In this document: positions 1 through 64,000 of the stretch, in pieces
Layout: the number at the start of each line of letters is the position of its first letter
How positions within the stretch are numbered: the stretch's first letter is position 1
Source: Halegenticoccus soli
GTDB taxonomy: Archaea; Halobacteriota; Halobacteria; Halobacteriales; Haloferacaceae
Assembly: GCF_002844195.1 (NCBI RefSeq)
Contig: NZ_PEND01000002.1
Span: 620,001 to 684,000 of the forward strand
Direction: 5' to 3'
DNA: 64,000 nucleotides
Notes under the pieces: model-generated
The model's database searches: none
What the model was told of the DNA's origin: nothing
Seen by the model: only the letters and a program-made list of their open reading frames with translations
Translations under genes and position numbers: made by a program

Positions 1-952
1 AGGACGTAGTACACGAGATCGTCGAGGCGGTCGGCGGCGTAGCGCCCCCCCCCCCGACGGGCGGCACCGCCAGCCCGTACTCGGCGAGCGCGCTCTTCAG
101 CCGGTAGGCGGTCGCGTCCAGCCAGGCGCGGGTGTTTCGGGCCGTGAGTCGCCGCGAGAGGAACTGCCGTGCGCGCTCGTCGACGAACGCGCGCCGGTCG
201 TCGACGACGCCGTCGACGTTGGTCTCCCAGATGCGCTCCTTGCACTCGGCGATGAGTTCCCCGTCGCCGGGGAGCAGATCGGGTTCGAGCACCGCGTACT
301 TCGTGGCGAACTGGTCGCTCCCCAGGAGGCGCTCGCGGTAGACGATCACCTCGATCTCGAACCCGCAGAAGTCGACCGAGTACCGCTTCAGGCGCTCGCC
401 GGCGACCCGCTCGACGAGATCGGCGTCGGCGTCGAACTCGGTCGCGGCGGGCGCGAAGTCGCGGGTGTGGACGACGAGCTCGCCCTCCTCGACGACGATC
501 ACGTCGATCCGGTCGTCGAGGGCGAGCGGCGTCAGCCCGCCGAGGAGGCGGAGCTCACAGAGCGCGTGGTAGTCGATCCGTCGGCGGGCGGCCGGTGATG
601 CGTCGAGCAGCCGGTCGAGGACGCGGCGGTACTTCGGCTGGAACCCCGCCTCGGCGCGCTCGACGGTCCCCTCGCGCGTGAGCGGGCGACGGCGCTGCAC
701 CGCCGCGAAGTGCTCGCGGACGCGCTCCATCGCCCGTTCGCCCGTCGGTCCCAGCTCCGGCGTTCGGACCTCGTACCGGAACCCCCGTTCCGTCTCGCGC
801 ACCGTCGCGACGACGCCCGAGTGGACCTCGTACTGGGCGCGGACGTCGGGAGCGTACCACGCGTCCGGATCGTCCGGCGGGAGCGGCGGCGGGACGGGTA
901 GCTCGTCACTCCCGTGGGCGGAGTCAGCCGGTCCGGGATAGGACCCGCTCAT
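1..952 (-). CDS. Type IV pilus / type II secretion ATPase, N-terminal part (partial, frame disturbed)
   Basis: This is the N-terminal part of a GspE/PilB/FlaI-like secretion ATPase that runs off the left edge, so the Walker motifs are not in view. The ATG at 952 gives a proline-rich start (MSGSYPGPAD), a region of the YEV...PELGPTGERAMERV type, and then VLEPDLLPGDGELIAECKERIW, which resembles the N1 domain of archaeal secretion ATPases. At positions 45-55 an 11-C run shifts the frame. The reading that continues well (YAADRLDDLVYYVL, like the domain before the ATPase core) needs one more C or two fewer. A TATA-like stretch lies near 1008-1020. Pilus assembly versus protein secretion cannot be decided from this fragment. 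Confidence 0.65.
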   Translation of the reverse strand, partial: MSGSYPGPADSAHGSDELPVPPPLPPDDPDAWYAPDVRAQYEVHSGVVATVRETERGFRYEVRTPELGPTGERAMERVREHFAAVQRRRPLTREGTVERAEAGFQPKYRRVLDRLLDASPAARRRIDYHALCELRLLGGLTPLALDDRIDVIVVEEGELVVHTRDFAPAATEFDADADLVERVAGERLKRYSVDFCGFEIEVIVYRERLLGSDQFATKYAVLEPDLLPGDGELIAECKERIWETNVDGVVDDRRAFVDERARQFLSRRLTARNTRAWLDATAYRLKSALAEYGLAVPPVGGGGATPPTASTISCTTS

Positions 953-1370
953 CCGGGCCCCGATCCTCCCGTGTCCCTTGACATGTGGTGAGATACCTGC
1001 ACTCTGATATTTAAAATATGCGGACAGGCTCGGGTGGACTACCGGTCTCAAACCACCGATCGAACGAGCGAGATCGATCGTAAATAATTGTACCAACTTC
1101 GGCTGAGTCGGTCGCACCGAGCGTCTCATCCCGAAAACGAGCGTCGACCCAAAATCGGATGAAAGGGGGTGATTGAACCGGAATACGACTAGTAAGGGTT
1201 CAGACCGGTACGTTTACGACGTTATTCTCGATACCGGGAGTAAAATTGATGATATAGTGGTACTTCAGGTAGTTCATCCAAAATTTTATCGATGTAACGG
1301 GAGATAAACCCGTATCTCTGTTAAATAAGACTCACGTCACACGACGTCTCGAGAGAGTGTGTTAGTACGA
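953..1370. other. AT-rich non-coding region upstream of the secretion ATPase
   Basis: About 420 bases contain no convincing gene. The stretch 1180-1340 is much more AT-rich than its surroundings and includes a small inverted repeat (GAGAT...ATCTC near 1304-1320). It probably holds the promoter of the leftward ATPase gene. I see no RNA gene here. Confidence 0.5.
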
Positions 1371-1388
1371 CCATTTTTGTCAAAATGG
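1371..1388 (-). terminator. Perfect 7-bp hairpin downstream of the DUF35 gene
   Basis: CCATTTT (1371-1377), a 4-base loop, then AAAATGG (1382-1388) form a perfect palindrome 20 bases beyond the stop codon of the DUF35 gene. The stem is AT-rich and ends in T/A runs. It fits a transcription stop for the leftward CoA-transferase operon, but could also be a protein-binding site. Confidence 0.5.
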
Positions 1389-1407
1389 GGTGGGTCCGGC
1401 GGATGGG

Positions 1408-1776
1408 TCACTCGTACTCCGTCGCCGGACGGAGGCGAGGCCCCCTGATCGCCGACGCGTCGTTTCCGCGGAGGGGGTACTTCCCGTCGAGACGAACGGC
1501 GTCGCCCGGTTCGAGCGACGGATCCGCGAGCTGGGCGACCAGTTGGACGCCGAGATCGAAGCGTGCGAGGCCGAGCGCGTTGGGCGAGCGGACGTCCGGG
1601 GGCGTCACGCGGACGACTGTCCGGGTCACCAGTTCGCCGACGCCGAGGTCGATCGGTTCCGCGTCCCCTCCGCCGCAATCGGGGCAGGCGGGACGGGTGT
1701 AGTACCACCGTCGGTCGCAGTGTGAACAGCGGAATCCCCGATCGAGGGTCGCCGCCGTCGCGCGCTGACGTGTCAT
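1408..1776 (-). CDS. DUF35 OB-fold/zinc-ribbon partner of the thiolase-like protein
   Basis: This 122-residue protein has an N-terminal zinc ribbon with cysteine pairs C17/C20 and C31/C34, followed by a small OB-fold (GELVTRTVVRVTPP...). That is the DUF35 architecture (Zn-ribbon then OB-fold acyl-CoA-binding). Such proteins form complexes with thiolases or thiolase-like aldolases and help hold or channel the acyl-CoA. Its ATG overlaps the stop codon of the thiolase-like gene (ATGA at 1773-1776), so translation is probably coupled and the two products are expected to act as one complex. A terminator-like hairpin follows at 1371-1388. The fold assignment is firm; the substrate is unknown. Confidence 0.85.
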   Translation of the reverse strand: MTRQRATAATLDRGFRCSHCDRRWYYTRPACPDCGGGDAEPIDLGVGELVTRTVVRVTPPDVRSPNALGLARFDLGVQLVAQLADPSLEPGDAVRLDGKYPLRGNDASAIRGPRLRPATEYE

Positions 1777-2933
1777 GCTTCGGAACTCCTTTCGAGGAGC
1801 GTACAGACGCTGTTGTTGCCGAATCCCGCGACGTTCACGGCGAGGCCGCGCCTGGGCGCTCCGGCTCGGCGCTCCGCCGGGAGATCGCCGCGGAGTTGCC
1901 AGACCAGCTCGACGAGCTGTGCTACGCCGGTCGCTCCGAGGGGGTGTCCGCGCGCCTTCAGTCCGCCGCCGGGATTCACCGGAAGCGCCCCGTCGCGAGC
2001 CGTCTCGCCGGCGACCGTCGCTCGCCAGGCGGTACCGGCATCGTAGAAGCCCAGCTCCTCCAGTTCGAGCCACTCGAGGATGGTGAACGCGTCGTGGACG
2101 CAGGCGACGTCGATCGCCTCCGGACCGAAGCCGGCGTCGTCGAACGCGCGCCGCCCGGCGACCCGAACGCTCTCGACGGCCAGCGGATCCGAGCGTTCGG
2201 CCACCGCGTGGGTGCCCGTGGCGCTCGTCGCCGCGGCCACGCGCACCCCGCCCTCGTCCGGCGCGAGCACCAGCGCGGCCGCCCCGTCGGTCATCGGGCA
2301 ACAGTCGTAGAGCCGGAGCGGGTCCGCGACGACCGGCGAGTCGAGCACCCGGTCGACGTCGACGGCAGCGCGGAACTGGGCGATGGAGTTGTCCGCTGCG
2401 TTGCGGTGGTTCTTGACGGCGACGCGGGCCAGCGCCTCGCGCGGCACGTCGTATCGGTCGAGGTAGGCGGCCGCGGCCAGCCCCGCAAACGACGGGAGCG
2501 TCACTCCCTGGGCGTACTCTCGTTCGTGCACGAGGCGGCTGATGACCTCGGTCTGGGCGGCCGTGTCGCCGGCCGACATCTTCTCGACGCCGACGACTAA
2601 CGCGGCCGTCGATCCGCCGCGGACCGCCTCGATCCCGCGGTGGACCGCGCTGGCACCGCTGGCGCTCGTGTTCTCGATCCGGTCGGCGCTGGCACCGCTC
2701 GTTCCCAGGGCGGCCGCGAGGGCGTTCGCCACGCCGGCCCGGCGGTTGCTCGCCTCCGCGAGCATCGTTCCGACGTGGACCGACGTGACGTCGGCGATCG
2801 ACAGTCCTGCGTCCGCGAGCGCGTCGGTGGCGGCCGCGGCGGCGAGGTCGAGGAACGAATCGGGTGCCTCGTCGCGGAACGGCGTCGTGCCGACCCCCGC
2901 GATGCTCACGTTCGGTGCGGTCCCTCCGTGCAT
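1773..2933 (-). CDS. Thiolase-like protein (SCP2/archaeal type) with Ser at the nucleophile position
   Basis: This 386-residue protein has a thiolase fold: MTDGAAALVL (residues 214-223), VHDAFT with H280, and GHPLGATG with H330. In active thiolases the nucleophile lies in a CASG motif; here the matching stretch is NTSASG, so the cysteine is Ser90. A normal thiolase mechanism is therefore doubtful. Thiolase-like aldolases that pair with DUF35 proteins (the Ltp2 type of steroid side-chain breakdown) are one family that cleaves by retro-aldol reaction without this cysteine, and a DUF35 gene overlaps the end of this gene. The upstream class III CoA-transferase is 10 bases away in the same operon. 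Retro-aldol cleavage of a CoA ester is an inference. Confidence 0.8.
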   Translation of the reverse strand: MHGGTAPNVSIAGVGTTPFRDEAPDSFLDLAAAAATDALADAGLSIADVTSVHVGTMLAEASNRRAGVANALAAALGTSGASADRIENTSASGASAVHRGIEAVRGGSTAALVVGVEKMSAGDTAAQTEVISRLVHEREYAQGVTLPSFAGLAAAAYLDRYDVPREALARVAVKNHRNAADNSIAQFRAAVDVDRVLDSPVVADPLRLYDCCPMTDGAAALVLAPDEGGVRVAAATSATGTHAVAERSDPLAVESVRVAGRRAFDDAGFGPEAIDVACVHDAFTILEWLELEELGFYDAGTAWRATVAGETARDGALPVNPGGGLKARGHPLGATGVAQLVELVWQLRGDLPAERRAGAPRRGLAVNVAGFGNNSVCTLLERSSEA

Positions 2934-2943
2934 ATCGGCGCAC

Positions 2944-4164
2944 CTACTCCGCCGCGCGCTCGGGCGCCCCGAGAGCCCCCTCGCGCAGCAGCCGGTCGAT
3001 GGTCGGTTCGTCGTATCCGAGCTCCCAGAACACTTCGCGGGTGTGTTCTCCGACCTTCGGCGGCGGCGCGTCGAAGCCGCTCTCCGCCCGCTCGAAGTTG
3101 AGCGGGTGTTCCAGGACCGGTACGGACTCCCCCTCCGGGCGCTCCAGTTCGGTGACGACGCCGCGGGCCTCGGTCTGTTCGTTCCGGAGCGCCTCTTCGA
3201 CGCCGTAGACGGGACCCGCGGGGACGCCCGCCTCGTCGACGAGTACGGTCATCCACTCGTCGGTCGGACGCTCCCGGAGGGTGCGCTCCAGTTCGGCTTC
3301 GAGCTCGGCCATGTGCTCGACGCGGTCGGCGTTCGAGGCGAAGCGGGGATCGTCGACGAGGTCGTCGCGGCCGACGGCGCCGCAGAGCCGCTCCCAGAGC
3401 CGATCGTTGAGGCAGGCGACGTTGAGATAGCCGTCGGCGGTCTCGAACGTCTGGTAGGGGGCGAGCACGGGATCTTTGGTTCCCATGCGCGTCGGCTCCT
3501 CCCCGGCGAACACCTTGCCGGCCTGCTTCGTGAGCCAGGGGAGGGTCGCATCGAGCATGCCGAGGTCGATGTACTCGCCCTCGCCGGTCCGCTCGCGGCG
3601 GTACAGCGCGGCGAGGACGCCGAACGCGCCCCACATGGCCGTGATGAGGTCGGTGATCGGAAGGCCGGTCTTGACCGGCCGACCGCCGGGCTCCCCCGTG
3701 ACGCTCATCAGCCCGCTCATCCCCTGGATGAGCAGATCGTACCCGGGGCGGTGACGCCACGGCCCGGTCTGCCCGAACGCCGAGATGGCGAGGTAGACGA
3801 GGTCGGGGTTGTGTTCGCGGAGGTCGTCCGGGGCGACGCCGAGCCGCTCTGCGGTCCCCGGTCGGTAGTTCTGGACGAACACGTCGGCGTCGGCGACGAG
3901 GTCGTAGAGGGCCTTGCGCCCGGCCTCGGTTTTCAAGTTCAGCTCGACGCTCCGCTTGTCGTAGTTCACGGTCCAGAAGTACGGCGACTCGCCGTCGATG
4001 AACGGCGGTCCGGAGTGACGAATGTCGTCGCCGGTCCCCGGCCGCTCGACCTTCACCACGTCCGCCCCCACGTTGGCGAGCATGGCGGAGCAGAAGCCGC
4101 CGGTGACGAACGTCGAGAGGTCGACGACGGTGACGCCGTCGAGGATACTGCTATCTACTGACAC
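2944..4164 (-). CDS. Class III (CaiB/BaiF family) CoA-transferase
   Basis: This 406-residue enzyme would move CoA between carboxylic acids and so activate a substrate for breakdown. The family features are clear: VTVVDLSTFVTGGFCS near the N terminus, VKVERPGTGD, NYRPGTAERLG (99-109), SAFGQTGPW, and the probable catalytic aspartate D172 in the segment GLPITDLITAM, matching Asp169 of formyl-CoA transferase by position. The start is a GTG at 4164, 25-33 bases after a TATA box at 4189-4197, so the mRNA is probably leaderless. It is first in an operon with the thiolase-like and DUF35 genes. The organic acid it uses cannot be read from sequence. Confidence 0.88.
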   Translation of the reverse strand: MSVDSSILDGVTVVDLSTFVTGGFCSAMLANVGADVVKVERPGTGDDIRHSGPPFIDGESPYFWTVNYDKRSVELNLKTEAGRKALYDLVADADVFVQNYRPGTAERLGVAPDDLREHNPDLVYLAISAFGQTGPWRHRPGYDLLIQGMSGLMSVTGEPGGRPVKTGLPITDLITAMWGAFGVLAALYRRERTGEGEYIDLGMLDATLPWLTKQAGKVFAGEEPTRMGTKDPVLAPYQTFETADGYLNVACLNDRLWERLCGAVGRDDLVDDPRFASNADRVEHMAELEAELERTLRERPTDEWMTVLVDEAGVPAGPVYGVEEALRNEQTEARGVVTELERPEGESVPVLEHPLNFERAESGFDAPPPKVGEHTREVFWELGYDEPTIDRLLREGALGAPERAAE

Positions 4165-4188
4165 GGTGACCGATCGTTACCGCCGAAG

Positions 4189-4197
4189 ATATATAAT
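4189..4197 (-). promoter_or_regulatory. TATA box of the CoA-transferase operon
   Basis: ATTATATAT on the minus strand is centred about 29 bases before the GTG start at 4164. This is the usual archaeal TATA-to-start distance for a leaderless mRNA. The 200 bases beyond it (4200-4397) contain no gene, only GGTCGA-rich sequence with several near-copies of TTCGGTCGA. Confidence 0.7.
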
Positions 4198-4398
4198 CAT
4201 TCTCCCGGCGGAAAAACCGACGAGGACGCGAGCCGGTCGAGCGTTCGTTGCAAAGGCGGCGCGGCGGCGACCGTTCGATCCGAACCGACGCGACCCTCGC
4301 CCCGCTTCGGTCGATCTGCTTCGATCGATTTACTTCGGGCGACCTACCTCGGTCGAGGCGCTTCGGTCGACGTTACCCCCGTTCGACGTCGATCCGCC

Positions 4399-5382
4399 TC
4401 ACCCGATATCGACGACGACGCGTCCGCGGAGGCCGGACTCGCCCAACCGGCGGTAGGCCGCCGCCGCCTCGTCGAGGTCGAACCGGCTGTCCACGCGGGG
4501 CCGGAACCGACCGTCGGCGAGGAACGGGGCGACCGCGCCGAGGACCGGCGCCTGCTCGTCCACCGCGGCGGCGAGCGACATGAACCGAACGTCGAGGTCC
4601 GCCTGCTTGGCGGTCATGGCGGTTCCCGGGTCGACGCTTACGGTCCCCTCCTCTCCGAGTACGACGATCCGCGCCCCGCTGGCGGCGGCCGCGATCTCCG
4701 GGACGAGGTTCGCGTCGGCGTGGGTTTCGAGCGCCACGTCGAGGCCGCCGCCCGTCGCCCCTTCGAGCGCCGCGGCGAGGTCGTCCCGCCGGTAGTCGAC
4801 GACTTCGTCGGCCCCGAGGTCCCGGACGAAGTCGGCGGTCTCGGGGCGGGCGAGGCCGACGACGGTCGCCCCAGCCGCGGCCGCGACCTGGACGGCCGCG
4901 TGCCCGACGCCCCCCGCGGCGCCGGCGACGAGACACCGGTCGCCGATCTGTAGCCCGCCCCGGTCGCGAAGTCCGCGCCAGGCGGTTGCGAAGGCCATCG
5001 CCGCTGCGGCCCCATCGACGAACGGGACGGCCGAGGGGAGGTGTGCGAGCGCCGACGCCGGCACGACCGCGTACTCGGCGAGGCTTCCCGGACTGCGGAG
5101 GCCGAGCGCCGTCGCGTAGACGCGATCGCCCGACGCGAACCGCTCGACGCCCGGTCCGACGTCGTCGACGACGCCCGCGAGGTCCGATCCGGTGGTCGCC
5201 GGTAACCCGCCGGCCGGCGGCACGTTCCCCGCCATCACGTACGTGTCGATCGGGTTGACCCCGGCGGAGCGGACGTCGACCAGCACCTCGCCCCGACCGG
5301 GCGTCGGTCGCCGGACGGATTCGATCGTGAGCACGTCGGGGGTCCCGTGTTCGCGGTATCGAGCCGCGCGCATCCGCGCCAC
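4399..5382 (-). CDS. MDR-family NADPH:quinone reductase-like oxidoreductase (no zinc ligands)
   Basis: This protein of about 327 residues is a medium-chain dehydrogenase/reductase of the quinone reductase branch. It has the N-terminal GroES-like part (SAGVNPIDTYVMAG, GSDLAGVV) and a Rossmann fold with the NAD(P) motif VAGAAGGVGHAAVQV. The zinc-binding cysteines of alcohol dehydrogenases are absent. The start is uncertain by three codons: GTG at 5382 sits 5 bases after a good Shine-Dalgarno (GGAGGTG, inside the end of the cupin gene), whereas ATG at 5373 is 14 bases away, so I prefer 5382. It follows the cupin gene by 2 bases and is surely co-transcribed with it. It probably reduces an enone-like or quinone-like intermediate; the substrate is unknown. 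Confidence 0.82.
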   Translation of the reverse strand: MARMRAARYREHGTPDVLTIESVRRPTPGRGEVLVDVRSAGVNPIDTYVMAGNVPPAGGLPATTGSDLAGVVDDVGPGVERFASGDRVYATALGLRSPGSLAEYAVVPASALAHLPSAVPFVDGAAAAMAFATAWRGLRDRGGLQIGDRCLVAGAAGGVGHAAVQVAAAAGATVVGLARPETADFVRDLGADEVVDYRRDDLAAALEGATGGGLDVALETHADANLVPEIAAAASGARIVVLGEEGTVSVDPGTAMTAKQADLDVRFMSLAAAVDEQAPVLGAVAPFLADGRFRPRVDSRFDLDEAAAAYRRLGESGLRGRVVVDIG

Positions 5383-5384
5383 GG

Positions 5385-5825
5385 TCACACCTCCTCGCTC
5401 GGCGACGAGCGATCGCCGTCGGGGTACCGTTCGGCGAGTAGCTCCTCGTAGGACTGCACCTGGTGGACCGGGTACCGCCCGTCCGGCGGACTTCCGACGG
5501 CGACGAGCCGGCACGGCCGGTCGAACGGATTGTGGAGCAGGTGGACGGTATTCGGTTCGAAGAGCACCACCTCGTCGCGACCGAGATCGAACGAGTCGTC
5601 CGGCACCTCGACCCGACAGCGCCCCTCGAGGACGTGGAAGAACTCCGCCTGTCGTTCGTGGTAGTGGTAGGCGTTCTGCGAGAGCCGCTCGCCGGGCGCG
5701 AGAACCGCGACGTTGTAGTTGTACGCGTCGATGCCGAGCTGCGGGGAGACCTCCCAGCGCGTCCCCGGCTTCGCCTCTTCGGTGGGTGCGCGTGACAGTT
5801 CGAGGCACTTGTACTCGTGTTCCAT
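5385..5825 (-). CDS. Single-domain cupin protein
   Basis: This 146-residue protein contains one cupin barrel. Motif 1 is YHYHERQAEFFHVLEG, giving two histidines and a glutamate for a metal. Motif 2 contains PNTVHLLHN with the last histidine ligand. Single cupins of this kind bind a metal and act as dioxygenases, isomerases or small-molecule sensors. The ATG at 5825 lies about 23 bases after the TATA box shared with the divergent TAXI receptor gene (5845-5852), which excludes a longer upstream start. It is the first gene of the cupin-MDR operon. Its exact reaction is not evident; the neighbours suggest a role in breaking down the substrate imported by the TRAP system. Confidence 0.8.
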   Translation of the reverse strand: MEHEYKCLELSRAPTEEAKPGTRWEVSPQLGIDAYNYNVAVLAPGERLSQNAYHYHERQAEFFHVLEGRCRVEVPDDSFDLGRDEVVLFEPNTVHLLHNPFDRPCRLVAVGSPPDGRYPVHQVQSYEELLAERYPDGDRSSPSEEV

Positions 5826-5844
5826 ACCATCACTTAGCACAACA

Positions 5845-5852
5845 TTTATAAT
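5845..5852. promoter_or_regulatory. Shared bidirectional TATA element between cupin and TAXI-TRAP operons
   Basis: TTTATAAT contains the self-complementary core TTATAA (5846-5851). It lies about 23 bases before the cupin ATG (5825, leftward) and about 32 bases before the TAXI receptor ATG (5881, rightward). The starts are only 55 bases apart and no second TATA is visible, so one element may serve both directions. Confidence 0.65.
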
Positions 5853-5880
5853 CAATGTTTTCATACAACGAATCGTTCGT

Positions 5881-6975
5881 ATGCAGAGAGACACTCACGC
5901 GCTCGGCAGGCGAGCGTTCCTGCGCGCGGCGGGCGTGGCGGGAGCGATCGGTCTGGCGGGATGTGCGGCGGACGAATCACTCGGCGAGAGCCAGGGGAAC
6001 GGCGGCAGCGGCGACGGGAGCGGCGGCGGCGCGGCCGAATGGACGCTCGGTACGTCCTCGGAAGGCTCGTCGTCGTTCCGCATCGGCTCGAACTTCGCGG
6101 AGTTCCTCAAGCGCGAGGGGTACACGGACACCGTGACGCTGGACGCGGTCGTCACCCCGGGGACGTCCGCGACGTACCGGATGGTGGACAACAAGGAAGT
6201 CGAGATCGGCGGGACGACCACCCAGTTGCTCGAAAACTCGCCGGACAAGGGGTCGTTCGAGGACGAACCGCTCAAGAACTTCGACTCGATCCGGCAGGTC
6301 CGCGGGTACATGAGCTTCTACAACTTCGCTCTCGCCAACACCGAAGCCGGCGTCGAGAGCTGGTCGGATCTGGAGGGGTCGGCCATCGCCATCTCCTCGC
6401 CGGGATCCGCGACCCGCCCGGCGGCCGAGTGGGTCGTCGATCAGGAGATCGGGCTCGACAGCGTCGACCCGCGATACATGGCGTTCGCCGACATCCCGTC
6501 CGCGCTCCGCGGCGGCCGCGTCGACGCCGCCTTCACCTGGGCGACGAACGGGACGCTCCCGCAGGGCTGGTTCCAGGAGATCGACTCGACGGTGAACTGG
6601 GCGCCGCTGCCGCTGTCGAAGGGGACGAAGTCGAAGCTCTCCTCCGACGTCGCGTACAGTTCGGTCGTCGAGATCGACGGGGCGAAGATATCCGAGAACC
6701 ACGACGGTGCCATCGACGGGTTCACCCTCACGTATCTCTGGAACGTGCTGGCCGAGCGCGACCCGAAGGTCGTCTACGAGATCGCCCGCCTCTCCCACGA
6801 GCACGGCGAGGCGCTCGTCGAGCAGGACGACGTCATGGGCTTCTTCCCGGATCCCGACAAGTTCCTCGGGACCATTCACCCCGACGTGCCGGTGCACCTG
6901 GGCGCGTACCAGTACTACAAAGAAGCCGGCATCTGGGGCGACTACGACCTGACGAAGCCTCCCGAGGCCGAGTAG
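5881..6975 (+). CDS. TAXI-family TRAP transporter solute-binding lipoprotein (Tat-exported)
   Basis: This 364-residue extracellular receptor collects the solute for the TRAP permease encoded just downstream. The N terminus is a Tat lipoprotein signal: twin arginine GRRAFLRAAG, a hydrophobic stretch, then the lipobox LAGC, followed by a Gly/Ser-rich linker typical of haloarchaeal surface lipoproteins. The body shows the TAXI pattern (TLGTSSEGSSSFRIGSNFAEFL; later ALRGGRVDAAFTWATNG). ATG 5881 fits a leaderless mRNA from the shared TATA. The permease gene begins 28 bases after the stop. TAXI receptors bind organic acids and amino acids such as glutamate; the ligand here is unknown, but the CoA-transferase operon nearby suggests a carboxylate. 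Confidence 0.9.
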   Translation: MQRDTHALGRRAFLRAAGVAGAIGLAGCAADESLGESQGNGGSGDGSGGGAAEWTLGTSSEGSSSFRIGSNFAEFLKREGYTDTVTLDAVVTPGTSATYRMVDNKEVEIGGTTTQLLENSPDKGSFEDEPLKNFDSIRQVRGYMSFYNFALANTEAGVESWSDLEGSAIAISSPGSATRPAAEWVVDQEIGLDSVDPRYMAFADIPSALRGGRVDAAFTWATNGTLPQGWFQEIDSTVNWAPLPLSKGTKSKLSSDVAYSSVVEIDGAKISENHDGAIDGFTLTYLWNVLAERDPKVVYEIARLSHEHGEALVEQDDVMGFFPDPDKFLGTIHPDVPVHLGAYQYYKEAGIWGDYDLTKPPEAE

Positions 6976-7003
6976 CGGCCCCGACAAGTCTTATCGAATC
7001 AAG

Positions 7004-9010
7004 ATGGCAACCGACAGTTCACACGCAGACGACCGAAACACGACTATCGAGGAGATCGAACGTCGCATCGACGAGCAGTTCCAGTCCTCGTTCGACGAGC
7101 CCCTCCGGTCGAAGGGGTGGGTTCAACTCGCAATCTACGCGCTTGCGGTCGCGTTCTTCGCCTACCACATGTGGTACGGCTACACGTCCGAGCTACCCCG
7201 AAGCCGCCACGGTATCATTCACCTCGCGCTGGTTCTGGCGCTGTGGGGGCTTCTCAAGCTGGCGGCCGTCGATACGAGCGACTGGCGCGGCAAGGCGCTC
7301 GCCGTCGCCTACGGGGCGTACTCGGTGGCGGCGGTCGTTCCGCTCTACTACATGAACAGCAACTATCGGAGCCTCGTCATGCGGGCGGGGTCGTACAGCG
7401 GGACCGACATCGCCATGGGCGCGCTCCTCATCGTGCTCGTACTCGTCGCGCTCGCGTCCGTCTCCCGACTCATTACCGGGATCGCCGCCTTCGGGCTGAT
7501 CTACTCGTACTTCGGCCCGCTGATGCCCGGAATCTTCCGCCACCGGGGGCTCAGCCCCAACCGCATCGTGACGATGAACACGGTCGAACTGCAGGGGCTG
7601 CTCGGTACGCTGTTACAGATTTCGGCCACCTGGGTCGTCATTTTCCTCATCCTCGCGGGGCTGATGGAGAAGTACGGCGGGATGGCGGCTTTCATCAAGG
7701 GAGTCACCCGCGTCGCCGCGCGGAGTCGCTACGTCGAGATCGGACAGGTCGCAGTCGCGGCCAGCGCGTTCATGGGTTCGATAAACGGCTCGACGGCCGC
7801 GAACACCGCGACGACGGGGGCGTTCACCATCCCGCTGATGAAGGAGAACGGCTACTCGCCGAGGCTCGCGGCCGCCATCGAGTCGGTCGCCTCCTGCGGC
7901 GGGCAGATTCTCCCGCCCGTCATGGGGGCGGGCGCTTTCCTGATGGCCGAACTTATCGACCCCACCTACTCCGAGATCATCATCGGCGCGGCGGTGCCGG
8001 CGGTTCTCTTTTTCCTCACCGTCGCCGTCTCCATCTCGCTGAACTCCCGGCGGACGGTCACGCAGGAGCACATCGAAATCAGCGACGAACGATCAGTCGG
8101 CGAGCGGCTATCGGCGCTGGTCAGCCACTACGAGTACATCGGAATGTTCGCCGTGCTGCTCTACTGGCTCATCTACGTGCAGGCCGACCCGATGGTCGCC
8201 GGCTTCTACAGCATCGTGACCCTCGTCGGCCTGCGGTTCGTCCGGCGGATGACGGGCGACGAGCCCCTCCGCGAGCGCCTCCGCCTGTTCGGCCGCGAAA
8301 CGCTCTCAGGCCTCCATCGGGGAGCCGAGGCCACCGTGGACATCACTATCCTCCTCGCGAGCCTCGGCATCGTCATCCGGGCGCTCATCGTCACCGGCTT
8401 CGCTCAGCAGCTCTCGACGCAGATCATCCTCGTCGCCGGCGGGAGTCTCGCGGTCCTGCTCGTACTCGTGATGTTCTCGTCCATCGCTTTCGGCATGGGA
8501 ATGTCCACGACCGCGGCGTACATGCTCGTAGCCATCCTCGTGGCGCCGTCGCTGCTCGACACCGGCCTCGAACCGCTGGTCGGTCACCTCTACGTGTTCT
8601 ACTTCGCCATCGTGTCGAACATCACGCCGCCGATCGCGCTCTCGGTGGTCATCGCGCAGGGGATCGCGGGTTCGGACTACCTCGAAACCGCGGTCGAGGC
8701 GCTGAAAATCGGCTTCCCCATGTTCCTCCTCCCCTACGCGTTCGTCTTCAATCAGGCGCTCGTCTTCCCGGGACCGTTGACCCTCATCGCGTTCACGGTG
8801 GTTCTCGTGGGATTCGTCGCTATCAGCGCCAGCCTCGCCGGTCGGCTGACGCGACCGCTCTCGCTCCCCGTTCGACTGGGGCTCTTCGCTGCGGGCCTCT
8901 CTCTGCTCTTCGCTCCGCTGGGCGTTCAGGGCGTCCTCGCCGCTCTCGTCTTCGGCGCGCTGGTGTACGTCTCGCGCGGCGAATTCGGCCTCCGAACCGT
9001 GGTCGACTGA
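7004..9010 (+). CDS. TRAP transporter permease, fused 4TM-12TM (DctQM-like)
   Basis: This 668-residue membrane protein fuses the small (Q) and large (M) TRAP subunits, as is usual for TAXI systems. A charged cytoplasmic N terminus (1-38) precedes about four helices, then the large transport domain. The family signature is clear: SINGSTAANTATTGAFTIPLMK, ASCGGQILPPVMGAGAFLMAE, and later FGMGMSTTAAYM. The C-terminal segment adds further helices. It imports solute with sodium or protons. It is transcribed with the TAXI receptor 28 bases upstream. The gene ends at 9010, before a small tandem repeat and the convergent IclR gene. Confidence 0.93.
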   Translation: MATDSSHADDRNTTIEEIERRIDEQFQSSFDEPLRSKGWVQLAIYALAVAFFAYHMWYGYTSELPRSRHGIIHLALVLALWGLLKLAAVDTSDWRGKALAVAYGAYSVAAVVPLYYMNSNYRSLVMRAGSYSGTDIAMGALLIVLVLVALASVSRLITGIAAFGLIYSYFGPLMPGIFRHRGLSPNRIVTMNTVELQGLLGTLLQISATWVVIFLILAGLMEKYGGMAAFIKGVTRVAARSRYVEIGQVAVAASAFMGSINGSTAANTATTGAFTIPLMKENGYSPRLAAAIESVASCGGQILPPVMGAGAFLMAELIDPTYSEIIIGAAVPAVLFFLTVAVSISLNSRRTVTQEHIEISDERSVGERLSALVSHYEYIGMFAVLLYWLIYVQADPMVAGFYSIVTLVGLRFVRRMTGDEPLRERLRLFGRETLSGLHRGAEATVDITILLASLGIVIRALIVTGFAQQLSTQIILVAGGSLAVLLVLVMFSSIAFGMGMSTTAAYMLVAILVAPSLLDTGLEPLVGHLYVFYFAIVSNITPPIALSVVIAQGIAGSDYLETAVEALKIGFPMFLLPYAFVFNQALVFPGPLTLIAFTVVLVGFVAISASLAGRLTRPLSLPVRLGLFAAGLSLLFAPLGVQGVLAALVFGALVYVSRGEFGLRTVVD

Positions 9011-9048
9011 CGTCGCCGTCCCGCGCTCTTCGCCTTCGGCCGCTTCCT

Positions 9049-9102
9049 CCGACCGGTCGTTCCTCTCCGGCCGGTTGTTCCCCTCCGGCCGGTCGTTTCC
9101 TC
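9049..9102. repeat. Three tandem copies of an 18-bp repeat
   Basis: Units 9049-9066, 9067-9084 and 9085-9102 share the pattern CCGRCCGGTYGTTYCYCT with two to four differences each. They sit between the convergent TRAP permease and IclR genes. The rest of 9011-9400 is pyrimidine-rich on the plus strand and holds no gene that I can support. Confidence 0.75.
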
Positions 9103-9400
9103 CGTCCTTCGAGGGACGCTGTCGCGCGCCTTCCTCTTTCCCTTCCCCCAGCCCGGTTCGTGTTCGGGAAGCGAACGCGTCGTCGCCGGCGTTCGCGGCG
9201 GCGAGGGGATCGCTCGTTCCGGGAATTCGAATCGAGAATCTCCGCGCGAACCCCCGCGTTTGGCCGCTTCCGGTCGGCTGAATCCCGTCCCGTCGAGGAT
9301 GGCGCGAAATCCGCCTTCGGTCGGGTTTCCCGGAGGGCCGAGTTATTCCGTATGCTAGAACGTCCGCCCGCTGCCCGTTACAGGGATACGGATGTAATAC

Positions 9401-10168
9401 TCAGAAGGCGATGTTGAGTTCAAGTTCGTTCGCCGACCCGCAGAGGAGCGCGGGAAGTTTGTCGTCGAACCACTCTCCCTGCATTCGGTTCGTCGGGCCG
9501 GAGATGCTGAGAGCGCCGATCACCTCGTCGTTTCGGTCACACACCGGCGCGCCCACCGCCCGCAGTCCTCGAATGTGACCCTGGTCGTTCACGCTGTAGC
9601 CGCGCTCGCGCACCGCCTCGAGTTCGTCGTAGAGGGCATCTCGCGTCGTGATCGTGTACTCGGTGTAGCTCGGGAGTCCGTGCCGTTCGATGACGTTCTC
9701 CACCGTCGCCTCGTCCATTTTCGCGAGGATCGCGAGCCCGGCCGCGCTCGCGTGGATCGGAGCGTGCTTGCCGACGTAGGTGTTCGTCGTCACGGCGTGG
9801 TCGCCGGCGGCCATGTGGACGTACACCGCGCGCCCGTTCTCCTCGACGATGAACTGCGCGCGCTCGTCGGTCTTCTCCGCCAGTTCCCGGACCTTGGGCT
9901 TCGCGAGGACGTATGCCTCCTCGCGCGTCCGCGTGAACTGCCCGATATCGAGAAATTTGAGGCTGAGCCGGTACTCGTCCCCCTCTCTGACCACGTACCC
10001 GCGGTTGATAAGCGTGGCAAGGTGGCGATGGACGGTGCTCTTCGCCACGCCGTGTCGCTCGGCGAGCGTCCCGAGCGACGCCGTCTCGAGTTCCCAGAGC
10101 GATTCGACGATGTCGAACGCCGTGTCTGTCGTTTTCACGGCGTGTCGTCCCGGTTGTGCCGAATTCAT
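9401..10168 (-). CDS. IclR-family transcription regulator
   Basis: This regulator of about 255 residues has an N-terminal winged helix (TLAERHGVAKSTVHRHLATLINRGYVV) followed by an IclR effector domain (GKHAPIHASAAGLAILAKM; RGLRAVGAPVCDRNDEVIGALSISGP). IclR proteins usually sense a small carboxylate or aromatic compound and control neighbouring uptake and breakdown genes, so this is the likely regulator of the TRAP/CoA-transferase island to its left. ATG 10168 is used; an in-frame GTG at 10183 would add five residues. Activator or repressor action cannot be told from sequence. Confidence 0.9.
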   Translation of the reverse strand: MNSAQPGRHAVKTTDTAFDIVESLWELETASLGTLAERHGVAKSTVHRHLATLINRGYVVREGDEYRLSLKFLDIGQFTRTREEAYVLAKPKVRELAEKTDERAQFIVEENGRAVYVHMAAGDHAVTTNTYVGKHAPIHASAAGLAILAKMDEATVENVIERHGLPSYTEYTITTRDALYDELEAVRERGYSVNDQGHIRGLRAVGAPVCDRNDEVIGALSISGPTNRMQGEWFDDKLPALLCGSANELELNIAF

Positions 10169-10577
10169 GTCATGCGTGACCACGGAGCTAGCCGTGCTAA
10201 GCTTTTCGATATGCGGAACGGGTTGCCGCGCTTCTCGATCCCGGCCACTCTATTAACGGAAGTATTCGTACCCAACTCGGCCGCCCTAACTGCCGGATGG
10301 TCGACCGGGACCAAGAGAGCTAAATACGATCGAAAGAAACTCGTTATTTGGACAAACGTGAACGTTAAACCGACATATAACTACTATTAGTCGGTGGAAT
10401 GACCAGGTAGTACTCTGGTGGAGCCAACACCGATTTGGTGGTCTAATTACTATTGAGAAGGGAGGATCGTATTCCGCGTCCCACCCCGCCGTGAGAACGT
10501 TCGGCGACCCCGGGCCGGGAGTGCACCACGAGCGGCGCGACCAAGCGTTATGTGTCCAGGCCGCGGTGGTCACACCC
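10169..10577. other. AT-rich intergenic region between IclR and the SHOCT gene
   Basis: About 410 bases hold no gene I can support. The stretch 10310-10470 is AT-rich and out of keeping with the GC content around it. It contains the IclR promoter region on its left and, near 10545, a TATA-like GCGTTATG in front of the SHOCT gene on its right. Confidence 0.5.
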
Positions 10578-11135
10578 ATGAAAACGCGGCGACGCGGGAG
10601 GGCGTCCCCAGCGGCGACCGACGGGGGAAGGGAGAACGAGGAAGCGGACTCGCCGCTCGAACAGGTCGTCGGCGGCGTCGTCATCGGACTGATCCTCCTT
10701 ACCGCCTTCGGCCTGTTGGCGGCGGGGTACGACTGGTTCTGGGTCGTCTTCCCCGTCGGATTCGCGGGGCTGCTGCCGGCGGCCGTCGGACTGGTTCGGT
10801 GGTACGAGCGCAGGAACCGCCGCGAACGGCCGCGCGAGGGCCGGCGCGCGGCCGAACGCGATCGGGCGCTCGCGACGCTCCGCGACCGGTACGCCCGCGG
10901 CGAGATCGACGACGAGGAGTTCGAGCGGCGGCTCGACCGGGTGCTCAGTACTGAGACGCTCGCGGACGCGGCAACTGAGCGCGACCGGCGCGGCAGAGGC
11001 GCGCCCGGCCGGGTCGGACCGGATACGGGTGACTCGGATCGGGTCGAGTCGGAAACAGGTGCGTCAGACGGGGTTGAATCGGAGAGGGACGCGTCCGGCG
11101 AGGGCGAGTCGGAGAGCGACGTCGAGCGAGGGTGA
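10578..11135 (+). CDS. Two-TM protein with SHOCT domain
   Basis: This 185-residue membrane protein has two hydrophobic helices (about 30-50 and 53-72), a basic stretch (77-96), and a SHOCT domain (about 97-123: ALATLRDRYARGEIDDEEFERRL). The long acidic tail is built from repeated DRVES/ETGASDGVES-like units. SHOCT is a short C-terminal oligomerisation motif; proteins of this layout are common in haloarchaea with no known function. ATG 10578 follows a TATA-like element by about 30 bases. The gene is convergent with the P450 gene, 17 bases apart. Confidence 0.8.
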   Translation: MKTRRRGRASPAATDGGRENEEADSPLEQVVGGVVIGLILLTAFGLLAAGYDWFWVVFPVGFAGLLPAAVGLVRWYERRNRRERPREGRRAAERDRALATLRDRYARGEIDDEEFERRLDRVLSTETLADAATERDRRGRGAPGRVGPDTGDSDRVESETGASDGVESERDASGEGESESDVERG

Positions 11136-11152
11136 CGGACCGAACCCGGCGC

Positions 11153-12541
11153 TCACCGCCGGTACGGCACCATCTCCACCGGCCCGTCGGGCCGAAGCGT
11201 GATGGACGGTGAAAACGACAGCCCCGGATCGACGGGATCGAGCGTCCACTCCCGCAGGATCGTCGCGAGGACGAGCCGCGCCTCCATCGAGGCGAACCGG
11301 TCGCCGATGCACCGGCGGGGACCGCCGCCGAAGGGGAAGTACGCGAAGCGCGGCAGCGACCGCTCGAACTCGTCCGTCCACCGCTCCGGACGGAACGTCT
11401 CCGGATCGTCGTAGGTGTCGGGGTCGCGGTGGACGACCCACTGCTGGAAGGCGACTGTGCTGCCGGCCGGGATGCGGTAGCCGCCGATTTCGTCGTCCTC
11501 GGCGGCTTCGCGGAGCAGTTCGTACACCGGCGGGTGAGCCCGCATCGTCTCCTTCACCGTCTTCTCGACGTACGGCAGGGCGCTGAGGTCGTCGGCCGTC
11601 GGCGGCCGGCCGCCCGGTCCGGAGGCGCTTCCCGCTCCGCCGCCTCCGAGAACGTCGTCGAGTTCGGCGCGGAGCGCCGCCGCGGCCTCGGGGTTTCGCG
11701 AGAGCAGGTGCAGCGCGTACGTCAGCGTCAGGGCGGTCGTCTCGTGGCCGGCGAGGAGCAGGGTGACGACTTCGTCGCGGATCTGCTCGCGCGAGCTTTC
11801 GACCCCCGCGTCCGCGTCGCGGAGGAGGGAGACGACGTCCGATCGGTCGCCGGCGTCGCGGTCGCGGCGTTCGTCGATGATCCGGTCGGCGACGGCGTCG
11901 AGGTCGGACAGCGCGCGGCGGTACCGGCGGTGCCCCGGCGTCGGAATCCAGGTCGGCACGTCTATCGGGCGGCGAACCGTGCGCTCGACGTGATCCATGA
12001 CGGCCTCCAGCGCGTCGCCGATCTCCGCTTCGACGTCGCGGACGTCGACGTCGAAGAGCGCCTTCGCGGCGATTTCGACCGTGAGCTGCATCATGTCCGC
12101 GTGGACGTCGCGCGCCTCGCCGTCCTCCCACGACCGGAGCGTCCGCTCGGCGTAGTCGGTCATTACTTCGGCGTACCGGGTGAGCTGTTCGGGGTGGAAC
12201 GCGGGCTGGATCGCGCGGCGCTGCGCGCGCCAGAACGCGCCCTCGCTCGTGAGCAGGCCGTTGCCGACCACCGGACCGAGCGCCTCCTGGAAGCGCTCAC
12301 CTTTGACGTACCCGCCGTTGTTGTGAACGAGGACGCGCTCTACGTGTTTCGGATCGCTGAGCTGGTAAAACCCCTCTCCGCCCAGTTCGTAGTAGGCGAC
12401 CGGACCGTGCTCCCTGGCCGTCTCGACGAAAAAGTCCAGCGGATCTCTCGCGTACTGGTGGGTGTTTCCGATCACCGGGAGGCCGGTCGGCCCCGGCGGG
12501 CGACGGGTCGCCGTCGTTCGATCGCCGTCTACCTTCGCCAT
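11153..12541 (-). CDS. Cytochrome P450 (CYP174-like)
   Basis: This 462-residue heme monooxygenase has all core motifs: the I-helix oxygen-binding AGHETTA, the K-helix ExxR (KETMR), the PERF-like FRPERW, and the heme-binding loop FPFGGGPRRCIG with axial ligand C411. It resembles the bacterial/CYP102-like haloarchaeal P450s of the CYP174 group by overall sequence, a tentative match from memory. ATG 12541 is chosen because the PPGPTGLPVIGN segment typical of P450 N termini starts shortly after it. No membrane anchor is visible, so the protein is probably soluble. No ferredoxin or reductase gene is adjacent; the redox partner must be elsewhere. Confidence 0.92.
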   Translation of the reverse strand: MAKVDGDRTTATRRPPGPTGLPVIGNTHQYARDPLDFFVETAREHGPVAYYELGGEGFYQLSDPKHVERVLVHNNGGYVKGERFQEALGPVVGNGLLTSEGAFWRAQRRAIQPAFHPEQLTRYAEVMTDYAERTLRSWEDGEARDVHADMMQLTVEIAAKALFDVDVRDVEAEIGDALEAVMDHVERTVRRPIDVPTWIPTPGHRRYRRALSDLDAVADRIIDERRDRDAGDRSDVVSLLRDADAGVESSREQIRDEVVTLLLAGHETTALTLTYALHLLSRNPEAAAALRAELDDVLGGGGAGSASGPGGRPPTADDLSALPYVEKTVKETMRAHPPVYELLREAAEDDEIGGYRIPAGSTVAFQQWVVHRDPDTYDDPETFRPERWTDEFERSLPRFAYFPFGGGPRRCIGDRFASMEARLVLATILREWTLDPVDPGLSFSPSITLRPDGPVEMVPYRR

Positions 12542-12618
12542 CGTCGGTCGTGAGTCGGGTCGCCGCGGGGAAACCGTTTCTGCCGTCCGTCGGCGACCCG
12601 ACCGCCGCCGAATTTCGG

Positions 12619-13980
12619 CTATCCGATCACCCTCGAATCCATGACGCTGATCCACTCGCGGCCGTTCCAGATGGCGAGCCCCCACAGGGCGTCGCCCGAC
12701 CCGTCGTGCACGCCGAGGTCGCCGCGGTACGCGCCCGGCACGCCGCGGAGGTCGGTCTCCTGGACGACGCCGCTGCTCCGGACGCGCTCGGCTCCGTCCA
12801 TCCGGAGGAACGTGGTGTCGTCGAGCGGCACGTGCGTCGCCCGGTGGACGTCGACGTCGCGGGCGTCCCGGACGAGGACGAACGCGTCCTCGTAGTTCCG
12901 GTACGTCGAGTTCTTGATCGACACGTTCGGCGCGCCGGAGACGGCGATGCACCCGTACGACTGCGCCCGGCCGTTCGGCGGATTCCTGAAGAACGCCCCC
13001 TGGAAGTAGCACGCCTCGACCGTGAATCCGGACGCCGTGCTGCTCATGAAGATCGCGTAGGGGTAGTCGAGTTTCGCCCCGTTCCCCTCGAAGTACGCGC
13101 CGTAGATGCTCTGTGTCGCGCCCGAACGGGCGTCGACGCCGAAGCCGCCGTTGCCCTGGATGGTGCCGCCGTGCCACCGCGTCGCGAACCCGCGCATGTG
13201 AACGCCCGGAAGCGTCGCGTTCCCGTACCGCCCGTTGAACATGGCGTGACAGCCGTAGAACGACGTGCTGTTCGGGACAGCATCGGTTTCAAGGCGGAAC
13301 CCGTTGCCGCCGCAGCCCCACGCGACGCAGTACCGAAAGTTGACCCCGAAGGTCCGCTTTTCCAGGCCGTCGTCTGTGGTGTACTCGTCGATCTGCACCC
13401 CGTGGGACCCCGTCTGGTACAGGATGAGGTTCTGGTACATCGAGTAGGGGGCCGCGCGGATCCGCAGGCCGACGTTCCCGCCGGTGATCTTGAGATTTCT
13501 GACGATGGGATTGTTGCGGTAGTCGCTCTGGCCCCGGCCGATGACCTCGATCACGTTCGCGTCGACGTCGCCCGCGTCGATCACCGTCCCCGACGGGTGA
13601 CCGCCCGAGAGCGTGACTTCCTTGACCCGGTTGTCGAGGACGATCGGGAACTGCTCGCCCGCCTCCTGGGCGTCGTACGACGAGTGGACGTAGACCTTGT
13701 CGCCGTCCTGCGCGTCGTTCCAGGCGGCCTCGATCGTCTCGTAGGCGAGTCCCTTCCCGACGATGAGTCGACCGCCGAGGTTCAGATCGGGGCCGATCTG
13801 AATAGCCGGGTTCTGCGCGTCCGCGCTCGTCGCCGCGTACGGTCCGGCGCTCCCGCGGTCGAGGGCCGCCCGCGCCCGGCCGCTTCCGAGCGCGAGCGAT
13901 CCGACGCCGGCCGCCTGAAGGAACCCGCGCCGCGATAGATCCCGCCTCTCCGTCTCCCGTCGTTGTCCGTTATTATTTAT
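12619..13980 (-). CDS. Tat-exported right-handed beta-helix protein with no standard start codon
   Basis: The protein shows parallel beta-helix repeats (NPIVRNLKITGGNVGLRIR, YQNLILYQTGSHGVQI, HMRGFATRWHGGTIQG, NVSIKNSTYRNYED), as in pectate-lyase-like or polysaccharide-binding proteins. In-frame upstream sequence encodes a clear Tat signal (RRDLSRRGFLQAAGVGSLALGSG). Yet between the in-frame stop at 14011-14013 and this signal there is no ATG, GTG or TTG; the first standard start is GTG 13584, well inside the domain. Codon 13980-13978 is ATA and would give an ideal N terminus (xNNNGQRRETERRDLSRRGF), with a TTTAAA box 27-32 bases upstream. Either an AUA start or a lost ATG is likely. I give the ATA boundary. 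Confidence 0.7.
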   Translation of the reverse strand: MNNNGQRRETERRDLSRRGFLQAAGVGSLALGSGRARAALDRGSAGPYAATSADAQNPAIQIGPDLNLGGRLIVGKGLAYETIEAAWNDAQDGDKVYVHSSYDAQEAGEQFPIVLDNRVKEVTLSGGHPSGTVIDAGDVDANVIEVIGRGQSDYRNNPIVRNLKITGGNVGLRIRAAPYSMYQNLILYQTGSHGVQIDEYTTDDGLEKRTFGVNFRYCVAWGCGGNGFRLETDAVPNSTSFYGCHAMFNGRYGNATLPGVHMRGFATRWHGGTIQGNGGFGVDARSGATQSIYGAYFEGNGAKLDYPYAIFMSSTASGFTVEACYFQGAFFRNPPNGRAQSYGCIAVSGAPNVSIKNSTYRNYEDAFVLVRDARDVDVHRATHVPLDDTTFLRMDGAERVRSSGVVQETDLRGVPGAYRGDLGVHDGSGDALWGLAIWNGREWISVMDSRVIG

Positions 13981-14311
13981 TTTACGATATGAAAATACAA
14001 TACTTCTAGTTTAAATTCTTTGATTTTGTGTTCATTATAGAATTGACGCTCCCGGATAAATCATCGATCGGATTCAACCGACGGAGAACCGGTGCTCGAC
14101 GGCCCGTCCCGCCGTCGTCCGCAGACCGGGGACGGACTCGACGGCGGGATCGGGCGACAGTGATCGCCGATTCGGAGGCGGCTGTTGGCGGTTTGGAGGC
14201 AATAGTTGCCGTTTGCGCCTCAGTGTACAACCCGTGACTATGTAGCTCAAAGTGAAAGACGTACGACGTTTTTATCCCGGTCCGGCCCCCACCGACGGAC
14301 GAACCGAACGC
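13981..14311. other. AT-rich promoter region between the beta-helix gene and the phosphoesterase
   Basis: About 330 bases without a supported gene. The left part (13975-14045) is strongly AT-rich and carries the TTTAAA box at 14010-14015 for the leftward gene. The right part has GTTTTTATC near 14268-14276, a likely TATA box for the phosphoesterase. A very short ATG frame (MNTKSKNLN, 14035 leftward) ends at once and is not supported. Confidence 0.5.
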
Positions 14312-15295
14312 ATGGATCGACAAGACAACGAACTAGTGCTCGCACGACTCGCCCGCCCGACCGCCGACGAGACGACGTTCGCCGTCGTCTCCGACGCGCA
14401 CGTCGCGCCCGGCGCGGAGGGGACGTGGAAGGTGTTTCACCGGACGGAGCGGCGGCTCCGAACCGTCGTCGAGGACGCGAACCGCTCCGGCGTCGACGGC
14501 CTCGTCTTCGCCGGCGACCTGACGAAGGACGGCGCGCCCGAGGAGTTCGACCGCGTCGACGAGGTGCTCGCCGATCTCGACGCGTCCCTCTTCGCGGTCC
14601 CCGGCAACCACGACGTACCCAAGTCGTTCGACCCCCACGAGACCCCGCCGCTCGACGCGTTCGTCCGGAAGTACACCCCCGGATCGCTGCCGTACCGGAC
14701 GCGCCTCGGCGGGCTCGACCTCGTCGGGCTGAACAGCGCCGCGGCCGAGGACGGATCGCTGGCGGGGACGCACGCCGGCCGCCTGGACGACGCGCAGCTC
14801 GACTGGCTCGACCGGACGCTCGATCCGGACGCGCCGACGATCGTCGTGCTGCACCACCCCCTCAGCGACGTGGCCGACCTCGTCGCCGAGTTCCCGCCGG
14901 CGGATCACTTCCAGCTGCGGAACGCGGCCGCGGTCGGCGAGCGACTCGCCGACAACGAGGTCGACCTCGTGGTCTCCGGACACGTCCACTGGCCGACCGC
15001 GGCTCGCGTCAACGGGGTGACGCAGGTGACGACTCCGGCCGCGTGTTCGTTCCCGCAGGCGTACCTGCTCGTCCGCGTCTCCCCGGAGGGGACGACGGTG
15101 TCGATGGTCCCGCTCTCCGACGCCGCTGGATTCGAAGAGGCGTGCTCGTACGCCCGGGAGGACGGCGGGCGCGACGGTGCGCTCGTCGAGTGCGTCGACC
15201 GGGGGTACTTCGGCGACTGCCCGCTGGTCGACGAGCGCGAGGCGTCGCTGACCGCCGCACAGGCGGACGGCGGTCCGGCCGTCCTGTATCGCTGA
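14312..15295 (+). CDS. Calcineurin-like metallophosphoesterase
   Basis: This 327-residue enzyme has the full set of metallophosphoesterase metal-binding motifs: SDAHV, GDLT, GNHDV, LHHPL and GHVHWP, which bind two metal ions and hydrolyse a phosphomonoester or diester. There is no signal peptide or membrane segment, so it is probably cytoplasmic. ATG 14312 is preferred over upstream in-frame codons because a TATA-like GTTTTTATC lies about 35-45 bases before it. The substrate is not predictable; cyclic nucleotides, nucleotides or phosphoproteins are all possible for this family. Downstream genes are separated by about 100 bases. Confidence 0.88.
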   Translation: MDRQDNELVLARLARPTADETTFAVVSDAHVAPGAEGTWKVFHRTERRLRTVVEDANRSGVDGLVFAGDLTKDGAPEEFDRVDEVLADLDASLFAVPGNHDVPKSFDPHETPPLDAFVRKYTPGSLPYRTRLGGLDLVGLNSAAAEDGSLAGTHAGRLDDAQLDWLDRTLDPDAPTIVVLHHPLSDVADLVAEFPPADHFQLRNAAAVGERLADNEVDLVVSGHVHWPTAARVNGVTQVTTPAACSFPQAYLLVRVSPEGTTVSMVPLSDAAGFEEACSYAREDGGRDGALVECVDRGYFGDCPLVDEREASLTAAQADGGPAVLYR

Positions 15296-15403
15296 CCGTC
15301 CCCGCGCCCGGGCGGGGGACGCTTCGCTCGCCTTCGTCGCCGCTTCCTTCGCTCCTCGCCGCGCCCCGAAACTTCTAAGCGACGTGTCACGCTACCCCGT
15401 GTC

Positions 15404-16348
15404 GTGGACAGAAACGCCGCCCTGACGGCGGGCCTCGCCCTGCTCGCCGTCGTCGCCCTCGCCCTCGCCGCCGCGACGCTCGACTCCGCGGTCGTCTCCA
15501 CCGGCGGCGGCGGTGGCGGATTCGGCCCCGGCGACCCCCCCGGATTCGGCTCGGGCGATCGTCCCCCCGGCGGCGAGCCCGCGCCCGCCAGAGAGGGCGG
15601 ACTGTTTCAGCCGCCGTGCGTTCCGGCGCTGGCCGACCCTCGACTCGTCGCCGGGGTCGTCGCGGCGTTCCTCGTCGCGACCGCCGCGGTCTACTGGCGG
15701 ACGCGCACCCTGCTGGTCCCGGCCGCGTTCGCGGTCGCGTTCGGGATCCCGGTCGCGCTGGTCTACGCCCTCCTGACCGCGTGCGTCCGGTCGCCCGCCG
15801 GGCCCGGATCGCCTCTCCCGTCGGGTAACGGGACCGGCATCCTCCCGAACGCCGGCGGCGGCGGGCTCGGTCCGGCCGGGCAGGCGGTTTCGACGCCCTC
15901 GGTCGCGCTCGGGATCCTGCTCGTCGTCGCGCTGCTCGGGAGCGTCCTGCTCCTCTTCGTCTCGACGGGCGACGAGGACGCCGGATCGACGGCCGCGTCC
16001 GAGCCGGAACCGGAATCGGACGTCGACGCGGCGGCGATCGGGCGAGCCGCGGGCGAGGCCGCGGACCGCATCGAGGGGGACGCGGACGTGGAGAACGAAG
16101 TGTACCGCGCCTGGGCGGAGATGACCGCCTCGATCGACGTCGCTCACCCGCGGTCGAGTACGCCGGGAGAGTTCGCGAGCGCCGCCGTCGAGGCGGGGAT
16201 GGACCGCGAGGACGTCGACGAACTCACGGCGCTCTTCGAGTCGGTCCGCTACGGCGGCGCGGAGCCGACCGAAGCGCGCGAGCGCCGGGCGGTCCGCGCG
16301 CTCCGCCGCATCGAGGCAGCCTACGCCGACGGGAGGGACGACGCGTGA
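15404..16348 (+). CDS. DUF4129-domain membrane protein
   Basis: This 314-residue protein has an N-terminal helix (about 6-25), a Gly/Pro-rich extracytoplasmic linker, two or three further helices (about 83-125 and 170-190), and a cytoplasmic C-terminal DUF4129 domain (ENEVYRAWAEMTASIDV...STPGEFASAAVEAG). In bacteria DUF4129 is fused to or found beside transglutaminase-like proteins and DUF58/MoxR genes. The start is GTG 15404. It overlaps the next gene by four bases (GTGA at 16345-16348), so it opens a tightly packed four-gene operon. The function is unknown; a role in cell-surface or secreted protein maturation is inferred from the neighbourhood. Confidence 0.78.
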   Translation: MDRNAALTAGLALLAVVALALAAATLDSAVVSTGGGGGGFGPGDPPGFGSGDRPPGGEPAPAREGGLFQPPCVPALADPRLVAGVVAAFLVATAAVYWRTRTLLVPAAFAVAFGIPVALVYALLTACVRSPAGPGSPLPSGNGTGILPNAGGGGLGPAGQAVSTPSVALGILLVVALLGSVLLLFVSTGDEDAGSTAASEPEPESDVDAAAIGRAAGEAADRIEGDADVENEVYRAWAEMTASIDVAHPRSSTPGEFASAAVEAGMDREDVDELTALFESVRYGGAEPTEARERRAVRALRRIEAAYADGRDDA

Positions 16349-16965
16349 CCCGCGCGAACCGCGCGGTCGTCGTCGCGGGCGTCGTCGCCGTGTTCGCCGG
16401 CCTGGCGAGCGTCGCGACGCGCGGCTCGCTCGCCGCCTTCGACCTGAGCTACGCGTTCGTGACGCTCGTCGGCCTCCTGGCGCTCGTCCAGGGGCTTCGC
16501 CGCGCCGCCGAGCGGTGGTCGACGGCGGTCTTCGGGGCCGACGCGGGCGAGCCGGAGCGCCGGTATCGCGTCCCCGCCCCCGGCGACGAGTTCGACGCCC
16601 GACTGGCGGAGGCGCGCGCCCGGTCGGTTCGCGGGACGCGGACGCGGGGCGAGGTCCGCGCGCGACTCCGCGAGGCCGCGGTCGACGCCCTCGTGCTCCA
16701 CGGCAACTACGACCCCGAATCGGCGGAGGAGCGGGTCGAAACCGGCGCGTGGACGGACGACCCGTTCGCGGCCGCGTTCCTGGGCGACGAGGCCCCGCGA
16801 CCGCCCGTCTCCGCGAAGCTCAGGGAGCTGTTTCGACGCGGCTCGCGCTTCGAACGCGACGTGCACCGGACGCTCGCGGCCGTGGAGGCGCTTCAGGGAC
16901 GCGGACGAGCGCGGGGGAGGGGACGGGACCCGAGCCGAGACCGGCGACGGAGGGCGGACCGATGA
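16345..16965 (+). CDS. Haloarchaeal membrane protein of the DUF58 cluster
   Basis: This 206-residue protein has two N-terminal helices (about 7-26 and 33-52) and a soluble C-terminal part rich in arginine (ARARSVRGTRTRGEVRARLREAAVDAL), ending in a very basic tail. It begins with GTG overlapping the DUF4129 stop and ends overlapping the DUF58 start (ATGA at 16962-16965), so the three are translationally coupled. I recognise it only as the protein that regularly lies between DUF4129 and DUF58 genes in haloarchaea. No catalytic motif is visible. Confidence 0.72.
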   Translation: MTRANRAVVVAGVVAVFAGLASVATRGSLAAFDLSYAFVTLVGLLALVQGLRRAAERWSTAVFGADAGEPERRYRVPAPGDEFDARLAEARARSVRGTRTRGEVRARLREAAVDALVLHGNYDPESAEERVETGAWTDDPFAAAFLGDEAPRPPVSAKLRELFRRGSRFERDVHRTLAAVEALQGRGRARGRGRDPSRDRRRRADR

Positions 16966-18230
16966 CCGTCCGGGAGACGCGCCGGCTGACCGGCGTCGGC
17001 GCGGTGACGCTCCTCGCCGCGGGCGTCGGGGTCGTCTTCGGCCGGCAGCCGGCGCTCCTTCTCGTCGGCGCGCTCGGAATCGCCTACGCCGCGTACGCCC
17101 GAGCCGGCGGAGCGCCGACTCCCTCGCTCGCGATCGAGCGTGAGGTGAGCGACGCGAATCCGGAGCCGGGCGACGAGGTCGAGGTCACCGTTCGCGTGAC
17201 GAACGCGGGCGATTCGACGCTGCCGGACCTCCGGTTGGTCGACGGCGTTCCGCCGGCGCTCGCCGTGACGGACGGCTCCCCCCGCCACGGAACGGCGCTC
17301 CGGCCCGGTGCGACCGCCCGGTTCGCCTACGCGGTCTCGGCGGTCCGCGGCGAGCACGCCTGGGAGCCGATGCAAGTCGTCGCGCGGAACGCGAGCGGGT
17401 CCGAAGAGCGGGTCGTCGAGGCCGCGTGCGAGACGGCGCTTCGCTGTCTGCCGGAGCTGACGCCGACGGCGGACCTCCCCCTGCGCGGACTCACGGCGCG
17501 GTACGCCGGCCAGCTTTCGACCGACGTCGCCGGCGCGGGCCTCCAGTTCCACTCCACGCGCGACTACCGACGGGGGGACCCGCGCAACCGCATCGACTGG
17601 AACCGCCGGGCGCGGACCGGTGAGCTCGCGACGCTCGAGTTCCACGAGGAGCGAGCGGCGACCGTCGTCCTCGTGATCGACGCGCGCGAGGAGGCGTACC
17701 TCGCGCCCGCGGCGGACGCCGCGAACGCGGTCGAGCGGAGCGTCGGCGCGGCGAACCGGATCTTCACGGCGCTGCTCGGCGGCGGCGACCGGGTCGGAAT
17801 CGCGGCGCTCGGGCCGACGGAGTGCTGGCTCCCGCCCGGCGCCGGAAACGAACACCGCGCGAGGGCGAGACGGCTCCTCGCGACCCACCCCGCGCTGTCG
17901 CCGACGCCCCCCGACGGCGCGTTCTTCCCCTCGATCCGCCTGCGGCGGTTGCGCCGCAGGCTGCCGAGCGACGCGCAGGTGCTCTTTCTGTCGCCCGTCG
18001 CGGACGACTACGCGGCGTCGGCCGCGCGGCGACTCGACGCCCACGGCCACCGCGTGACGGTCGTCACCCCCGACCCGACGGCGGGCGGCGCGCCCGGTCG
18101 CCGACTCGCTCGGATCGAGCGCCGGAACCGCCTCAGCGAACTCCGACGGGCGGGCATTCGGGTCGTCGACTGGGGGGACGCCCCGCTCGCGATCGAAATC
18201 GACCGAGCGGCGAGGCGGTGGTCGAGGTGA
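16962..18230 (+). CDS. DUF58-domain (von Willebrand A-like) protein
   Basis: This 422-residue protein has two helices near the N terminus (about 10-46), a CARDB-like beta region (about 58-150: DEVEVTVRVTNAGDSTLPDLRLVDG), and the DUF58 signature RDYRRGDPRNRIDWNRRARTGEL, followed by a vWA-like fold beginning VVLVIDAREEAYL. DUF58 proteins work with MoxR AAA+ ATPases, which are thought to act as chaperones in assembling surface or metal-containing complexes. A MoxR gene lies convergently 1.2 kb downstream. The stop overlaps the GTG of the next gene. A helper role in envelope protein maturation is inferred. Confidence 0.85.
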   Translation: MTVRETRRLTGVGAVTLLAAGVGVVFGRQPALLLVGALGIAYAAYARAGGAPTPSLAIEREVSDANPEPGDEVEVTVRVTNAGDSTLPDLRLVDGVPPALAVTDGSPRHGTALRPGATARFAYAVSAVRGEHAWEPMQVVARNASGSEERVVEAACETALRCLPELTPTADLPLRGLTARYAGQLSTDVAGAGLQFHSTRDYRRGDPRNRIDWNRRARTGELATLEFHEERAATVVLVIDAREEAYLAPAADAANAVERSVGAANRIFTALLGGGDRVGIAALGPTECWLPPGAGNEHRARARRLLATHPALSPTPPDGAFFPSIRLRRLRRRLPSDAQVLFLSPVADDYAASAARRLDAHGHRVTVVTPDPTAGGAPGRRLARIERRNRLSELRRAGIRVVDWGDAPLAIEIDRAARRWSR

Positions 18231-18778
18231 GCGACGACGAGCCGGCGACGAGGGCCGGCGAGGTGAGCGACGACGCATCTCCCGTCGAGATCGACCGCTC
18301 GCCCGCGGTCGTCAGCTCCGCGCTGGCGCTGCTCGCCGGAACGGTCGGCCTGGCGGCGACCGCGTTCGGCTCGGCCGCGGCACTGGCACCCGGGACGCTC
18401 GGTATCGCCGCCGTCGCGGTCGGGGTGATCCGCGGGTCCAGGCGAGCGCTCCTCGTCGGGAGCGGCGCGCTGTTCGGCGGAGTGCTCCTCGCGGGGGCGT
18501 CCGGAGCCGGACCCGAACCGCTGTTCGTCGGTACGCTCGGGGCGGTGCTCGCGTGGGACGTCGGCGAGAACGGGATCGGCATCGGCGAACAGCTCGGACG
18601 CGCGGCGGAGACCGCGCGGGCGGAACTCGTCCACGCGGCCGCCGGCCTCCTCGTCGGCGCGTTCGCGACGGTCGTCGGGTACGGGGCCTACGTCGCCGCT
18701 GCCGGCGGACAGCCGATCGCGGCGCTCGTGTTCCTGCTGTTCGGCGTCGTCGCGCTCGTCTCCGCGCTCCGACCGTGA
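18227..18778 (+). CDS. Haloarchaeal multi-TM protein, last gene of the DUF58 operon
   Basis: This 183-residue hydrophobic protein has five or six predicted helices (about 30-47, 48-66, 70-90, 92-108, 135-155, 160-180) after an acidic N terminus. The start is GTG 18227, overlapping the DUF58 stop by four bases (GTGA). No enzymatic motif is visible. Its fixed position as the last member of the DUF4129-DUF58 cluster suggests that it is a membrane component of the same machinery. The gene is followed by an AT-rich promoter for two tiny genes. Confidence 0.72.
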   Translation: MSDDEPATRAGEVSDDASPVEIDRSPAVVSSALALLAGTVGLAATAFGSAAALAPGTLGIAAVAVGVIRGSRRALLVGSGALFGGVLLAGASGAGPEPLFVGTLGAVLAWDVGENGIGIGEQLGRAAETARAELVHAAAGLLVGAFATVVGYGAYVAAAGGQPIAALVFLLFGVVALVSALRP

Positions 18779-18861
18779 TCCTGTCGGCGTTCGTGTCTTT
18801 CACGCGGATTCCGAAATAGATTTAAACCTAATGCTAATGGATATTATTTGAGGAGGTTCCA

Positions 18862-19008
18862 ATGGTGATATTACGTCCGCGCTCCGATCGAACAGCACCT
18901 TCCGACAGAGAAACGTTCCGCGAGGAATGCGCCTCGGGATCGGCGTCACGGCTCCCCGGCGGTGGCTGGTCGGTGCGCCCATCCCCGCGAGGATGGCCCG
19001 ACCGGTGA
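18862..19008 (+). CDS. Candidate 48-residue basic small protein
   Basis: An ATG at 18862 is preceded by a strong Shine-Dalgarno (GAGGAGG, 18850-18856, 5-base spacer) and a TATA-like GATTTAAA (18819-18826) about 30 bases before the expected mRNA start. The frame runs 48 codons (MVILRPRSDRTAPSDRETFR...) and ends at 19008, only 9 bases before the next small gene, whose ribosome-binding site overlaps this stop. The product is hydrophilic and basic with one cysteine. The translation signals, not homology, support it. It may be a short leader peptide for the downstream frame. Confidence 0.45.
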   Translation: MVILRPRSDRTAPSDRETFREECASGSASRLPGGGWSVRPSPRGWPDR

Positions 19009-19017
19009 GGACGGAAC

Positions 19018-19146
19018 ATGTGCGAGTACAACTCGGACTGCGGACGCGAACCGGGGTACGTCATCGTCAACGGCCCCGACGAGGCGGTGCTCGAATGCTG
19101 CGGCGCCGTCGTTTCGCCGTCGTCGGTCCGCATCCCGCCCCCCTGA
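19018..19146 (+). CDS. Candidate 42-residue cysteine-containing small protein
   Basis: The frame begins at ATG 19018, just after GGTGAGG (a possible ribosome-binding site 19004-19010), and encodes MCEYNSDCGREPGYVIVNG followed by ...LECCGAVVS. Four cysteines (C2, C8, C27, C28) fit the small zinc-binding proteins that are abundant in haloarchaea, although the usual CPxCG form is absent. It would be the second cistron of a two-gene unit starting at 18862. It may be functional or chance; a codon pattern rich in GC at third positions through residue 32 favours coding. Confidence 0.45.
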   Translation: MCEYNSDCGREPGYVIVNGPDEAVLECCGAVVSPSSVRIPPP

Positions 19147-19226
19147 GCGGTCCCTCCCCGAAAGGAGCGACGACCGACGGGACAACGGTTATGGAGCGCG
19201 GACGCGGATGTTACCCCGAGAGAACC

Positions 19227-19409
19227 ATGGAACTGAGTGGCAAGAATCAGGTAGCGGGGCTCGCACTGCTGATCGTCGGAGTCGCCCTCGTCGCGGGGCT
19301 CGTCGTCCTCGAAGGAACGCCGGGTCTGATCGCCGCGGTGCTCGGCGTCGCGGCGCTCTCCATCGGGACGGTGCTCATCGGGTTATCTCGCGGCAGTCGC
19401 CCGGTGTGA
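19227..19409 (+). CDS. Small two-helix membrane protein
   Basis: This 60-residue protein (MELSGKNQVAG...) is almost entirely two hydrophobic helices (about 9-28 and 33-52) joined by a short turn (EGTPG), ending in a basic tail. Small proteins like this are frequent in haloarchaea and mostly unstudied. ATG 19227 is the only sensible start. The gene is convergent with MoxR, 52 bases away. Confidence 0.7.
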   Translation: MELSGKNQVAGLALLIVGVALVAGLVVLEGTPGLIAAVLGVAALSIGTVLIGLSRGSRPV

Positions 19410-19461
19410 CGCGTTTCGGGCCCCGAACGCGGCGACGGCGGCTCGATCGCACCGACCCGGA

Positions 19462-20424
19462 TCACGTCGCGGGGCGCTCTATCGTCGGCACCTCGACCCG
19501 ATCCAGCGCGTCGTCGACGACGTCGGCCTCGTCGGCGTCGTTCACCTTCGCGTCCGGGGTGAGGACGAGCCGGTGCGCCAGCACCGGCCGACAGACCTCC
19601 TTCACGTCGTCGGGGGTGACGAACTCGCGCCCGGCGAGCACGGCCCGCGCGCGGGCGGCCTCGAAGAGCCGCTGCGTCCCCCGGGGAGAGACGCCGACCG
19701 CGACCCGGCGGTCGCGCCGGGTCGCCCGCGCGAGCTCGGCCGCGTAGACGAGCAGGTCCCCGTCGACGGCGACGGTCTCCGGAACCCGACGGAGCGCCAG
19801 CACCTCCCGCCGGGACAGCACGCTCTCGACCGTCGGACTGCGTCGGTCGCGCCCCGCCCGCCGGCGGAGAAGTTCGACCTCTCCTTCGAGGTCGGGGTAC
19901 CCGAGGTCCGTCTTCACCGCGAACCGATCCTTCTGCGCCTCCGGGAGGGGAAACGTCCCCTCCTGCTCGACGGGGTTCTGCGTCGCGATGACGAAGAACG
20001 GGTCCGGAAGGTCGTAGGTGTCGCCGTCGACGGTCACCTGCCGCTCCTCCATCGCCTCCAGCAGGGCGGCCTGGGTCTTCGGCGGCGCGCGGTTGATCTC
20101 GTCGGCGAGCACCACGTTCGCGAACACGGGGCCCTCCGCGAACTCGAACTGCCGCTTTTCCTCGTCGAAGACGTTCGTCCCCGTGACGTCGGACGGCAAG
20201 AGGTCCGGCGTGAACTGGATCCGCGAGAAGCTGAGGCCGAGCGCGGCCGCGAACGATCGGGCGGTCAGCGTCTTTCCCGTCCCCGGCACGTCTTCGAGGA
20301 GGACGTGCCCCCTCGACAGGACGCCGACCATGATCCGCTCGAAGAACTCGTCGTCCGCGATGACCGCGCTCCCGACCGCCTCCAGCACGTCCCGGCACGT
20401 CGCGCTCGCCTCGCCCACGTTCAT
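19462..20424 (-). CDS. MoxR-family AAA+ ATPase
   Basis: This 320-residue ATPase carries Walker A VPGTGKT (46-52), Walker B VVLADEINRAPPKTQAALLEAMEE, the sensor-like FFVIATQNPVEQEG and the arginine region FPLPEAQKDRF, all typical of MoxR. MoxR ATPases act as chaperones with DUF58/vWA partners, here encoded convergently at 16962. ATG 20424 is preferred; an in-frame GTG at 20442 is also open. A weak TATA-like stretch near 20450-20457 fits a leaderless ATG. The client complex is unknown. Confidence 0.93.
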   Translation of the reverse strand: MNVGEASATCRDVLEAVGSAVIADDEFFERIMVGVLSRGHVLLEDVPGTGKTLTARSFAAALGLSFSRIQFTPDLLPSDVTGTNVFDEEKRQFEFAEGPVFANVVLADEINRAPPKTQAALLEAMEERQVTVDGDTYDLPDPFFVIATQNPVEQEGTFPLPEAQKDRFAVKTDLGYPDLEGEVELLRRRAGRDRRSPTVESVLSRREVLALRRVPETVAVDGDLLVYAAELARATRRDRRVAVGVSPRGTQRLFEAARARAVLAGREFVTPDDVKEVCRPVLAHRLVLTPDAKVNDADEADVVDDALDRVEVPTIERPAT

Positions 20425-20617
20425 AGGCTCTCTGAGCCTCACTCGGACTTAGTTTTCGGGGTGGACGCGTCCCGATAGGTCCGCGGCCGGCCAGTCCGAC
20501 GGCGCGGCGAGTTGGGCGGGATGCGGGCGAATCGGACGGAGGGTCCGAATGTGATCGCCTGTCAGTGATCGCGAAAACCGAAACCGATTAAACGGGCGAC
20601 GCCTCACGTACTGATGA

Positions 20618-20703
20618 GCCGAGGTAGCCTAGCCCGGCCAAGGCGGTAGATTCGAAATCTACTGTCCATTTCGGACACGTGAGTTCAAATCTCACCCTCG
20701 GCG
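20618..20703 (+). tRNA. tRNA-Ser(CGA)
   Basis: Acceptor arms GCCGAGG (20618-20624) and CCTCGGC (20696-20702) pair perfectly, with G as discriminator. The anticodon stem-loop reads TAGAT-TCGAAA-TCTA-like with CGA in the loop, and a long variable arm (CTGTCC...GGACAC) marks a class II tRNA, as expected for serine. The T arm is GTGAG-TTCAAAT-CTCAC. CCA is not encoded. A TATA-like TTAAAC lies about 30 bases upstream, and a T run (CTTTT) follows directly. Confidence 0.96.
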
Positions 20704-20792
20704 CTTTTCGACGAACCCTGTTCACGGAGACGGTCGCGTCTCTCGGCCCTCGAACCGTTCCGTCGCGTTCGCGCTCGCGTCGATGCGCGCGG

Positions 20793-21203
20793 TCACTCCG
20801 CCTTCCGCGGGGGATCGTCCGATTCGGAACGCTCCGTTCCGTCCTCCGGCAGAAAGAAAAAGCGGTTGTTCCGCTTGATCACGTTCACGAGCGCGCCCAG
20901 AGCCGGCGGGTCGCCGAACGCCGACTCGGCCAGCGCCGCGTTCACGGTTTCCATGGCCGAAACGAGCGCCCGAACGGCCGTCTCCCTGGTCGTCACTCGG
21001 CCGAGCGGCCGGCTCGCCGTGTAGCGGTTTTCGATCCGGTGGACGAACAGGAGCGTCCACTCGGGACCGTCGAGGCCGCCGCTCGCAGTCGAGCGGGTTC
21101 TCCGGGCGTGCAGTTCGAAGCGACCGCTCTCGTGGCTCACCGCGACCTCGTCCCCTCGAAGCGGCGTCTGCGTCCAGCCGACGGGTAGCGCTTTCGGGTG
21201 CAA
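20793..21203 (-). CDS. Hypothetical haloarchaeal protein, start uncertain
   Basis: The open frame of about 136 codons encodes a soluble protein: DEVAVSHESGRFELHARR..., WTLLFVHRIENRY, RALVSAMETVNAALAES, and a C-terminal FFFLPEDG. I do not recognise the family. The start is a problem: in frame there is only TTG at 21203, or a GTG about 19 codons later. A well-placed leaderless ATG exists at 21231, 26-36 bases after TATATAATC (21261-21269), but it is in another frame. Removing one base in the GGGG run near the DEVAVS codons would join the two. So this is either a TTG start, an internal GTG start or a frameshift. Confidence 0.55.
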   Translation of the reverse strand: MHPKALPVGWTQTPLRGDEVAVSHESGRFELHARRTRSTASGGLDGPEWTLLFVHRIENRYTASRPLGRVTTRETAVRALVSAMETVNAALAESAFGDPPALGALVNVIKRNNRFFFLPEDGTERSESDDPPRKAE

Positions 21204-21383
21204 CGTGGGTCCGTTCGAGAGGAATTTTCATTACAGTCGTGCTTGCTTTTGCCGCCCGCTTATATAATCGAAACTTCCCGGTCGGCCGGGACGCGCTCGC
21301 GGGGCGGTCCTCGTCGGAACATCACGCGGCGGCCGCGCGAGGCGAGATCGAACCGCGCGTTCCCTCCGAGTCCGACCGACCGG

Positions 21384-21683
21384 TTACGTCTCCGTTTCGT
21401 CGCCGGACCGCTCGCCCGCTGGGGTTTCGTCCCCCGCGTCCGGCCTCCCCTCGTCGACGTCGCCCCCCTCGTCGACGGCACTCCCCTCGCCGACGGGGAT
21501 GTCGATCCGCTCGGCGTCGACGGTCGGCGGGACGTCGTTTCGCGCCACGGCGGATTTGAGCGCGCGCTTCGCCCCGAGATAGCCGAGCACGGCCGCCCCG
21601 CCGGCGACGACGCCGCCGGGGACTCCGTAGCGTTTGTATCCGAACTTCGCCGCTTTCTTACCCACCGTGAACGGGCCGATCAT
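21384..21683 (-). CDS. Small haloarchaeal membrane-associated protein, acidic tail
   Basis: This 99-residue protein (MIGPFTVGKKAAKFGYKRYGVPGGVVAGG...) has a basic amphipathic N terminus, one glycine/alanine-rich hydrophobic segment (about 21-39), and a strongly acidic disordered tail (about 60-99). The layout suggests a single-pass protein with its tail in the cytoplasm. ATG 21683 is chosen because codon use and the basic start motif both begin there; the longer open frame upstream looks like non-coding sequence. The function is not known. Confidence 0.6.
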   Translation of the reverse strand: MIGPFTVGKKAAKFGYKRYGVPGGVVAGGAAVLGYLGAKRALKSAVARNDVPPTVDAERIDIPVGEGSAVDEGGDVDEGRPDAGDETPAGERSGDETET

Positions 21684-21865
21684 GATTACGCGTAGTTGTC
21701 CCTCCGCGCACGAAAGCGGCGCGCCTGCGAGCGCAAGTCCGCGCGGCGTGAGTGTCGCGACCGCAAGCGTCTCTCGGCTCCGAATCCGACGCGACGCCGT
21801 ACCGCGAACCGATCGCCGGTAGAACCGCCACAACGCCTTTGCCGCTACTTTCCGAATTCCCGAGC

Positions 21866-22000
21866 ATGGTGAGAGCGTCGACGGTCGTCATACTGGTCGG
21901 TATCGCGCTGTTGTTCGTCCCCGTACCGCCGATCGCGACGATTCTCGGGATCCTCGTCATCCTGCTCGGCGTCGCGCTGCGCTTCCTGGGCGGACGGTAG
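21866..22000 (+). CDS. Tiny membrane protein (44 residues)
   Basis: MVRASTVVILVGIALLFVP begins a protein that is nearly all hydrophobic: two short helices or one bent helix (about 4-18 and 22-41) with a PVPP break, ending LRFLGGR. Such tiny membrane proteins recur in haloarchaea. ATG 21866 is the only start consistent with the hydrophobic frame. The function is unknown. The next gene (MscS) is convergent, about 90 bases away. Confidence 0.6.
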   Translation: MVRASTVVILVGIALLFVPVPPIATILGILVILLGVALRFLGGR

Positions 22001-22089
22001 CGGGGGCGAACGCCCCTCCATCGACGCGAGCGCCGTCGTCGTCTCGTCGCCGCCACGGTTCGAGCGACTGCGGTGCGACTCCGGACCGG

Positions 22090-23217
22090 TCAGGGGTGGA
22101 AATCCCGGGGGCCGATTCGAGCGTCGCCCTCGCCTCGGAACTCGTGGACGCGACGGGGGTACGGGATCGCGATGCCCTCGCGGTCGAACGACGCCTTGAT
22201 CGCCTCGATCGTCGCCGTTTTCGCGGTCCACCTCCGGCGCATCGTCGGCTCGCGGATCCAGACCCTGAGCTCCATCTCGACGGCCGACGAGCCGAACTCG
22301 CGGACGATCGCCCGCGGCGACGGCGAGGACTTCACCATCTCGACGCCTTCGGCGGCGCTTTCGAGGACGCTCCGCGCGCGTTCGAGATCGGTCTCGTAGT
22401 CCACTCCGACCGCGATCTCCACTCTGAGCTGGTTGTTCTTCGAAAAGTTCGTCACCTGGCTGCTCGTGATCTCGTCGTTCGGGATCATGACGTGCTCGTC
22501 GCGGAACGTCTGGATCTTCGTGTTGAAGATCGTCACGTCGGTGACGATCCCCGTCCGGTCGTTGACCTCGATCCAGTCGCCGACCTCGAACGGTCGGGAG
22601 AACAGGAGGACGAACCCGGCGATCATCCCGGCGAGCGTCGCGCGCGCCGCCAATCCGAGGATGACGCTCAGGACGCCGGCGCTGATGAAGGCGCTCGTGA
22701 GGTCGACCCCCCACACCGAGAGCACGACGCTCGCCGCCCCGAGGAAGACGCCGACGTCGGCGACGTGGTAGGCGATCTCGCTCTGGTGGTTGGTGATCGC
22801 CCCCGTCCGGGCCAGCTCGTCGATCGACCGGTTGAGAAATCGGACGAGGAGATACGCGACCAGGAACACGGCGACCGTGGTGAGCTGCTGCATGAGCGTC
22901 AGTCTCCCGACGGCGACCGCCTCCAGGACGAGGCGAACGACGAACTCGACGTTCCAGACGACCGCGAGCGCGCCGATGGCGCAGACGACGATCCCCGTCA
23001 CGAGTACCGTCTGTACCGCTTCGGTGACGTTCGCTCCGTAGCGAGTCCGGAACCGATCGCCGCCCCTCCGTACGGCCCAGATCACGCAGACGACCCCGAG
23101 CGTCAACGCGGCGCTCGCGAGCAGCTTTCCCTCGAAGGTCGCGAAGTAGGTCGCCCGTAACGACTCGACGGTCCCCGTTTGAGCTACCGAATCCATCGTG
23201 TAGTCAGGCGACCACAT
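22090..23217 (-). CDS. Small-conductance mechanosensitive channel (MscS family)
   Basis: This 375-residue channel has about five helices (roughly 30-50, 70-90, 100-118, 140-160 and the pore helix 170-195, LTSAFISAGVLSVILGLAARATLAGMIAG), then the MscS beta domain (FEVGDWIEVNDRTGIVTDVTIFNTKIQTFRDEHVMIPN) and the alpha/beta C-terminal domain (LRVEIAVGVDYETDLERA). It relieves osmotic downshock by letting solutes out. Two starts are possible: ATG 23217 and ATG 23196; a TATA-like ACTTATCAC about 25 bases before 23217 makes both plausible. It is a single-gene unit. Confidence 0.92.
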   Translation of the reverse strand: MWSPDYTMDSVAQTGTVESLRATYFATFEGKLLASAALTLGVVCVIWAVRRGGDRFRTRYGANVTEAVQTVLVTGIVVCAIGALAVVWNVEFVVRLVLEAVAVGRLTLMQQLTTVAVFLVAYLLVRFLNRSIDELARTGAITNHQSEIAYHVADVGVFLGAASVVLSVWGVDLTSAFISAGVLSVILGLAARATLAGMIAGFVLLFSRPFEVGDWIEVNDRTGIVTDVTIFNTKIQTFRDEHVMIPNDEITSSQVTNFSKNNQLRVEIAVGVDYETDLERARSVLESAAEGVEMVKSSPSPRAIVREFGSSAVEMELRVWIREPTMRRRWTAKTATIEAIKASFDREGIAIPYPRRVHEFRGEGDARIGPRDFHP

Positions 23218-23364
23218 TAGTTGCGGCTGTCGTGATAAGTACCGCGCTTGCGAACGACCGAGGCGCGTCGCCGGACGGCTGATCGGCGGCCTCCGGGCCG
23301 CCGCACGCGAGATCCGGCGGCGATCGTCGGGCGGTGATCGCCGTCCCGAACGCGAATCGAGCGC

Positions 23365-24009
23365 TCACCGCTCGTCGTCGACGGTCGCGCTGGTGGCGAC
23401 GCCGCTCGTGACGATCGCCTGGATGCTCTCTTCGACGGTCATGTCCACGTCGTGGATGTGTTCGTCGGGGAGGTAGACGAGGTAGCCGCCCATGACGGGA
23501 TTCGGGGCCAGCGGCACGAAGAGCGTGGTCATGTCCTCGTACCCGGCAGCCTCCCTAACCGCCGGAGAGGGGGTCCCGGTCACGTACCCGAGCGCGTACG
23601 TGCCCTCGTGCGGGAACTCGACCAGCTTCACCTCCTGGAAGCTGTCGGTGTCGTTTTCGAGGAGCACGTCGCTCATCCGGCGAAAGCTGTTGTACACCGA
23701 GCTGACGCCGGGAATCGACTCCATCACCCCGTGGAACACCCCGGCGAGGCGCTCTCCCGGCGTGTGCTCCGCGACGAGGCCGATGACGAGGACGACGGCT
23801 ACCAGCGTCAGCACCGTGCTCGCCTCGATCAGCAGCTCCGGGAACGTCTCGATCGAGTAGTAGTTGACGAGGTCGACGACCGGGTTGAGCGTCCGCGAGA
23901 CGAAGTCGAGAACGAAGCCGAGGACGATGAGCGTGATGATGAACGGGATCGTGAGCGCGGTTCCCGTGATGAACGCCTGCCGAACCGTCTCGCGTATCGA
24001 GTTTCTCAT
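23365..24009 (-). CDS. DUF502-family two-TM membrane protein
   Basis: This 214-residue protein matches the DUF502 layout: a short basic N terminus, a first helix (about 13-36, FITGTALTIPFIITLIVLGFVL), a second helix (about 60-80, STVLTLVAVVLVIGLVAEH), then a conserved soluble part with IPGVSSVYNSFRRM and VPLAPNPVMGGYLVYLP. ATG 24009 puts eight residues before the first helix, as is usual; GTG 24054 would give an odd acidic extension. CGATAAC about 27 bases upstream could be its TATA. The function is unknown; some relatives are linked to membrane trafficking or stress. Confidence 0.85.
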   Translation of the reverse strand: MRNSIRETVRQAFITGTALTIPFIITLIVLGFVLDFVSRTLNPVVDLVNYYSIETFPELLIEASTVLTLVAVVLVIGLVAEHTPGERLAGVFHGVMESIPGVSSVYNSFRRMSDVLLENDTDSFQEVKLVEFPHEGTYALGYVTGTPSPAVREAAGYEDMTTLFVPLAPNPVMGGYLVYLPDEHIHDVDMTVEESIQAIVTSGVATSATVDDER

Positions 24010-24212
24010 CTCCGTGGACTCTCTCGTTTCACACTCGTTATCGGGCGTTCTCACCCCTCAGCTCCGCACCGCGGGTCCGACGAGGGGACCTGTGCCGATC
24101 TGCACGCCCCGAACGGGGGACCAGCGGGGCGGTCGCCGCGCTCGAACGTTCACGGAGCCGAGTGCTTCGCGGAGGCACGCGAAAGAAGCGGATCTCGTTC
24201 CGCCGCGACGGA

Positions 24213-24458
24213 TCACGGGCGTCGGAGCCGCACTTCGTCGTCGACGGCGTCGACGTGTTCCCGCCGCAGTTCGTGCGTCTCGTCGGCGTCGTCCCACCCG
24301 AGCATCGATTTGATCTTGTCGGTGAGGCCCTCGCTCTCGTCGTCGGTCGGCGTCACGCGCGCTCTCCCGTCTCTCACCTCCGAGATCGTTCCGACTCGGG
24401 TTCCCTCGGCGGTGACAACGGGCTTTTCCGCGTCGTCCGTCGTGAACTCTCGTGCCAT
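24213..24458 (-). CDS. PRC-barrel-like small haloarchaeal protein
   Basis: This 81-residue acidic protein (MAREFTTDDAEKPVVTAEGTRVG...VRDGRARV) has the pattern of a beta-barrel PRC-like domain in its first half, a central LTDKIKSMLGWDDAD segment, and a C-terminal VDAVDDEVRLRRP. The same arrangement is common in haloarchaea. No catalytic residues are seen; PRC-type domains usually bind RNA, protein or other partners. The function is not established. Confidence 0.72.
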   Translation of the reverse strand: MAREFTTDDAEKPVVTAEGTRVGTISEVRDGRARVTPTDDESEGLTDKIKSMLGWDDADETHELRREHVDAVDDEVRLRRP

Positions 24459-24697
24459 CGCGTCGTAACGTACGACAGACGCGAAAGACTAGCTGTTGCC
24501 TGCATTTACTGGCACGGTGCGAAGGCTCAGTTCTCGGCGACTGACTCTCGGCGACCGACTCTCGCCGCCGACGAGCGGCGACGTCGCCGTCAGACGCTTT
24601 CGAGCCGGATCAGCCGTCGAATCCGACGGCCGGATAGCCACGATTTTTGTATCTCCGGTTCCTACTCGACGTTGGCGATTGCTGGGAGACCTTACAC

Positions 24698-24853
24698 ATG
24701 AGCGTACTGACGTGGATGATAGACGCGGTCGCCGAGGAGAAACGGGACGGGCTGGTACACGAATGTCGAGAGTGCGGCACGACGCTTCGTCCGGTCGACG
24801 AGCAGTGTCCGCAGTGCGGTTCGGTCGAGATCAGCCACTACGACGTTTCGTAG
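24698..24853 (+). CDS. Small zinc-ribbon protein (51 residues)
   Basis: The protein starts MSVLTWMIDAVAEEKRDG and carries a zinc ribbon formed by C23/C26 (HECRECG) and C37/C40 (CPQCGS). This is a rubredoxin-like two-knuckle zinc finger typical of haloarchaeal micro-proteins. ATG 24698 lies about 50 bases after a TATA-like GATTTTTGTATC, leaving a short leader. It is likely to bind nucleic acid or protein; no partner is indicated by its neighbours. Confidence 0.75.
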   Translation: MSVLTWMIDAVAEEKRDGLVHECRECGTTLRPVDEQCPQCGSVEISHYDVS

Positions 24854-25028
24854 TTCTTCCGCCGCGAACCGCGGCTCCGGCCGACGCCGGTCGACCGGTA
24901 TCGAGACCGAGGCGAGTACGGCTCGCTAGCTTCACGTGAACCGCTGGAGTCCCGCGTAGCCGCGTCGACGACGAGTCACACCACTTAAAACGAGTCACTT
25001 CCTCTGTGTACCCTGGTGAACACACGCT

Positions 25029-25745
25029 ATGGGTGACCTCCCGGACGAGTTCAACTGCACGATCACGAACTGGGACTACATCTACGGTCTCTGCCGGGAC
25101 GTGAGCGACCAGGTGAAAGCCTCGAACTTCGAGCCCGACGTGATCGTCGCGCTCGCGCGCGGGGGCTGGTTCGCCGGCCGGTGCATCTGCGACTTTCTCG
25201 GGCTCGACGACCTCACGAGCCTGAAGATGGAACACTACGTCGGAACCGCACAGAAGACCGGCGAGCCGGAGGTGCGCTACCCGATGCCCGAGGGGAGCGT
25301 CGAGGGCAAGGACGTGCTCATCATCGACGACATCGCGGACACCGGCGGCTCGATCAAGCGCGCCGACGAGTACGTCCACGAGCGCGACCCCGGCGAGGTC
25401 CGAACGGCGACGCTTCAGCTCCTGCAGACCAGCGAGTTCGAGCCGGACTTCATCGGCGAGCGGCTGGAGCAGTGGGCGTGGGTGGTCTACCCGTGGAACT
25501 TCATCGAGGACATGATCGACCTCACGAGCGGCGTGATGGGCAAGGCCGACGACGAGCGCTTCGAGAAGGACGACATCCGCCACTACCTCTCGGAGTACCA
25601 CAACATCGACCGCATCGAGATGGAGATCGCCCAGCCGAACCGCCTCGACGAGGTCCTCGCGGAGATGGAGCGCCGCGGGTACGTCGAGCCCACCCCCGAC
25701 GGGGCGACGTGGCGGCTCGTCGAGAACGAGGGGATCGGCGCGTAG
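25029..25745 (+). CDS. Purine phosphoribosyltransferase-like protein
   Basis: This 238-residue cytoplasmic enzyme has a type I phosphoribosyltransferase domain. VIVALARGGWFAG (38-50) is the N-terminal part, and VLIIDDIADTGGSIK (96-110) is the PRPP-binding loop. It transfers phosphoribosyl from PRPP to a purine base, with guanine/xanthine salvage most likely from archaeal relatives. The C-terminal 60 residues (RHYLSEYHNIDRIEMEIAQPNRLDEVLAEMERRGYV) form an extra helical extension. An HD-domain nucleotidase-like gene follows after 7 bases, so the pair may handle nucleotide salvage together. The base specificity cannot be assigned. Confidence 0.85.
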   Translation: MGDLPDEFNCTITNWDYIYGLCRDVSDQVKASNFEPDVIVALARGGWFAGRCICDFLGLDDLTSLKMEHYVGTAQKTGEPEVRYPMPEGSVEGKDVLIIDDIADTGGSIKRADEYVHERDPGEVRTATLQLLQTSEFEPDFIGERLEQWAWVVYPWNFIEDMIDLTSGVMGKADDERFEKDDIRHYLSEYHNIDRIEMEIAQPNRLDEVLAEMERRGYVEPTPDGATWRLVENEGIGA

Positions 25746-25752
25746 CGCGTCC

Positions 25753-26520
25753 GTGACCGTGTCTTCGTCCGGAGACGCGATCGAGACGCTCCTGCGCGCG
25801 TACGGCCTGAAGGACGAGCGCCGGACCGGCTGGCAGCTCCGCGGCGTCGACGACCCCGAGTCGGTCGCCGGCCACACCTGGGGTGTGAGTCTCCTGTGTC
25901 TGCTCTTCGGCGAGCGCGCCGGCGTCGACGTGGGGCGCGCGCTCGAACTCGCGGTCGTCCACGACCTCGCGGAGGCCGAGACGGGCGACGTGCCGACCCG
26001 CGCGGACTCGACCGCGGAGACGGTGGACCCCGACGAGAAAGAGCGGCTGGAGCGCGAGGCGATGGCGGAGCTGGTCGCCGGCTTCGACGGTGCGAGCCCG
26101 CCGGTCGACGCCGACGGTCTCCTCGCCCGGTGGGAGGAGTACGAGGCGCGCGACACGCCCGAGGCGGTGTTCGTAAAGGAGATGGACCTCGTGGACATGT
26201 GCCTGCAGGCGCTGCTGTACGAGCTGGAGGGGCGGTACGACCCCGCCGAGGGCGACGCGTTCCGCGAGTACGACGACCTCGACGAGTTCTTCGCGACCGC
26301 CGAACCGCGGCTCCGGACGGAGCTCGGTCGCGAGCTGGTCGCGGATATCAGGGAGCGATACGAGTGGGCGAAGGGCGGCGACGGGACCGGCGACGGTGAC
26401 GGGACCGACGGCGACGGAGCCCGCGGAGACGTCGGTGACGAACCCCGCGGCCACGCCGAACCGGCGGAGGTCAGGGATCGGTGGAACCGCTCCGCCGATC
26501 GATCGGGTACCGACGAGTGA
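25753..26520 (+). CDS. HD-domain phosphohydrolase (HDDC2/YfbR-like 5'-nucleotidase)
   Basis: This 255-residue protein carries the HD metal site: H41 (VAGHTWGV), H70-D71 (VVHDLAEAETGDV) and the later aspartate in VKEMDLVDMCLQ. The sequence resembles the HDDC2/YfbR group, which removes phosphate from deoxynucleoside monophosphates. The start is GTG 25753, 7 bases after the phosphoribosyltransferase stop, so they share an mRNA. The last 55 residues are a low-complexity Gly/Asp tail (GDGTGDGDGTDGDG...) that other family members lack and that may be disordered. Nucleotide salvage is inferred from both genes. Confidence 0.82.
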   Translation: MTVSSSGDAIETLLRAYGLKDERRTGWQLRGVDDPESVAGHTWGVSLLCLLFGERAGVDVGRALELAVVHDLAEAETGDVPTRADSTAETVDPDEKERLEREAMAELVAGFDGASPPVDADGLLARWEEYEARDTPEAVFVKEMDLVDMCLQALLYELEGRYDPAEGDAFREYDDLDEFFATAEPRLRTELGRELVADIRERYEWAKGGDGTGDGDGTDGDGARGDVGDEPRGHAEPAEVRDRWNRSADRSGTDE

Positions 26521-26652
26521 CCGGCGGTCGAGGACTCCGGGACGTTCTCGGCGACGAGCTCCCACCGGTCGCGCTCGGTGACGTTCTCTCTCGCCCGATT
26601 GTGACCCGTGTGGCCCCCTCTCGTGAGGATTCACGAACTATCACGAATGTAG

Positions 26653-26670
26653 TTACTCAAAAATGAGTAA
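26653..26670. promoter_or_regulatory. Perfect palindrome in a promoter region
   Basis: TTACTCA (26653-26659), a 4-A loop, then TGAGTAA (26664-26670) form a perfect 7-bp inverted repeat. It overlaps a probable TATA region (GTAAATCTTTT, 26667-26677) and lies about 35 bases before a leader frame at 26706. It could be an operator or a terminator for the HD gene. A second inverted repeat (TCAGC...GCTGA) lies at 26677-26698. Confidence 0.5.
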
Positions 26671-26705
26671 ATCTTTTCAGCGGCGATCTCCGAGCTGAAA
26701 GTGTC

Positions 26706-26762
26706 ATGAACGGGATCGTCCTTCCGAACGCATCTACCGTTGCACAGGAGCGACAACCATGA
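26706..26762 (+). CDS. Candidate 18-codon leader frame overlapping the next gene
   Basis: ATG 26706 opens an 18-codon frame (MNGIVLPNASTVAQERQP) whose TGA overlaps the ATG of the membrane protein gene (ATGA at 26759-26762). It is positioned as the first cistron after the palindromic promoter region. Coupling of this kind could set the level of the downstream protein. No function for the peptide is claimed. Confidence 0.35.
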   Translation: MNGIVLPNASTVAQERQP

Positions 26763-27079
26763 TCTGGCAGGACTTCGTCTTTCTCGCGGGGAGCACCTTC
26801 TCCATCGTCGTCCTCGCGCCGACACTTCGAAACTCGATGGCGCGGGTTCCCCTGGGGACGAGCGTTCCGTCCTGTCTCATCGGCCTCCTCTACGGCGTCA
26901 CGTTTCTCACGATGGACATGACGTTCTCCGCCGTCGGATCGCTGCTCACGGGCGTCCTCTGGGCGCTCATCGCCTCGGTCCGATCACCCCGCGGCAGGGA
27001 AGCCGCGGCGGCTCTTTTCCCCGGTCGGTTCCGGAGCGACGCCGACGCGAGTCGGGCGGCGAGTCCCGGCGCAGACTGA
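26759..27079 (+). CDS. Small haloarchaeal membrane protein
   Basis: This 106-residue protein has three helices (about 6-22, 37-53 and 55-73) and an arginine-rich, disordered C terminus. MIWQDFVFLAGSTFSIVVLAPTLRNS and TFLTMDMTFSAVGS are characteristic of a widespread uncharacterised haloarchaeal family. GGAG lies 9 bases before ATG 26759. The frame overlaps the stop of a short leader frame. The function is unknown; a general membrane or sensing role cannot be told from sequence. Confidence 0.75.
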   Translation: MIWQDFVFLAGSTFSIVVLAPTLRNSMARVPLGTSVPSCLIGLLYGVTFLTMDMTFSAVGSLLTGVLWALIASVRSPRGREAAAALFPGRFRSDADASRAASPGAD

Positions 27080-27109
27080 ACGGCGCGTCGGCTCGCCGAT
27101 CGCCGATCG

Positions 27110-27838
27110 TCAGTGCGTGGCGTCGGTTCGGACGGGCGGGTCGTCGGCGGTTCGAACGGGCGATCCGTCGGCGGCCACCCCGTCGACGAAGTTCCGGAAC
27201 ACGCGTCGGCTTTTCAGCGAGGCGCGGTAGTTCTCCGCGGTGACCGTCGCGAGCGCCGCCTCTCGCGCCGCGTCGGACACGTCCATCTCCGCGAGCAGTT
27301 CCCGCGCGAACGCCGACCCGACCTCCGGGTGGAACTGGATCGTCGCGATCCGGTCGCCGATCCGGAGCGCCTGGATCCCGAAGTCGTTCTCGGCGAGCAC
27401 CTCCGCGCCCGCCGGCGGGGCGGTGACCGCGTCCTCGTGGCAGGCGAAGGCGGTGAACTCCGCGGGGAGTCCGGCGAACAGCGGATCCTCCGGGCGATCG
27501 ACGGAGACGGTCCGGTACCCCAGTTCCATCTCGGGCATCCGCGTCACCTCCCCGCCGAGCGCGTCCGCGATGAGCTGGTGGCCGAAACAGACGCCGAACA
27601 GCGGAACGTCCGCCGCCCGGATCCACCTTCGGAGCGCTCGCACGTACGCGAGGTCGTCGTTGACGCTGTCTATCGAACCGGTGACGATCGCGCCGTCGAC
27701 GGCTTCCGGGTCGGGGAGGTCGAGGCCCCGCGCGTCGGCGACGGTCGGATCGATCCCCTCGATCTCCCCGAGCAGGCGGAGGAAGTTCCGCCGCACCGGC
27801 TCCGGTTTGTGGGAGACGTTCAGAAGTGCGATCTTCAT
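27110..27838 (-). CDS. Class I glutamine amidotransferase (GMP synthase glutaminase-like)
   Basis: This 242-residue protein has the class I amidotransferase triad: C84 in FGVCFGHQL, and H170 with E172 in IQFHPEVG. ATG 27838 gives MKIALLNVSHKPEPVRRNFL as the first beta strand, which fits; the upstream start at 27880 is unlikely. Stand-alone proteins like this release ammonia from glutamine for a partner synthetase, or act on glutamyl compounds. No synthetase gene is adjacent, so the partner is unknown. Confidence 0.86.
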   Translation of the reverse strand: MKIALLNVSHKPEPVRRNFLRLLGEIEGIDPTVADARGLDLPDPEAVDGAIVTGSIDSVNDDLAYVRALRRWIRAADVPLFGVCFGHQLIADALGGEVTRMPEMELGYRTVSVDRPEDPLFAGLPAEFTAFACHEDAVTAPPAGAEVLAENDFGIQALRIGDRIATIQFHPEVGSAFARELLAEMDVSDAAREAALATVTAENYRASLKSRRVFRNFVDGVAADGSPVRTADDPPVRTDATH

Positions 27839-28033
27839 TTCACGCGGAATAGTCCGTCGAGATCGGCCAAGAGTATTCACCGCCTACCGTTCCTCGCCAC
27901 TCCGCCGGCCGAAACGCCGCTTTTCTGTCCTCTTCGTCACGGTCGGCGGACGACCGGAACCGGTCCGATAGTCCGCGCTTGACGGCGGTTACGCGGACGG
28001 TACCCCGATCGCGAAACGGACGTCGGGGCCGCG

Positions 28034-28116
28034 CAACCGACGTCGGAATCCGAACGACCGGCGTCGGGATCCGCGCGACCGGCGTCGGGGGCACGCGACC
28101 AGCGTCGGAGCGGCGG
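28034..28116. repeat. Four degenerate tandem copies of a ~21-bp repeat
   Basis: Units begin at about 28034, 28055, 28076 and 28096, each built on CGACCGGCGTCGGGATCCGCG with a few changes. They lie in the 350-base gap (27839-28187) between the divergently placed amidotransferase gene and the end of the carboxypeptidase gene. The rest of the gap shows no gene. The unit contains a CCGGCGTCGG near-palindrome. Confidence 0.7.
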
Positions 28117-28187
28117 CTAGTGTCGGCGCGCGCGACCGGCGTCCGGACGCGCATCGGCGGCCCGAACGGCGCGCGTCGACGATCGGA

Positions 28188-31112
28188 TCATCGCTCGCTC
28201 CGGACCCCGCCGTACGTCGCCACTAACTCGCCGTCGACGTACCGCTCCTGCCGGTACCCGAGCGCGTTCGTCAGCATCGTGTGGCCGAGGAACGTCGCCG
28301 TGTATTCGAGGAGCCCGAACGGGTGGAGGTCGCCCTGTTCGGCGGGCGGGAGCAACCCGGCTATGACGTGAATTCCGGCGTCGCCGTCGGCGCCTCCGGT
28401 GAGAGAACCGGCGGAGACCCACGACTCGGGAGCGGTGAACGGATCGTCCTCTGAGAGGCCGGCGACGGATCCGCCCGCGCGCTCGAACGCCTCGACGTCG
28501 ACGACGGTCAACGGCGCCGTCCCGGGCACGCTGATCGGGTACCCGAGCGGGGCCGGCTTCCACAGCTCCCGCTGTATCGGACGCGTGCCGGCGAGGAGCG
28601 GGTGCCCCTCGGTTCTCTCGGAGAGGAACGCGCTGAACGTCCGGATCTCGGTGACGTCGTCGGCGGTCAGTTCGCTTGCCAGTCCGTTCGACAGCGGGCC
28701 GAGCAGCGCCACGCCGCGATCGGTGAGGACGAGGTTTCCGCCCGCCTCGACGAAGGCGTCGAGGGCCGCGACGTACCGGGGATCGTCGATCCCTTCGGCG
28801 TGACTGACCACGAGGTTGTCCACGGCGGGGACGTCGCTGCGCCCCCGGAAGAGCGCGCCGGACCGAACGTCGTCGATCGAGACGCCCGAAAACCGCGTCG
28901 ATCCCCGTTCCGACGGCTCGCCTCGCCGCCTCCCGTCGCCGGGCGCGGACAGGGCGTCCGCGTAGTCGCGGAAGTACGCGAGCGGCGAGACGCTGTAGGC
29001 CCGCTGTTCGTAGCCGAGGACGTCCACCGGATCCGGCCCCTCGACGCCGTCGCTCGCCCCGTCCAGCACGACTGCGGACCGGATGGAGACCGCGGCTCCG
29101 CCGGTCCCGCGGAGGGTCTTGAGTTCGACCGACCACTCGCCGGCGGTCGGCGACTCCACGTACCACTCGGCGGTTCGCTTCGGCTGACCGCCCGCCCCCG
29201 CCGCCATCGGGTTGAACGTCCCGACCACGCGACCGGTCGGGTCCCGGAGCCGGACTTTGACGAACGCGGCGCCGTCGGGGCGGACGGACAGCGAGAGGCT
29301 CCGCGCTCCGTCCGGCACGTCGACCGTCTCCGTCGCGGGCCGGTTTCCGACGTCGACCTCCCGCGTTCGGACCCGCCGGGTCGCGTCGCTCGCGGCCAGA
29401 TCCGCCGACGTGCGCGTCAGCGCGTCCGTCGTCACGTACGCCGTCCTCGCGTTCCCGGTCTCGACGGTCGCCTCGACGGTCCGGGCGGCGTGTTCGACCG
29501 TGGATCGGATGACCTCCTGGTAGCCGATCACCTGGAGCTCGATGAGCTCCTCGACGAAGGGCCGCCGGTCGAAGACGCGGTTGTCCCACCCCATCTCGTG
29601 GGCCATCATCCGCACCCCCAGGCCGCCCTTCTCCTCGGGCTGGCTCATCCAGCTGATTAGCGTGCCCGTGGTGGTGTACCCGATCGTGTCGAGAATGGTC
29701 CCGTACGCGTACGCCTCGTCCGGCGTGGGAAGCTCGTCACCGTCGACGCCGATCTCGTCGCCGATGTCCGCGTTCAGCTCCTCGAAGAAGTCGCGACGCT
29801 CGTCGAGCAGCGGTCCGAGCGCGGCTTCGAGGCGGCGGTCGGTCCGCCGGTTCCACTCGTAGAGGTCGTGGAACTCCTCGTGGGTGTACTGATCGTTGAC
29901 CACGAGCCCCTCGATGAAGTCCTCAGACCAGAACATCCCGTGGAGGTCGGAACCGATGGAGAGGTTCTCGTAGTCCCGGAAGTGCTCGACCACGGCCAGG
30001 GCGTCCGGGACCGTCTCCGCGTACCTGTCCGGGACGTCCTCGTCGACGCCGGGGTCGTCGTCGGCGAGGTTCGTCCCGTTCGGCTCCGCGGGGTTGTACT
30101 CCGCGTCGATCCATCCAACGGTCGGGTACTGGCGGTTGGGGTCGACGCCCGTCGCGGTCTGGCGCTTGAACGAGTTGTTCGACAGGTCGTACTGCGGGTT
30201 CCGGGAGACCCACCCGTCCGGGTTGGCGTAGAGGAACACGAGCGCGACGTCGTCGAGCAGCCGCTCGATCGCCGGCTCCTCCCCGGCGAGTATTCGCTCG
30301 ATCATCCTGGACCCGGCCTCGGCCCCCGACCGCTCGTCGCCGTGGATCGAGAGCACGAAGAGCGCCTTCTCCTTCTCGCGGAACCGCGCCCGATCGGTGA
30401 CGTCGTTCGTGAGCTCGGCGACGACGAGATCCTTCGGATCCCTCTCGTCGAGAAAGAGGTTGTCGTGGCCGGGGCTCTCGCCGATGGGGGTGACGCGCAG
30501 CCGGTCGGGGTTGTCGGACCGCAGTCGATCCAGCCCGTCGAGGAGCTGTTCGTAGTCGACGAAGCCGACGCTGTCGCGCACGTCCGGGAAGACGCCGCGC
30601 GGGTACGCCCCGAGCCGCCAGAACGGGTTGGACCCCGGCGAGAACCGCAGCGATTCGACCGATTCAACCCCGACCGCGTCCGCAACCTGCGCCTCGGTCA
30701 ACTCGGCGTAGGCGGCGATCGCGGGATCCGTGGTCGTGATCGGATCGATTCCCAGATCGCGGAGGTCGTCGAATCCGTCCGCGCTCGTCAGCGTGAGGAG
30801 CGTCGGCACCTCGTAGTCGGCCGGGGTTCGGTCGACCACGAACGCGTAGAGGTCCGTCAGCTTCGGCGAGGACGCCCCCTCGGCGGCCGTATCGGCCCTG
30901 GCTTCAGCCTCGCCGGCGGTCGGGTCGGTTCGCCCCTCGACCGCTCCGGTCGCCGCGCCGGGAAGCGCGATCGCGCCGGCGGTGATCGAAGAGAGGCGGA
31001 CGAACTCCCGGCGCGAGACGGGGGCGTCGGCGAACCGGTCGGATCCGGACGCCGCGGCGTCCGACGCGTCTCCGGCGGATTGATTCATATCTTCTCTCGT
31101 ATGGAAATTCAT
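28188..31112 (-). CDS. Tat-exported M14 zinc carboxypeptidase with C-terminal extension
   Basis: This 974-residue secreted protein begins with a Tat signal (SRREFVRLSSITAGAIALPGA, about residues 32-52). The catalytic domain has the M14 zinc ligands H257 and E260 (HGDERSGAE) and H391 (SDLHGMF), plus NPDGW and DPNRQYPT as in carboxypeptidases. After about residue 560 follow a beta-rich region (RSLSLSVRPDGAAFVKVRL...GTFNPM) and a Rossmann-like C-terminal region (VDNLVVSHAEGIDD...AFVEAGGNLVLTDRG) resembling glutamine-amidotransferase-like folds without their catalytic cysteine. ATG 31112 fits a TATA (AATTTAATTA, about 31140-31150). It probably digests peptides outside the cell. Confidence 0.88.
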   Translation of the reverse strand: MNFHTREDMNQSAGDASDAAASGSDRFADAPVSRREFVRLSSITAGAIALPGAATGAVEGRTDPTAGEAEARADTAAEGASSPKLTDLYAFVVDRTPADYEVPTLLTLTSADGFDDLRDLGIDPITTTDPAIAAYAELTEAQVADAVGVESVESLRFSPGSNPFWRLGAYPRGVFPDVRDSVGFVDYEQLLDGLDRLRSDNPDRLRVTPIGESPGHDNLFLDERDPKDLVVAELTNDVTDRARFREKEKALFVLSIHGDERSGAEAGSRMIERILAGEEPAIERLLDDVALVFLYANPDGWVSRNPQYDLSNNSFKRQTATGVDPNRQYPTVGWIDAEYNPAEPNGTNLADDDPGVDEDVPDRYAETVPDALAVVEHFRDYENLSIGSDLHGMFWSEDFIEGLVVNDQYTHEEFHDLYEWNRRTDRRLEAALGPLLDERRDFFEELNADIGDEIGVDGDELPTPDEAYAYGTILDTIGYTTTGTLISWMSQPEEKGGLGVRMMAHEMGWDNRVFDRRPFVEELIELQVIGYQEVIRSTVEHAARTVEATVETGNARTAYVTTDALTRTSADLAASDATRRVRTREVDVGNRPATETVDVPDGARSLSLSVRPDGAAFVKVRLRDPTGRVVGTFNPMAAGAGGQPKRTAEWYVESPTAGEWSVELKTLRGTGGAAVSIRSAVVLDGASDGVEGPDPVDVLGYEQRAYSVSPLAYFRDYADALSAPGDGRRRGEPSERGSTRFSGVSIDDVRSGALFRGRSDVPAVDNLVVSHAEGIDDPRYVAALDAFVEAGGNLVLTDRGVALLGPLSNGLASELTADDVTEIRTFSAFLSERTEGHPLLAGTRPIQRELWKPAPLGYPISVPGTAPLTVVDVEAFERAGGSVAGLSEDDPFTAPESWVSAGSLTGGADGDAGIHVIAGLLPPAEQGDLHPFGLLEYTATFLGHTMLTNALGYRQERYVDGELVATYGGVRSER

Positions 31113-31244
31113 CGTTCAGAGATACAACAAACACGATGAATAATTAAATTTCCTAACTCGAATTCGCTGTCACTTCCGGCGAGGTCCGATCGACGCGTCG
31201 CCGACACCGAAGCGCTTGTAACGGCGGACGGGGTCGAACCACCC

Positions 31245-32201
31245 ATGTCGCTGTTCTCCATCTTCGCGACGGCGATCCTCCCCATCGTCGCCATCGCAGC
31301 CGTCGGCTTTCTGCTCGGGCGGACGCGGGACGTGGACCCCGGCCCCCTCAACACGATCACGGTGTACGTGCTCGCGCCGGCGCTGGTGTTTCACAGCCTG
31401 GCGACGACGACGCTCGGCGGATCGACGCTGGTGCGCGTCGTCGCCGGCGTGGCCGCCTACGTCGTCGCGATGCTCGTCTTCACCGAGCTCGTCGGTCGGT
31501 TGACGGGCGAGTCCGAACCGCTCCTCAGCGCGCTCGTGCTCGTGAGCGCCTTCCCGAACTCCGGCAACTACGGCATCCCGCTGTCGGAGTTCGCCTTCGG
31601 GGCCGTCGGCCGGAGCACCGCGGTGCTGTACCTCGCCGCGCAGAGCGTGCTCATCTACACCGTCGGCGTCTACGTCGCCTCCCGGAGCGGCGGGACGGCC
31701 GGCCTCCGGGGGGTAAAGCGGGTGCTGAAGATCCCCCTCGTCTACGCCGTCGCGGGGGCGCTTTTCGTCCGCTGGCTCGGGGTCGTCCCCCCGGCGGACG
31801 CCACCGCCATGGCGACGCTGAAACTCGTTGGCGACTCCTCGATCCCGGTGATGCTCCTGATCCTCGGTATCCAGCTCGCCCGGACCGACTACGGCGCGGC
31901 GCTGTCGCGGGCGGGGAAGGCGAACGTGCTGAAGATGGTCGTCGCGCCGTTCGTCGGCCTCGGGGTCGCGTTGATCCTGGGGTTCGAAGACCAGACCGTC
32001 GCCCGCGTGTTCGTCCTGGAGTGTGCGACGCCCGCGGCGATCACGCCGCTCATCCTCCTCATCGAGTTCGCCGGCGGCGAGCGCGTCGGCGGCGTCTCCG
32101 TCGCCGAGTACGTCAGCACGGTGGTGCTCACGACGACCCTCGTGAGCGTGCCGCTTTTGACGCTGCTCATCGCGCTCCTTGACTCGGGGATGGTGCTGTA
32201 G
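31245..32201 (+). CDS. AEC-family (auxin efflux carrier-like) transporter
   Basis: This 318-residue membrane protein has about ten helices in two inverted halves. Family marks include GFLLGRTRDVDPGPLNTITVYVLAPALVFHSL near the start, SAFPNSGNYGIPL (a crossing loop), and the second-half ECATPAAITPLILL. AEC transporters move organic acids or amino acids; the substrate here is unknown. It is read divergently from the carboxypeptidase gene and converges with the MATE gene 7 bases away. Confidence 0.9.
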   Translation: MSLFSIFATAILPIVAIAAVGFLLGRTRDVDPGPLNTITVYVLAPALVFHSLATTTLGGSTLVRVVAGVAAYVVAMLVFTELVGRLTGESEPLLSALVLVSAFPNSGNYGIPLSEFAFGAVGRSTAVLYLAAQSVLIYTVGVYVASRSGGTAGLRGVKRVLKIPLVYAVAGALFVRWLGVVPPADATAMATLKLVGDSSIPVMLLILGIQLARTDYGAALSRAGKANVLKMVVAPFVGLGVALILGFEDQTVARVFVLECATPAAITPLILLIEFAGGERVGGVSVAEYVSTVVLTTTLVSVPLLTLLIALLDSGMVL

Positions 32202-32208
32202 CGCCGGC

Positions 32209-33657
32209 TCAGTCGTCGGCACCCTCGACGGCGGGGTCGGCCGCCGCGAGCGGGTCCCCGCCGGCCTCGTGGTCGACGATCCGCTCCTTCCACGTCCCGC
32301 GCGAGAGCCACGCGACCGCGGCGACCGCGCCGACCACGTCGCCGAGCGCGACGGAGATCCAGATCCCCGTCGGTCCCCACCCCTCGACGAAGACGAGGTA
32401 GTAGGTCGCGGGCAGGCGGCCGATCCAGAGCGTCACGAGCGAGAACGCCAGGGCGGTCTTCGTGTTGCCCGCCCCGCGGAACGTGCCGAGCGCGACCTGG
32501 AGGACGCCCATGAAGACGAACATGGCCGCCGCGACGCGGAGGTAGTCGCTCCCGTGGGCGACCGTCTCGGCGGCGCGGCCGGTCCCGCTCGTGAGGAAGA
32601 CGCCGACGATCGGCCCCGGCGCGAGCACCGCGACGAGCGTCACCGGGACCATCACCGCCGCCACGAGCCCCATCGCGAGCCGCGAGGCCCGCTCGGCGCG
32701 ATCGGGGCGATCCGCCCCGAGGTTCTGTCCGACGACGGTGTCGACGGCCTGTGCGAGCCCCATCGCCGGCAGGAACACGAGCGAGATCAGCCGGTTGCCC
32801 AGCCCGTAGGCGGCGACGACCGCCGGCGGGAACGTCGCCACCATCCCCGTCATGACGATCATGGCGAGCGAACTCGACGACTGTTCGAGCGCGCTCGGGA
32901 CGCCGAGGCGGACGATGTCGGCGATCCGGGAGGGGTCGGGGACGAGGTGTTTCGCCCGGATCCGCGGACCGACGTCGGTGCCGAAGAGGACGTACAGGCC
33001 GACGGCGGTCGCCGCCATGCGCGACGCCACCGTCGCGACGGCCGCCCCCTCGATTTCGAGCGCCGGGAACGGTCCGACGCCGAAGATGAGGAGCGGGTCC
33101 AGCACGACGTTGACGGCGACGCTTATCACCATCACGCGCATCGGCGCGCGGGTGTTGCCGTAGCCGCGCATGAGCGAGACGAAGACGAAGAAGCCGAACA
33201 GGAACGGCGTGCCGAGGAAGAACACCCGCATGTACGCCGCGGCCAGCGGAACGATGGCCCTCCGGGTCTCCGGGTCCGTCGGGAGGAGTGCGAGCATCGG
33301 ATCCGTGACGACGTATCCGAGAACGCCGAGCGCGACGGCGACGATCGTCACGAACGACAGCGTCTGTCCGGCGATCCGACCGGCGGCGTCTTCGCCGCCA
33401 GCGCCGGTGTACTGCGCGACCAGGATGCTCCCCGCGGCCGTGAACCCCGCGCCGACCGAGATGAGAAAGAAGATGATGGGAAAGGCGAGGCTCAGCGCGC
33501 CGACGGCGTCGGCCGACAGCGCCCCGAGCCAGAAGGTGTCGGCGACGTTGTAGGCGACCTGCAGGAGCTGGATGACCACCATCGGCCACGCCAGCCTGAT
33601 CATCGGACGGACGAGATCCCCGTCCGTCAGATCGTTCTCGTAGGAGGGTCCGGTCAC
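32209..33657 (-). CDS. MATE-family multidrug/metabolite exporter
   Basis: This membrane protein of about 482 residues has twelve helices in two MATE halves: PMIRLAWPMVVIQLLQVAYNVADTFWLG and SGSILVAQYTG-like regions in the first, and VVGQNLGADRPDRA with GTFRGAGNTKTAL in the second. It uses a sodium or proton gradient to push out organic cations or other compounds. GTG 33657 is preferred because GGAG lies 7 bases upstream; TTG 33687 would add ten residues. It is separate in sequence from the second MATE gene at 47500, so the two are not a recent duplication. Confidence 0.9.
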   Translation of the reverse strand: MTGPSYENDLTDGDLVRPMIRLAWPMVVIQLLQVAYNVADTFWLGALSADAVGALSLAFPIIFFLISVGAGFTAAGSILVAQYTGAGGEDAAGRIAGQTLSFVTIVAVALGVLGYVVTDPMLALLPTDPETRRAIVPLAAAYMRVFFLGTPFLFGFFVFVSLMRGYGNTRAPMRVMVISVAVNVVLDPLLIFGVGPFPALEIEGAAVATVASRMAATAVGLYVLFGTDVGPRIRAKHLVPDPSRIADIVRLGVPSALEQSSSSLAMIVMTGMVATFPPAVVAAYGLGNRLISLVFLPAMGLAQAVDTVVGQNLGADRPDRAERASRLAMGLVAAVMVPVTLVAVLAPGPIVGVFLTSGTGRAAETVAHGSDYLRVAAAMFVFMGVLQVALGTFRGAGNTKTALAFSLVTLWIGRLPATYYLVFVEGWGPTGIWISVALGDVVGAVAAVAWLSRGTWKERIVDHEAGGDPLAAADPAVEGADD

Positions 33658-33903
33658 TGACGTCTCCACTTCGGGAGAGCACTTCAACTCTCCCGACCAT
33701 CGGTAACGCGTGACAGTGCCGAATGCGGAAACGCTTGCTCGCTTCCGCCGCCCCCTCCGACCCGATCGTCCCTCCGAGGCGTCGACGACGCCCCGCGAAC
33801 GGTCGGCCGCGACGCCCGAGGAGTACGCGACGACGTCCCACGAGGAGGCGACGACGGCGGCCGAAGCGCACCCTTTAGGTTGCCGGTCGAACCACTATCG
33901 GTC

Positions 33904-34767
33904 ATGCCCATCGGCTTCATCGGCGGCAGCGGAATCTACGAGGCCCTCTCGCTTTCGAACGTCAGAGAAGAGCGCGTCGAAACGCCGTACGGCGAGCCGA
34001 GCGCGCCGGTCACGATCGGCGAGTTCGCCGACACCGGCCGCGAGGTCGCGTTCCTCCCGCGCCACGGCCCGGACCACCGGCACTCCCCGACGGACCTGCC
34101 GTACCGCGCGAACATTTACGCGCTCAAGGCGGTCGGCGTCACGCACGTCGTCGCGAGCAACGCGGTCGGGAGCCTCAGGGAGGAACTGCCGCCCGGAACG
34201 CTCGTCGTCCCGGATCAGCTCTTCGACCGGACGAAGCACCGCCGGTCGACCTTCTTCGGCGACGGCATCGTCGTCCACCAGCCGTTCGCGGACCCGTACT
34301 GCCCCGACCTGGTCGACCACCTCGCCGACTCGGTCGAGGCGGCGACCGACGCCGACGTCCGGCGCGGCGGCACGTACGTCTGCATCGAGGGGCCCCAGTT
34401 CTCGACGCGCGCCGAGAGCGAGTTCTACCGCTCGCAGGGGTGGGACGTGGTCGGCATGACGGCCGTCCCCGAGGCGAAGCTCGCCCGCGAAGCCGAGATG
34501 TGCTATGCGACCATCGCGGGCGTCACGGACTACGACGTCTGGAAGGAGGACAGCGAGGTCACCCTCCGAGAGGTGCTGGAGAACGCCGCGAAGAACGAGC
34601 GGGCGATCAAGGAGGCCGTCGAGCGCGCGATCCGAACCCTCCCCGAGGACCGCGACTGCGAGTGCCAGCACGCGCTCGAAGGGACGGTCAACACGCCGAC
34701 GGAGTCGATCCCCGCGGAGACCCGCGAGCGCGTCGACCTGCTCGTCGGCGAGTACCTCGACGACTGA
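33904..34767 (+). CDS. mtnP: S-methyl-5'-thioadenosine phosphorylase
   Basis: This 287-residue enzyme splits methylthioadenosine into adenine and methylthioribose-1-phosphate, the first step of methionine salvage. The family motifs are GFIGGSGIYEAL (start), PRHGPDHRHSPT (phosphate loop), VVASNAVGSL, the substrate loop CIEGPQFSTRAESEFYRS, and GMTAVPEAKLAREAEMCYA. ATG 33904 lies about 30 bases after a TATA-like CCCTTTAGG, so the mRNA is probably leaderless. The GC-rich 216 bases upstream (33688-33903) show no other gene. Homohexamer or trimer formation is typical of the family. Confidence 0.93.
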   Translation: MPIGFIGGSGIYEALSLSNVREERVETPYGEPSAPVTIGEFADTGREVAFLPRHGPDHRHSPTDLPYRANIYALKAVGVTHVVASNAVGSLREELPPGTLVVPDQLFDRTKHRRSTFFGDGIVVHQPFADPYCPDLVDHLADSVEAATDADVRRGGTYVCIEGPQFSTRAESEFYRSQGWDVVGMTAVPEAKLAREAEMCYATIAGVTDYDVWKEDSEVTLREVLENAAKNERAIKEAVERAIRTLPEDRDCECQHALEGTVNTPTESIPAETRERVDLLVGEYLDD

Positions 34768-34852
34768 GCGCGCACCGCCGTCCTCGGAACGTCTCAGTAT
34801 AACTGCTTTCGCTCAGAAAGACTATATATCGAGACGGACAATCTCGGCCCGG

Positions 34853-35584
34853 ATGGATGGGGATGCAGCGGCCCTCGAACGGGAGTTGCGCGCGCTGAAG
34901 CGGCGCGGCGCGCACATCCTGCTCCTCGACGGGCCCGCGGAAACCGCCGCGTGCGATCGCCTGCTCGGAGACGAGGATCGGACGAGACGACACCTGTTCG
35001 TCTCGACGAGCGGCTGCCGCGTCGACCGCGCCGGCGAGCGGACGCGCGACCGCGACCCCCGGCGGTTCGGCTTCGTCGACGTCGGCGGCGGCGGCACGCG
35101 CTCGGCGGTCGAACCGTCGTCCCTCGACCCGGGGGAGGTCCCGCGTCCGCCGGAGCCGGTCGAGCCGATCGGACCCGTGGCCGGGGCGCGCGACCGCCGG
35201 GCCGCGGAGTGGTACAGCCGGACCGCGCCGACGGACGGGCTGCCCGAGATCGCCCGGCACGTCCACGTTCACCTGTCGCGGTTCGAGGCCGAAGCGCCGT
35301 CGCCCGGCGAGATCCGCGTCTGCTTCGACTCGCTCGACCCGTACGTCGAGGGTGTCGATCCGGCGTACCTCCGCCGGTTCCTGCGCGTCGTCACGGCGCG
35401 GACGCGATCGGCGAGCGCGATGGCGCACTACCACCTCTCGAAGACGGCCGACGACCGCGTCCGCGAGACGCTCCCTCCCCTGTTCGACGCTACCGTCGAG
35501 ACTCGGGTCGCCGCCGACGGGCCGCGGCAGCGCTGGACGCTCCGGGAGCCCGGACTCCGAACGAACTGGCTCCCGCTGGAGTGA
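34853..35584 (+). CDS. Uncharacterised haloarchaeal protein (RecA/HTR-like fold suspected)
   Basis: This 243-residue soluble protein starts MDGDAAALERELRALKRRGAHILLLDGPAETAACDRLLGDED, followed by an acidic, proline-rich middle, and ends with RVCFDSLDPYVEGVDPAYLRRFLRVVTARTRSASAMAHYHLSK and ETRVAADGPRQRWTLREPGLRTNWLPLE. The pattern resembles a haloarchaeal family related to RecA-like sensory ATPases, but the Walker A motif is missing. No function can be assigned. ATG 34853 follows two TATA-like sequences (34796 and 34831). Confidence 0.62.
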   Translation: MDGDAAALERELRALKRRGAHILLLDGPAETAACDRLLGDEDRTRRHLFVSTSGCRVDRAGERTRDRDPRRFGFVDVGGGGTRSAVEPSSLDPGEVPRPPEPVEPIGPVAGARDRRAAEWYSRTAPTDGLPEIARHVHVHLSRFEAEAPSPGEIRVCFDSLDPYVEGVDPAYLRRFLRVVTARTRSASAMAHYHLSKTADDRVRETLPPLFDATVETRVAADGPRQRWTLREPGLRTNWLPLE

Positions 35585-35654
35585 CCGACCGGCGACCCCC
35601 CGACGATCGAAGCGTTTCGAATAGCCGGAACCGAGAGCGGCGATCAGTCGGCGG

Positions 35655-36608
35655 TCAGTCGGCGATCGCCTCGTCGCCCTCGCCGAAGGCGGCGGTCGCC
35701 GGGTTCCGCACCCAGAGGTCGCCGAACAGGTCGTCCTGCTGGAGCCGGACGCGGTCGCGGTGGGCCAGAAAGAGCAGCGCGAGGAACGTCTCGACCGGCC
35801 GCCCGCCGGCCTCTCTGATCTCCGCGAACAGCACCTCGTCGCGGCCGGCGTCGTAGTGGGTCCGGAGCGCCGCCTCGACCGCCTCGATGGTCGTCTCGAT
35901 GTCCTCCGCGTGGGCCGTCCCGGTCACGTCGGCCTCGGTCGGCTCCTCGTCGCGCCGGAAGTCGTCGGCCGCGTGGTAGTCGAGCGTCTGCGTCCCGCGG
36001 CTGAACCCGCGCGGGGAGTCGCTCGTGTCGTACGTGCGCGACTCCTTCCACCACGTCCCCCGCTCGGCCTCGCGGAGCTCGCGGACGAGTTCGTCGAGCG
36101 TCTCCGGCGACCCGCGGGCCCGCTTCCGGTCCAATCGGCGGTCGATCTCGTCTTCGAGCGCGTCCACCGGATCGAACCCCGGGGCGCGGTCGTCGTCGGC
36201 GTCGCCGCCTTCCAGGGCCAGCTCCCACGGTTCGAGCTCCTCCTCGGGCTCGTCCTCCTCGCCGGCCGCGAGGAGCGCGTCGCTCTTCATCCGGAGGAGG
36301 ACGCTCGCGTAGAAGAGCGCCCGGCCCGACGTGCGGAGGTCGGTCGCGTCGAGCCGTTCGAGGAACGCGTCCGTCACGCGGACGACGTCGATGTCCCAGG
36401 GCTCGATCTCGCCCTCCTCGGCGAGCTGGACGAGGAGCTCGACCGGTTCGACCTCGTCGGCGTCGACGTCGACGTCCGCCGGATCGACGTCGCCGGGCAG
36501 GCCGTCGAGCGCGCCGTTTGCTTCCGAGTCTCCGTTCGCTCCCGGGCCCCCGTCCGTCCCCGAGTCTTCGCTTCCCCCCGCGTCCTCGCCCGCTCTCGGG
36601 TCAGTCAT
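35655..36608 (-). CDS. scpA: Segregation and condensation protein A (kleisin)
   Basis: This 317-residue kleisin bridges the SMC heads in the chromosome condensation complex. The N-terminal 55 residues are an acidic, disordered halophilic extension. Then comes VEPVELLVQLAEEGEIEPWDIDVVRVTDAFLERL, the conserved part that touches the SMC neck, and a C-terminal winged-helix region (VETFLALLFLAHRDRVRLQQDDLFGDLWV) that contacts the SMC cap. The ATG overlaps the SMC stop by 8 bases (36601-36608), so they are translationally coupled. There is no scpB gene in view. Confidence 0.92.
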   Translation of the reverse strand: MTDPRAGEDAGGSEDSGTDGGPGANGDSEANGALDGLPGDVDPADVDVDADEVEPVELLVQLAEEGEIEPWDIDVVRVTDAFLERLDATDLRTSGRALFYASVLLRMKSDALLAAGEEDEPEEELEPWELALEGGDADDDRAPGFDPVDALEDEIDRRLDRKRARGSPETLDELVRELREAERGTWWKESRTYDTSDSPRGFSRGTQTLDYHAADDFRRDEEPTEADVTGTAHAEDIETTIEAVEAALRTHYDAGRDEVLFAEIREAGGRPVETFLALLFLAHRDRVRLQQDDLFGDLWVRNPATAAFGEGDEAIAD

Positions 36609-39600
36609 CGGCGGGCACCTCCGCCTCCTCGTCCTCGTCGTCGCCGAGCCTGATTCCGGTCACCGCGCTGACGTTGTTGTCCTGCATGGTCACGCCGATG
36701 GCCCGCTCGGACCGCTCTAAGAGCGCCGAGCGGTGCGAGACGACGACGAACTGCGCCCTGTCGGCGAGGTCGTCGACCATCTGCCCGACGCGCTCGGCGT
36801 TGACCGCGTCGAGGAACGCGTCGACCTCGTCGAGCGCGTAGAAGGGGGCGGGGTTGTGCCGCTGGATCGCGAAGATGAACGCGAGCGCGGTGAGCGACTT
36901 CTCGCCGCCCGACATCGCGTCGAGCCGCTGGATCGGCTTGTCGCCCGGCTGGGCCTTCATCGTCAGGCCGCCCTCGAACGGATCCTCCGGATCCTCGAGG
37001 TGCAGTTCGCCCGTCCCCGCCGAGAGGCGGCCGAAGATCTCCTGAAAGTGGTCGTCGATCGCCTCGAACGCCGCCATGAACGTCTCCTTTTTCTGGGACT
37101 CGTAGGACTCGATGCGCTCCGTGATGGCGTCGCGCTCCTCGACGAGCACGTCCCGCCGCTCCCGGAGGTCCGCGAGGTCGGCCTCCACGCTGTCGTACTC
37201 GTCGATGGCGAGCATGTTCACCGGTTCGAGCGCCTCCATCTCGGATTCGAGGCGGTCGATGGTGCGCTCGACCGTCCCGTGGTCGGGAACCTCCTCGGGG
37301 TCGTAGTCGCCGACCTCGCCCTCGAGCTCGTCGATCTCCCAGTCGAGCCGCTCCGCGGCGCTTCGGAGGCTTTCGAGCCGCGACTCGACGGTCGAGACGC
37401 GCTCTCTCTGCTCGTCGCGCTCCTCTTTCGCCTCGCGGAGGTCCGCCTGCAGCTCGCGGCGCTCCTCCTTCAGCTCGACGAGCTCCGCTTCGAGCTCGGA
37501 GACGGCCTCGCGCTTCGCTTCGAGCGACTCCTCCTTCTCGGCGATCTCTGCCTCGAACGCCTCGATCCGCTCTTCGGCCTCGGCCTTCCGGTTCTGCGCC
37601 GACTCGACGGCGTCGTGGAGGTCGTCGATCGCCTCCTCGGCGTACTGCTTTTCGAGCTGGAGTTCGTTGAGCCGGCCGTCGAGGTCGTCCATCCGGGATT
37701 CGAGCTCGTCGACCTCGGCGCCGATCTCCTCCGCCCGGTTCGTGAGCTCGGGGATCTCCGAGTCCGCCAGTTCCGACTCCAGCTCGTCGATCTCGGATTC
37801 GACCTCGGCGATCGCGCCGTCCTTCGAGCCGATGCGGTCGTCGAGCGCCTGCATCTCCTCGTCGACGTTCTCCCGCTGGTCGCGGAGCTCCTCGAGCCTC
37901 GCTTCGAGCTCGTCGATCCGGGCCTCGGCGGATTCGAGGTCCCCCTCCGCCCGATCGATGTCGCTCCGGACGGAGCGGACTTTCTCGGCGGCGTCGGTCT
38001 GCCGGTCGCGAACGTCGTCGAGCTTCCCCTCGACCTCGCGGACCTCCTCGCGGAGGTCGCGGCGGCGGTCCTCGAGGCGCGCGATTTCCTCCGCGACCCG
38101 CTCCAGCCGGCCCTTGCCGGACTTGGAGAACGAGTAGCGCGACCCGCCGCCGCTGCCGCCGGTCATCGCGCCGGAGCGCTCGACCAGATCGCCGTCCAGG
38201 GTCACCATCCGGTAGTCGCCCATCAGGTCGCGGGCGGTCCGCATGTCCTCGACGACGAGGGTCGAGCCGAGCACGTACGAGAAGACCGACGCGTACCGCG
38301 AGTCGAAGTCGACGAGGTTGTACGCGAAGTCGACGACGCCGGGGTGGTCCGGCAGCCGGGGCAGGCTCCGGTTCTGCATCTTCGTGATCGGCAGGAACGT
38401 CGCCCGCCCGGCGTTGCGGGACTTCAGGTAGTCGATGCAGGTCGATCCGACCCCGTCGTCGTCGACGACGACGTTCGCCAGTCGGCCCCCGGCGGCCGTC
38501 TCGCAGGCCTTCGCGTACGTCCCGGAGACGCCGCCGAGCTGGCCGACCGCGCCGTGGACGCCGTCGATGTCCGCGTTGAGCACCGTCGTCACGGAGCGCG
38601 GATACGAGCTGTCGCCGTCGCGCCCGGCCCTGGCTTCGAGCTCGGCGTACTCGTTCTGCTTCGCGCGGAGCTCGTCCTCGACGTCGCTCAGCTCGTCTTT
38701 CAGCTCCCGCCGCTCGTCGCGCAGGTCGTTGACGACCGACTGGACCTTCGATTTGTTCTTCTCCGCCTTGTCCAGCTCCCCGCGCAGCTCGGAGATCCTG
38801 GCCTCGAGTTCGGGGATCCGCTCGCGGGCGGCTTCGATCTCGTCTCTCGTCTCGCTGAGTTCGTTCGACCGGCGGCGGGCGTCGTCGAGCAGGCGGTCCT
38901 TCTCGCGCTGGAGGTCGTTCTTCTCGGTCTTCAACTCCTCCAGCCGCTCTTTTCTCTCCGCCAGCGCGGCCTTCAGCTCGTCGAACTCCGTGTCGACGCT
39001 CTCGATCTCCGCCTTCACGTCGGCGAGTTCGACCTGCTTCGACTGGATGTCGCTCTTGACGGAGGCCTTCTCGACTTTCACGGAGCGGATCTCGTCGCCC
39101 AGCTCCTCGACGACCTCGCCCTTGCGGTCGATCTCGACGAACGCCCCGCGGCGCTCGTTTTCGGCCTCCTCGATGCGCTCCTCTGCGGTTTCGATCTTCC
39201 CTTCGAGGCGGCTGATCTCGCCTTTGACCTCCTCGATCTCGCTTTTGATCCGGAGCTGTTCGTCCTCGCCCTTCCGCTCGATCTCGCGGTTGAGCTCCGA
39301 CAGCTCGGCGTCGAGCCGGGAGACGCGGCCCTGCTTCTCGTCGAGGGTCGACCGGAGGTCGGCGAGCTCCTCCTCCTTCGCGTCGATCTTCGCCTCGGTC
39401 CGTTCGCGGTCGGCCCGCTTGTCCTCCAACTCGGCGGCCTTGAGGTAGCCCTGGTACTCCTCCTTTTCCTCGCGCAGTTCCCGGTACTGCAGCGCCGTCT
39501 CCCGCTCGTCGGCGAGCTGGTCGAGCCGCTCTTCCTTCTCCTCGATGCGGAGGTCCGCCTCGCCGATGCGCTCTTCGACCGTCTCCAGCTCCTCGAAGGC

Positions 39601-40188
39601 GGCCTCCTTCTTCGCGTCGAACTCGGCGACGCCGGCGATCTCGTCGACGATGCCCCGCCGCTGGTACGGGGTCATGTTGATGATCTCCGTCACGTCGCCC
39701 TGCATGACGACGTTGTACCCCTCGGGCGTGACGCCGGCCTGCGACAGCAGGTCCTGGATGTCCGAGAGGTTGACCGACCGACCGTTGAGGTAGTAGTAGG
39801 AGTAGTAGTTGTCGTCGGTCTGTTTGACCCGGCGCTTGATCGTGATCTCGTCGACGTCGCCGACGCTGTCGGTCCCGGCGGCGTTGACCACCTGCGAGCG
39901 GTCGAGCGCGCCGTCGCCGTTGTCCAGGACGACGGTGACGCTGGCCTCGCGCGGGCCGCCGGTCCGCTCGTCGTCCTCGTGACCGGGGTTGTAGATCAGG
40001 TCCGTGAGCTTCTCCGCGCGGATGCCTCTGGTCCGCGCCAGCCCCAGCGCGAAGAGGACGCCGTCGATGATGTTGCTCTTCCCGGAGCCGTTCGGCCCCG
40101 TAACCACTGTGAAGTCCTCGTAGAACGGTATTCGGGTCTTCCGCCCGAAACTCTTGAAATCGTCAAGGACGAGCTCTTTGATGTGCAT
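36601..40188 (-). CDS. smc: Chromosome segregation protein SMC
   Basis: This 1195-residue SMC ATPase has Walker A GPNGSGKSN (31-39), long coiled coils, and a hinge at about 520-640 (ADIDGVHGAVGQLGGVSG...NAGRATFLPITKM). The C-terminal head contains the ABC signature AMSGGEKSLTALAF and Walker B FYALDEVDAFLD. It forms dimers that with ScpA compact and separate the chromosome. Length and domain order are complete. The gene lies between a small coiled-coil gene and scpA in one operon. The opposite strand holds a long open frame, a GC-bias artefact. The acidic tail EDEEAEVPADD is typical of halophiles. Confidence 0.97.
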   Translation of the reverse strand: MHIKELVLDDFKSFGRKTRIPFYEDFTVVTGPNGSGKSNIIDGVLFALGLARTRGIRAEKLTDLIYNPGHEDDERTGGPREASVTVVLDNGDGALDRSQVVNAAGTDSVGDVDEITIKRRVKQTDDNYYSYYYLNGRSVNLSDIQDLLSQAGVTPEGYNVVMQGDVTEIINMTPYQRRGIVDEIAGVAEFDAKKEAAFEELETVEERIGEADLRIEEKEERLDQLADERETALQYRELREEKEEYQGYLKAAELEDKRADRERTEAKIDAKEEELADLRSTLDEKQGRVSRLDAELSELNREIERKGEDEQLRIKSEIEEVKGEISRLEGKIETAEERIEEAENERRGAFVEIDRKGEVVEELGDEIRSVKVEKASVKSDIQSKQVELADVKAEIESVDTEFDELKAALAERKERLEELKTEKNDLQREKDRLLDDARRRSNELSETRDEIEAARERIPELEARISELRGELDKAEKNKSKVQSVVNDLRDERRELKDELSDVEDELRAKQNEYAELEARAGRDGDSSYPRSVTTVLNADIDGVHGAVGQLGGVSGTYAKACETAAGGRLANVVVDDDGVGSTCIDYLKSRNAGRATFLPITKMQNRSLPRLPDHPGVVDFAYNLVDFDSRYASVFSYVLGSTLVVEDMRTARDLMGDYRMVTLDGDLVERSGAMTGGSGGGSRYSFSKSGKGRLERVAEEIARLEDRRRDLREEVREVEGKLDDVRDRQTDAAEKVRSVRSDIDRAEGDLESAEARIDELEARLEELRDQRENVDEEMQALDDRIGSKDGAIAEVESEIDELESELADSEIPELTNRAEEIGAEVDELESRMDDLDGRLNELQLEKQYAEEAIDDLHDAVESAQNRKAEAEERIEAFEAEIAEKEESLEAKREAVSELEAELVELKEERRELQADLREAKEERDEQRERVSTVESRLESLRSAAERLDWEIDELEGEVGDYDPEEVPDHGTVERTIDRLESEMEALEPVNMLAIDEYDSVEADLADLRERRDVLVEERDAITERIESYESQKKETFMAAFEAIDDHFQEIFGRLSAGTGELHLEDPEDPFEGGLTMKAQPGDKPIQRLDAMSGGEKSLTALAFIFAIQRHNPAPFYALDEVDAFLDAVNAERVGQMVDDLADRAQFVVVSHRSALLERSERAIGVTMQDNNVSAVTGIRLGDDEDEEAEVPADD

Positions 40189-40218
40189 GGGTTGCTCGCG
40201 ATGGGAGGAGTCGCGAGC

Positions 40219-40488
40219 CTACGCGACGATGATGTCGCTTTCCCCGGACTCCGTCCCGTCGTCTTTCTCCTCGGTTTCGGCGGCTTTATCCCCTTCGACC
40301 TCGCTTTCGTCCGCGGGCGACTCGGCGTCGACGACGTCGGTTTCCGCCGCCGCGTCGACCTCCACCGCGACCGCGTCTTCCAGCTGTCGGACCCGCTCTT
40401 TCGTCTCCACGAGCTCCTCGGTGAGTCCGTCGACGGCCGCCTGTAGTTCCGTCACTTTCGATTCGAGCTCCTCCACCCTGTTGCTCAT
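40219..40488 (-). CDS. Small coiled-coil protein, first gene of the smc operon
   Basis: This 89-residue protein begins MSNRVEELESKVTELQAAVDGLTEELVETKERVRQLED, a continuous coiled coil (about 1-45), followed by an acidic low-complexity tail and the end SGESDIIVA. ATG 40488 lies about 25-30 bases after the TATA box ACTTTTATG (minus strand, near 40512-40519), so the mRNA is leaderless. The smc ATG is 30 bases beyond the stop. It sits at the head of the smc-scpA operon, so a role in the condensin complex is possible but not shown by sequence. Confidence 0.78.
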   Translation of the reverse strand: MSNRVEELESKVTELQAAVDGLTEELVETKERVRQLEDAVAVEVDAAAETDVVDAESPADESEVEGDKAAETEEKDDGTESGESDIIVA

Positions 40489-40622
40489 GCCCTTACTCCG
40501 CGCCCCCGGAGGCATAAAAGTACGTCAGACGTTAAGTGGGGGCCGCGAGGAGGTCGCAGAATCCGAAACGTCGCGGACGGCGTCCCGTTAGCCTTTAGCC
40601 GGGCGCAGGTATAGCATGAGCA
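40489..40622. promoter_or_regulatory. Divergent promoter region between the smc operon and gatB
   Basis: The 134-base gap serves both directions. The leftward TATA (CATAAAAGT on plus, near 40512-40519) sits about 27 bases before ATG 40488. Towards gatB, GTTAGCCTTTAGCC (about 40587-40600) is a plausible TATA for ATG 40623. No other feature is seen. Confidence 0.6.
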
Positions 40623-42113
40623 ATGACCGCTCAGGCGCTGGAACAGCGTGATCTCGCCGTCGTCATCGGGCTGGAGGTGCACGTCCAGCTCGAGACGAAC
40701 TCGAAGATCTTCTGCGGCTGTTCGACCGAGGCCGCGGAGGACGAGGAGCCGAACACCCGAACGTGCCCGGTCTGTCTCGGCCTCCCGGGCGCGCTCCCCG
40801 TGCTCAACGAGGGCGCGGTCGAGGCGGCCGTGAAGGTCGGCAAGGCGCTGAACGCCGACATCCCGGAGGAGACGAGCTTCCACCGGAAGAACTACTACTA
40901 CCCGGACCTGCCGAAGAACTTCCAGATCACCCAGTACGACGCCCCGATCTGCCGCGACGGGACGATCGAGGTCGAGATCGAAGGCGAGCGCCGCGTCATC
41001 AACGTCCGCCGCGCCCACCTGGAGGAGGACCCCGGCAGCCTCCAGCACAAGGGCGGCAGCATCGACGCGGCGGACTACACGCTCGTCAACTACAACCGCG
41101 CGGGCACGCCGCTCATGGAGATCGTCACGGAGCCCGACTTCCGGAGCCCCAGGGAGGCGCGGCGCTTCCTCGCCAAGCTGGAGGAGGTGCTCGAGTACCT
41201 CGGCGTGTTCGACGCGACGCGCGACGGGAGCCTCCGGGTCGACGCCAACATCTCGATGGTCCCCGCCGACGAGGTGGACGCCGACGGGCGGATCGACGAG
41301 GAGGCGCTCGCCGCCGCGAACCGGACCGAGGTGAAGAACATCTCCAGCCACAAGGGCGCGGAGAAGGCGCTCGCGTACGAGGTCACCCGGCAGAAGAACG
41401 CCATCCAGCGCGGTCGCGCGGTCGAACAGGAGACCCGCCACTGGGACGAGTCCCGGGGCATCACCGTCTCGATGCGCTCGAAGGAGGAGGAGAAGGACTA
41501 CCGCTACTTCCGCGAGCACGACCTCCCGCCGCTGCGGGTGTCCGACTGGAAGGAGAAGATCGACATCCCGGAGCTCCCGGACGCCCGCCGCGAACGCTTC
41601 CGCGAGGCGTACGGCCTCGACGTCGAGGCCGCCTCGAAGCTCACCTCCACCAAGGCCGTCGCCGACTTCTACGAGGACGTGGTCGAGGAGTTCGACCCCG
41701 ACCTCGCGGCGACGTGGGTCGCCGACAACCTCCTCGGCGAACTCAACTACCGCGACATGGCGATCACCGACGTGGAGGAACGCCTCGGCGAGTTCACGCG
41801 CCTGATCGAGCTGGTCGACGCCGGGGAGATCACCCGCAAGAACGCCGAGGAGATCGTCCTCCGGCGGATGCTCGACGAGGGCGAGCCGCCCGAGGCGGTC
41901 ATCGAGGCCGAGGGCCTCGGCACGGTCGGCGAGGACGAGGTCGAACGGGCCGTCGCCGAGGCGATCGAGGAGAACCCCGAAGCCGTCGAGGACTACCGCG
42001 GCGGCGAGGGCGGCGCGATCAACTTCCTGGTGGGACAGGTCATGCGGAAGACCGGCGGGAGCGCCGATCCCGGCGACGTGAACGCGATGCTCCGGGAGCG
42101 GCTGGACGAGTAG
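40623..42113 (+). CDS. gatB: Asp/Glu-tRNA(Asn/Gln) amidotransferase subunit B
   Basis: This 496-residue subunit of the GatCAB complex activates the mischarged Glu-tRNA(Gln) or Asp-tRNA(Asn) so that ammonia from GatA can amidate it. Signature stretches are GLEVHVQLETNSKIFCGCS, CPVCLGLPGALPVLN, FHRKNYYYPDLPKNFQITQYD, LEEDPGSLQH and NRAGTPLMEIVTEPD, with the YqeY-like tail domain at the C terminus (INFLVGQVMRKTGGSADPGDVNAMLRERLDE). No gatA or gatC is in view. A shortened copy of the 3' end appears again at 46655-46706. Confidence 0.97.
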   Translation: MTAQALEQRDLAVVIGLEVHVQLETNSKIFCGCSTEAAEDEEPNTRTCPVCLGLPGALPVLNEGAVEAAVKVGKALNADIPEETSFHRKNYYYPDLPKNFQITQYDAPICRDGTIEVEIEGERRVINVRRAHLEEDPGSLQHKGGSIDAADYTLVNYNRAGTPLMEIVTEPDFRSPREARRFLAKLEEVLEYLGVFDATRDGSLRVDANISMVPADEVDADGRIDEEALAAANRTEVKNISSHKGAEKALAYEVTRQKNAIQRGRAVEQETRHWDESRGITVSMRSKEEEKDYRYFREHDLPPLRVSDWKEKIDIPELPDARRERFREAYGLDVEAASKLTSTKAVADFYEDVVEEFDPDLAATWVADNLLGELNYRDMAITDVEERLGEFTRLIELVDAGEITRKNAEEIVLRRMLDEGEPPEAVIEAEGLGTVGEDEVERAVAEAIEENPEAVEDYRGGEGGAINFLVGQVMRKTGGSADPGDVNAMLRERLDE

Positions 42114-42263
42114 CCGCCCGCGGACTTTTTCGGCTTCCCCGCGGGTGAAGTCGGCCGAGCGCGGGTGGAACGGACGATTCCCGCGGGGAGCGTTTCGACT
42201 CGAACGAGTCGATAAACCGACAGAATGAGCTATACGCGCGCGCGAACCACGGTACCGTATGGC

Positions 42264-43082
42264 ATGAAAGTCGACGGCGGGACGTTCGGCGCCGCGGATT
42301 CGCCGATCGACGACGTCGGGTACCTCGCGCGGTCAGAACACCGCGCCCCGACGCTCGTCGCGCTGAGCGCTCGCCCCCGGAGTCGATCCGAACTGTGGGA
42401 ACTGACCGGGGTCTCGTCGTCGACGATCCGCCGGACCCTTCGGGAGTTCGAAAGCCGCAACTGGATCCGCAGGAACGGGTACCGGTACGAGACGACGCAG
42501 CTGGGAGCGTTCGTCGCGGACGCGATGGAGGAACTGCTCGACCGGGTCGAAACCGAGCGGAAGCTTCGGGACGTCTGGAACTGGATTCCGAGCGAGGAGA
42601 GCGGCTTCACCATCGAGATGTGTTCCGATGCGGTCGTGACGGTCGCCGAACCCGACGACCCGTACGCTCCGGTGAATCGATTCGCGTCGTTACTCCGGAA
42701 GACGAACGGGTTCCGGTTCGTCGGGTTCGACGTCGCCCTGCTCGAACCCTGCAAGGACGCGCTCCGAGAGCGGATCGTCGACGGCATGGAGACGGAGATC
42801 ATCGATCCGCCGAGCGTCGCCAGGTACATCCTCTCGACGTATCCGGAGCACTGTTCGGAGCCGCTCGAAAGCGGCAACTTGACGGTTCTGCTACACGACG
42901 GGCTGCCGCCCTACGGGATTGGGTTCTTCGACGACCGAATCGCCGTTAGCTGCATCGATCAGGACAGCGGAACCGTCCGGGCGTTGATCGACACCGACGC
43001 GCAGGCCGCCCGGGAGTGGGCGGAGTCGACGTACGAGCGGTACCGACGCGAGGCCCGGCCGCTCGAATCGGTCGTCGAGTGA
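42264..43082 (+). CDS. Winged-helix regulator with FilR1/MrpR-like sensor domain (paralogue 1)
   Basis: This 272-residue regulator has an N-terminal winged helix (SRSELWELTGVSSSTIRRTLREFESRNWI, DNA-binding) and a C-terminal domain like the DUF1724/FilR1 sensor of archaeal regulators (FTIEMCSDAVVTVAEPDDPYAPVNRF...GFDVALLEPCKDAL...LESGNLTVLLHDGLPPYGIGFFDDRIAVS). ATG 42264 lies about 32 bases after a TATA-like GCTATACG. ATG 42225 is also in frame, but 42264 matches the start of the paralogue that follows at 43180. The two proteins are alike along their whole length, so a tandem duplication is certain. The next genes, DUF1059 and OsmC, are likely targets. Confidence 0.85.
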   Translation: MKVDGGTFGAADSPIDDVGYLARSEHRAPTLVALSARPRSRSELWELTGVSSSTIRRTLREFESRNWIRRNGYRYETTQLGAFVADAMEELLDRVETERKLRDVWNWIPSEESGFTIEMCSDAVVTVAEPDDPYAPVNRFASLLRKTNGFRFVGFDVALLEPCKDALRERIVDGMETEIIDPPSVARYILSTYPEHCSEPLESGNLTVLLHDGLPPYGIGFFDDRIAVSCIDQDSGTVRALIDTDAQAAREWAESTYERYRREARPLESVVE

Positions 43083-43179
43083 CTGCACGAGCCCCTCCGG
43101 CGTGAGCAACCCCGCTCCGATTTCGGCGCTGACTGTCCGGCGGAGGAATAGTTATACCACCCGACCATGTACGTGAACC

Positions 43180-44004
43180 ATGCTATCGAATACCAAAGAT
43201 CCGGGTGGCACGGGATCGTCGATCGACGACGTCGCGTACCTCACGCGGGCCGATCACCGGATCCCGACGCTCATCGCGCTGACGGTACGTCCCCGGAGTC
43301 GATCCGAACTGTGGGAACTGACCGGGGTCTCGTCGTCGACGATCCGGCGAACCCTCCGGGAGTTCGAAGACCGCAACTGGATCCGCAGGGACGGCTATCA
43401 GTTCGAAGCGACGCAGCTGGGCGCGTTCGTCGCCTCCGCGCTGGCCGAGATGATCGAACGGGTCGAGACCGAGCGGCGGCTCCGCGACGTCTGGCGCTGG
43501 CTCCCCGGCGAGGAGTGCGGTTTCACGATCGAGATGTGCTCCGACGCGGTCGTGACGGTCGCCGACGCCGACGACCCGTACCGCCCGGTGAACCGATTCA
43601 CGTCCCTGTTACGGGAGACGGATCGATTTCGGTTCGCCGGATTCGACGTGGCGTTGTTCGAGCCGTGTAAGGACGAGCTCTGTCGGCGGATCGTCGACGG
43701 CATGCAGACGGAGATCATCGATCCGCCGCGCGTGGCCAGATACATCCGCTCGACCTGCCCGGAGCTGTTTTCCGAGGCCCTGGAGAGCGGCAATCTCACG
43801 GTCCGGTTGCACGACGAGTTACCGCCGTACGGGGTCGGGATCTTCGACCGCCGAGTCGCGATCAGCGGCTACGATCCCGACAGCGTAACGGTTCGCGTGC
43901 TGGTCGATACCGACGCGTCGGAGGCCCGCGAGTGGGCGGAATCTATCTACAGGTCCTACCGACGCCAGACGCCGACGATTCCCCTCGAAACGGTCGCGGA
44001 GTGA
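43180..44004 (+). CDS. Winged-helix regulator with FilR1/MrpR-like sensor domain (paralogue 2)
   Basis: This 274-residue protein is a close paralogue of the gene just upstream: the recognition helix is the same (LWELTGVSSSTIRRTLREFE), as are the CSDAVVTVA, FDVALFEPCKDEL and LHDELPPYGVGIFDRRVA stretches. Differences cluster in the N terminus and the effector part, so the two may bind the same DNA but sense different signals. ATG 43180 lies about 28 bases after the TATA GTTATACC (43151-43158), giving a leaderless mRNA of its own. The downstream gap (44005-44139) is non-coding before a regulatory block at 44140. Confidence 0.85.
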   Translation: MLSNTKDPGGTGSSIDDVAYLTRADHRIPTLIALTVRPRSRSELWELTGVSSSTIRRTLREFEDRNWIRRDGYQFEATQLGAFVASALAEMIERVETERRLRDVWRWLPGEECGFTIEMCSDAVVTVADADDPYRPVNRFTSLLRETDRFRFAGFDVALFEPCKDELCRRIVDGMQTEIIDPPRVARYIRSTCPELFSEALESGNLTVRLHDELPPYGVGIFDRRVAISGYDPDSVTVRVLVDTDASEAREWAESIYRSYRRQTPTIPLETVAE

Positions 44005-44139
44005 CGCTCCGGGCGCCGCGGGCGGGATCGAGGACGTCGCGTCGGCTGTTCTTACGTCGCGGCACCCGCCTCGGTGAGCGCCGGCGACTCGCTCGGGTGC
44101 AGAGGCGAATCGGCATCGCGGTCGGCTCCCCGCCTTCGA

Positions 44140-44221
44140 CCGGTGACTCCCTTCCATCGGTTGCACGCCGGTCAGCGGCTGCCGCGACGCCACCAGATAG
44201 CTACCTGTCTCTCGGGCTCGT
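44140..44221 (+). promoter_or_regulatory. Regulatory block, copy A (upstream of DUF1059 gene)
   Basis: This 82-base block matches copy B (44579-44660) at equal spacing: CCGGTGAC at 44140, CTTCCATCGG at 44151, TGCAC at 44162, AGATAGCTACCT at 44195, and CTCGNGCTCGT at 44211-44221. By hand alignment roughly three quarters of positions agree. Nothing in it codes for protein. It sits 31-112 bases before the DUF1059 ATG and probably includes promoter and regulator sites. Confidence 0.75.
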
Positions 44222-44251
44222 ACCGTCCCTCGCGGAGGGTGACCCCCACCG

Positions 44252-44425
44252 ATGACAAAAGCACACAAACTCGACTGTGAGGCGGCAGCGGCCGACTGCC
44301 GGTTCATCATCCAGTCGGAAAACGAGGCGGAAGCGATCGAACTGGCCAAGAAACACATGAGAGACGTCCACGGTCGGGAGTACACGGACGAGGAACTGCA
44401 GGAGAACCACCTGCAGGTCGTGTGA
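44252..44425 (+). CDS. DUF1059-family small protein
   Basis: This 57-residue protein (MTKAHKLDCEAAAADCRFIIQ...EAIELAKKHMRDVHG...) matches the DUF1059 family, small alpha/beta proteins with CxxxxxxC-type cysteines (here C9 and C16) and a closing helix with HM..VHG. The function of the family is unknown; many members accompany redox or stress genes. ATG 44252 is 31 bases after the duplicated regulatory block A. The OsmC-methyltransferase operon downstream carries the same block, so the two are probably co-regulated. Confidence 0.82.
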   Translation: MTKAHKLDCEAAAADCRFIIQSENEAEAIELAKKHMRDVHGREYTDEELQENHLQVV

Positions 44426-44578
44426 CGATACCCGACCCCGACCTCCGCATTTTCCCGCTCCGCCTTCCCCTCGGAGCGCCGCGTTTTCGGGCGACCCGCC
44501 GGTCGCGGGGGCGCACGGCGTTCCGACTGCGGCGGGCGTTCACCACGGCGGCCACTCACCGGGAGGTACCGCCTCCAG

Positions 44579-44660
44579 CCGGTGACCATCTTCCATCGGC
44601 TGCACGGCGGGTAGTCGCCGCCGAAATCTCACGAGATAGCTACCTAACCCTCGCGCTCGT
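44579..44660 (+). promoter_or_regulatory. Regulatory block, copy B (upstream of OsmC operon)
   Basis: Second copy of the block at 44140-44221, with each conserved element at the same distance from the first (CCGGTGAC 44579, CTTCCATCGG 44590, AGATAGCTACCT 44634, CTCGNGCTCGT 44650-44660). It lies 32-113 bases before the OsmC ATG. Conservation of spacing and of AGATAGCTACCT without any coding role points to selection on DNA or RNA sequence. Confidence 0.75.
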
Positions 44661-44691
44661 CTCCACTCCCGCCGGGAGGCGAAACGAAACC

Positions 44692-45297
44692 ATGACAGAC
44701 GACCAGCAGATCAGACACGGCGTAAACGTCGACAAGCTCGAAGGGTTCGCCGAATACGCGGCCGAAAACCCCGACGAGGTGCAGCTCGGCCTCGGGGCCC
44801 GATCTACCTACGAGGGGACCTGCGCTCACAGCCTGGCGAAGATCGACTCGTACACGCTCGGCGGCGAGACGATCGCGCGCGAGACGCGCGAGTACACGAT
44901 CCCGTACGGGGGGTGGAAGGAAGTGTTGGACGCGGGCGGGTGGGTCGGCGGAACCGACCGGATGGAGCCGATAGAGGTCGCGCTCTCCGCGCTCGCCTCA
45001 TGCATCAACGTCGGCATCACCATCAACGCCGTCGCGAACGGCGTCGAGATCGAGCGTCTCCAGACGCGCGTCCGGACCGATTTCGACCCCGGCGTCCTGT
45101 TCAGCCTCGCGGACCTCGACGAGGCCGACGCCGTCTTCGAGAACCTGACTGCCGAAATCGAGGTCGCGGGCGCGGACCTCGACGAGGATCAGATAGACGA
45201 GTGGGCGCGTCGAGCGCCCGTTTACACGCTCGTCTCGCTCGCCCAGGACGTCCAGCTGACCGTCAACACCCCGGCCGAGGTACCGGTCGACGACTGA
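44692..45297 (+). CDS. OsmC-family protein lacking the second catalytic cysteine
   Basis: This 201-residue protein has the OsmC fold: LGLGARSTYEGTC, then EPIEVALSALASCINVGITINA with C104 at the peroxidatic position. In OsmC/Ohr peroxidases a second cysteine (A..CPV) resolves the intermediate; here the stretch is WARRAPVYTLVSLA, with A175 in its place. A classical thiol peroxidase cycle is therefore unlikely unless another thiol serves. GGGAGG lies 10 bases before ATG 44692. It is the first gene of an operon with a methyltransferase (14 bases after) and a membrane protein, behind regulatory block B. Confidence 0.85.
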   Translation: MTDDQQIRHGVNVDKLEGFAEYAAENPDEVQLGLGARSTYEGTCAHSLAKIDSYTLGGETIARETREYTIPYGGWKEVLDAGGWVGGTDRMEPIEVALSALASCINVGITINAVANGVEIERLQTRVRTDFDPGVLFSLADLDEADAVFENLTAEIEVAGADLDEDQIDEWARRAPVYTLVSLAQDVQLTVNTPAEVPVDD

Positions 45298-45311
45298 GAG
45301 GGTGAGAACGG

Positions 45312-46079
45312 ATGGCGAACACACTGGACGTCGAAAAACTCGAGCGGGCGGTCAAGAACGTCTACCGGGACGTCGCGGAGGCGCCGACCGGAGAGTACCA
45401 CTTCGAGATGGGTCGTCCGCTGGCCGAGCGACTCGGCTATCCGGCGGACGACCTCGACCGGATCCCCGCGGAAGCCCTCGAATCCTTCGCGGGCGTGGGG
45501 TACCACTTCGACCTCGCCGACATCGGGGAAGGAGACGACGTGCTCGACCTCGGCAGCGGGTCGGGGACGGACGCGTTCGTCGCGGCGCTCCGCGTCGGCG
45601 AGTCGGGCAGCGTCACGGGGTTGGACATGACCGACGAGCAGCTCGAGAAGGCGCGGGGGTTGCGAGACGAGGCGGGAATGGACGCCGTCTCGTTCGAGGC
45701 GGGGTACATCGAGGAGCTGCCGTTCGAGGACGGGACGTTCGACGTCGTGATCTCGAACGGAGTCATCAACCTCTCGCCGGAGAAAACGCGGGTGTTCGAG
45801 GAAGCGAATCGCGTTCTCGCCTCGGGGGGCCGGCTCGCCGTCTCCGACATCATCAGCGAGAAACAGATGCCGGAGAGCATCAAGACCGACGCGGATCTCT
45901 GGGCGGCCTGTATCGGCGGGGCCGAACAGATCGACCGCTATACGACCCTCATCGAAGCGGCCGGATTCGAGGTGACGGACGTTCGGGAAAACACCACGTA
46001 CGAGTTCATCTCCGATCAGGCAGCGAACGCGTGTCAGAAGTACGGCGTGAAGAGCGTCTCTCTCAGCGCACACAAGTGA
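45312..46079 (+). CDS. SAM-dependent methyltransferase, arsenite methyltransferase-like but lacking two Cys
   Basis: This 255-residue enzyme has the class I SAM fold: VLDLGSGSG (77-85), SVTGLDMTDEQL and VVISNGVINLSPEK. The sequence resembles ArsM arsenite methyltransferases, in which three cysteines bind arsenic. Here the first position is GVGYH (residues 61-65) instead of GCGNP, the second is SNG at 150 instead of SNC, and only C200 (AACIGGA) remains. Arsenic is therefore probably not the substrate. It lies between the OsmC gene and a four-helix membrane protein gene in one operon. The substrate is unknown; a thiol, selenol or lipid is possible. Confidence 0.83.
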   Translation: MANTLDVEKLERAVKNVYRDVAEAPTGEYHFEMGRPLAERLGYPADDLDRIPAEALESFAGVGYHFDLADIGEGDDVLDLGSGSGTDAFVAALRVGESGSVTGLDMTDEQLEKARGLRDEAGMDAVSFEAGYIEELPFEDGTFDVVISNGVINLSPEKTRVFEEANRVLASGGRLAVSDIISEKQMPESIKTDADLWAACIGGAEQIDRYTTLIEAAGFEVTDVRENTTYEFISDQAANACQKYGVKSVSLSAHK

Positions 46080-46081
46080 TC

Positions 46082-46579
46082 ATGGAAGTAACAGAACAGG
46101 CGGTAGCGGGCGAACGGGAAGAACAGGTCGAGCTCAACGGAAAGCTCCGGAGCGGGTCCCTGCTGATGGCGCTCGCGGGCGTCGGATTCATCGGCTACGG
46201 AATCGTGTTCCTCGTCCTGAATTTCGTGGGCAGCGGATTCGAACTGGGAGTCGCCCACCTCGACGGAATGACCCCGGCGGATCTGAACCCGACCGTGGCG
46301 TTTTACATCAGCCACCTCCACGTCGCCACGGCGGCGTTCATCATCTCCACGGGGATCGCGGTCACCGCGCTCTCCTGGTACGGGGTCCGCCAGCGGCTGC
46401 GGTGGGCGTGGGCCACCGCCGTCGTCGCGGCCGTCGTCGGGCTGGCGCTCGCCCTGCCGATGCACTGGGTCGGCGGGTTCTCCCACGACTGGGTGACGCA
46501 CCTCGGTCCGATCTACCTTGCCGTGGTGGTGTTCGTCGTCGGGGTCGCGCTGGCCTACCAGGGAATGCGAACCGAGTGA
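46082..46579 (+). CDS. Four-helix membrane protein of the OsmC operon
   Basis: This 165-residue protein has four clear helices (about 27-50, 77-100, 107-127 and 140-160) with a loop FELGVAHLDGMTPADLNP between the first two, and histidines in SHLHVATAAF, MHWVGGFSHDWVTH that could bind a metal or heme. ATG 46082 starts two bases after the methyltransferase stop, so expression is coupled. I do not recognise a named family. Working with a methyltransferase and an OsmC protein, it may transport or oxidise the same compound. Confidence 0.7.
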   Translation: MEVTEQAVAGEREEQVELNGKLRSGSLLMALAGVGFIGYGIVFLVLNFVGSGFELGVAHLDGMTPADLNPTVAFYISHLHVATAAFIISTGIAVTALSWYGVRQRLRWAWATAVVAAVVGLALALPMHWVGGFSHDWVTHLGPIYLAVVVFVVGVALAYQGMRTE

Positions 46580-46654
46580 CGCCGTCCGCGCGATGGCCGC
46601 GGCGTTCCCCGACGAATCCGTTTTACGGTCGCAACGACTCCGTTCGATCAATCC

Positions 46655-46706
46655 CACCGACCTCGGTGACGTGAACGCGACGCTCAGAGAGCGGCGGGAC
46701 GAGTAG
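46655..46706 (+). pseudogene. Decayed second copy of the gatB 3' end
   Basis: The sequence ACCGACCTCGGTGACGTGAA... encodes TDLGDVNATLRERRDE then TAG, against ADPGDVNAMLRERLDE and TAG at the end of the real gatB. From GACGTGAACGCG to the stop (46668-46706 against 42075-42113), 35 of 39 bases agree by hand count, and similarity continues past the stop into a CC...GGAC-TTTTTCG-TTCCC stretch. Nothing upstream restores a GatB frame. It is therefore a remnant or a displaced gene end. Confidence 0.7.
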
Positions 46707-46749
46707 CCACCGGGACAGTTTTTCGTGTTCCCACCGAAGTGGGAACCGT

Positions 46750-47025
46750 ATGCGCGCGGACGGAACTGAGCGTCACATCGACGAGAAGGGTCGCGTCACC
46801 ATTCCGAAATCGGTCCGCGACCGGCTGAACCTGCGGCCGGGCGAACGCGTCGAGGTGTCCGTCGAGGACGGCCGCATCGTCGTCAAGCCGCGAATCTCCC
46901 GTGACTCGTTCGTCGACGCGATGCGCGGCTGTATCACCGAATCGACGCGTCGGCCCGACGCGGCCGAACTCTCCCCGGCCGACCTGAAGGCGGATTGGAC
47001 GGGCGACCTCCCGACGGGTCGCTGA
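46750..47025 (+). CDS. AbrB/SpoVT-family antitoxin (VapB-like)
   Basis: This 91-residue DNA-binding protein has a swapped-hairpin AbrB domain at its start (RHIDEKGRVTIPKSVRDRLNLRPGERVEVSVEDGRIVVKP) and a C-terminal arm (ELSPADLKADWTGDL) that would wrap round and block the toxin. It lies 3 bases before a PIN-domain gene, in the usual antitoxin-toxin order. Such antitoxins repress their own promoter; a short inverted repeat (TTCCCACC..AAGTGGGAA, 46729-46745) just before the ATG may be the operator. Confidence 0.88.
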   Translation: MRADGTERHIDEKGRVTIPKSVRDRLNLRPGERVEVSVEDGRIVVKPRISRDSFVDAMRGCITESTRRPDAAELSPADLKADWTGDLPTGR

Positions 47026-47028
47026 CGA

Positions 47029-47469
47029 ATGTACTGTCTCGACGCGAACATCTGGGTGTACTACTTCGACGCGGAGCGCTCCGAACACGAGGCGATCTCC
47101 GAGCCCGTCACCCGCCTGCTCTCCGCGGAGCCGCTTTTCACGACGACGGTGCTTCAGATGGAAGTGGTCCACTACCTGAACAACCAGCTGGCCGAGAGCG
47201 CCGACGCCGTCGAGCGCTTTCTGAACCTCGAAAACACGACGGTCGCGGCGCTCTCGCCCGAGGACGTTCGCGCCGCCGCGACCCTGCTCGACGCGTACCC
47301 GAACCTCGGAATCGACGGACGGGACGCTTCAGTCGTGGCTGCGATGGAACGGACCGACGTTTCGACGCTCTGGACGCACGACACCGGACTGAAACGGTTC
47401 GGGAGGCGACTCGACTGGCTGACGGCTCCCGATCCGGTCGAATCTCGTTCGACTCCGTCGTCCGAGTGA
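47029..47469 (+). CDS. PIN-domain RNase toxin (VapC-like)
   Basis: This 146-residue protein is a PIN-domain ribonuclease: CLDANIWVYYFD (first acidic residue D5), FTTTVLQMEVVHYLNN (E after the second strand), IDGRDASVVAAMERTDVSTLWTHDTGLKRF (later acidic residues). VapC toxins cut tRNA or rRNA when released from the antitoxin. ATG 47029 is 3 bases after the AbrB stop, so they form one TA operon. The catalytic acids appear intact, so it is probably active. Confidence 0.87.
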   Translation: MYCLDANIWVYYFDAERSEHEAISEPVTRLLSAEPLFTTTVLQMEVVHYLNNQLAESADAVERFLNLENTTVAALSPEDVRAAATLLDAYPNLGIDGRDASVVAAMERTDVSTLWTHDTGLKRFGRRLDWLTAPDPVESRSTPSSE

Positions 47470-47499
47470 GCGGCACCAACGTATCCGTCGACGACCGCA

Positions 47500-48942
47500 T
47501 TAATCGGTCTCGACGACCCCGGCCGCCCCCGTCGGTTCGCGGTCGATGACGCCCTCGCGCCACCTCCCGCGCTTGAACCACAGGACGGCCACGACGAACG
47601 ACGCGGTCGCGCCGACGGAAAAGGCCCACCAGAGCCCGTTCACGCCCCAGTCGAGCGCAGACGCGGTCGCGCCGCCCGGCAGCGTCACGCTCCACGCGAA
47701 CGCCAGCGCGAGCGCCGTCGGGACGCGGAAGACCCACCGCGAGAGAAACGACAGCGCCATCGCCACCTTCGTCCGCCCCGCGCCGCGGAACGCGCCCTGG
47801 ATGACCATCGTGCCGCCGAAGAACGCCCAGAACGGGGCGATGATCCGGAGGAAGACGACGCCCTCGTCGACGACGGCGGCGTCGTTCACGAACGCGCGCA
47901 TCGCGACGGCGGGGAACGCGACGACGAGCGCCGCCGCGGCGAACAGGAGCCCCATCGTCCCGACGGTCGCCTTCCACGTCACCTCCGCGGCGCGGTCCGG
48001 GGTCTCCGCGCCGAGGTTCTGGCCGACGCCCGTCGCCGTCGCCTGCCCGACCGCCCCGGCGACGGTCCAGGAGACCGACATGAGCCGCACGCCGATGCCG
48101 TAGGCGGCGATGGCTGCGACGGAGAACTGCGCGACGAGGGCGGCCATCGCGACGGCGGCGAAGCTCCGCGCCCAGCCGTCGATCGTCGCCGGGTAGCCGA
48201 CCGCGACGAGTTTGCGGAGCGTCGGGCGGTCGGGGCGCAGGTCGCCGACGCGGAGTCGAACCCCCCAGTCGCCGCGCAGGAGGACGTAGACGCCCGCGGC
48301 GGCCGCCAGCCCGCGGGCGACGAACGTCGCGACCGCGGCCCCGCGGGTCCCCCACGCCGGAAACGGCCCCGGACCGAGGATGAAAAGCGGATCGAGCACG
48401 ACGTTCAGCCCCGCGGAGAGCACCATCAGCCACATCGCGGTCTTCGTGTCGCCCGCGCCCTGCAGGGCGGCGCGGAACGCGAAGAACAGGAACGTGAAGG
48501 GGAGCGCGAGGAAGATGACCTCGATGTACGCCAGCGCCTCGACGAACACCCGCCCGGAGAGCCCCATCGCGCCGAGCAGGGGACGGCGGACCGCGAGACC
48601 GAGCGCCGCGAGCGTCACCGCGACGGCGACGGTGAGGAACGCCGTCTGCGCGACGACGTTGTCCGCCTCCCGATCCTCGCCCGCGCCGACGTACTGGGAG
48701 ACGAGCGCGATCGTCGCCGCCGTGATGCCCATCGCCGTGGAGACGAACATCCACGACAGGGGGAACATGAGCGAGACGGCCGCGACCGCCTCGGGGCTCA
48801 CGCGACCGACCCAGAACATGTCCGCGAGGTTGTAGAACGTCTGCAGGAGGTTGCCGGCGACGAGCGGCCACGCTAGCGCGGCGAGCTTCGGCGTCACCGC
48901 TCCGGTGGTCATGTCGACGCGACTGCCCTCTCGTCCGGACAC
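47500..48942 (-). CDS. MATE-family exporter (second copy type)
   Basis: This membrane protein of about 480 residues has twelve helices with MATE features in both halves: LAWPLVAGNLLQTFYNLADMFWVG, SQYVGAGEDREADNV, ALQGAGDTKTAMWLM, GVGQNLGAETPDRAAEV and GAFRGAGRTKVAMAL. The start is uncertain: GTG 48942 (used) gives MSGREGSRVDMTTGAV..., ATG 48912 would start at MTTGAV, and GTG 48990 is less likely. It uses an ion gradient for export; the substrate is unknown. It converges with the PIN toxin gene. Confidence 0.9.
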   Translation of the reverse strand: MSGREGSRVDMTTGAVTPKLAALAWPLVAGNLLQTFYNLADMFWVGRVSPEAVAAVSLMFPLSWMFVSTAMGITAATIALVSQYVGAGEDREADNVVAQTAFLTVAVAVTLAALGLAVRRPLLGAMGLSGRVFVEALAYIEVIFLALPFTFLFFAFRAALQGAGDTKTAMWLMVLSAGLNVVLDPLFILGPGPFPAWGTRGAAVATFVARGLAAAAGVYVLLRGDWGVRLRVGDLRPDRPTLRKLVAVGYPATIDGWARSFAAVAMAALVAQFSVAAIAAYGIGVRLMSVSWTVAGAVGQATATGVGQNLGAETPDRAAEVTWKATVGTMGLLFAAAALVVAFPAVAMRAFVNDAAVVDEGVVFLRIIAPFWAFFGGTMVIQGAFRGAGRTKVAMALSFLSRWVFRVPTALALAFAWSVTLPGGATASALDWGVNGLWWAFSVGATASFVVAVLWFKRGRWREGVIDREPTGAAGVVETD

Positions 48943-49168
48943 GCCGTTGGTCACGGGAGGCCGACAAAAAAGGACGCACCTTCCGGCCACGGCGACCGGT
49001 TCCGCCCGGGGTGTGCCGGCGTTCTATCCCGTGCGTCGACGGTTGCGCGGTTCGCGCGGTTCGCTCTCGTCCTCCTCGCGCGTACGAGCGCGCACGACCG
49101 CCTCTGCTTGCGATTTTCCGCGGCGCGCCGCGAAAGATTTAGGCCGCCGCTTTTCCTACCCGCCCTCA

Positions 49169-51682
49169 ATGAGTCGTGGCCCTGAGTTGATAATCACGGA
49201 GAAGGACAACGCCGCGAGACGGATCGCCGACATCCTCAGCGGCGGGTCCGCGGACGCCGAGCGGACGAACGGCGTCAACGTCTACAAGTGGGGCGGCAAG
49301 CGCTGCATCGGGCTGTCGGGGCACGTCGTCGGCGTCGACTTCCCGCCGGAGTACAACGACTGGCGGGACGTCGAGCCGGTCGAGCTCATCGACGCGCCCA
49401 TCGCCAAACAGCCGACGCGGGAGAACATCGTGCGGGCGCTCCGCCGGCTCGCGCGGAACGCCTCCCGGGTCACCATCGCGACCGACTACGACCGCGAGGG
49501 GGAGCTGATCGGCAAGGAGGCGTACGAGCTCGTCCGCGACGTGAACGAGGACGTGCCGGTCGACCGCGTGCGCTTTTCGTCTATCACTCAGCGCGAGGTG
49601 ACCGAGGCGTTCGAGAACCCCGACGAGATCGACTTCGACCTGGCCGCCGCCGGGGAGGCCCGGCAGATCGTCGACCTCGTCTGGGGGGCCGCGCTCACCC
49701 GCTTTCTCTCCCTCTCGGCGCGACAGCTCGGCGACGACTTCATCAGCGTGGGCCGGGTGCAGGGGCCGACGCTGAAGCTCATCGTCGACCGCGAGCGCGA
49801 GATCGAGGCGTTTGACCCCGAGGACTACTGGGAGCTGTTCGCCGAACTGCTGAAGGACGGCGAGGAGGACGCCTTCGAGGCGCAGTACTTCTACCTCGAC
49901 GAGGACGGCAACGAGGCGGAGCGCGTCTGGAACGAGAACGCCGCCGAGGAGGCGTACGAGACGCTCCGCGGGGCGTCGAGCGCGACCGTCGAGTCGGTCC
50001 GGCGGCGCACCCGGACGGACCGCCCGCCCGCGCCGTTCAACACGACGCAGTTCATCCGCGCGGCGGGGAGCATCGGCTACTCCGCCCAGCGGGCGATGAG
50101 CATCGCCGAGGACCTCTACACGGCGGGGTACGTCACCTACCCGCGGACGGACAACACCGTCTACCCCGAGGATCTCGACCCCCGGGAACTGCTGGAGGAG
50201 TTCCTCGGGGACCGCCGGTTCGGCGACGACGCGGAGTCCCTCCTCGGACAGGACGAGATCTCCCCGACGGAGGGCGAAAAGCAGACGACCGACCACCCGC
50301 CGATCCACCCGACCGGCGAGCTTCCGAGCGCGGCCGACCTCTCCGAGGACGAGTTCGAGGTGTACGAGCTCGTCGTCCGGCGCTTCTTCGCCACGGTGGC
50401 GGAGGCGGCGAAGTGGGAGCACCTCCGGGTCGTCGCCGACGTCGGGTCCGGCGACTCGGCGCTGTCGCTCAAGGCGAACGGCAAGCGGCTCGTGAAGCGG
50501 GGGTACCACGAGGTGTACCCGTACTTCAACAACACGGAGAACTTCGTCCCGGCGGTCGAGGAGGGCGAGGTGCTCTCCGTCGCCGACACGCGGCTCGAAG
50601 AGAAGCAGACCCAGCCGCCGCGGCGGTACGGCCAGTCGCGGCTCATCGAGACGATGGAGAAGATGGGGGTCGGAACCAAGGCGACCCGTCACGACGTGAT
50701 CCAGAAGCTCTACGACCGGGGGTACATCGAGAGCGACCCGCCGCGGCCGACGCGGCTGGCGAAGGCGGTCGTCGAGGCCGCCGAGGAGTTCGCGGACCTC
50801 ATCGTGAGCGAGGAGATGACCGCCCGGCTCGAAGAGGACATGGCGGCCATCGCCGACGGCGACGCGACGCTCGACGAGGTGACCGACGAATCCCGCGAGA
50901 TACTGGAGGAGGTGTTCGACGAGCTCATGGAATCCGGCGAGGAACTCGGCGACCACCTCCAGCAGTCGCTCAAGGCGGACAAGACGCTCGGGCCGTGTCC
51001 CGACTGCGGCAGCGACCTCCTGATACGAAAGAGCCGGCGCGGGTCGTACTTCGTCGGCTGCGACGGCTACCCCGACTGCACCTACACGCTCCCGCTCCCG
51101 TCGACCGGCAAGCCGCTCATCCTGGAGGAGACGTGCGAGGAGCACGACCTCCGGCACGTGAAGATGCTCGCCGGGCGCAAGACGTTCACCCACGGCTGTC
51201 CGCAGTGCAAGGCCGACGAGGCCGACGAGCAGGAGGACGAGGTGATCGGCGCGTGTCCGTCGTGCGGGGACGAGCACGGCGGGGAACTGGCGATCAAGCG
51301 CCTCCGCTCCGGCTCGCGGCTCGTCGGTTGCACGCGCTACCCCGACTGCGACTACTCGCTCCCGCTGCCCCGGCGCGGCGAGATCGAGGTGACGGACGAG
51401 CGCTGCGAGGAGCACGACCTCCCGCACCTCGTGGTGCACAACGGCGACGAGCCCTGGGAGCTCGGCTGTCCGATCTGCAACTACCGGGAGTACCAGGCCC
51501 GACAGAGCGGCTCCGAGCTGGAGGCGATTCGGGGGATCGGCAAGAAGACGGCGGAGAAGCTCAAGGAGGCGGGCATCGAGGACGTCGACGGGCTCAAGGA
51601 CGCCGACCCGGACGACCTCGCGGCGTCGGTCGAGGGCGTCGGGGCGGACACGGTGCGGAAGTGGCAGGCGAAGGCGGACTGA
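49169..51682 (+). CDS. topA: DNA topoisomerase I (type IA)
   Basis: This 837-residue enzyme relaxes negatively supercoiled DNA by single-strand passage. The N-terminal Toprim fold begins ELIITEKDNAARRIADIL with the acidic TDYDREGELIG. The active-site tyrosine is Y324 in TAGYVTYPRTDN. Three zinc fingers lie near the C terminus (CPDCGSDL...CDGYPDCTY, CEEHDLR...CPQCKADE, CPSCGDEH...CTRYPDCDY), followed by a helix-hairpin-helix end (IRGIGKKTAEKLKEAGIEDV). ATG 49169 lies about 30 bases after a TATA-like GATTTAGG. Length and order match haloarchaeal TopA. Confidence 0.97.
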   Translation: MSRGPELIITEKDNAARRIADILSGGSADAERTNGVNVYKWGGKRCIGLSGHVVGVDFPPEYNDWRDVEPVELIDAPIAKQPTRENIVRALRRLARNASRVTIATDYDREGELIGKEAYELVRDVNEDVPVDRVRFSSITQREVTEAFENPDEIDFDLAAAGEARQIVDLVWGAALTRFLSLSARQLGDDFISVGRVQGPTLKLIVDREREIEAFDPEDYWELFAELLKDGEEDAFEAQYFYLDEDGNEAERVWNENAAEEAYETLRGASSATVESVRRRTRTDRPPAPFNTTQFIRAAGSIGYSAQRAMSIAEDLYTAGYVTYPRTDNTVYPEDLDPRELLEEFLGDRRFGDDAESLLGQDEISPTEGEKQTTDHPPIHPTGELPSAADLSEDEFEVYELVVRRFFATVAEAAKWEHLRVVADVGSGDSALSLKANGKRLVKRGYHEVYPYFNNTENFVPAVEEGEVLSVADTRLEEKQTQPPRRYGQSRLIETMEKMGVGTKATRHDVIQKLYDRGYIESDPPRPTRLAKAVVEAAEEFADLIVSEEMTARLEEDMAAIADGDATLDEVTDESREILEEVFDELMESGEELGDHLQQSLKADKTLGPCPDCGSDLLIRKSRRGSYFVGCDGYPDCTYTLPLPSTGKPLILEETCEEHDLRHVKMLAGRKTFTHGCPQCKADEADEQEDEVIGACPSCGDEHGGELAIKRLRSGSRLVGCTRYPDCDYSLPLPRRGEIEVTDERCEEHDLPHLVVHNGDEPWELGCPICNYREYQARQSGSELEAIRGIGKKTAEKLKEAGIEDVDGLKDADPDDLAASVEGVGADTVRKWQAKAD

Positions 51683-51699
51683 TCGGCGGGGCGTCCGAC

Positions 51700-52296
51700 C
51701 TACGGGAACCCGACGAAGAGGAGCGTCGCCACCGGCAGCCCGACGACGGCGGCCGACTTGGGGACGGTGACCCCCCGCACCTCGGAGACGGCGAAGGTCC
51801 ACGAGAAGATGGCCCAGAAGAGCGCGACGGCCGCCGCGGCCGCGAGGACCGGCGACTCCGCCGCCGGCGCACGGAGATACAGCGCGAGCGCATCGAGGCC
51901 GCGGTCGCCGGGCGGCGTGGCGTGGAGGGGCGACAGGTAGTACCCGATCTCGAGGAGACTCACGGAGAGCAGCGGGACGAAGCCCGGGAGGAGCGAGGTG
52001 GCCGTGGTCGCCGCGTTCCCCTTCGAGGCGAACGGCGCGGAGAGGAGGTGGAACGCCGCGGCGGAGACGGCGAGAAAGACGAAGGGGCGTGCGAGTTCGA
52101 AGAGGAGCCCCGAGACGGCGGCGAGCAGTCGCTCGGCGGCCGGGGAGAGTTCGACGGTGTGACGCCAGAACGCGACCGCGCCGAGGCCGTACGCGAACGC
52201 GAGCGAGAGGACGAGGAGGTATCTCCGCCGGCCGGACCGCTCCGCGGTCAGTTTGCGGACGAGCGCGTCGACGTAACTCCGTTTCGCTTCTCCCAT
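51700..52296 (-). CDS. YIP1-like multi-TM membrane protein
   Basis: This 198-residue protein starts MGEAKRSYVDALVRKLTAERSGRRRYLLVLSLAFAYG. It has about five helices (roughly 27-47, 60-88, 103-123, 148-165 and 178-196) and a charged cytoplasmic N terminus. The layout resembles YIP1-family membrane proteins of archaea, but the match is loose. ATG 52296 follows TATA-like GATAAAG (52331-52337) by about 38 bases; ATG 52341 would add 15 residues. It converges with topA, 17 bases apart. The function is not known. Confidence 0.65.
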   Translation of the reverse strand: MGEAKRSYVDALVRKLTAERSGRRRYLLVLSLAFAYGLGAVAFWRHTVELSPAAERLLAAVSGLLFELARPFVFLAVSAAAFHLLSAPFASKGNAATTATSLLPGFVPLLSVSLLEIGYYLSPLHATPPGDRGLDALALYLRAPAAESPVLAAAAAVALFWAIFSWTFAVSEVRGVTVPKSAAVVGLPVATLLFVGFP

Positions 52297-52341
52297 CGGT
52301 GGTCCGCTATCGTTCGATTCCTCGCGTCGACACTTTATCAT

Positions 52342-52612
52342 TCCGGCTGTGTTTGTACGTCAGTTGGACACTCAGCCGCTCTCATCATGTTCGATTTGAC
52401 GAACGTGAGAGAATTTGTCCGGTCATCGAGACGACCGCTCCCGATCGCCCGAGCGGACCGCGCAGAGCCCGCCCCCGATGCCGACGGGCGAGTCGACGCG
52501 GCCCCGTCCGCCCGTTTCCCTCCGTCGCCCTGCGGCGCGTGAACGATGCTCGTGACGGCGGACAGGGAGGTTCCGCGGGCTTTTTAACCGCTCCACGGAG
52601 TAGAAAGCCGCA
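52342..52612. other. Promoter region between the YIP1-like gene and GGGP synthase
   Basis: The gap of about 270 bases has no convincing gene. CTTTTTAACCGC (52578-52589) near the right end is a well-placed TATA box for the leaderless ATG at 52613. The left part carries the promoter of the leftward gene (AT-rich 52330-52420). Confidence 0.55.
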
Positions 52613-53335
52613 ATGACCGCTCCCTGGGAACACTGGGATCACATCACCAAAATCGACCCGGACAAGGAACTCGTCGGCGACGAGACGTTCGCGGACGTGT
52701 GCGCCACCGGGACCGACGCGATCGAGATCGGCGGGACCACGGGCATGACCAAGGAGAACATGAGCGCCGTCATCGACGCGTGCGCCGAGTACGACGTGCC
52801 GCTCTACCAGGAGCCGTCGAACCCGGGCGTCGTGATCGACTCGGACGCGCTCGACGGCTATCTCATCCCGACCGTGTTCAACTCGCAGGACCACTTCTGG
52901 ATCGTCGGCGCGCACAAGGAGTGGGTTCGGATCGAAAGCGGCCTCGACTGGAACCGGACGCACACGGAGGCGTACATCGTTCTCAACCCCGACTCGTCGG
53001 TCGCCGAGTACACCAACGCCGACTGCGACCAGACCGCCGAGGACGTCGCCTCGTTCGCCGCCGTCGCGGAGAAGATGTTCGGCCAGGAGATCGTCTACGT
53101 CGAGTACTCGGGCACCTTCGGCGACCCGGAGAAGGTCGCGGCCGCGCGCGACGCGCTCGATCGCGCGACGCTCTTTTACGGCGGCGGCATCCGGGATTAC
53201 GACTCCGCACACACGATGGGACGGCACGCCGACACCGTCGTGGTGGGCAACCTGCTGCACGACAAGGGCGTCGACGCCGTCCGCGAGACCGTCGAAGGGG
53301 TCAAGGACGCGCACGCCGAGCGGATCACCTCCTGA
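52613..53335 (+). CDS. Geranylgeranylglyceryl phosphate synthase (PcrB family)
   Basis: This 240-residue TIM-barrel enzyme joins geranylgeranyl diphosphate to sn-glycerol-1-phosphate, the step that sets the archaeal ether-lipid stereochemistry. Motifs are [55 protein letters not shown] and [13 protein letters not shown], for phosphate and prenyl binding. ATG 52613 fits a leaderless mRNA after CTTTTTAACC. Its length agrees with the archaeal group of PcrB. The next gene is a convergent Lrp regulator. Confidence 0.94.
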
Positions 53336-53433
53336 TCGGTCGGTCCCGATTCGAACGCCGGCGACTCCTCCGATCTCCGGGCGTCCCGCCGGTTACACCT
53401 CCAGTTTCCGGGCACACCGCCGGTTACGTCGAT

Positions 53434-53913
53434 CTACTCCGTAGAATTCTCCTCGATGGCGAACCCGTGGTACGGGTGGACGTACTCGTTGCGGACGATG
53501 TCCTCGTCGACGATCTCGAAGCCGAGGGCGTTCAGGTCCTGTCCGATCCGGCTGAGGTCGTCGCTGTCGGTGCCGACCGCGACGATGTGGACGTTGCCCG
53601 CGCCGGTCATGATCTCCCGGACGCTGATCACGCCCGGAACTTCGACGGCGTCCTGTGCGAGCCGTTCCCGCTCGGGGATGGGCGCGGTGCAGATGATGAG
53701 CGTGTAGAGCTGGAAACCCGCGCGTTCGTAGTCCAGGTCGAGGTGGTACCCCCTGATGTACCCCTCGTCTTCGAGCCGGTGGATCCGGTTTCGCACCGTG
53801 CTGGGGGAGACGTCCATCACGTCGGCGATCTCGCGGGCCGACGTGTTGCGGGCGTCCCGCTGTAAGGAGTGAATGATGTATCGATCCAGTTCGTCCAGTG
53901 CGTCAGCGACCAT
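53434..53913 (-). CDS. Lrp/AsnC-family transcription regulator
   Basis: This 159-residue protein has a DNA-binding HTH (LDRYIIHSLQRDARNTSAREIADVMDVSPSTVRNRIHRLEDEGYI) and a RAM ligand-binding domain (YTLIICTAPIPERERLAQDAVEVPGVISVREIMTGAGNVHIVAVG). Members usually act as octamers and sense amino acids or other small molecules. ATG 53913 is the only start with a full HTH. The regulated genes are not evident; the neighbours are GGGP synthase (convergent) and the amphi-Trp gene. Confidence 0.93.
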   Translation of the reverse strand: MVADALDELDRYIIHSLQRDARNTSAREIADVMDVSPSTVRNRIHRLEDEGYIRGYHLDLDYERAGFQLYTLIICTAPIPERERLAQDAVEVPGVISVREIMTGAGNVHIVAVGTDSDDLSRIGQDLNALGFEIVDEDIVRNEYVHPYHGFAIEENSTE

Positions 53914-53988
53914 ACCGGGGTCTCACGCACCACCGGAATGAAACTTGCTCACTTCGACTCGGGGATCCGGGCGGCGGAGGCGCCCGGG

Positions 53989-54297
53989 CTACTCGATTCG
54001 GAGCGTCCCGTCGTCGCCCTCGTCGCCCTCGTCCCACTCGATCTCGAACTCGACGCTCAGTTCGCCCCGTCCGCCGCCGCTCGGCGTCTCCCGCTCCGCC
54101 TCCACTTCGAACGTGGGCCGCGTCGGGATCTGCAGCGTGACGTTCTGCTCGCCGGCGCTGAGCGTGAGTTCGCCGTCCGACTCGACGGCGTCGGCGACCG
54201 TTCTGAGGTACCGCGCGATCTCCGCCCGATCCATCGACTGTTCGACCGAAAAGATGGTCTCTTCTGGCACGAGTTCCGGTACGCGCTCCGGGCACAT
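53989..54297 (-). CDS. Amphi-Trp domain protein
   Basis: This protein of about 102 residues contains an amphi-Trp domain (EETIFSVEQSMDRAEIARYLRTVADAVESDGELTLSAGEQNVTLQIPTRPTFEVEAERE...GELSVEFEIEWDE), a small alpha/beta module that is common in haloarchaea and of unknown role. ATG 54297 gives a nine-residue lead; GTG 54270 is also possible and closer to the usual start of the domain. The final part is acidic (DEGDEGDDGTLRIE). Confidence 0.8.
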   Translation of the reverse strand: MCPERVPELVPEETIFSVEQSMDRAEIARYLRTVADAVESDGELTLSAGEQNVTLQIPTRPTFEVEAERETPSGGGRGELSVEFEIEWDEGDEGDDGTLRIE

Positions 54298-54607
54298 CAA
54301 TTCGCGTATCGGCAACGTGTCCGGCGTCGATTCCCGATACGGAATCGAATCCGGGAGACGATTCGCGCATCCGCACCGAACGTCGGGAACCGGCGGCGCG
54401 TGGCTCGCTGTCGCCGCCGCGTCGCTCCTCGTCGCTGGAATAGTGTGACCGGGTGGGGCGGAAACCGACATGCCGATCGCAGGCACGACACGCCGGCGGC
54501 GAGAAGCGAAACGCCGACGGAACGGGCGCGCCGAGCCCGCGTGTCCCGCGGGACGGGGGCCGACCGAAAAGACCGTTTTTAAGACGAGCCGTCCAGAACT
54601 GGGGGAC
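54298..54607. other. Upstream region of aspS
   Basis: About 310 bases with no supported gene. CCGTTTTTAAGACG (54569-54582) is a clear TATA box 25-35 bases before the aspS ATG at 54608, so that mRNA is leaderless. Short open frames in this gap have non-coding codon patterns. Confidence 0.55.
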
Positions 54608-55912
54608 ATGCGAAACAGAACCTACACGGCCGATGCCGAGCCGGGCCGGACGGTCACGGTCGCCGGGTGGGTCCACGAGATCAGGGACCTCGGCGGCATC
54701 GCCTTTCTGATCCTCCGGGACAAGACCGGGAGGATCCAGATCAAGTTCGAGAAGGACGAGATGGACGACGAGCTCGTCGAGACGGGCCTCGGCGTGCACC
54801 GCGAGAGCGTCGTCACCGTCACCGGCGACGTGGAGGAGGAGCCGCGCGCCCCGACGGGCGTCGAAATCGTCCCCGAGTCGATCGAGGTGCTCGCGGAGGC
54901 CGCGCCCGACCTCCCGCTCGACCCTTCCGGGAAGGTCGACGCCGAGCTCTCGACCCGGCTGGACAACCGGACGCTCGACCTCCGCAAGGAGGAGGTCAAG
55001 GCGATCTTCGAGATCCGCGCCGAGGTGCTTCGGGCCGTGCGCGAGCAGTTCCGCTCGATCGGCTGCACCGAGATCAACACGCCGAAGATCGTCGCCACCG
55101 GCACGGAGGGCGGCACGGAGCTGTTCCCGATCACCTACTTCGGCCGCGAGGCGTTCATGAACCAGTCGCCGCAGCTGTTCAAGCAGCTGATGATTGGCTC
55201 CGGGCTGGAGCGGGTATTCGAGATCGGGCCGATCTTCCGCGCCGAGGAGCACAACACGCCCCGCCACCTGAACGAGGCGACCTCGATCGACTTCGAGAGC
55301 GCGTTCATCGACCAGCGCGAGGCGATGGACGCCTGCGAGAGCGTCGTCAGGGCCGCCTACGAGGCCGTCGCCGACAACTGCGCCGAGGAGCTCGAAACGC
55401 TCGGGCTCGCCGACGAGTTCGAGGTTCCGGAGGACGACTTCCCCCGGATCAGCTACGAGGAGGCCATAGAGCGCATCAACGCGACGGGCGAGCTCGACGA
55501 GCAGCTCGTCTGGGGCGACGACCTCTCGACGGAGGCCGAGCGGGCGCTCGGCGACGACGTCGGCGGGCACTACTTCATCACCGACTGGCCGAGCGAGATC
55601 AAGCCGTTCTACATCAAGGACCACGACGCCGATCCGCAGTTGTCGACCGGCTTCGACATGATGCACCCCCGGATGGAGCTCGTCTCGGGCGGACAGCGCG
55701 AGCACCGCTACGAGAAGCTCGTCGAGGGCTTCGAACAGCAGGGGCTCGATCCGGACTCCTTCGAGTACTACACGAAGATGTTCAAGTACGGCATGCCGCC
55801 GCACGCCGGCTGGGGCCTCGGCGGCGAGCGCCTCGTCATGACGATGCTCGACCTGCCGAACATCCGCGAGGCGGTGCTGTTCCCGCGAGACAGACAGCGG
55901 CTGAGTCCGTAG
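54608..55912 (+). CDS. aspS: Aspartyl-tRNA synthetase (archaeal, probably non-discriminating)
   Basis: This 434-residue class II synthetase has an N-terminal OB-fold anticodon-binding domain ([32 protein letters not shown]) and a catalytic core with motif 2 ([27 protein letters not shown]) and motif 3 ([14 protein letters not shown]). It follows the archaeal form, which often charges both tRNA(Asp) and tRNA(Asn), the second being repaired by GatCAB; gatB lies in this window. ATG 54608 follows a TATA box by 27-38 bases. Confidence 0.95.
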
Positions 55913-56003
55913 CGCACCGGCCGTTTTGGTTCGATCTCGGTCGCCTCCGTCGATTCGAGGCGCCGGCCACGCCGCTTATCCCGAACAGGTCCTAAGCGCG
56001 CGT

Positions 56004-56576
56004 ATGGCCGACCTGAACGATCGCGTCCTCGACGAGGCCGAAGGCAGGGGCGAAGCGTTCTCCGTCGAGAACCTCATCACGCTCGTCGAGCGACACGAGG
56101 CCGATCCGGAGCCGGGGGTGCCGGCGGACCGGCTCCGGGAGTACGCCGAGCACCTCGAAGGACACGGCGGACCGATGAGCGTCGACCAGGTCGACGCGGC
56201 GCTGGAGCTTCACCGCACCGACGCGGAGTCGTGGCAGGGGCCCGACGCGCTGTACGAGGTCGGCGACGGCCGCGTCAGCCTCTACCCCGCGTCGTGGTAC
56301 GACCGGCTGGAGGGGGAGACCGATCCGGCGCGGTACCTCGAAGTCATCCTGGAGGACGTGGACGACAGCCGGAGCGCCTTCGCCACGGGCGGCGCCGGTA
56401 AAGGCGTCCCCGAGAACGTCCTGCTCAACGTCGCGACCGTCATCGGCGGCGTGAGCTGGCGGGACGCGGCGGCCGAGCTACAGGCGCTCGGTGACGAGGG
56501 GATCGTCGTCGCCGACGCCGAACAGCACCCGAACGCGCGGATCCGGCTCACGGAGAAGTACTTCGACGACCGCTGA
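56004..56576 (+). CDS. Uncharacterised haloarchaeal protein (family A, paralogue 1)
   Basis: This 190-residue soluble protein contains VENLITLVERHEADPEPGVPADRLREYAEHL, then DALYEVGDGRVSLYPASWYDRLEGETDP and a C-terminal half ending ARIRLTEKYFDDR. It is homologous along its length to the protein at 59745 (LYPASWYDR against AYPPSWHER). No known enzyme motif is visible; the conserved S-x-YP-x-SW-x-x-R segment and the winged-helix-like C terminus (LLNVATVIGGVSWRDAAAELQALGDEGIVV) suggest a regulator or nucleic-acid binder. ATG 56004 is the first in frame. Confidence 0.7.
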   Translation: MADLNDRVLDEAEGRGEAFSVENLITLVERHEADPEPGVPADRLREYAEHLEGHGGPMSVDQVDAALELHRTDAESWQGPDALYEVGDGRVSLYPASWYDRLEGETDPARYLEVILEDVDDSRSAFATGGAGKGVPENVLLNVATVIGGVSWRDAAAELQALGDEGIVVADAEQHPNARIRLTEKYFDDR

Positions 56577-56703
56577 GCGCGCGCGGCCGACCCGCGCGGC
56601 CGGTCGCCTCCGGCACCTCGCCTTCGCTCACTCGACTTCCCTCCCCCGGATCCGGCGCGGCGGGATAACAACGATTAATCGGGACCTCGCCATTTGACCG
56701 TTC

Positions 56704-57543
56704 ATGAGCGACGAGGTAGCCGCGTTCGTCCCCGGGCACATCACCGGTTTTTTCAGCGCCCATCCGGCGGACGAGCCGACGAAGGCCGGGTCCCGCGGCG
56801 CCGGCTTGACCCTCTCTGACGGCGTCGAGGTGACGGTCCGGCCGGCGTCCACCACCCGGATCGCGCTGAACGGCTCGCCGATCGAGATGGAGCCGGTGGA
56901 GCGGGTCCTCGGCGCGCTCGGGGTCGACGCGCGCGTTTCGGCCGAGACCGACCTCCCCCTCGGCGCCGGATTCGGCGTCTCCGGGGCGATGTCGCTCGGG
57001 ACGGCGCTCGCGGCCAACGCCGCGTTCGGGTGCGGCCACTCGGAGAACGAGCTCACGACCGTCGCCCACGGCGCGGAAGTGCAGGCGGGGACGGGTCTCG
57101 GCGACGTGGTCGCGCAGGCCCGCGGCGGGTTGCCGATCCGCCTGGAGCCGGGAGCGCCGGGGTACGGCCTGCTCGACGGAATCCCCGCGCGCGCGAGGAT
57201 CGAATACGTCACGTTCGGCGACCTCCCGACGGAGGAGGTGCTCTCGGGCGACACGAAGCGGCTCTCGACGGCCGGACAGCACGCCCTCTCCCGCCTGGTC
57301 GCGGAACCGACCCTCCCGCGGCTCATGTCGGCTTCGCGGCGGTTCGCCCGCGAGGCGGGGCTCCTGACCGACGAGGTCGCGGCCGCCGTTCGGGACGTGA
57401 GCGAGGCGGGCGGCGAGGCGTCGATGGCGATGCTCGGCCGGACGGCGTTCGCGCTCGGAACGGGACTCTCGGACGCGGGCTACGACGCGACGGCGTGTCG
57501 GACTCACCCGACGGGGGCGGCACTCCTCGGAGACGAGGTGTAA
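56704..57543 (+). CDS. Pantoate kinase (GHMP family)
   Basis: This 279-residue kinase phosphorylates pantoate, the first dedicated step of the archaeal CoA route, which replaces the bacterial order. The GHMP ATP-binding loop is PLGAGFGVSGAMSLGTAL, and the substrate side includes GTGLGDVVAQARGG and CRTHPTGAALL. ATG 56704 lies about 30 bases after a TATA-like GATTAAT. The partner enzyme, phosphopantothenate synthetase, is the next gene. The stop is directly followed by three tandem hairpins. Confidence 0.92.
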   Translation: MSDEVAAFVPGHITGFFSAHPADEPTKAGSRGAGLTLSDGVEVTVRPASTTRIALNGSPIEMEPVERVLGALGVDARVSAETDLPLGAGFGVSGAMSLGTALAANAAFGCGHSENELTTVAHGAEVQAGTGLGDVVAQARGGLPIRLEPGAPGYGLLDGIPARARIEYVTFGDLPTEEVLSGDTKRLSTAGQHALSRLVAEPTLPRLMSASRRFAREAGLLTDEVAAAVRDVSEAGGEASMAMLGRTAFALGTGLSDAGYDATACRTHPTGAALLGDEV

Positions 57544-57550
57544 GACCCGA

Positions 57551-57639
57551 GCCGGTACTGTCACCGGCGAGGTGTGAGACCCGAGGCGACACCGTCTGTC
57601 GCCTCGGTGTAGGACCCCGAACCGACACCGTCCGTCGGT
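57551..57639 (+). repeat. Three tandem hairpins with covarying stems between PoK and PPS
   Basis: Each unit reads GGTGTRRGACCC(C)GA followed by a perfect stem: GCCGGT/ACCGGC (57551-57556 with 57563-57568), GAGGCGACA/TGTCGCCTC (57583-57591 with 57597-57605) and ACCGAC/GTCGGT (57621-57626 with 57634-57639). The stem bases differ between units yet stay fully paired, and the loops keep a CGTC or TGTC core. Units repeat every 34-36 bases, beginning 7 bases after the PoK stop codon. This suggests structured RNA rather than accident. Confidence 0.75.
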
Positions 57640-57739
57640 GGGCCGCGAGGCGCGGAACGGATCCCGGGGGTTCGGAGTCGACCTTCTCGCCGCCGGGACG
57701 AAATGGCGGGCTTTTTCGGGAGGACGACCAACGTCGGGT

Positions 57740-58510
57740 ATGAGCGAGATTCGAATCCCCGAGGACCACCCCCGGTACGAGTCGCTTCTCACGCGGCATC
57801 GCATCGAGAAGGGGGTAGACGAGGGGATCACGAGCCGGCAGGGGCTCATCGCGCAGGGGCGCGGGGAGGCGTTCGACTACCTCCTCGGCGAGCGGACGAC
57901 GGACGGCGCGGACGCGGCCGAGCGGGCCGCGGCGGCGGCGCTCCTCCTCGCCGACCACGCCGTTCTCTCCGTGAACGGGAACGTCGCCGCGCTCGTCCCG
58001 GGAGAGATCGTCGAACTCGCCGAGGCGACCGGCGCGGACATCGAGGTCAACCTGTTCAACCGGACCGACGAACGGATGGCGGCCATCGCCGCCCACCTCC
58101 GCGAACACGGCGCGGAGGAGGTGAAGGGCCTGGACGCCGACGGCCGCATCCCGGGGCTCTCCCACGAGCGGGCGAAGGTCGACGCCGACGGCATCGGCGA
58201 CGCGGACGTGGTGCTCGTCCCGCTGGAGGACGGTGACCGGGCCGAGGCGCTCTCCGCGATGGGCAAGACCGAGATCGTCATCGACCTGAATCCCCTCTCG
58301 CGCTCGGCGCGCGCCGCGGCGATACCGATCGTCGACAACATCGTCCGGGCCGTGCCGAACGTCACCCGCCACGCCCGCGAACTGCGCGACGCGCCGCGGG
58401 AGGAACTAGCCCGGATCGTCGACGGGTTCGACCGCGAGCGAGCGCTCGGGGAGGCGGAGCGCGAGATCCGCGATGGCGCGAGGAGCGACGTGAGTCCGAC
58501 CGACCGATAG
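57740..58510 (+). CDS. 4-phosphopantoate--beta-alanine ligase (phosphopantothenate synthetase)
   Basis: This 256-residue enzyme joins phosphopantoate to beta-alanine using ATP, the second step of archaeal CoA synthesis. Family motifs include HPRYESLLTRHRIEKGVDEGI at the start, ALLLADHAVLSVNGNVAALVPGEIVELAE, and TEIVIDLNPLSRSARAAAIPIVDNIVRAVPNV. ATG 57740 is used; upstream codons are within the hairpin-rich leader. A GC-rich 100-base stretch (57640-57739) with GGCTTTTTCGGGAGGACG lies just before the gene and may hold a promoter. Confidence 0.92.
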   Translation: MSEIRIPEDHPRYESLLTRHRIEKGVDEGITSRQGLIAQGRGEAFDYLLGERTTDGADAAERAAAAALLLADHAVLSVNGNVAALVPGEIVELAEATGADIEVNLFNRTDERMAAIAAHLREHGAEEVKGLDADGRIPGLSHERAKVDADGIGDADVVLVPLEDGDRAEALSAMGKTEIVIDLNPLSRSARAAAIPIVDNIVRAVPNVTRHARELRDAPREELARIVDGFDRERALGEAEREIRDGARSDVSPTDR

Positions 58511-58581
58511 TCGCCGCCGTCGGCCGGCGGTCAGTGATCGGCGGTCGCGGTCGAGCGCTTTCCTCTCCGGTCGGCGCGCCG

Positions 58582-59652
58582 TCAGTCGAACCCGCTGACG
58601 AGTGTGACGAACCACTGCGCCGGATCCCGTCGGTCGCGGACCTCGACCGCCTCGACCCACTTCACCCACTGGAAGCCGCGTCGGCCGGGGGCGACCAGAC
58701 GGAGGGGCGCGCCGTGGCCGTGGCTCAGCGGTTCGCCGCCGACGCGCGTCGCGAGCAGCGCGTCGCGAGCCTCGTCGAGCGGCAGGCTCCAGCGGTAGCC
58801 GGTGACCGAGACGAACCGGACCCACGCCCCCGCCGGGTCGGCGCCGGCCCGATCGAGCAGGTCGCCGACGAGGACGCCGCGCCAGTCCTGCACCGTGTAC
58901 CACCCGCTCGTGCAGTCGAGGAGCGCCCGAAGCTCGTCGGCCCCGTCGAGATCCTCGGGGGCGAGTTCGTACGGTTCGTCGACGAGGCCGCCGACGCGGA
59001 GCCGCCACTTGTCGGGGTCTATCGGATCGGGGTCGTCAGCGACCCAGCTCGTCACGGGAAACGACGCCCCCTCGACCGGTTTCGATCCGGTGAATCGGCG
59101 GTCGGCGCCCGCGGTGTCGAGCAGGCGATTTACACCCTGTTGCGCCCGCCAGACCAGCGCGCCGCCGACGAGTAGCCCGGCGTACTGAAGCGCGGTTCGT
59201 CGCCCCCGGAAGTCGACCCGCCGCGGGGGCCGGGCGCGGGTCGCCGCGTGGACGAGCACGAGCGGCAGGAGCAGCAGTCCGAACAGGACGTGGGCGCTCA
59301 GCGCGTTCCAGTACAGGATCCGGACGTCCCCGCCGAACACCCAGAAGACGCCCGAGCCGAGCGCCGCGAGGGCCACGGCGGTCGTGAGCACCGACAGGCC
59401 GGTCGCCCGGTCCCACAGGCGGCGGACCCGCCGGAGCTTGTAGAACAGGAGGAAGACGAGCGTCAGCCCGGCGACGCCGTGAAGCAGGAAGACGGCTGAG
59501 CCGCCGGGGCGACCGACGGTGAGGCTCAGGAGGCCGCTTCCGAGTTCGAACGCGACGAGCAGGAGGATCGACCAGTCGACCAGGCGGGGCCGCGGCTCGA
59601 AGCGGCGAACCGCGCGGCCTATCGCGCCGCCTCTGCCCCGGTCTCGATCCAT
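58582..59652 (-). CDS. Molybdopterin-dependent oxidoreductase (sulfite oxidase-like) with N-terminal membrane domain
   Basis: This 356-residue protein has about five helices in its N-terminal half (SILLLVAFELGSGLL, AVFLLHGVAGLTLVFLLFYKL, LSVLTTAVALAALGSGVFW, LSAHVLFGLLLLPLVLV, and one at about 170) with histidines in helices 2 and 4 suited to binding heme b. The C-terminal half is a sulfite-oxidase-type Mo domain: LLDCTSGWYTVQDWRGVLVGDLL with the likely Mo-thiolate cysteine in DCTSGW, then VSVTGYRWSLPLDEARD and GAPLRLVAPGRRGFQWVKWV. ATG 59652 is used. It may pass electrons to or from the membrane. The substrate is unknown. Confidence 0.88.
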   Translation of the reverse strand: MDRDRGRGGAIGRAVRRFEPRPRLVDWSILLLVAFELGSGLLSLTVGRPGGSAVFLLHGVAGLTLVFLLFYKLRRVRRLWDRATGLSVLTTAVALAALGSGVFWVFGGDVRILYWNALSAHVLFGLLLLPLVLVHAATRARPPRRVDFRGRRTALQYAGLLVGGALVWRAQQGVNRLLDTAGADRRFTGSKPVEGASFPVTSWVADDPDPIDPDKWRLRVGGLVDEPYELAPEDLDGADELRALLDCTSGWYTVQDWRGVLVGDLLDRAGADPAGAWVRFVSVTGYRWSLPLDEARDALLATRVGGEPLSHGHGAPLRLVAPGRRGFQWVKWVEAVEVRDRRDPAQWFVTLVSGFD

Positions 59653-59744
59653 CTCCCGTGTCTTCGGTAGCTTCCGCGCGGACAAGAACTTCGCGTCGGC
59701 GGACCAACTCACCGCTTATTCCCTTCGACAACGTACCGAGCGTC

Positions 59745-60275
59745 ATGGCACCGAACGACACCGGTGACCGGGCGGCGGTCGACGAGGCGGTCCTCGCCGA
59801 ACTCAGGGAGCACGAGACGCAACACGGACCGCACATCGTCAGAGTCCTCGAACGGCACCACCCGGAGTATCACCCCGGAATCCCGCTGGAACTGCTGAAC
59901 GCGTACGCCGAACGGCTGGGGTACGACGTGGAGCTGTCCGACCGCGACATCGAACGGAAGACGGTCGACGACGCGGCGTGGCGCGACGAGGACGTGTACT
60001 ACCGGATCGGCGGGAACATCAGCGCGTACCCGCCGAGCTGGCACGAGCGGTTCGACGAGGAGGAGACGCTCCGGTCGCTCGTGGAGATCATGCGCGAACA
60101 GACGGGCAAGGACGCGATCGAGCGGGACGACCTCCTGCTCGCCGTCGAATCTATCGCCGGGCTCACCCGACCGGAGTCGGACGGCATGCTGACCGAGGCG
60201 CGCGAACGCGGCGAGCTGGAGGTCGAACCGTACCAGAATCCCGAGGCGCTCGTCTTTCTCCCCTCAGATTCATAA
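59745..60275 (+). CDS. Uncharacterised haloarchaeal protein (family A, paralogue 2)
   Basis: This 176-residue soluble protein is a distant paralogue of the one at 56004: GIPLELLNAYAERLGYD matches GVPADRLREYAEHLEGH, VYYRIGGNISAYPPSWHERFDEEE matches LYEVGDGRVSLYPASWYDRLEGET, and IERDDLLLAVESIAGLTRPESDGMLTEARERGELEVEP matches the corresponding C terminus. Both flank the PoK/PPS genes. ATG 59745 lies about 30 bases after CTTATTCCC, a weak TATA. No function is known. Confidence 0.7.
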   Translation: MAPNDTGDRAAVDEAVLAELREHETQHGPHIVRVLERHHPEYHPGIPLELLNAYAERLGYDVELSDRDIERKTVDDAAWRDEDVYYRIGGNISAYPPSWHERFDEEETLRSLVEIMREQTGKDAIERDDLLLAVESIAGLTRPESDGMLTEARERGELEVEPYQNPEALVFLPSDS

Positions 60276-60408
60276 CCGAGAACGGGGCCAGAACCCGCAT
60301 GCGCTGACCAGTCGTCGTGAGGCGGTTCGCGGGTGCGCGGCGCCCCGCCTCGCGGTTCGGACGCGCCGCCGGCCCGCCATTCACCCGTTGTTCGGCACTT
60401 AGTCGCAC

Positions 60409-61389
60409 CTATCCGTAGAGCGCCTCCGGGGGTCCGCCCGGTAAGCGATCGCGGTCGTGCGGCTCGGAGAAGTCGATGTCGGGGCCGATCGGTACGAGGC
60501 GTTTGGGGTTGACGTCCCCGTGGCTCTCGTAGTAGTGCCGAACGATGTGATCCACGTTCACCGTCTCGGCGATACCCGGCAGCTGGTACAGCTCCTTGGC
60601 GTAGTTCCAGAGGTTCGGGTACTCGTGGACCGCCCGTCGGTTACACTTGAAGTGCGTGTGGTAGACGTGGTCGAACCTGACGAGCGTGGCGAACATCGCG
60701 AGGTCCGCCTCGGTGAGCACTTCCCCGACGAGGTAGCGCTGCTCGTCCAACACGCCCTCCCAGCGGTCGAGCGCCTCGAAGAGCTCCGCGACCGCCTCGT
60801 CGTACGCCTCCTGGGTGCCGGCGAAGCCGGCGCGGTACACCCCGTTGTTGATCGGCTCGTAGATCTCGTCGATGATCCGGTCGACCTCGTCCCGATAGCC
60901 CTCCGGGTAGAGATCCACGTCGCGCTCGGCGAGCGCGTCGAACTCGGTGTCGAGCATCCGCATGATCTCCGCGGACTCGTTGTTCACGATCGTCTCGCGC
61001 TCTCTGTCCCACAGAACCGGCACTGTCACACGTCCGGTGTAGTCGGGATCGGCCCTCACGTAGACGTCGCGGAGGTAGTCCTCGCCGTGCAGCGGATCGG
61101 GGTACGATTCGGAAAACTCCCACCCGTCGTCGATGCGGACCGGTTCGACGAGGGAGAGCGAGACTGCGCGGTCCAGCCCCTTCAGCGCACGCGTCATCGC
61201 CGTCCGGTGCGCCCAGGGGCACGCGCGCGAGACGTAGAGGTGGTACCGCCCGGCTTCCGCGGGGAACTCCGCGTCCGGGTCGTCTTCCACCCAGTTCCGG
61301 AACGTCGTCCCCTGTCGATCGAACTCCCCCTCTTCCGTCGTTGACTCGTAGGCGTCGGTCCGCCACTCGCCCTCGACGAGCATGTTCAT
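60409..61389 (-). CDS. Xi-class glutathione S-transferase-like (glutathionyl-hydroquinone reductase family)
   Basis: This 326-residue protein has an N-terminal thioredoxin-fold domain with catalytic C57 in VSRACPWAHRT, the hallmark of the Xi class, a WEFSESYPDPLHG loop, and a C-terminal helical domain containing RFDHVYHTHFKCNRR and YPNLWNYAKELYQLPGIAETVN. The family reduces glutathionyl-hydroquinones. Haloarchaea generally hold gamma-glutamylcysteine instead of glutathione, so the true thiol partner is probably different. ATG 61389 is used; ATG 61383 is two codons later. Confidence 0.9.
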   Translation of the reverse strand: MNMLVEGEWRTDAYESTTEEGEFDRQGTTFRNWVEDDPDAEFPAEAGRYHLYVSRACPWAHRTAMTRALKGLDRAVSLSLVEPVRIDDGWEFSESYPDPLHGEDYLRDVYVRADPDYTGRVTVPVLWDRERETIVNNESAEIMRMLDTEFDALAERDVDLYPEGYRDEVDRIIDEIYEPINNGVYRAGFAGTQEAYDEAVAELFEALDRWEGVLDEQRYLVGEVLTEADLAMFATLVRFDHVYHTHFKCNRRAVHEYPNLWNYAKELYQLPGIAETVNVDHIVRHYYESHGDVNPKRLVPIGPDIDFSEPHDRDRLPGGPPEALYG

Positions 61390-61575
61390 CGCCGCGTCCC
61401 CCGCCGAGCGGGCGGCTGTCGTCCCATGTGATCAGTTGCCGATGCGGACCGAAAAGGCTTCTGTCGCCGGCGCGAGCGAGGGGGGCGATCCGACCGTTAC
61501 CGGCCGACAATCGGTCAGTCTTGCCGAAAGGTTGCACAACAGCTATGATCGATACTGATGATCTAATCATGTACC

Positions 61576-62610
61576 ATGGTAACAGCAGACGTGGAAACGG
61601 CGGACGGACAGACGGAGATCCTCCGGCGGATGCTCACCATCCGGGAGTTCGACAGCACGGCCGGACAGCTCTTCGCCGACGGGGAAATCCCGGGGTTCGT
61701 ACACCTGTACATCGGCGAGGAGGCCGTCGCCGTCGGGGCGTGCGCCGCGCTCGACGAGGACGACTACATCACGAGCACGCACCGCGGACACGGCCACTGC
61801 ATCGCGAAGGGGCTCGATCCCGCGCGCATGATGGCCGAACTGTACGGAAAGCGCGACGGCTACTGCAACGGCAAGGGCGGTTCGATGCACATCGCCGACG
61901 TGGACGCCGGGATGCTCGGCGCGAACGGCATCGTCGGCGCCGGTCCGCCACTGGCGGCGGGTGCCGCCCTCACGGCCCAGCTCCAGGGCGACGAGCGCGT
62001 CGCGCTCTCGTTCTGCGGCGACGGGGCCGTCGCGCAGGGGCAGGTCCACGAGGCGATCAACCTCGCGGCGACCTGGGACCTCCCGTCGATCTTCCTCGTC
62101 GAGAACAACCAGTTCGGGGAGGGAACCCCGGTCGAGAAACAGCACAACGTCGAGAACCTGAGCGAGACGGCGGAGGCGTACGACATCCCGGGCTTCACGG
62201 TCGACGGGATGGACGTCGTCGCGGTGTACGAGGCCGTCGCCGAGGCGCGGAAGCGCGCGGTCGCCGGCGACGGTCCGACGCTCGTCGAAGCGGACACCTA
62301 CCGCTTCCGCGGCCACTTCGAGGGCGATCACCAGCCGTACCGCGACGAGGACGACATCGAGGTGTGGCGGGAGCGGGACCCGATCGAGGCGTTCAAGCGG
62401 CGGCTGATCGACGCGGGCACGCTCACCGAGGACGGCTACGAGGAGCTGAAGTCGGAGGTCGAAGCGACGATACGGGAGGCCGTCTCGTTCGCCGAGAGCG
62501 CCGACGATCCCGCCCCGTACGAGGCGTACGACGACATGTTCGCCGCCTCGATCCCGGAGATCGAACAGTTCGCTCGGAAGGCCCGAACCGACGGGGGTGA
62601 GAGCCGATGA
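61576..62610 (+). CDS. acoA: Acetoin/pyruvate-type dehydrogenase E1 alpha subunit
   Basis: This 344-residue subunit binds thiamine diphosphate: the motif begins GDGAVAQGQVHEAIN and ends with VENN (FCGDG...about 26 residues...NN). The substrate-side TSTHRGHGHCIAKG and GSMHIADVD stretches are typical of acetoin dehydrogenase alpha. The beta subunit gene overlaps by four bases and an AcoX-like gene follows, which favours acetoin over pyruvate; the E2/E3 genes are outside the window. ATG 61576 follows an AT-rich 30-base stretch. The reading as acoA rests on context. Confidence 0.85.
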   Translation: MVTADVETADGQTEILRRMLTIREFDSTAGQLFADGEIPGFVHLYIGEEAVAVGACAALDEDDYITSTHRGHGHCIAKGLDPARMMAELYGKRDGYCNGKGGSMHIADVDAGMLGANGIVGAGPPLAAGAALTAQLQGDERVALSFCGDGAVAQGQVHEAINLAATWDLPSIFLVENNQFGEGTPVEKQHNVENLSETAEAYDIPGFTVDGMDVVAVYEAVAEARKRAVAGDGPTLVEADTYRFRGHFEGDHQPYRDEDDIEVWRERDPIEAFKRRLIDAGTLTEDGYEELKSEVEATIREAVSFAESADDPAPYEAYDDMFAASIPEIEQFARKARTDGGESR

Positions 62611-63617
62611 GCACCGAAGCGAGACCGGGAGCCGGTACCCCCGGAACGGAGACGATGACGGTGCGCGAGGCGATCCGCGCGGCGCTCCGCGAGGAGATGG
62701 AGCGCGACGACCGCGTCTTCCTCATGGGGGAGGACGTCGCCACGTTCGGGGGCGTCTTCGACGTCAGCGACGGCCTGCTCGACGAGTTCGGCGACGAACG
62801 GATCCGCGATACCCCCATAAGCGAGGCGGGATTCACTGGCGCGGGCGTCGGGGCCGCCGCGACCGGTTCCCGCCCCGTCATCGAGATCATGTTCTCGGAC
62901 TTCCTCGGCGTGCCGATGGAGCAGATCATGAACCAGATGGCGAAGATGCGCTACATGTTCGGCGGGAAAACCGACATGCCCGTCACCGTCCGAACCACCG
63001 AGGGCGGCGGAATGGGCGCCGCCAGCCAGCACTCCGGCACGGTCCACACGTGGTTCGCGCACTTCCCCGGCCTGCTCGCCGTGACACCGGGGACACCGGC
63101 GGCCGCGAAGGGCCTGCTCAAATCGGCCATCCGGTCGGACGATCCGGTGTTCTTCTTCGAGAACAAGATGATATACGAGCAGGAGGGCGACGTACCGACG
63201 GATCCGGACTTCACGATCCCGCTCGGCGAGGCGCACGTCGAGCGCGAGGGTGACGACGTCACGGTCGTCGCGACCCAGCGGCTCGTCGGCGAGTCCCTGT
63301 CGGCGGCGGACGAGCTGGACGGCGAGGTGAGTGTCGAGGTCATCGATCTCCGCTCGCTGTACCCGCTCGACACCGACACCCTGGTCGAGAGCGTCGAGAA
63401 GACCGGACGGCTGGTCGTCGCCGACGAGAGCCCGCTGTCGTACGGCGTCCACGCCGAGGTGATGGCGCGGATCAACGACCGCGCGTTCTTCAGCCTCGAC
63501 GCGCCGATGCAGCGGGTCGGCGTCCCGGACACCCACATCCCGTTCAGCCCGGCGCTGGAAGCGGAGGTGCTCCCCGACGCCGACGACGTGCGCGCCGCGG
63601 TCGAGAACGTGACGTGA
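62607..63617 (+). CDS. acoB: Acetoin/pyruvate-type dehydrogenase E1 beta subunit
   Basis: This 336-residue partner of the E1 alpha subunit completes the thiamine-binding site. Motifs are MTVREAIRAALREEMERDDRVFLMGEDVA, DTPISEAGFTGAGVGAA, FSDFLGVPMEQIMNQMAKMRYMFGGK, GMGAASQHSGTVHTWFAHFPGLL, and VEVIDLRSLYPLDTDTLVESVEKTGRLVV. ATG 62607 overlaps the alpha stop (ATGA). The reaction is the first, decarboxylating step of a 2-oxoacid or acetoin dehydrogenase complex. AcoX follows by 25 bases. Confidence 0.87.
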   Translation: MSTEARPGAGTPGTETMTVREAIRAALREEMERDDRVFLMGEDVATFGGVFDVSDGLLDEFGDERIRDTPISEAGFTGAGVGAAATGSRPVIEIMFSDFLGVPMEQIMNQMAKMRYMFGGKTDMPVTVRTTEGGGMGAASQHSGTVHTWFAHFPGLLAVTPGTPAAAKGLLKSAIRSDDPVFFFENKMIYEQEGDVPTDPDFTIPLGEAHVEREGDDVTVVATQRLVGESLSAADELDGEVSVEVIDLRSLYPLDTDTLVESVEKTGRLVVADESPLSYGVHAEVMARINDRAFFSLDAPMQRVGVPDTHIPFSPALEAEVLPDADDVRAAVENVT

Positions 63618-63642
63618 TCCGAGCCGACGGCGGGGTTCGGGC

Positions 63643-64000
63643 GTGACCGCGACGGTCGGGCTCGTCGTCAACCCGGCCGCCGGTCGCGACATCCGCCGGC
63701 TCACGGGCGGGGCGAGCGTGAGCGACAACTACGCGAAGCGTCGGACCGCGGGTTGCGCCCTCGCCGGTCTCGCGCTCGCGCCGGAGCAGACCGAGGTCGT
63801 CGTCATGCCGGACGGGCGTGGCCTCGCCCGCCGAATCGCGGACGACGCGCCCGACGGCCTCCCCGTTGACCTCCTCGACGTCCCCATCGAGGGAACCGCC
63901 GCGGACACGCGCCGCGCCGCCCGGTGGTTCCGGTCGAACGCCGACGCGGCGGTCGTCCTCGGCGGCGACGGGACGAACCGCGACGTGGCGGCGGAGATCG
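63643..64000 (+). CDS. acoX: AcoX-like protein of the ATP-NAD kinase family (partial)
   Basis: The N-terminal 119 residues of a larger protein run off the right edge. VGLVVNPAAGRDIRRLTGGASVSDNYAKR is the typical AcoX start, and VVLGGDGTNRDV contains the GGDGT nucleotide-binding motif of NAD-kinase-like proteins. AcoX genes accompany acetoin dehydrogenase genes; the function is not settled. GTG 63643 begins 25 bases after the acoB stop, so it belongs to the same operon. Confidence 0.8.
   Translation, partial: MTATVGLVVNPAAGRDIRRLTGGASVSDNYAKRRTAGCALAGLALAPEQTEVVVMPDGRGLARRIADDAPDGLPVDLLDVPIEGTAADTRRAARWFRSNADAAVVLGGDGTNRDVAAEI

Follow-up and report, generated by a model that had tools for sequence, protein, structure and literature searches.

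A haloarchaeal Tat-signal beta-helix gene without a canonical start codon, perhaps a recently silenced paralogue

RESULTS

A reading frame without a canonical start codon

We analyzed a stretch of 64,000 nucleotides (the window) from Halegenticoccus soli (contig NZ_PEND01000002.1, positions 620,001 to 684,000). On its minus strand lies a gene for a beta-helix protein whose frame and Tat signal are intact, and which has no ATG, GTG, or TTG codon ahead of that signal. The explanation that we favor, and to which we give a little more than an even chance, is that it is a freshly start-less, probably silent or almost silent, redundant member of a paralogue family.

The features of the locus are collected in Table 1. 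The frame runs from its TAG stop codon back to an in-frame TAA, with no internal stop codon. When the DNA was read directly, none of the 24 codons between the TAA (14013-14011) and the codons for LSRRGFLQ was ATG, GTG, or TTG. The codons following the TAA are ACT AGA AGT ATT GTA TTT TCA TAT CGT AAA ATA AAT AAT AAC GGA CAA CGA CGG; the frame continues with GAG ACG GAG AGG CGG GAT CTA TCG CGG CGC, of which the last three encode SRR, and goes on to the TAG at 12621-12619. The in-frame near-cognate codons ahead of the twin arginines are ATT at 14001, ATA at 13980, ACG at 13953, and AGG at 13947, and thus the ATA is not unique. An ATG at 14035 lies one phase off and is followed by a stop after 9 codons.

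The first canonical codon in frame is the GTG at 13584-13582 (translation, INNNGQRRETERRDLSRRGFLQAAGVGSLALGSG), which falls within the conserved fold. An open reading frame caller limited to ATG, GTG, and TTG would set the start here and miss the Tat signal. Translation from this GTG alone was considered and is unlikely to yield a working protein, because both the signal and conserved residues would be lost; those conserved in 12 of the 12 sequences of alignment A2 include G69, Y80, W87, G93, D94, H99, Y102, and H128. An earlier note on this DNA had described a Tat signal in frame with the protein, and only non-start codons between the TAA and the twin arginines. Both descriptions hold, the second down to its coordinates and codons, and the first with a TIGR01409 score of 17.3 bits for the protein against a cut-off of 16.7 (20.4 bits in the genome search).

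Table 1 Features of the beta-helix locus (positions within the window)
Feature	Positions	Strand	Basis or remark
Cytochrome P450, downstream neighbor	11153..12541	-	Kept at the site in the same-genus genome G001
Stretch without detected homology to G001	12504..14229	-	G001 has an HTH_10 regulator here; both flanks 77% identical
Beta-helix open frame, ATA 13980 to TAG 12621-12619, 453 residues	12619..13980	-	PF13229; 17 homologues
GTG, first canonical in-frame codon (residue 133)	13582..13584	-	A start here drops the signal and the initial portion of the fold
Tat signal LSRRGFLQAAGVGSLALGSG, twin arginines 13932-13927	13879..13938	-	TIGR01409; twin arginines in 14 of 17 other homologues
ACG, rival candidate for the lost start; 7 residues ahead of the twin arginines	13951..13953	-	Third-position GC
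ATA, likeliest place of a start now lost (or weak and non-canonical); 16 residues ahead of the twin arginines	13978..13980	-	14 Tat-bearing homologues, 9 to 23 residues, median 17
TTTAAA, TATA-like box, 35 bases upstream of the ATA	14010..14015	-	Weak
In-frame TAA, upstream limit of the frame	14011..14013	-	DNA read
Calcineurin-like phosphoesterase, divergent neighbor	14312..15295	+	Kept at the site in G001

Start codons of other Tat genes and of homologues

Tat-signal genes of the same genome (G000) were taken as matches to TIGR01409 at an E value of 0.05 or better, all of them above its cut-off, with 150 of 183 first-look candidates scored, and the upstream DNA was read for all 59 listed loci. 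A canonical codon stands in frame between the preceding stop codon and the motif in 58 of them, the window gene being the sole exception. ATG occurs among the last four candidate codons in 56 of these 58, and the other two (L060 and L076) have GTG.

All 17 other homologues that we examined have a canonical in-frame codon ahead of the conserved part. In most it is ATG; L020, L028, and L030 have GTG there, and L004 has TTG and GTG. Left out of the 17 were the partial, distant matches L011, L012, L017, L018, and L019 (34 to 44% identity, with alignments that start at query residue 65 or later), two plasmid matches, and L021 to L025, L027, and L029, which duplicate L009, L010, L014, L015, L016, L013, and L020. 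Because canonical starts are so general in both sets, the absence of one from the beta-helix gene is a real anomaly, and apparently an isolated loss rather than a habit of the organism. The ATA codon itself is rare in genes (0 of 440 in the beta-helix gene and 3 of 2,570 in seven genes of the window). The suggestion in the earlier note that this organism uses AUA as a start is thus supported neither by the Tat genes nor by codon usage.

Which codon was the start

The former start site was most likely the ATA at 13980. A start there would give an n-region (the residues ahead of the twin arginines) within the range of the 14 Tat-bearing homologues and close to their median (Table 1), and this homologue-like length favors the ATA. 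Composition favors the ACG, because third-position GC, which is 91% for the gene, rises from 3 of the 9 codons between the ATA and the ACG to 9 of the 11 codons from the ACG on. An AT-rich run also lies 31 to 17 bases upstream of the ACG, and very short n-regions are common among the Tat genes of this genome. However, the n-region given by the ACG is shorter than that of any of the 14 homologues, and the 23 residues given by the ATT at 14001 equal the homologue maximum.

The distance of the TTTAAA from the ATA would be compatible with a leader only a few bases long and lends the ATA weak support; in a count of Tat genes of the genome without L076 and L078, just 8 of 56 had a TATA-like hexamer at -38 to -24, versus 3 of 56 at a control position (-68 to -54). 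In a comparison of the 301 bases upstream with five genomes, the matches listed were, besides the locus itself, only short ones, the best of them with an E value of 6e-4 over 32 bases. These short, scattered matches were read as chance, and a shared mobile or promoter element was rejected.

Local DNA similarity to the nearest paralogue (on contig C11, described below) starts only at the S-R-R codons, at 13935 of the window. Because of this, the n-region is not confidently alignable base by base, and a single change from ATG to ATA can only be supposed. The earlier note had put the ATA exactly where an ATG would be expected, had called the TTTAAA correctly placed, and had offered silencing by one such change as an alternative to an AUA start. 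The position of the ATA is indeed homologue-like, making it the best candidate and not the sole one (ATT, ACG, and AGG also stand in frame). The box is spaced as a very short leader would have it, although such hexamers are weak evidence in this genome. Of the two alternatives, silencing through a lost start codon is the more probable. That a single change caused it is only a supposition, because no same-species sequence was found in which the ATA codon could be compared between strains, G001 has no such gene at the site, the similarity to C11 begins too late, and the ACG is a rival.

The protein family

The gene is one of a small haloarchaeal family, most of whose members are Tat-exported right-handed beta-helix proteins. 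Its product matches PF13229 (Beta_helix) with 39.4 bits (gathering cut-off, 25.9); the Tat profile PF10518 stays under its cut-off (15 versus 22.7). With regard to Tat export, the twin arginines and a hydrophobic stretch are present, and a canonical start ahead of the signal is absent. The nearest named relative is a Halogranum amylolyticum protein (L021, 74% identity); a further one, annotated as a right-handed parallel beta-helix repeat-containing protein, is encoded on a plasmid of Halorientalis sp. IM1011 (NZ_CP019068.1, 45%). The family is rare, being found in 4 of 170 genomes of the taxonomic family at an E value of 1e-60 and in 5 of 99 relatives at 1e-10, the organism's own genome counted in each case. 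A contig search with alignment A1 returned 11 loci, and with one protein as the query it returned none.

An AlphaFold model made from 12 sequences is rich in short strands and has a mean pLDDT of 73.4, with residues 1 to 67 below 50. Although there was no sequence match to solved structures at an E value of 0.01, Foldseek gave as its best match ORF18 of Geobacillus virus E2 (E value, 4.4e-5), and then GH87 glucanases, tailspikes, mannuronan epimerases, and polysaccharide lyases; among the best 50 matches listed, the query TM-scores were 0.16 to 0.42 and the identities at most 16%. Matches in a viral structure library were likewise pectate-lyase-like and tail proteins. The likeness to these phage proteins (ORF18 and the tailspikes), GH87 alpha-1,3-glucanase, alginate lyase, and mannuronan C-5 epimerase is one of fold only and carries no catalytic assignment. 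A viral origin was considered and rejected: no match was found in a phage collection at an E value of 1e-5, and no relative was confirmed in viral contigs. The right-handed beta-helix fold is common among carbohydrate-active proteins. From the fold matches and the neighbors of the paralogues, we infer that the protein may act on a surface or extracellular polysaccharide.

The site in a same-genus genome

In G001 the P450 and phosphoesterase genes (78% and 77% identity) lie close together with a different gene between them, an HTH_10 regulator whose best matches in G000 are only 34 to 36% identical. Homology to G001 ends at positions 14230 and 12503 of the window. Because it breaks off at these two points, the beta-helix gene is, by this comparison, part of a lineage-specific local replacement, in which either the state of the window or that of G001 could be the older.

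Paralogues in the genome

Genome G000 (4.6 Mb in 15 contigs, 99.5% complete, contamination score of 4.75, same family as G043 and G059) has six other full-length paralogues, plus a distant one on C10 (35%, one stop codon). The paralogue on C11 (L008 and L003) is intact and spans the contig ends. This contig, of 95,633 bases, has an exact 114-base overlap between its ends with the intact paralogue across the junction, and for that reason is probably a circular plasmid. Neighbors of the C11 paralogue are phosphodiesterase and glycosyltransferase genes and two kinds of regulator.

On contig C5 (L108 and L109; G000:C5:389966-405956) are two tandem pairs of paralogues, separated by about 10.5 kb. 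Both pairs consist of an upstream gene with a Tat signal and a downstream gene without the twin arginines, and one of the pairs is accompanied by two sugar-nucleotide dehydratase/epimerase genes and a subtilase. The paralogue on C13 (L002, G000:C13:16131-17411) has a scrambled Tat core, SRHTSQQ (SRHTSQQTPGAESLAND), whereas the frame on either side matches that of C11, as if compensating indels had occurred.

Decay, selection, and possible gene conversion

The body of the window gene has hardly decayed. The dN/dS of the mature part is 0.34 versus C11 and 0.24 versus C13, compared to 0.18 for C11 and C13 and 0.22 for the Halogranum pair L013/L010. Polarized with L009 as the outgroup, lineage-specific residues number 8 in the window copy, 6 in C11, and 22 in C13; at columns invariant in the other six sequences, the window copy departs at 3 of 157, C11 at 2 of 156, and C13 at 13 of 167. 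Unpolarized, the ratios of non-synonymous to synonymous changes in the mature part are 37.8:26.3 for the window copy, 39.2:62.8 for C13, and 19.7:22.3 for C11. The window copy is thus richer in replacements than C13 (Fisher P = 0.010) but not clearly richer than C11 (P = 0.32), and consequently these numbers prove neither full constraint nor free decay. Until recently, the gene was probably constrained, and, because its body is nearly undamaged, the loss of the start looks recent.

The order in which the three copies branched depends on the outgroup. With L009 as the outgroup, C11 and C13 share 20 residues, the window copy and C11 share 8, and the window copy and C13 share 6; the corresponding numbers are 10, 6, and 2 with L013 and 7, 9, and 3 with L010, so that C11 groups with C13 when L009 is used and with the window copy when L010 is used.

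The synonymous differences that separate the window copy from C11 lie in clusters (51 of the 348 sites form the longest run free of them, P = 0.0046; for the variance among windows, P = 0.0002), and nucleotide identity per 40-codon window ranges from 0.60 to 0.97. Those of the control pair L013/L010 are not clustered (P = 0.125 for the run and 0.549 for the variance), and the other pairs are marginal (C11 and C13, run P = 0.016 and variance P = 0.18; window copy and C13, run P = 0.059 and variance P = 0.018). The clustering against C11, which the control pair lacks, suggests gene conversion between the chromosomal copy and the plasmid-like copy; such conversion would also slow visible decay.

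DISCUSSION

In the explanation that we favor, the start codon would have been lost, likeliest where the ATA now stands, while frame, Tat signal, and conserved residues stayed intact. The absence of a canonical codon, the homologue-like distance of the ATA, the low level of decay, and the redundancy offered by six paralogous genes all argue for it. In Haloferax volcanii, 72% of protein-coding transcripts are reported to be leaderless, and the 118 leaderless transcripts with a GUG start to have about half the average coverage (PMC4983044). In a report on a haloarchaeal hsp70 short-leader reporter, GUG was 5 to 37 times weaker than AUG and UUG was undetectable (PMC4574771). A short-leader or leaderless mRNA without AUG would therefore be expected to be translated very poorly in a haloarchaeon, and for this reason the window copy is probably silent or nearly so; the intact paralogues on the plasmid-like C11 and on contig C5 may supply the function. 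However, an intact frame with few replacements is equally to be expected of a translated gene, and a missing canonical start is a lesion that disables a gene only if no other codon serves. If the gene is silent, it captures cleanly the point at which a gene is lost, with frame, signal, and conserved residues intact and the start gone.

Alternatively, the gene may still be weakly translated from the AUA at 13980, on a short-leader mRNA begun about 25 to 30 bases after the TTTAAA, the low yield being tolerated or selected. The position of the ATA, the upstream box, and the nearly undamaged gene body agree with this as well, and non-canonical starts have been reported elsewhere. AUC, AUU, and AUA starts are called rare (PMC9094748), but in Staphylococcus aureus AUA starts are described for infC, from ribosome density, and for ccpN and citZ, from reporters; in poor medium the non-canonical sites tested reached about 10% of the AUG level, and in rich medium ccpN reached as much as 30% (PMC13009471). 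For a leaderless mRNA of Halobacterium salinarum, a GUC start is on record (Srinivasan 2006, as cited in PMC4574771). Against this, three of the S. aureus sites are described with extended Shine-Dalgarno motifs (PMC13009471), a haloarchaeal short-leader mRNA loses most translation with GUG and all that is detectable with UUG (PMC4574771), and every one of the 17 homologues has a canonical start. Within the listed literature on archaeal, haloarchaeal, and leaderless AUA starts, a body with few subscription papers, we found no AUA start in a haloarchaeon. Functional AUA initiation in the window gene is possible and less likely than silence, and we regard the explanation as a whole as unlikely. 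Its fullest form, in which initiation at AUA on a short-leader mRNA yields an exported haloarchaeal protein, at a deliberately low level, and the members of its paralogue family exchange sequence by gene conversion, seems rather improbable. If the gene is translated, it would be a natural archaeal AUA start in a probable user of short leaders, where reporters make AUG nearly obligatory, and the codon demands of short-leader initiation would become testable with one simple reporter.

That the lost or weak start was the ACG at 13953 or the ATT at 14001 instead of the ATA, which would leave the biology the same, is quite doubtful given the n-region lengths set out above. An error in sequencing or assembly, either affecting the start codon itself or, as an indel of one base, hiding a link to the ATG at 14035, is very unlikely. 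The assembly comprises 15 contigs and has the contamination score of 4.75 given above, and the ATG opens its 9-codon frame just one phase off; but a lone substitution in 1.36 kb of an otherwise intact gene would, in our judgment, be unusual, and a link to that ATG would extend the n-region beyond that of every one of the 14 homologues, by way of codons unlike those of the gene. We think it highly improbable that the start-less gene is kept as a silent donor that undergoes gene conversion with the intact paralogues on the plasmid-like contig and the chromosome: the clustered differences to C11, its uneven identity, and the three paralogues without twin arginines (C13 and two on C5) would fit such a role, but the clustering points to exchange and not to a retained donor, the two pairs that include C13 are only marginal, and one genome only is concerned.

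Comparison with known systems

The PF13229 homologues resemble the window gene in family and length, and 14 of the 17 have the Tat signal, but all 17 have the canonical start that the window copy lacks. Starting from the favored explanation, a recently start-less paralogue, the gene is comparable to young pseudogenes that arose by loss of a start codon, which likewise have an intact frame, low decay, and intact paralogues; in the window gene, silence is no more than probable. The S. aureus genes infC, ccpN, and citZ are bacterial, come from a set of sites of which three are described with extended Shine-Dalgarno motifs, and are proven by ribosome profiling or reporters, whereas the window gene is archaeal, probably has a short leader, and is at most a candidate for such translation. 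In infC, ccpN, and citZ, as in the window gene, an AUA stands in place of AUG ahead of an intact frame.

Follow-up and report, generated by a model that had tools for sequence, protein, structure and literature searches.

What chemistry could be shared by an OsmC-family protein and a methyltransferase related to the arsenite methyltransferases (ArsM/AS3MT) when both have lost key cysteines? In the haloarchaeon Halegenticoccus soli, the genes for two such proteins lie side by side on contig NZ_PEND01000002.1. A preliminary description of this DNA had proposed that the two co-transcribed thiol-type enzymes share a new, non-arsenic chemistry. We analyzed the locus within its window, a stretch of 64,000 nucleotides to which all coordinates below refer unless a locus is named, together with relatives of its genes in other genomes.

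Gene organization of the locus

The six genes described first are all on the forward strand. The first two (42225..43082 and 43180..44004) code for tandem paralogous winged-helix regulators, which share a DNA repeat with 83% identity over 300 nt. Both contain the HVO_A0261_N and FilR1_middle domains (Pfam PF25213, PF08350) that define FilR1/HVO_A0261-type regulators. Two paralogues are found here and three at another Halegenticoccus locus (L001). They are followed by a gene for a 57-aa DUF1059 protein (44252..44425; PF06348), whose residues C9, C16, H35, and H40 are conserved in its homologues, suggesting that it binds a metal. Next come the OsmC gene (44692..45297), the methyltransferase gene (45312..46079) and a gene for a four-helix membrane protein (46082..46579). 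The open reading frames and coordinates previously given for the OsmC protein and the methyltransferase were correct, and the intergenic gaps of 14 bp (OsmC to methyltransferase) and 2 bp (methyltransferase to membrane protein) fit a single transcript.

The membrane protein had been described as histidine-rich with four helices, which agrees with its AlphaFold2 model (pLDDT 84.5) and with an alignment of 23 sequences in which five histidines (H78, H80, H128, H135, and H140) are invariant. It matched no Pfam family above the cut-off, and a search for its fold in the PDB gave no match at E ≤ 0.001 (best E 0.056). The gene is often present without the methyltransferase, and the exporter or oxidase role suggested earlier for its product is putative. 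Further downstream (46750-47469), a small AbrB-like protein is followed by a PIN-domain-like protein, a pair that by eye resembles a VapBC-type toxin-antitoxin system. Taken together, the two FilR1-type regulators, DUF1059, OsmC, the methyltransferase, and the membrane protein are well supported as a regulated module.

Cysteine pattern of the methyltransferase

The methyltransferase scored above the cut-off of PF13847 and below that of PRK11873 (NF008823; 229.2 vs 263 bits). Arsenite methyltransferases were its best matches in the PDB, and it has their fold and SAM motifs as well as the motifs ISN-x-VINLSP-x-K and C-x-GGA. Three ArsM-related selenoprotein models of NCBIfam (ArsM_AhpD_UU, ArsM_DUF2284_UU, and MTase_UXPK_star) also matched it over most of its length, but its scores were far under their cut-offs and it lacks a fused domain. 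ArsM_AhpD_UU describes a fusion of ArsM with an AhpD domain, which can be compared with the AhpD-like neighbor of some relatives of the window enzyme.

The only cysteines of the methyltransferase are C200 and C241. When aligned with CmArsM, it has V62, G150, and C200 at the positions of C72, C174, and C224, confirming that only C200 was kept of three arsenic-binding cysteines. G34 occupies the position of the fourth cysteine that is conserved in ArsM. C241 and also C44 of the OsmC protein had been left unmentioned. The published criterion for an ArsM is the presence of at least three of four conserved cysteines (CmArsM positions 44, 72, 174, and 224; PMC5552862). As C200 (equivalent to C224) alone is kept, the window enzyme is, judging from its sequence, derived from ArsM but not an ArsM by this criterion.

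This pattern is not limited to the window. We aligned 113 sequences, including 56 members of the same subfamily (the window enzyme among them) and 57 other ArsM-like proteins. The subfamily was composed of 44 sequences with at least 63% identity, which were treated as haloarchaeal, and 12 with 50-63% identity, nearly all bacterial. Its sources were haloarchaea, Bacteroidota, one betaproteobacterium, and one woesearchaeon, and the closest relative in our collection was from Halegenticoccus (93% identity). V62, G150, and C200 were found in all 56 members and G34 in 54 of 55, whereas the other ArsM-like proteins had a cysteine at the positions of G34, V62, G150, and C200 in 55, 56, 55, and 57 of the 57 sequences, respectively. 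H30 was nearly invariant. C241 was present in 43 of the 44 haloarchaeal sequences vs 1 of the 12 others. A quick maximum-likelihood tree set the subfamily apart from the other ArsM-like proteins (SH-aLRT 89) and placed beside it a divergent betaproteobacterial paralogue that also has V62, G150, and C200, although deep placement is tentative because of some long branches. In the Bacteroidota sampled, the subfamily occurred in only about 0.5-2% of genomes.

The SAM-motif residues (G81, G83, G85, and D105) and the clade-specific residues were kept in at least 54 of the 56 members, and dN (0.031) was well under dS (0.225) in a comparison with a close relative. We reject a pseudogene or random decay of the methyltransferase because of this subfamily-wide conservation and the low dN relative to dS. 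The alignment and tree instead indicate that the loss of cysteines is ancestral to a subfamily spanning both domains and not a local event.

Partner proteins and promoter repeats

The OsmC protein was assigned to its family by PF02566 (34.9 bits vs a cut-off of 27.5) and by Foldseek matches to OsmC structures; its own model, due to its low confidence (pLDDT 55), serves only to confirm the fold family. It contains C44, which is variable among relatives, and C104, with A175-P176 at the position of the second catalytic cysteine, just as previously read. It therefore lacks the pair of catalytic cysteines that characterizes OsmC/Ohr peroxidases. Among the neighbors examined, this second position was Ala in all full-length proteins of the same type (OsmC-I) and Ser in a second type (OsmC-II) that is only about 30% identical to OsmC-I. 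The best match in both sequence and fold was the OsmC-like protein GSU2788 of Geobacter (PDB 2opl), which is also devoid of this cysteine and has Ser-Pro-Val near its position; the two proteins are, however, only 22% identical in the fold alignment and the window protein has Ala at the site. One OsmC-I protein, from a locus without this methyltransferase (L143), has a Tyr in place of C104, so the chemistry of C104 is not universal. Hence, key cysteines are indeed absent from both enzymes as the preliminary description stated, but these were not matched recent events, since the loss in the methyltransferase is ancestral and the second OsmC cysteine is also absent from OsmC-II and 2opl. At another locus (L144:2848-3126), a 92-aa methyltransferase-like fragment (53% identity) lies beside an OsmC gene and is perhaps the remnant of a lost methyltransferase gene. 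Our literature search found no report on OsmC with DUF1059 or on this cassette.

The association of these genes recurs in haloarchaea. An OsmC gene was found at 38 of 56 haloarchaeal methyltransferase loci, with OsmC-I at 26 and OsmC-II at 12 (downstream in one case). Five of the loci had an AhpD/CMD-like gene, and 46 had a FilR1-type regulator nearby. In contrast, 19 stretches taken as controls from these genomes contained no OsmC, no AhpD/CMD-like protein, and a single regulator match. Across 292 genomes surveyed at the class level, the methyltransferase was present in 48, OsmC-I in 45, and the membrane protein in 39. The methyltransferase and OsmC-I occurred together in 28 genomes vs 7.4 expected (Fisher p = 5e-15, uncorrected for genome relatedness). 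Many genera have retained the methyltransferase together with these partners. At other loci, the regulator is accompanied only by OsmC, only by the membrane protein, or by both DUF1059 and the membrane protein, indicating that the module is combinatorial. Genes for FAD oxidases, CMD, GYD, or cupin proteins were also seen at some haloarchaeal loci, and ester cyclases were among the neighbors of the methyltransferase. The FAD oxidase family was near the methyltransferase in several haloarchaea and at one Bacteroidota locus. DsrE and TusA genes were not adjacent at the haloarchaeal loci, one of which had a gene for a rhodanese-metallo-beta-lactamase (MBL) protein.

The genes of the module also have a promoter element in common. 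A 92-nt repeat (75% identity), starting at 44130 and at 44569, precedes the DUF1059 and OsmC genes. It includes tandem 18-bp units (CA-N5-TG-N9) that end at ATAGCTAC, at 44137..44204 (ATAGCTAC at 44197) upstream of DUF1059 and at 44576..44643 (ATAGCTAC at 44636) upstream of OsmC. In 60 haloarchaeal promoters of OsmC-I, OsmC-II, DUF1059, membrane-protein, and CMD genes, we observed CA at -60, -42, -24, and -6 and TG at -53, -35, and -17 relative to ATAGCTAC. These conserved positions are tandem 18-bp CA-N5-TG units adjoining the basal promoter. The conservation of ATAGCTAC itself is partly by construction, as the anchor was picked by matching it, which leaves the upstream repeats unaffected. 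With up to four mismatches, the pattern was found upstream of 30 of 41 OsmC-I, 8 of 11 OsmC-II, and 10 of 17 DUF1059 genes vs none in 209 kb of control DNA. The 18-bp repeats were thus common to OsmC, DUF1059, and partner genes across haloarchaeal genera. A genome-wide scan with one pattern (up to three mismatches) gave three matches vs one for a reversed control pattern. Two of the three were the window sites and the third was directly before a gene for a FAD-linked oxidase (L259:2137-3613, on contig C3 of the same genome, G000, from about 345636). We infer that the repeat array is a candidate operator bound by the adjacent FilR1-type regulator. The literature searched gave neither an operator nor a signal for this subgroup of FilR1/HVO_A0261 regulators.

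The bacterial members have neighbors of another kind. At 17 bacterial loci, several of them related and mostly from Bacteroidota, we found genes for DsrE (8 loci), TlpA (6), DsbD_N (6), cysteine desulfurase (4), and TusA (3). The same queries gave one TlpA match and none for the four other families at 54 loci of other ArsM-like proteins, a comparison that favors the subfamily because the queries were drawn from its own loci. A less biased Pfam census of 76 subfamily neighbors gave DsrE (7), rhodanese (6), AhpC-TSA (6), DsbD_N (5), and TusA (2), and these five families were absent from the 25 commonest families among 101 neighbors of control ArsM-like proteins. None of the searched sulfur genes was within 4 kb at five of the 17 loci, some of which are on short contigs. 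Rhodanese-MBL fusions, possibly of the persulfide dioxygenase type, were observed near the methyltransferase at L012:5821-7002, L017:4045-5154, and L004:7768-8880, a set made up of Bacteroidota and one haloarchaeal locus.

Possible substrates of the methyltransferase

The proposal of a non-arsenic chemistry shared by the two enzymes gains support from the subfamily-wide loss of arsenic-site cysteines, the recurrent OsmC and AhpD-like partners, the common promoter element, and the separate cysteine-bearing ArsM described below. We favor, with a probability of about 0.4, a sulfur methyltransferase acting on sulfide, a persulfide or a thiol, with a thiol-carrier or reductant as partner. This reading is preferred because one arsenic-site cysteine is kept and because the partners are thiol-redox proteins in archaea and sulfur-relay proteins in bacteria. 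The proposed reaction would be analogous to the SAM-dependent S-methylation of sulfide and methanethiol by MddA, MddH, MddM1, and MddM2 (PMC12904073), even though these enzymes, compared here by their description, are reported to be membrane, UbiE- or UbiG-family proteins.

It is doubtful that the enzyme acts instead on an organic small molecule, such as a phenol, a quinone, or another electrophile, with C200 in a structural role. OsmC, AhpD-like, FAD oxidase, GYD, and cupin proteins would then belong to an oxidative- or electrophile-stress regulon, a grouping that we regard with the same doubt. The FAD oxidase, CMD, GYD, cupin, and ester cyclase neighbors could point to organic electrophile stress rather than sulfur, as could the third promoter site of the genome. 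However, such a substrate does not account well for the presence of C200 in every member or for bacterial operons rich in sulfur-trafficking families.

We consider it unlikely that the enzyme is a divergent methyltransferase for As, Sb, Se, or Te, in which C200 would be complemented by other ligands (H30, for example) or the substrate, such as dimethylarsenite, would need a single thiol. The clear descent from ArsM speaks for this possibility, and one thiol ligand suffices for dimethylarsenite (PMC3877260). Moreover, a single cysteine (C77), together with putative histidine ligands, is enough for arsenite methylation by a Thermus ArsM (PMC8649762), so the cysteine count alone has no power to exclude arsenic. 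Yet C77 may not correspond to C200, and CmArsM C174A as well as the equivalent human AS3MT mutant are inactive on arsenite and methylarsenite, a position that is Gly in all subfamily members. The genome also encodes a separate 274-aa ArsM with equivalents of C72, C174, and C224, whose gene immediately follows one of the ArsR type. A different branch is occupied by the Halobacterium NRC-1 ArsM, which is encoded near arsA and an ArsR gene and has only 41% identity to the window enzyme. Canonical ars genes, whose linkage is common but not strictly required for an ArsM, were absent from the window and from the neighborhoods listed for its relatives. The cysteine pattern and the existence of a distinct ArsM speak against classical arsenite methylation, which we keep as a rival in view of the Thermus enzyme.

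Finally, the loss of three ArsM cysteines and the OsmC of L143 without C104 would suit a non-enzymatic role of the two proteins in binding SAM or a ligand, or else enzymes in decay, but this is highly improbable given the conserved SAM-motif and clade-specific residues, the low dN, and the retention across genera with the same partners.

Under the sulfur reading, the locus would be an inducible haloarchaeal module in which the methyltransferase gave up arsenite binding in favor of a single-thiol site. It would transfer the methyl group of SAM to a sulfur (sulfide, persulfide, or small thiol) bound at or presented to C200. The OsmC protein may deliver this sulfur or reductively release the product, a role that could fall to AhpD-like proteins in certain relatives and to DsrE, TusA, or TlpA proteins in bacteria. 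The regulator, in response to a presumed signal, is likely to work via the tandem 18-bp repeats beside the basal promoter. A wider form of this model is possible but more tentative. It would see the whole subfamily as ArsM-derived cross-domain persulfide or sulfide methyltransferases whose one conserved cysteine presents the acceptor. The small carriers that supply the sulfur would be TusA/DsrE in bacteria. In haloarchaea they would be OsmC of the single-cysteine type or AhpD-like proteins, and FilR1-type control would operate there via the repeats.

Because members of this subfamily score near the arsenite methyltransferase model, counts of arsenic-methylation genes made without a cysteine check could include them. 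The 18-bp repeats also offer a specific candidate for the operator of these archaeal regulators, a class that is common but has received little study. If the sulfur reading is true, haloarchaea and Bacteroidota would have an ArsM-derived route for sulfur methylation, and one-cysteine OsmC proteins would gain a function.
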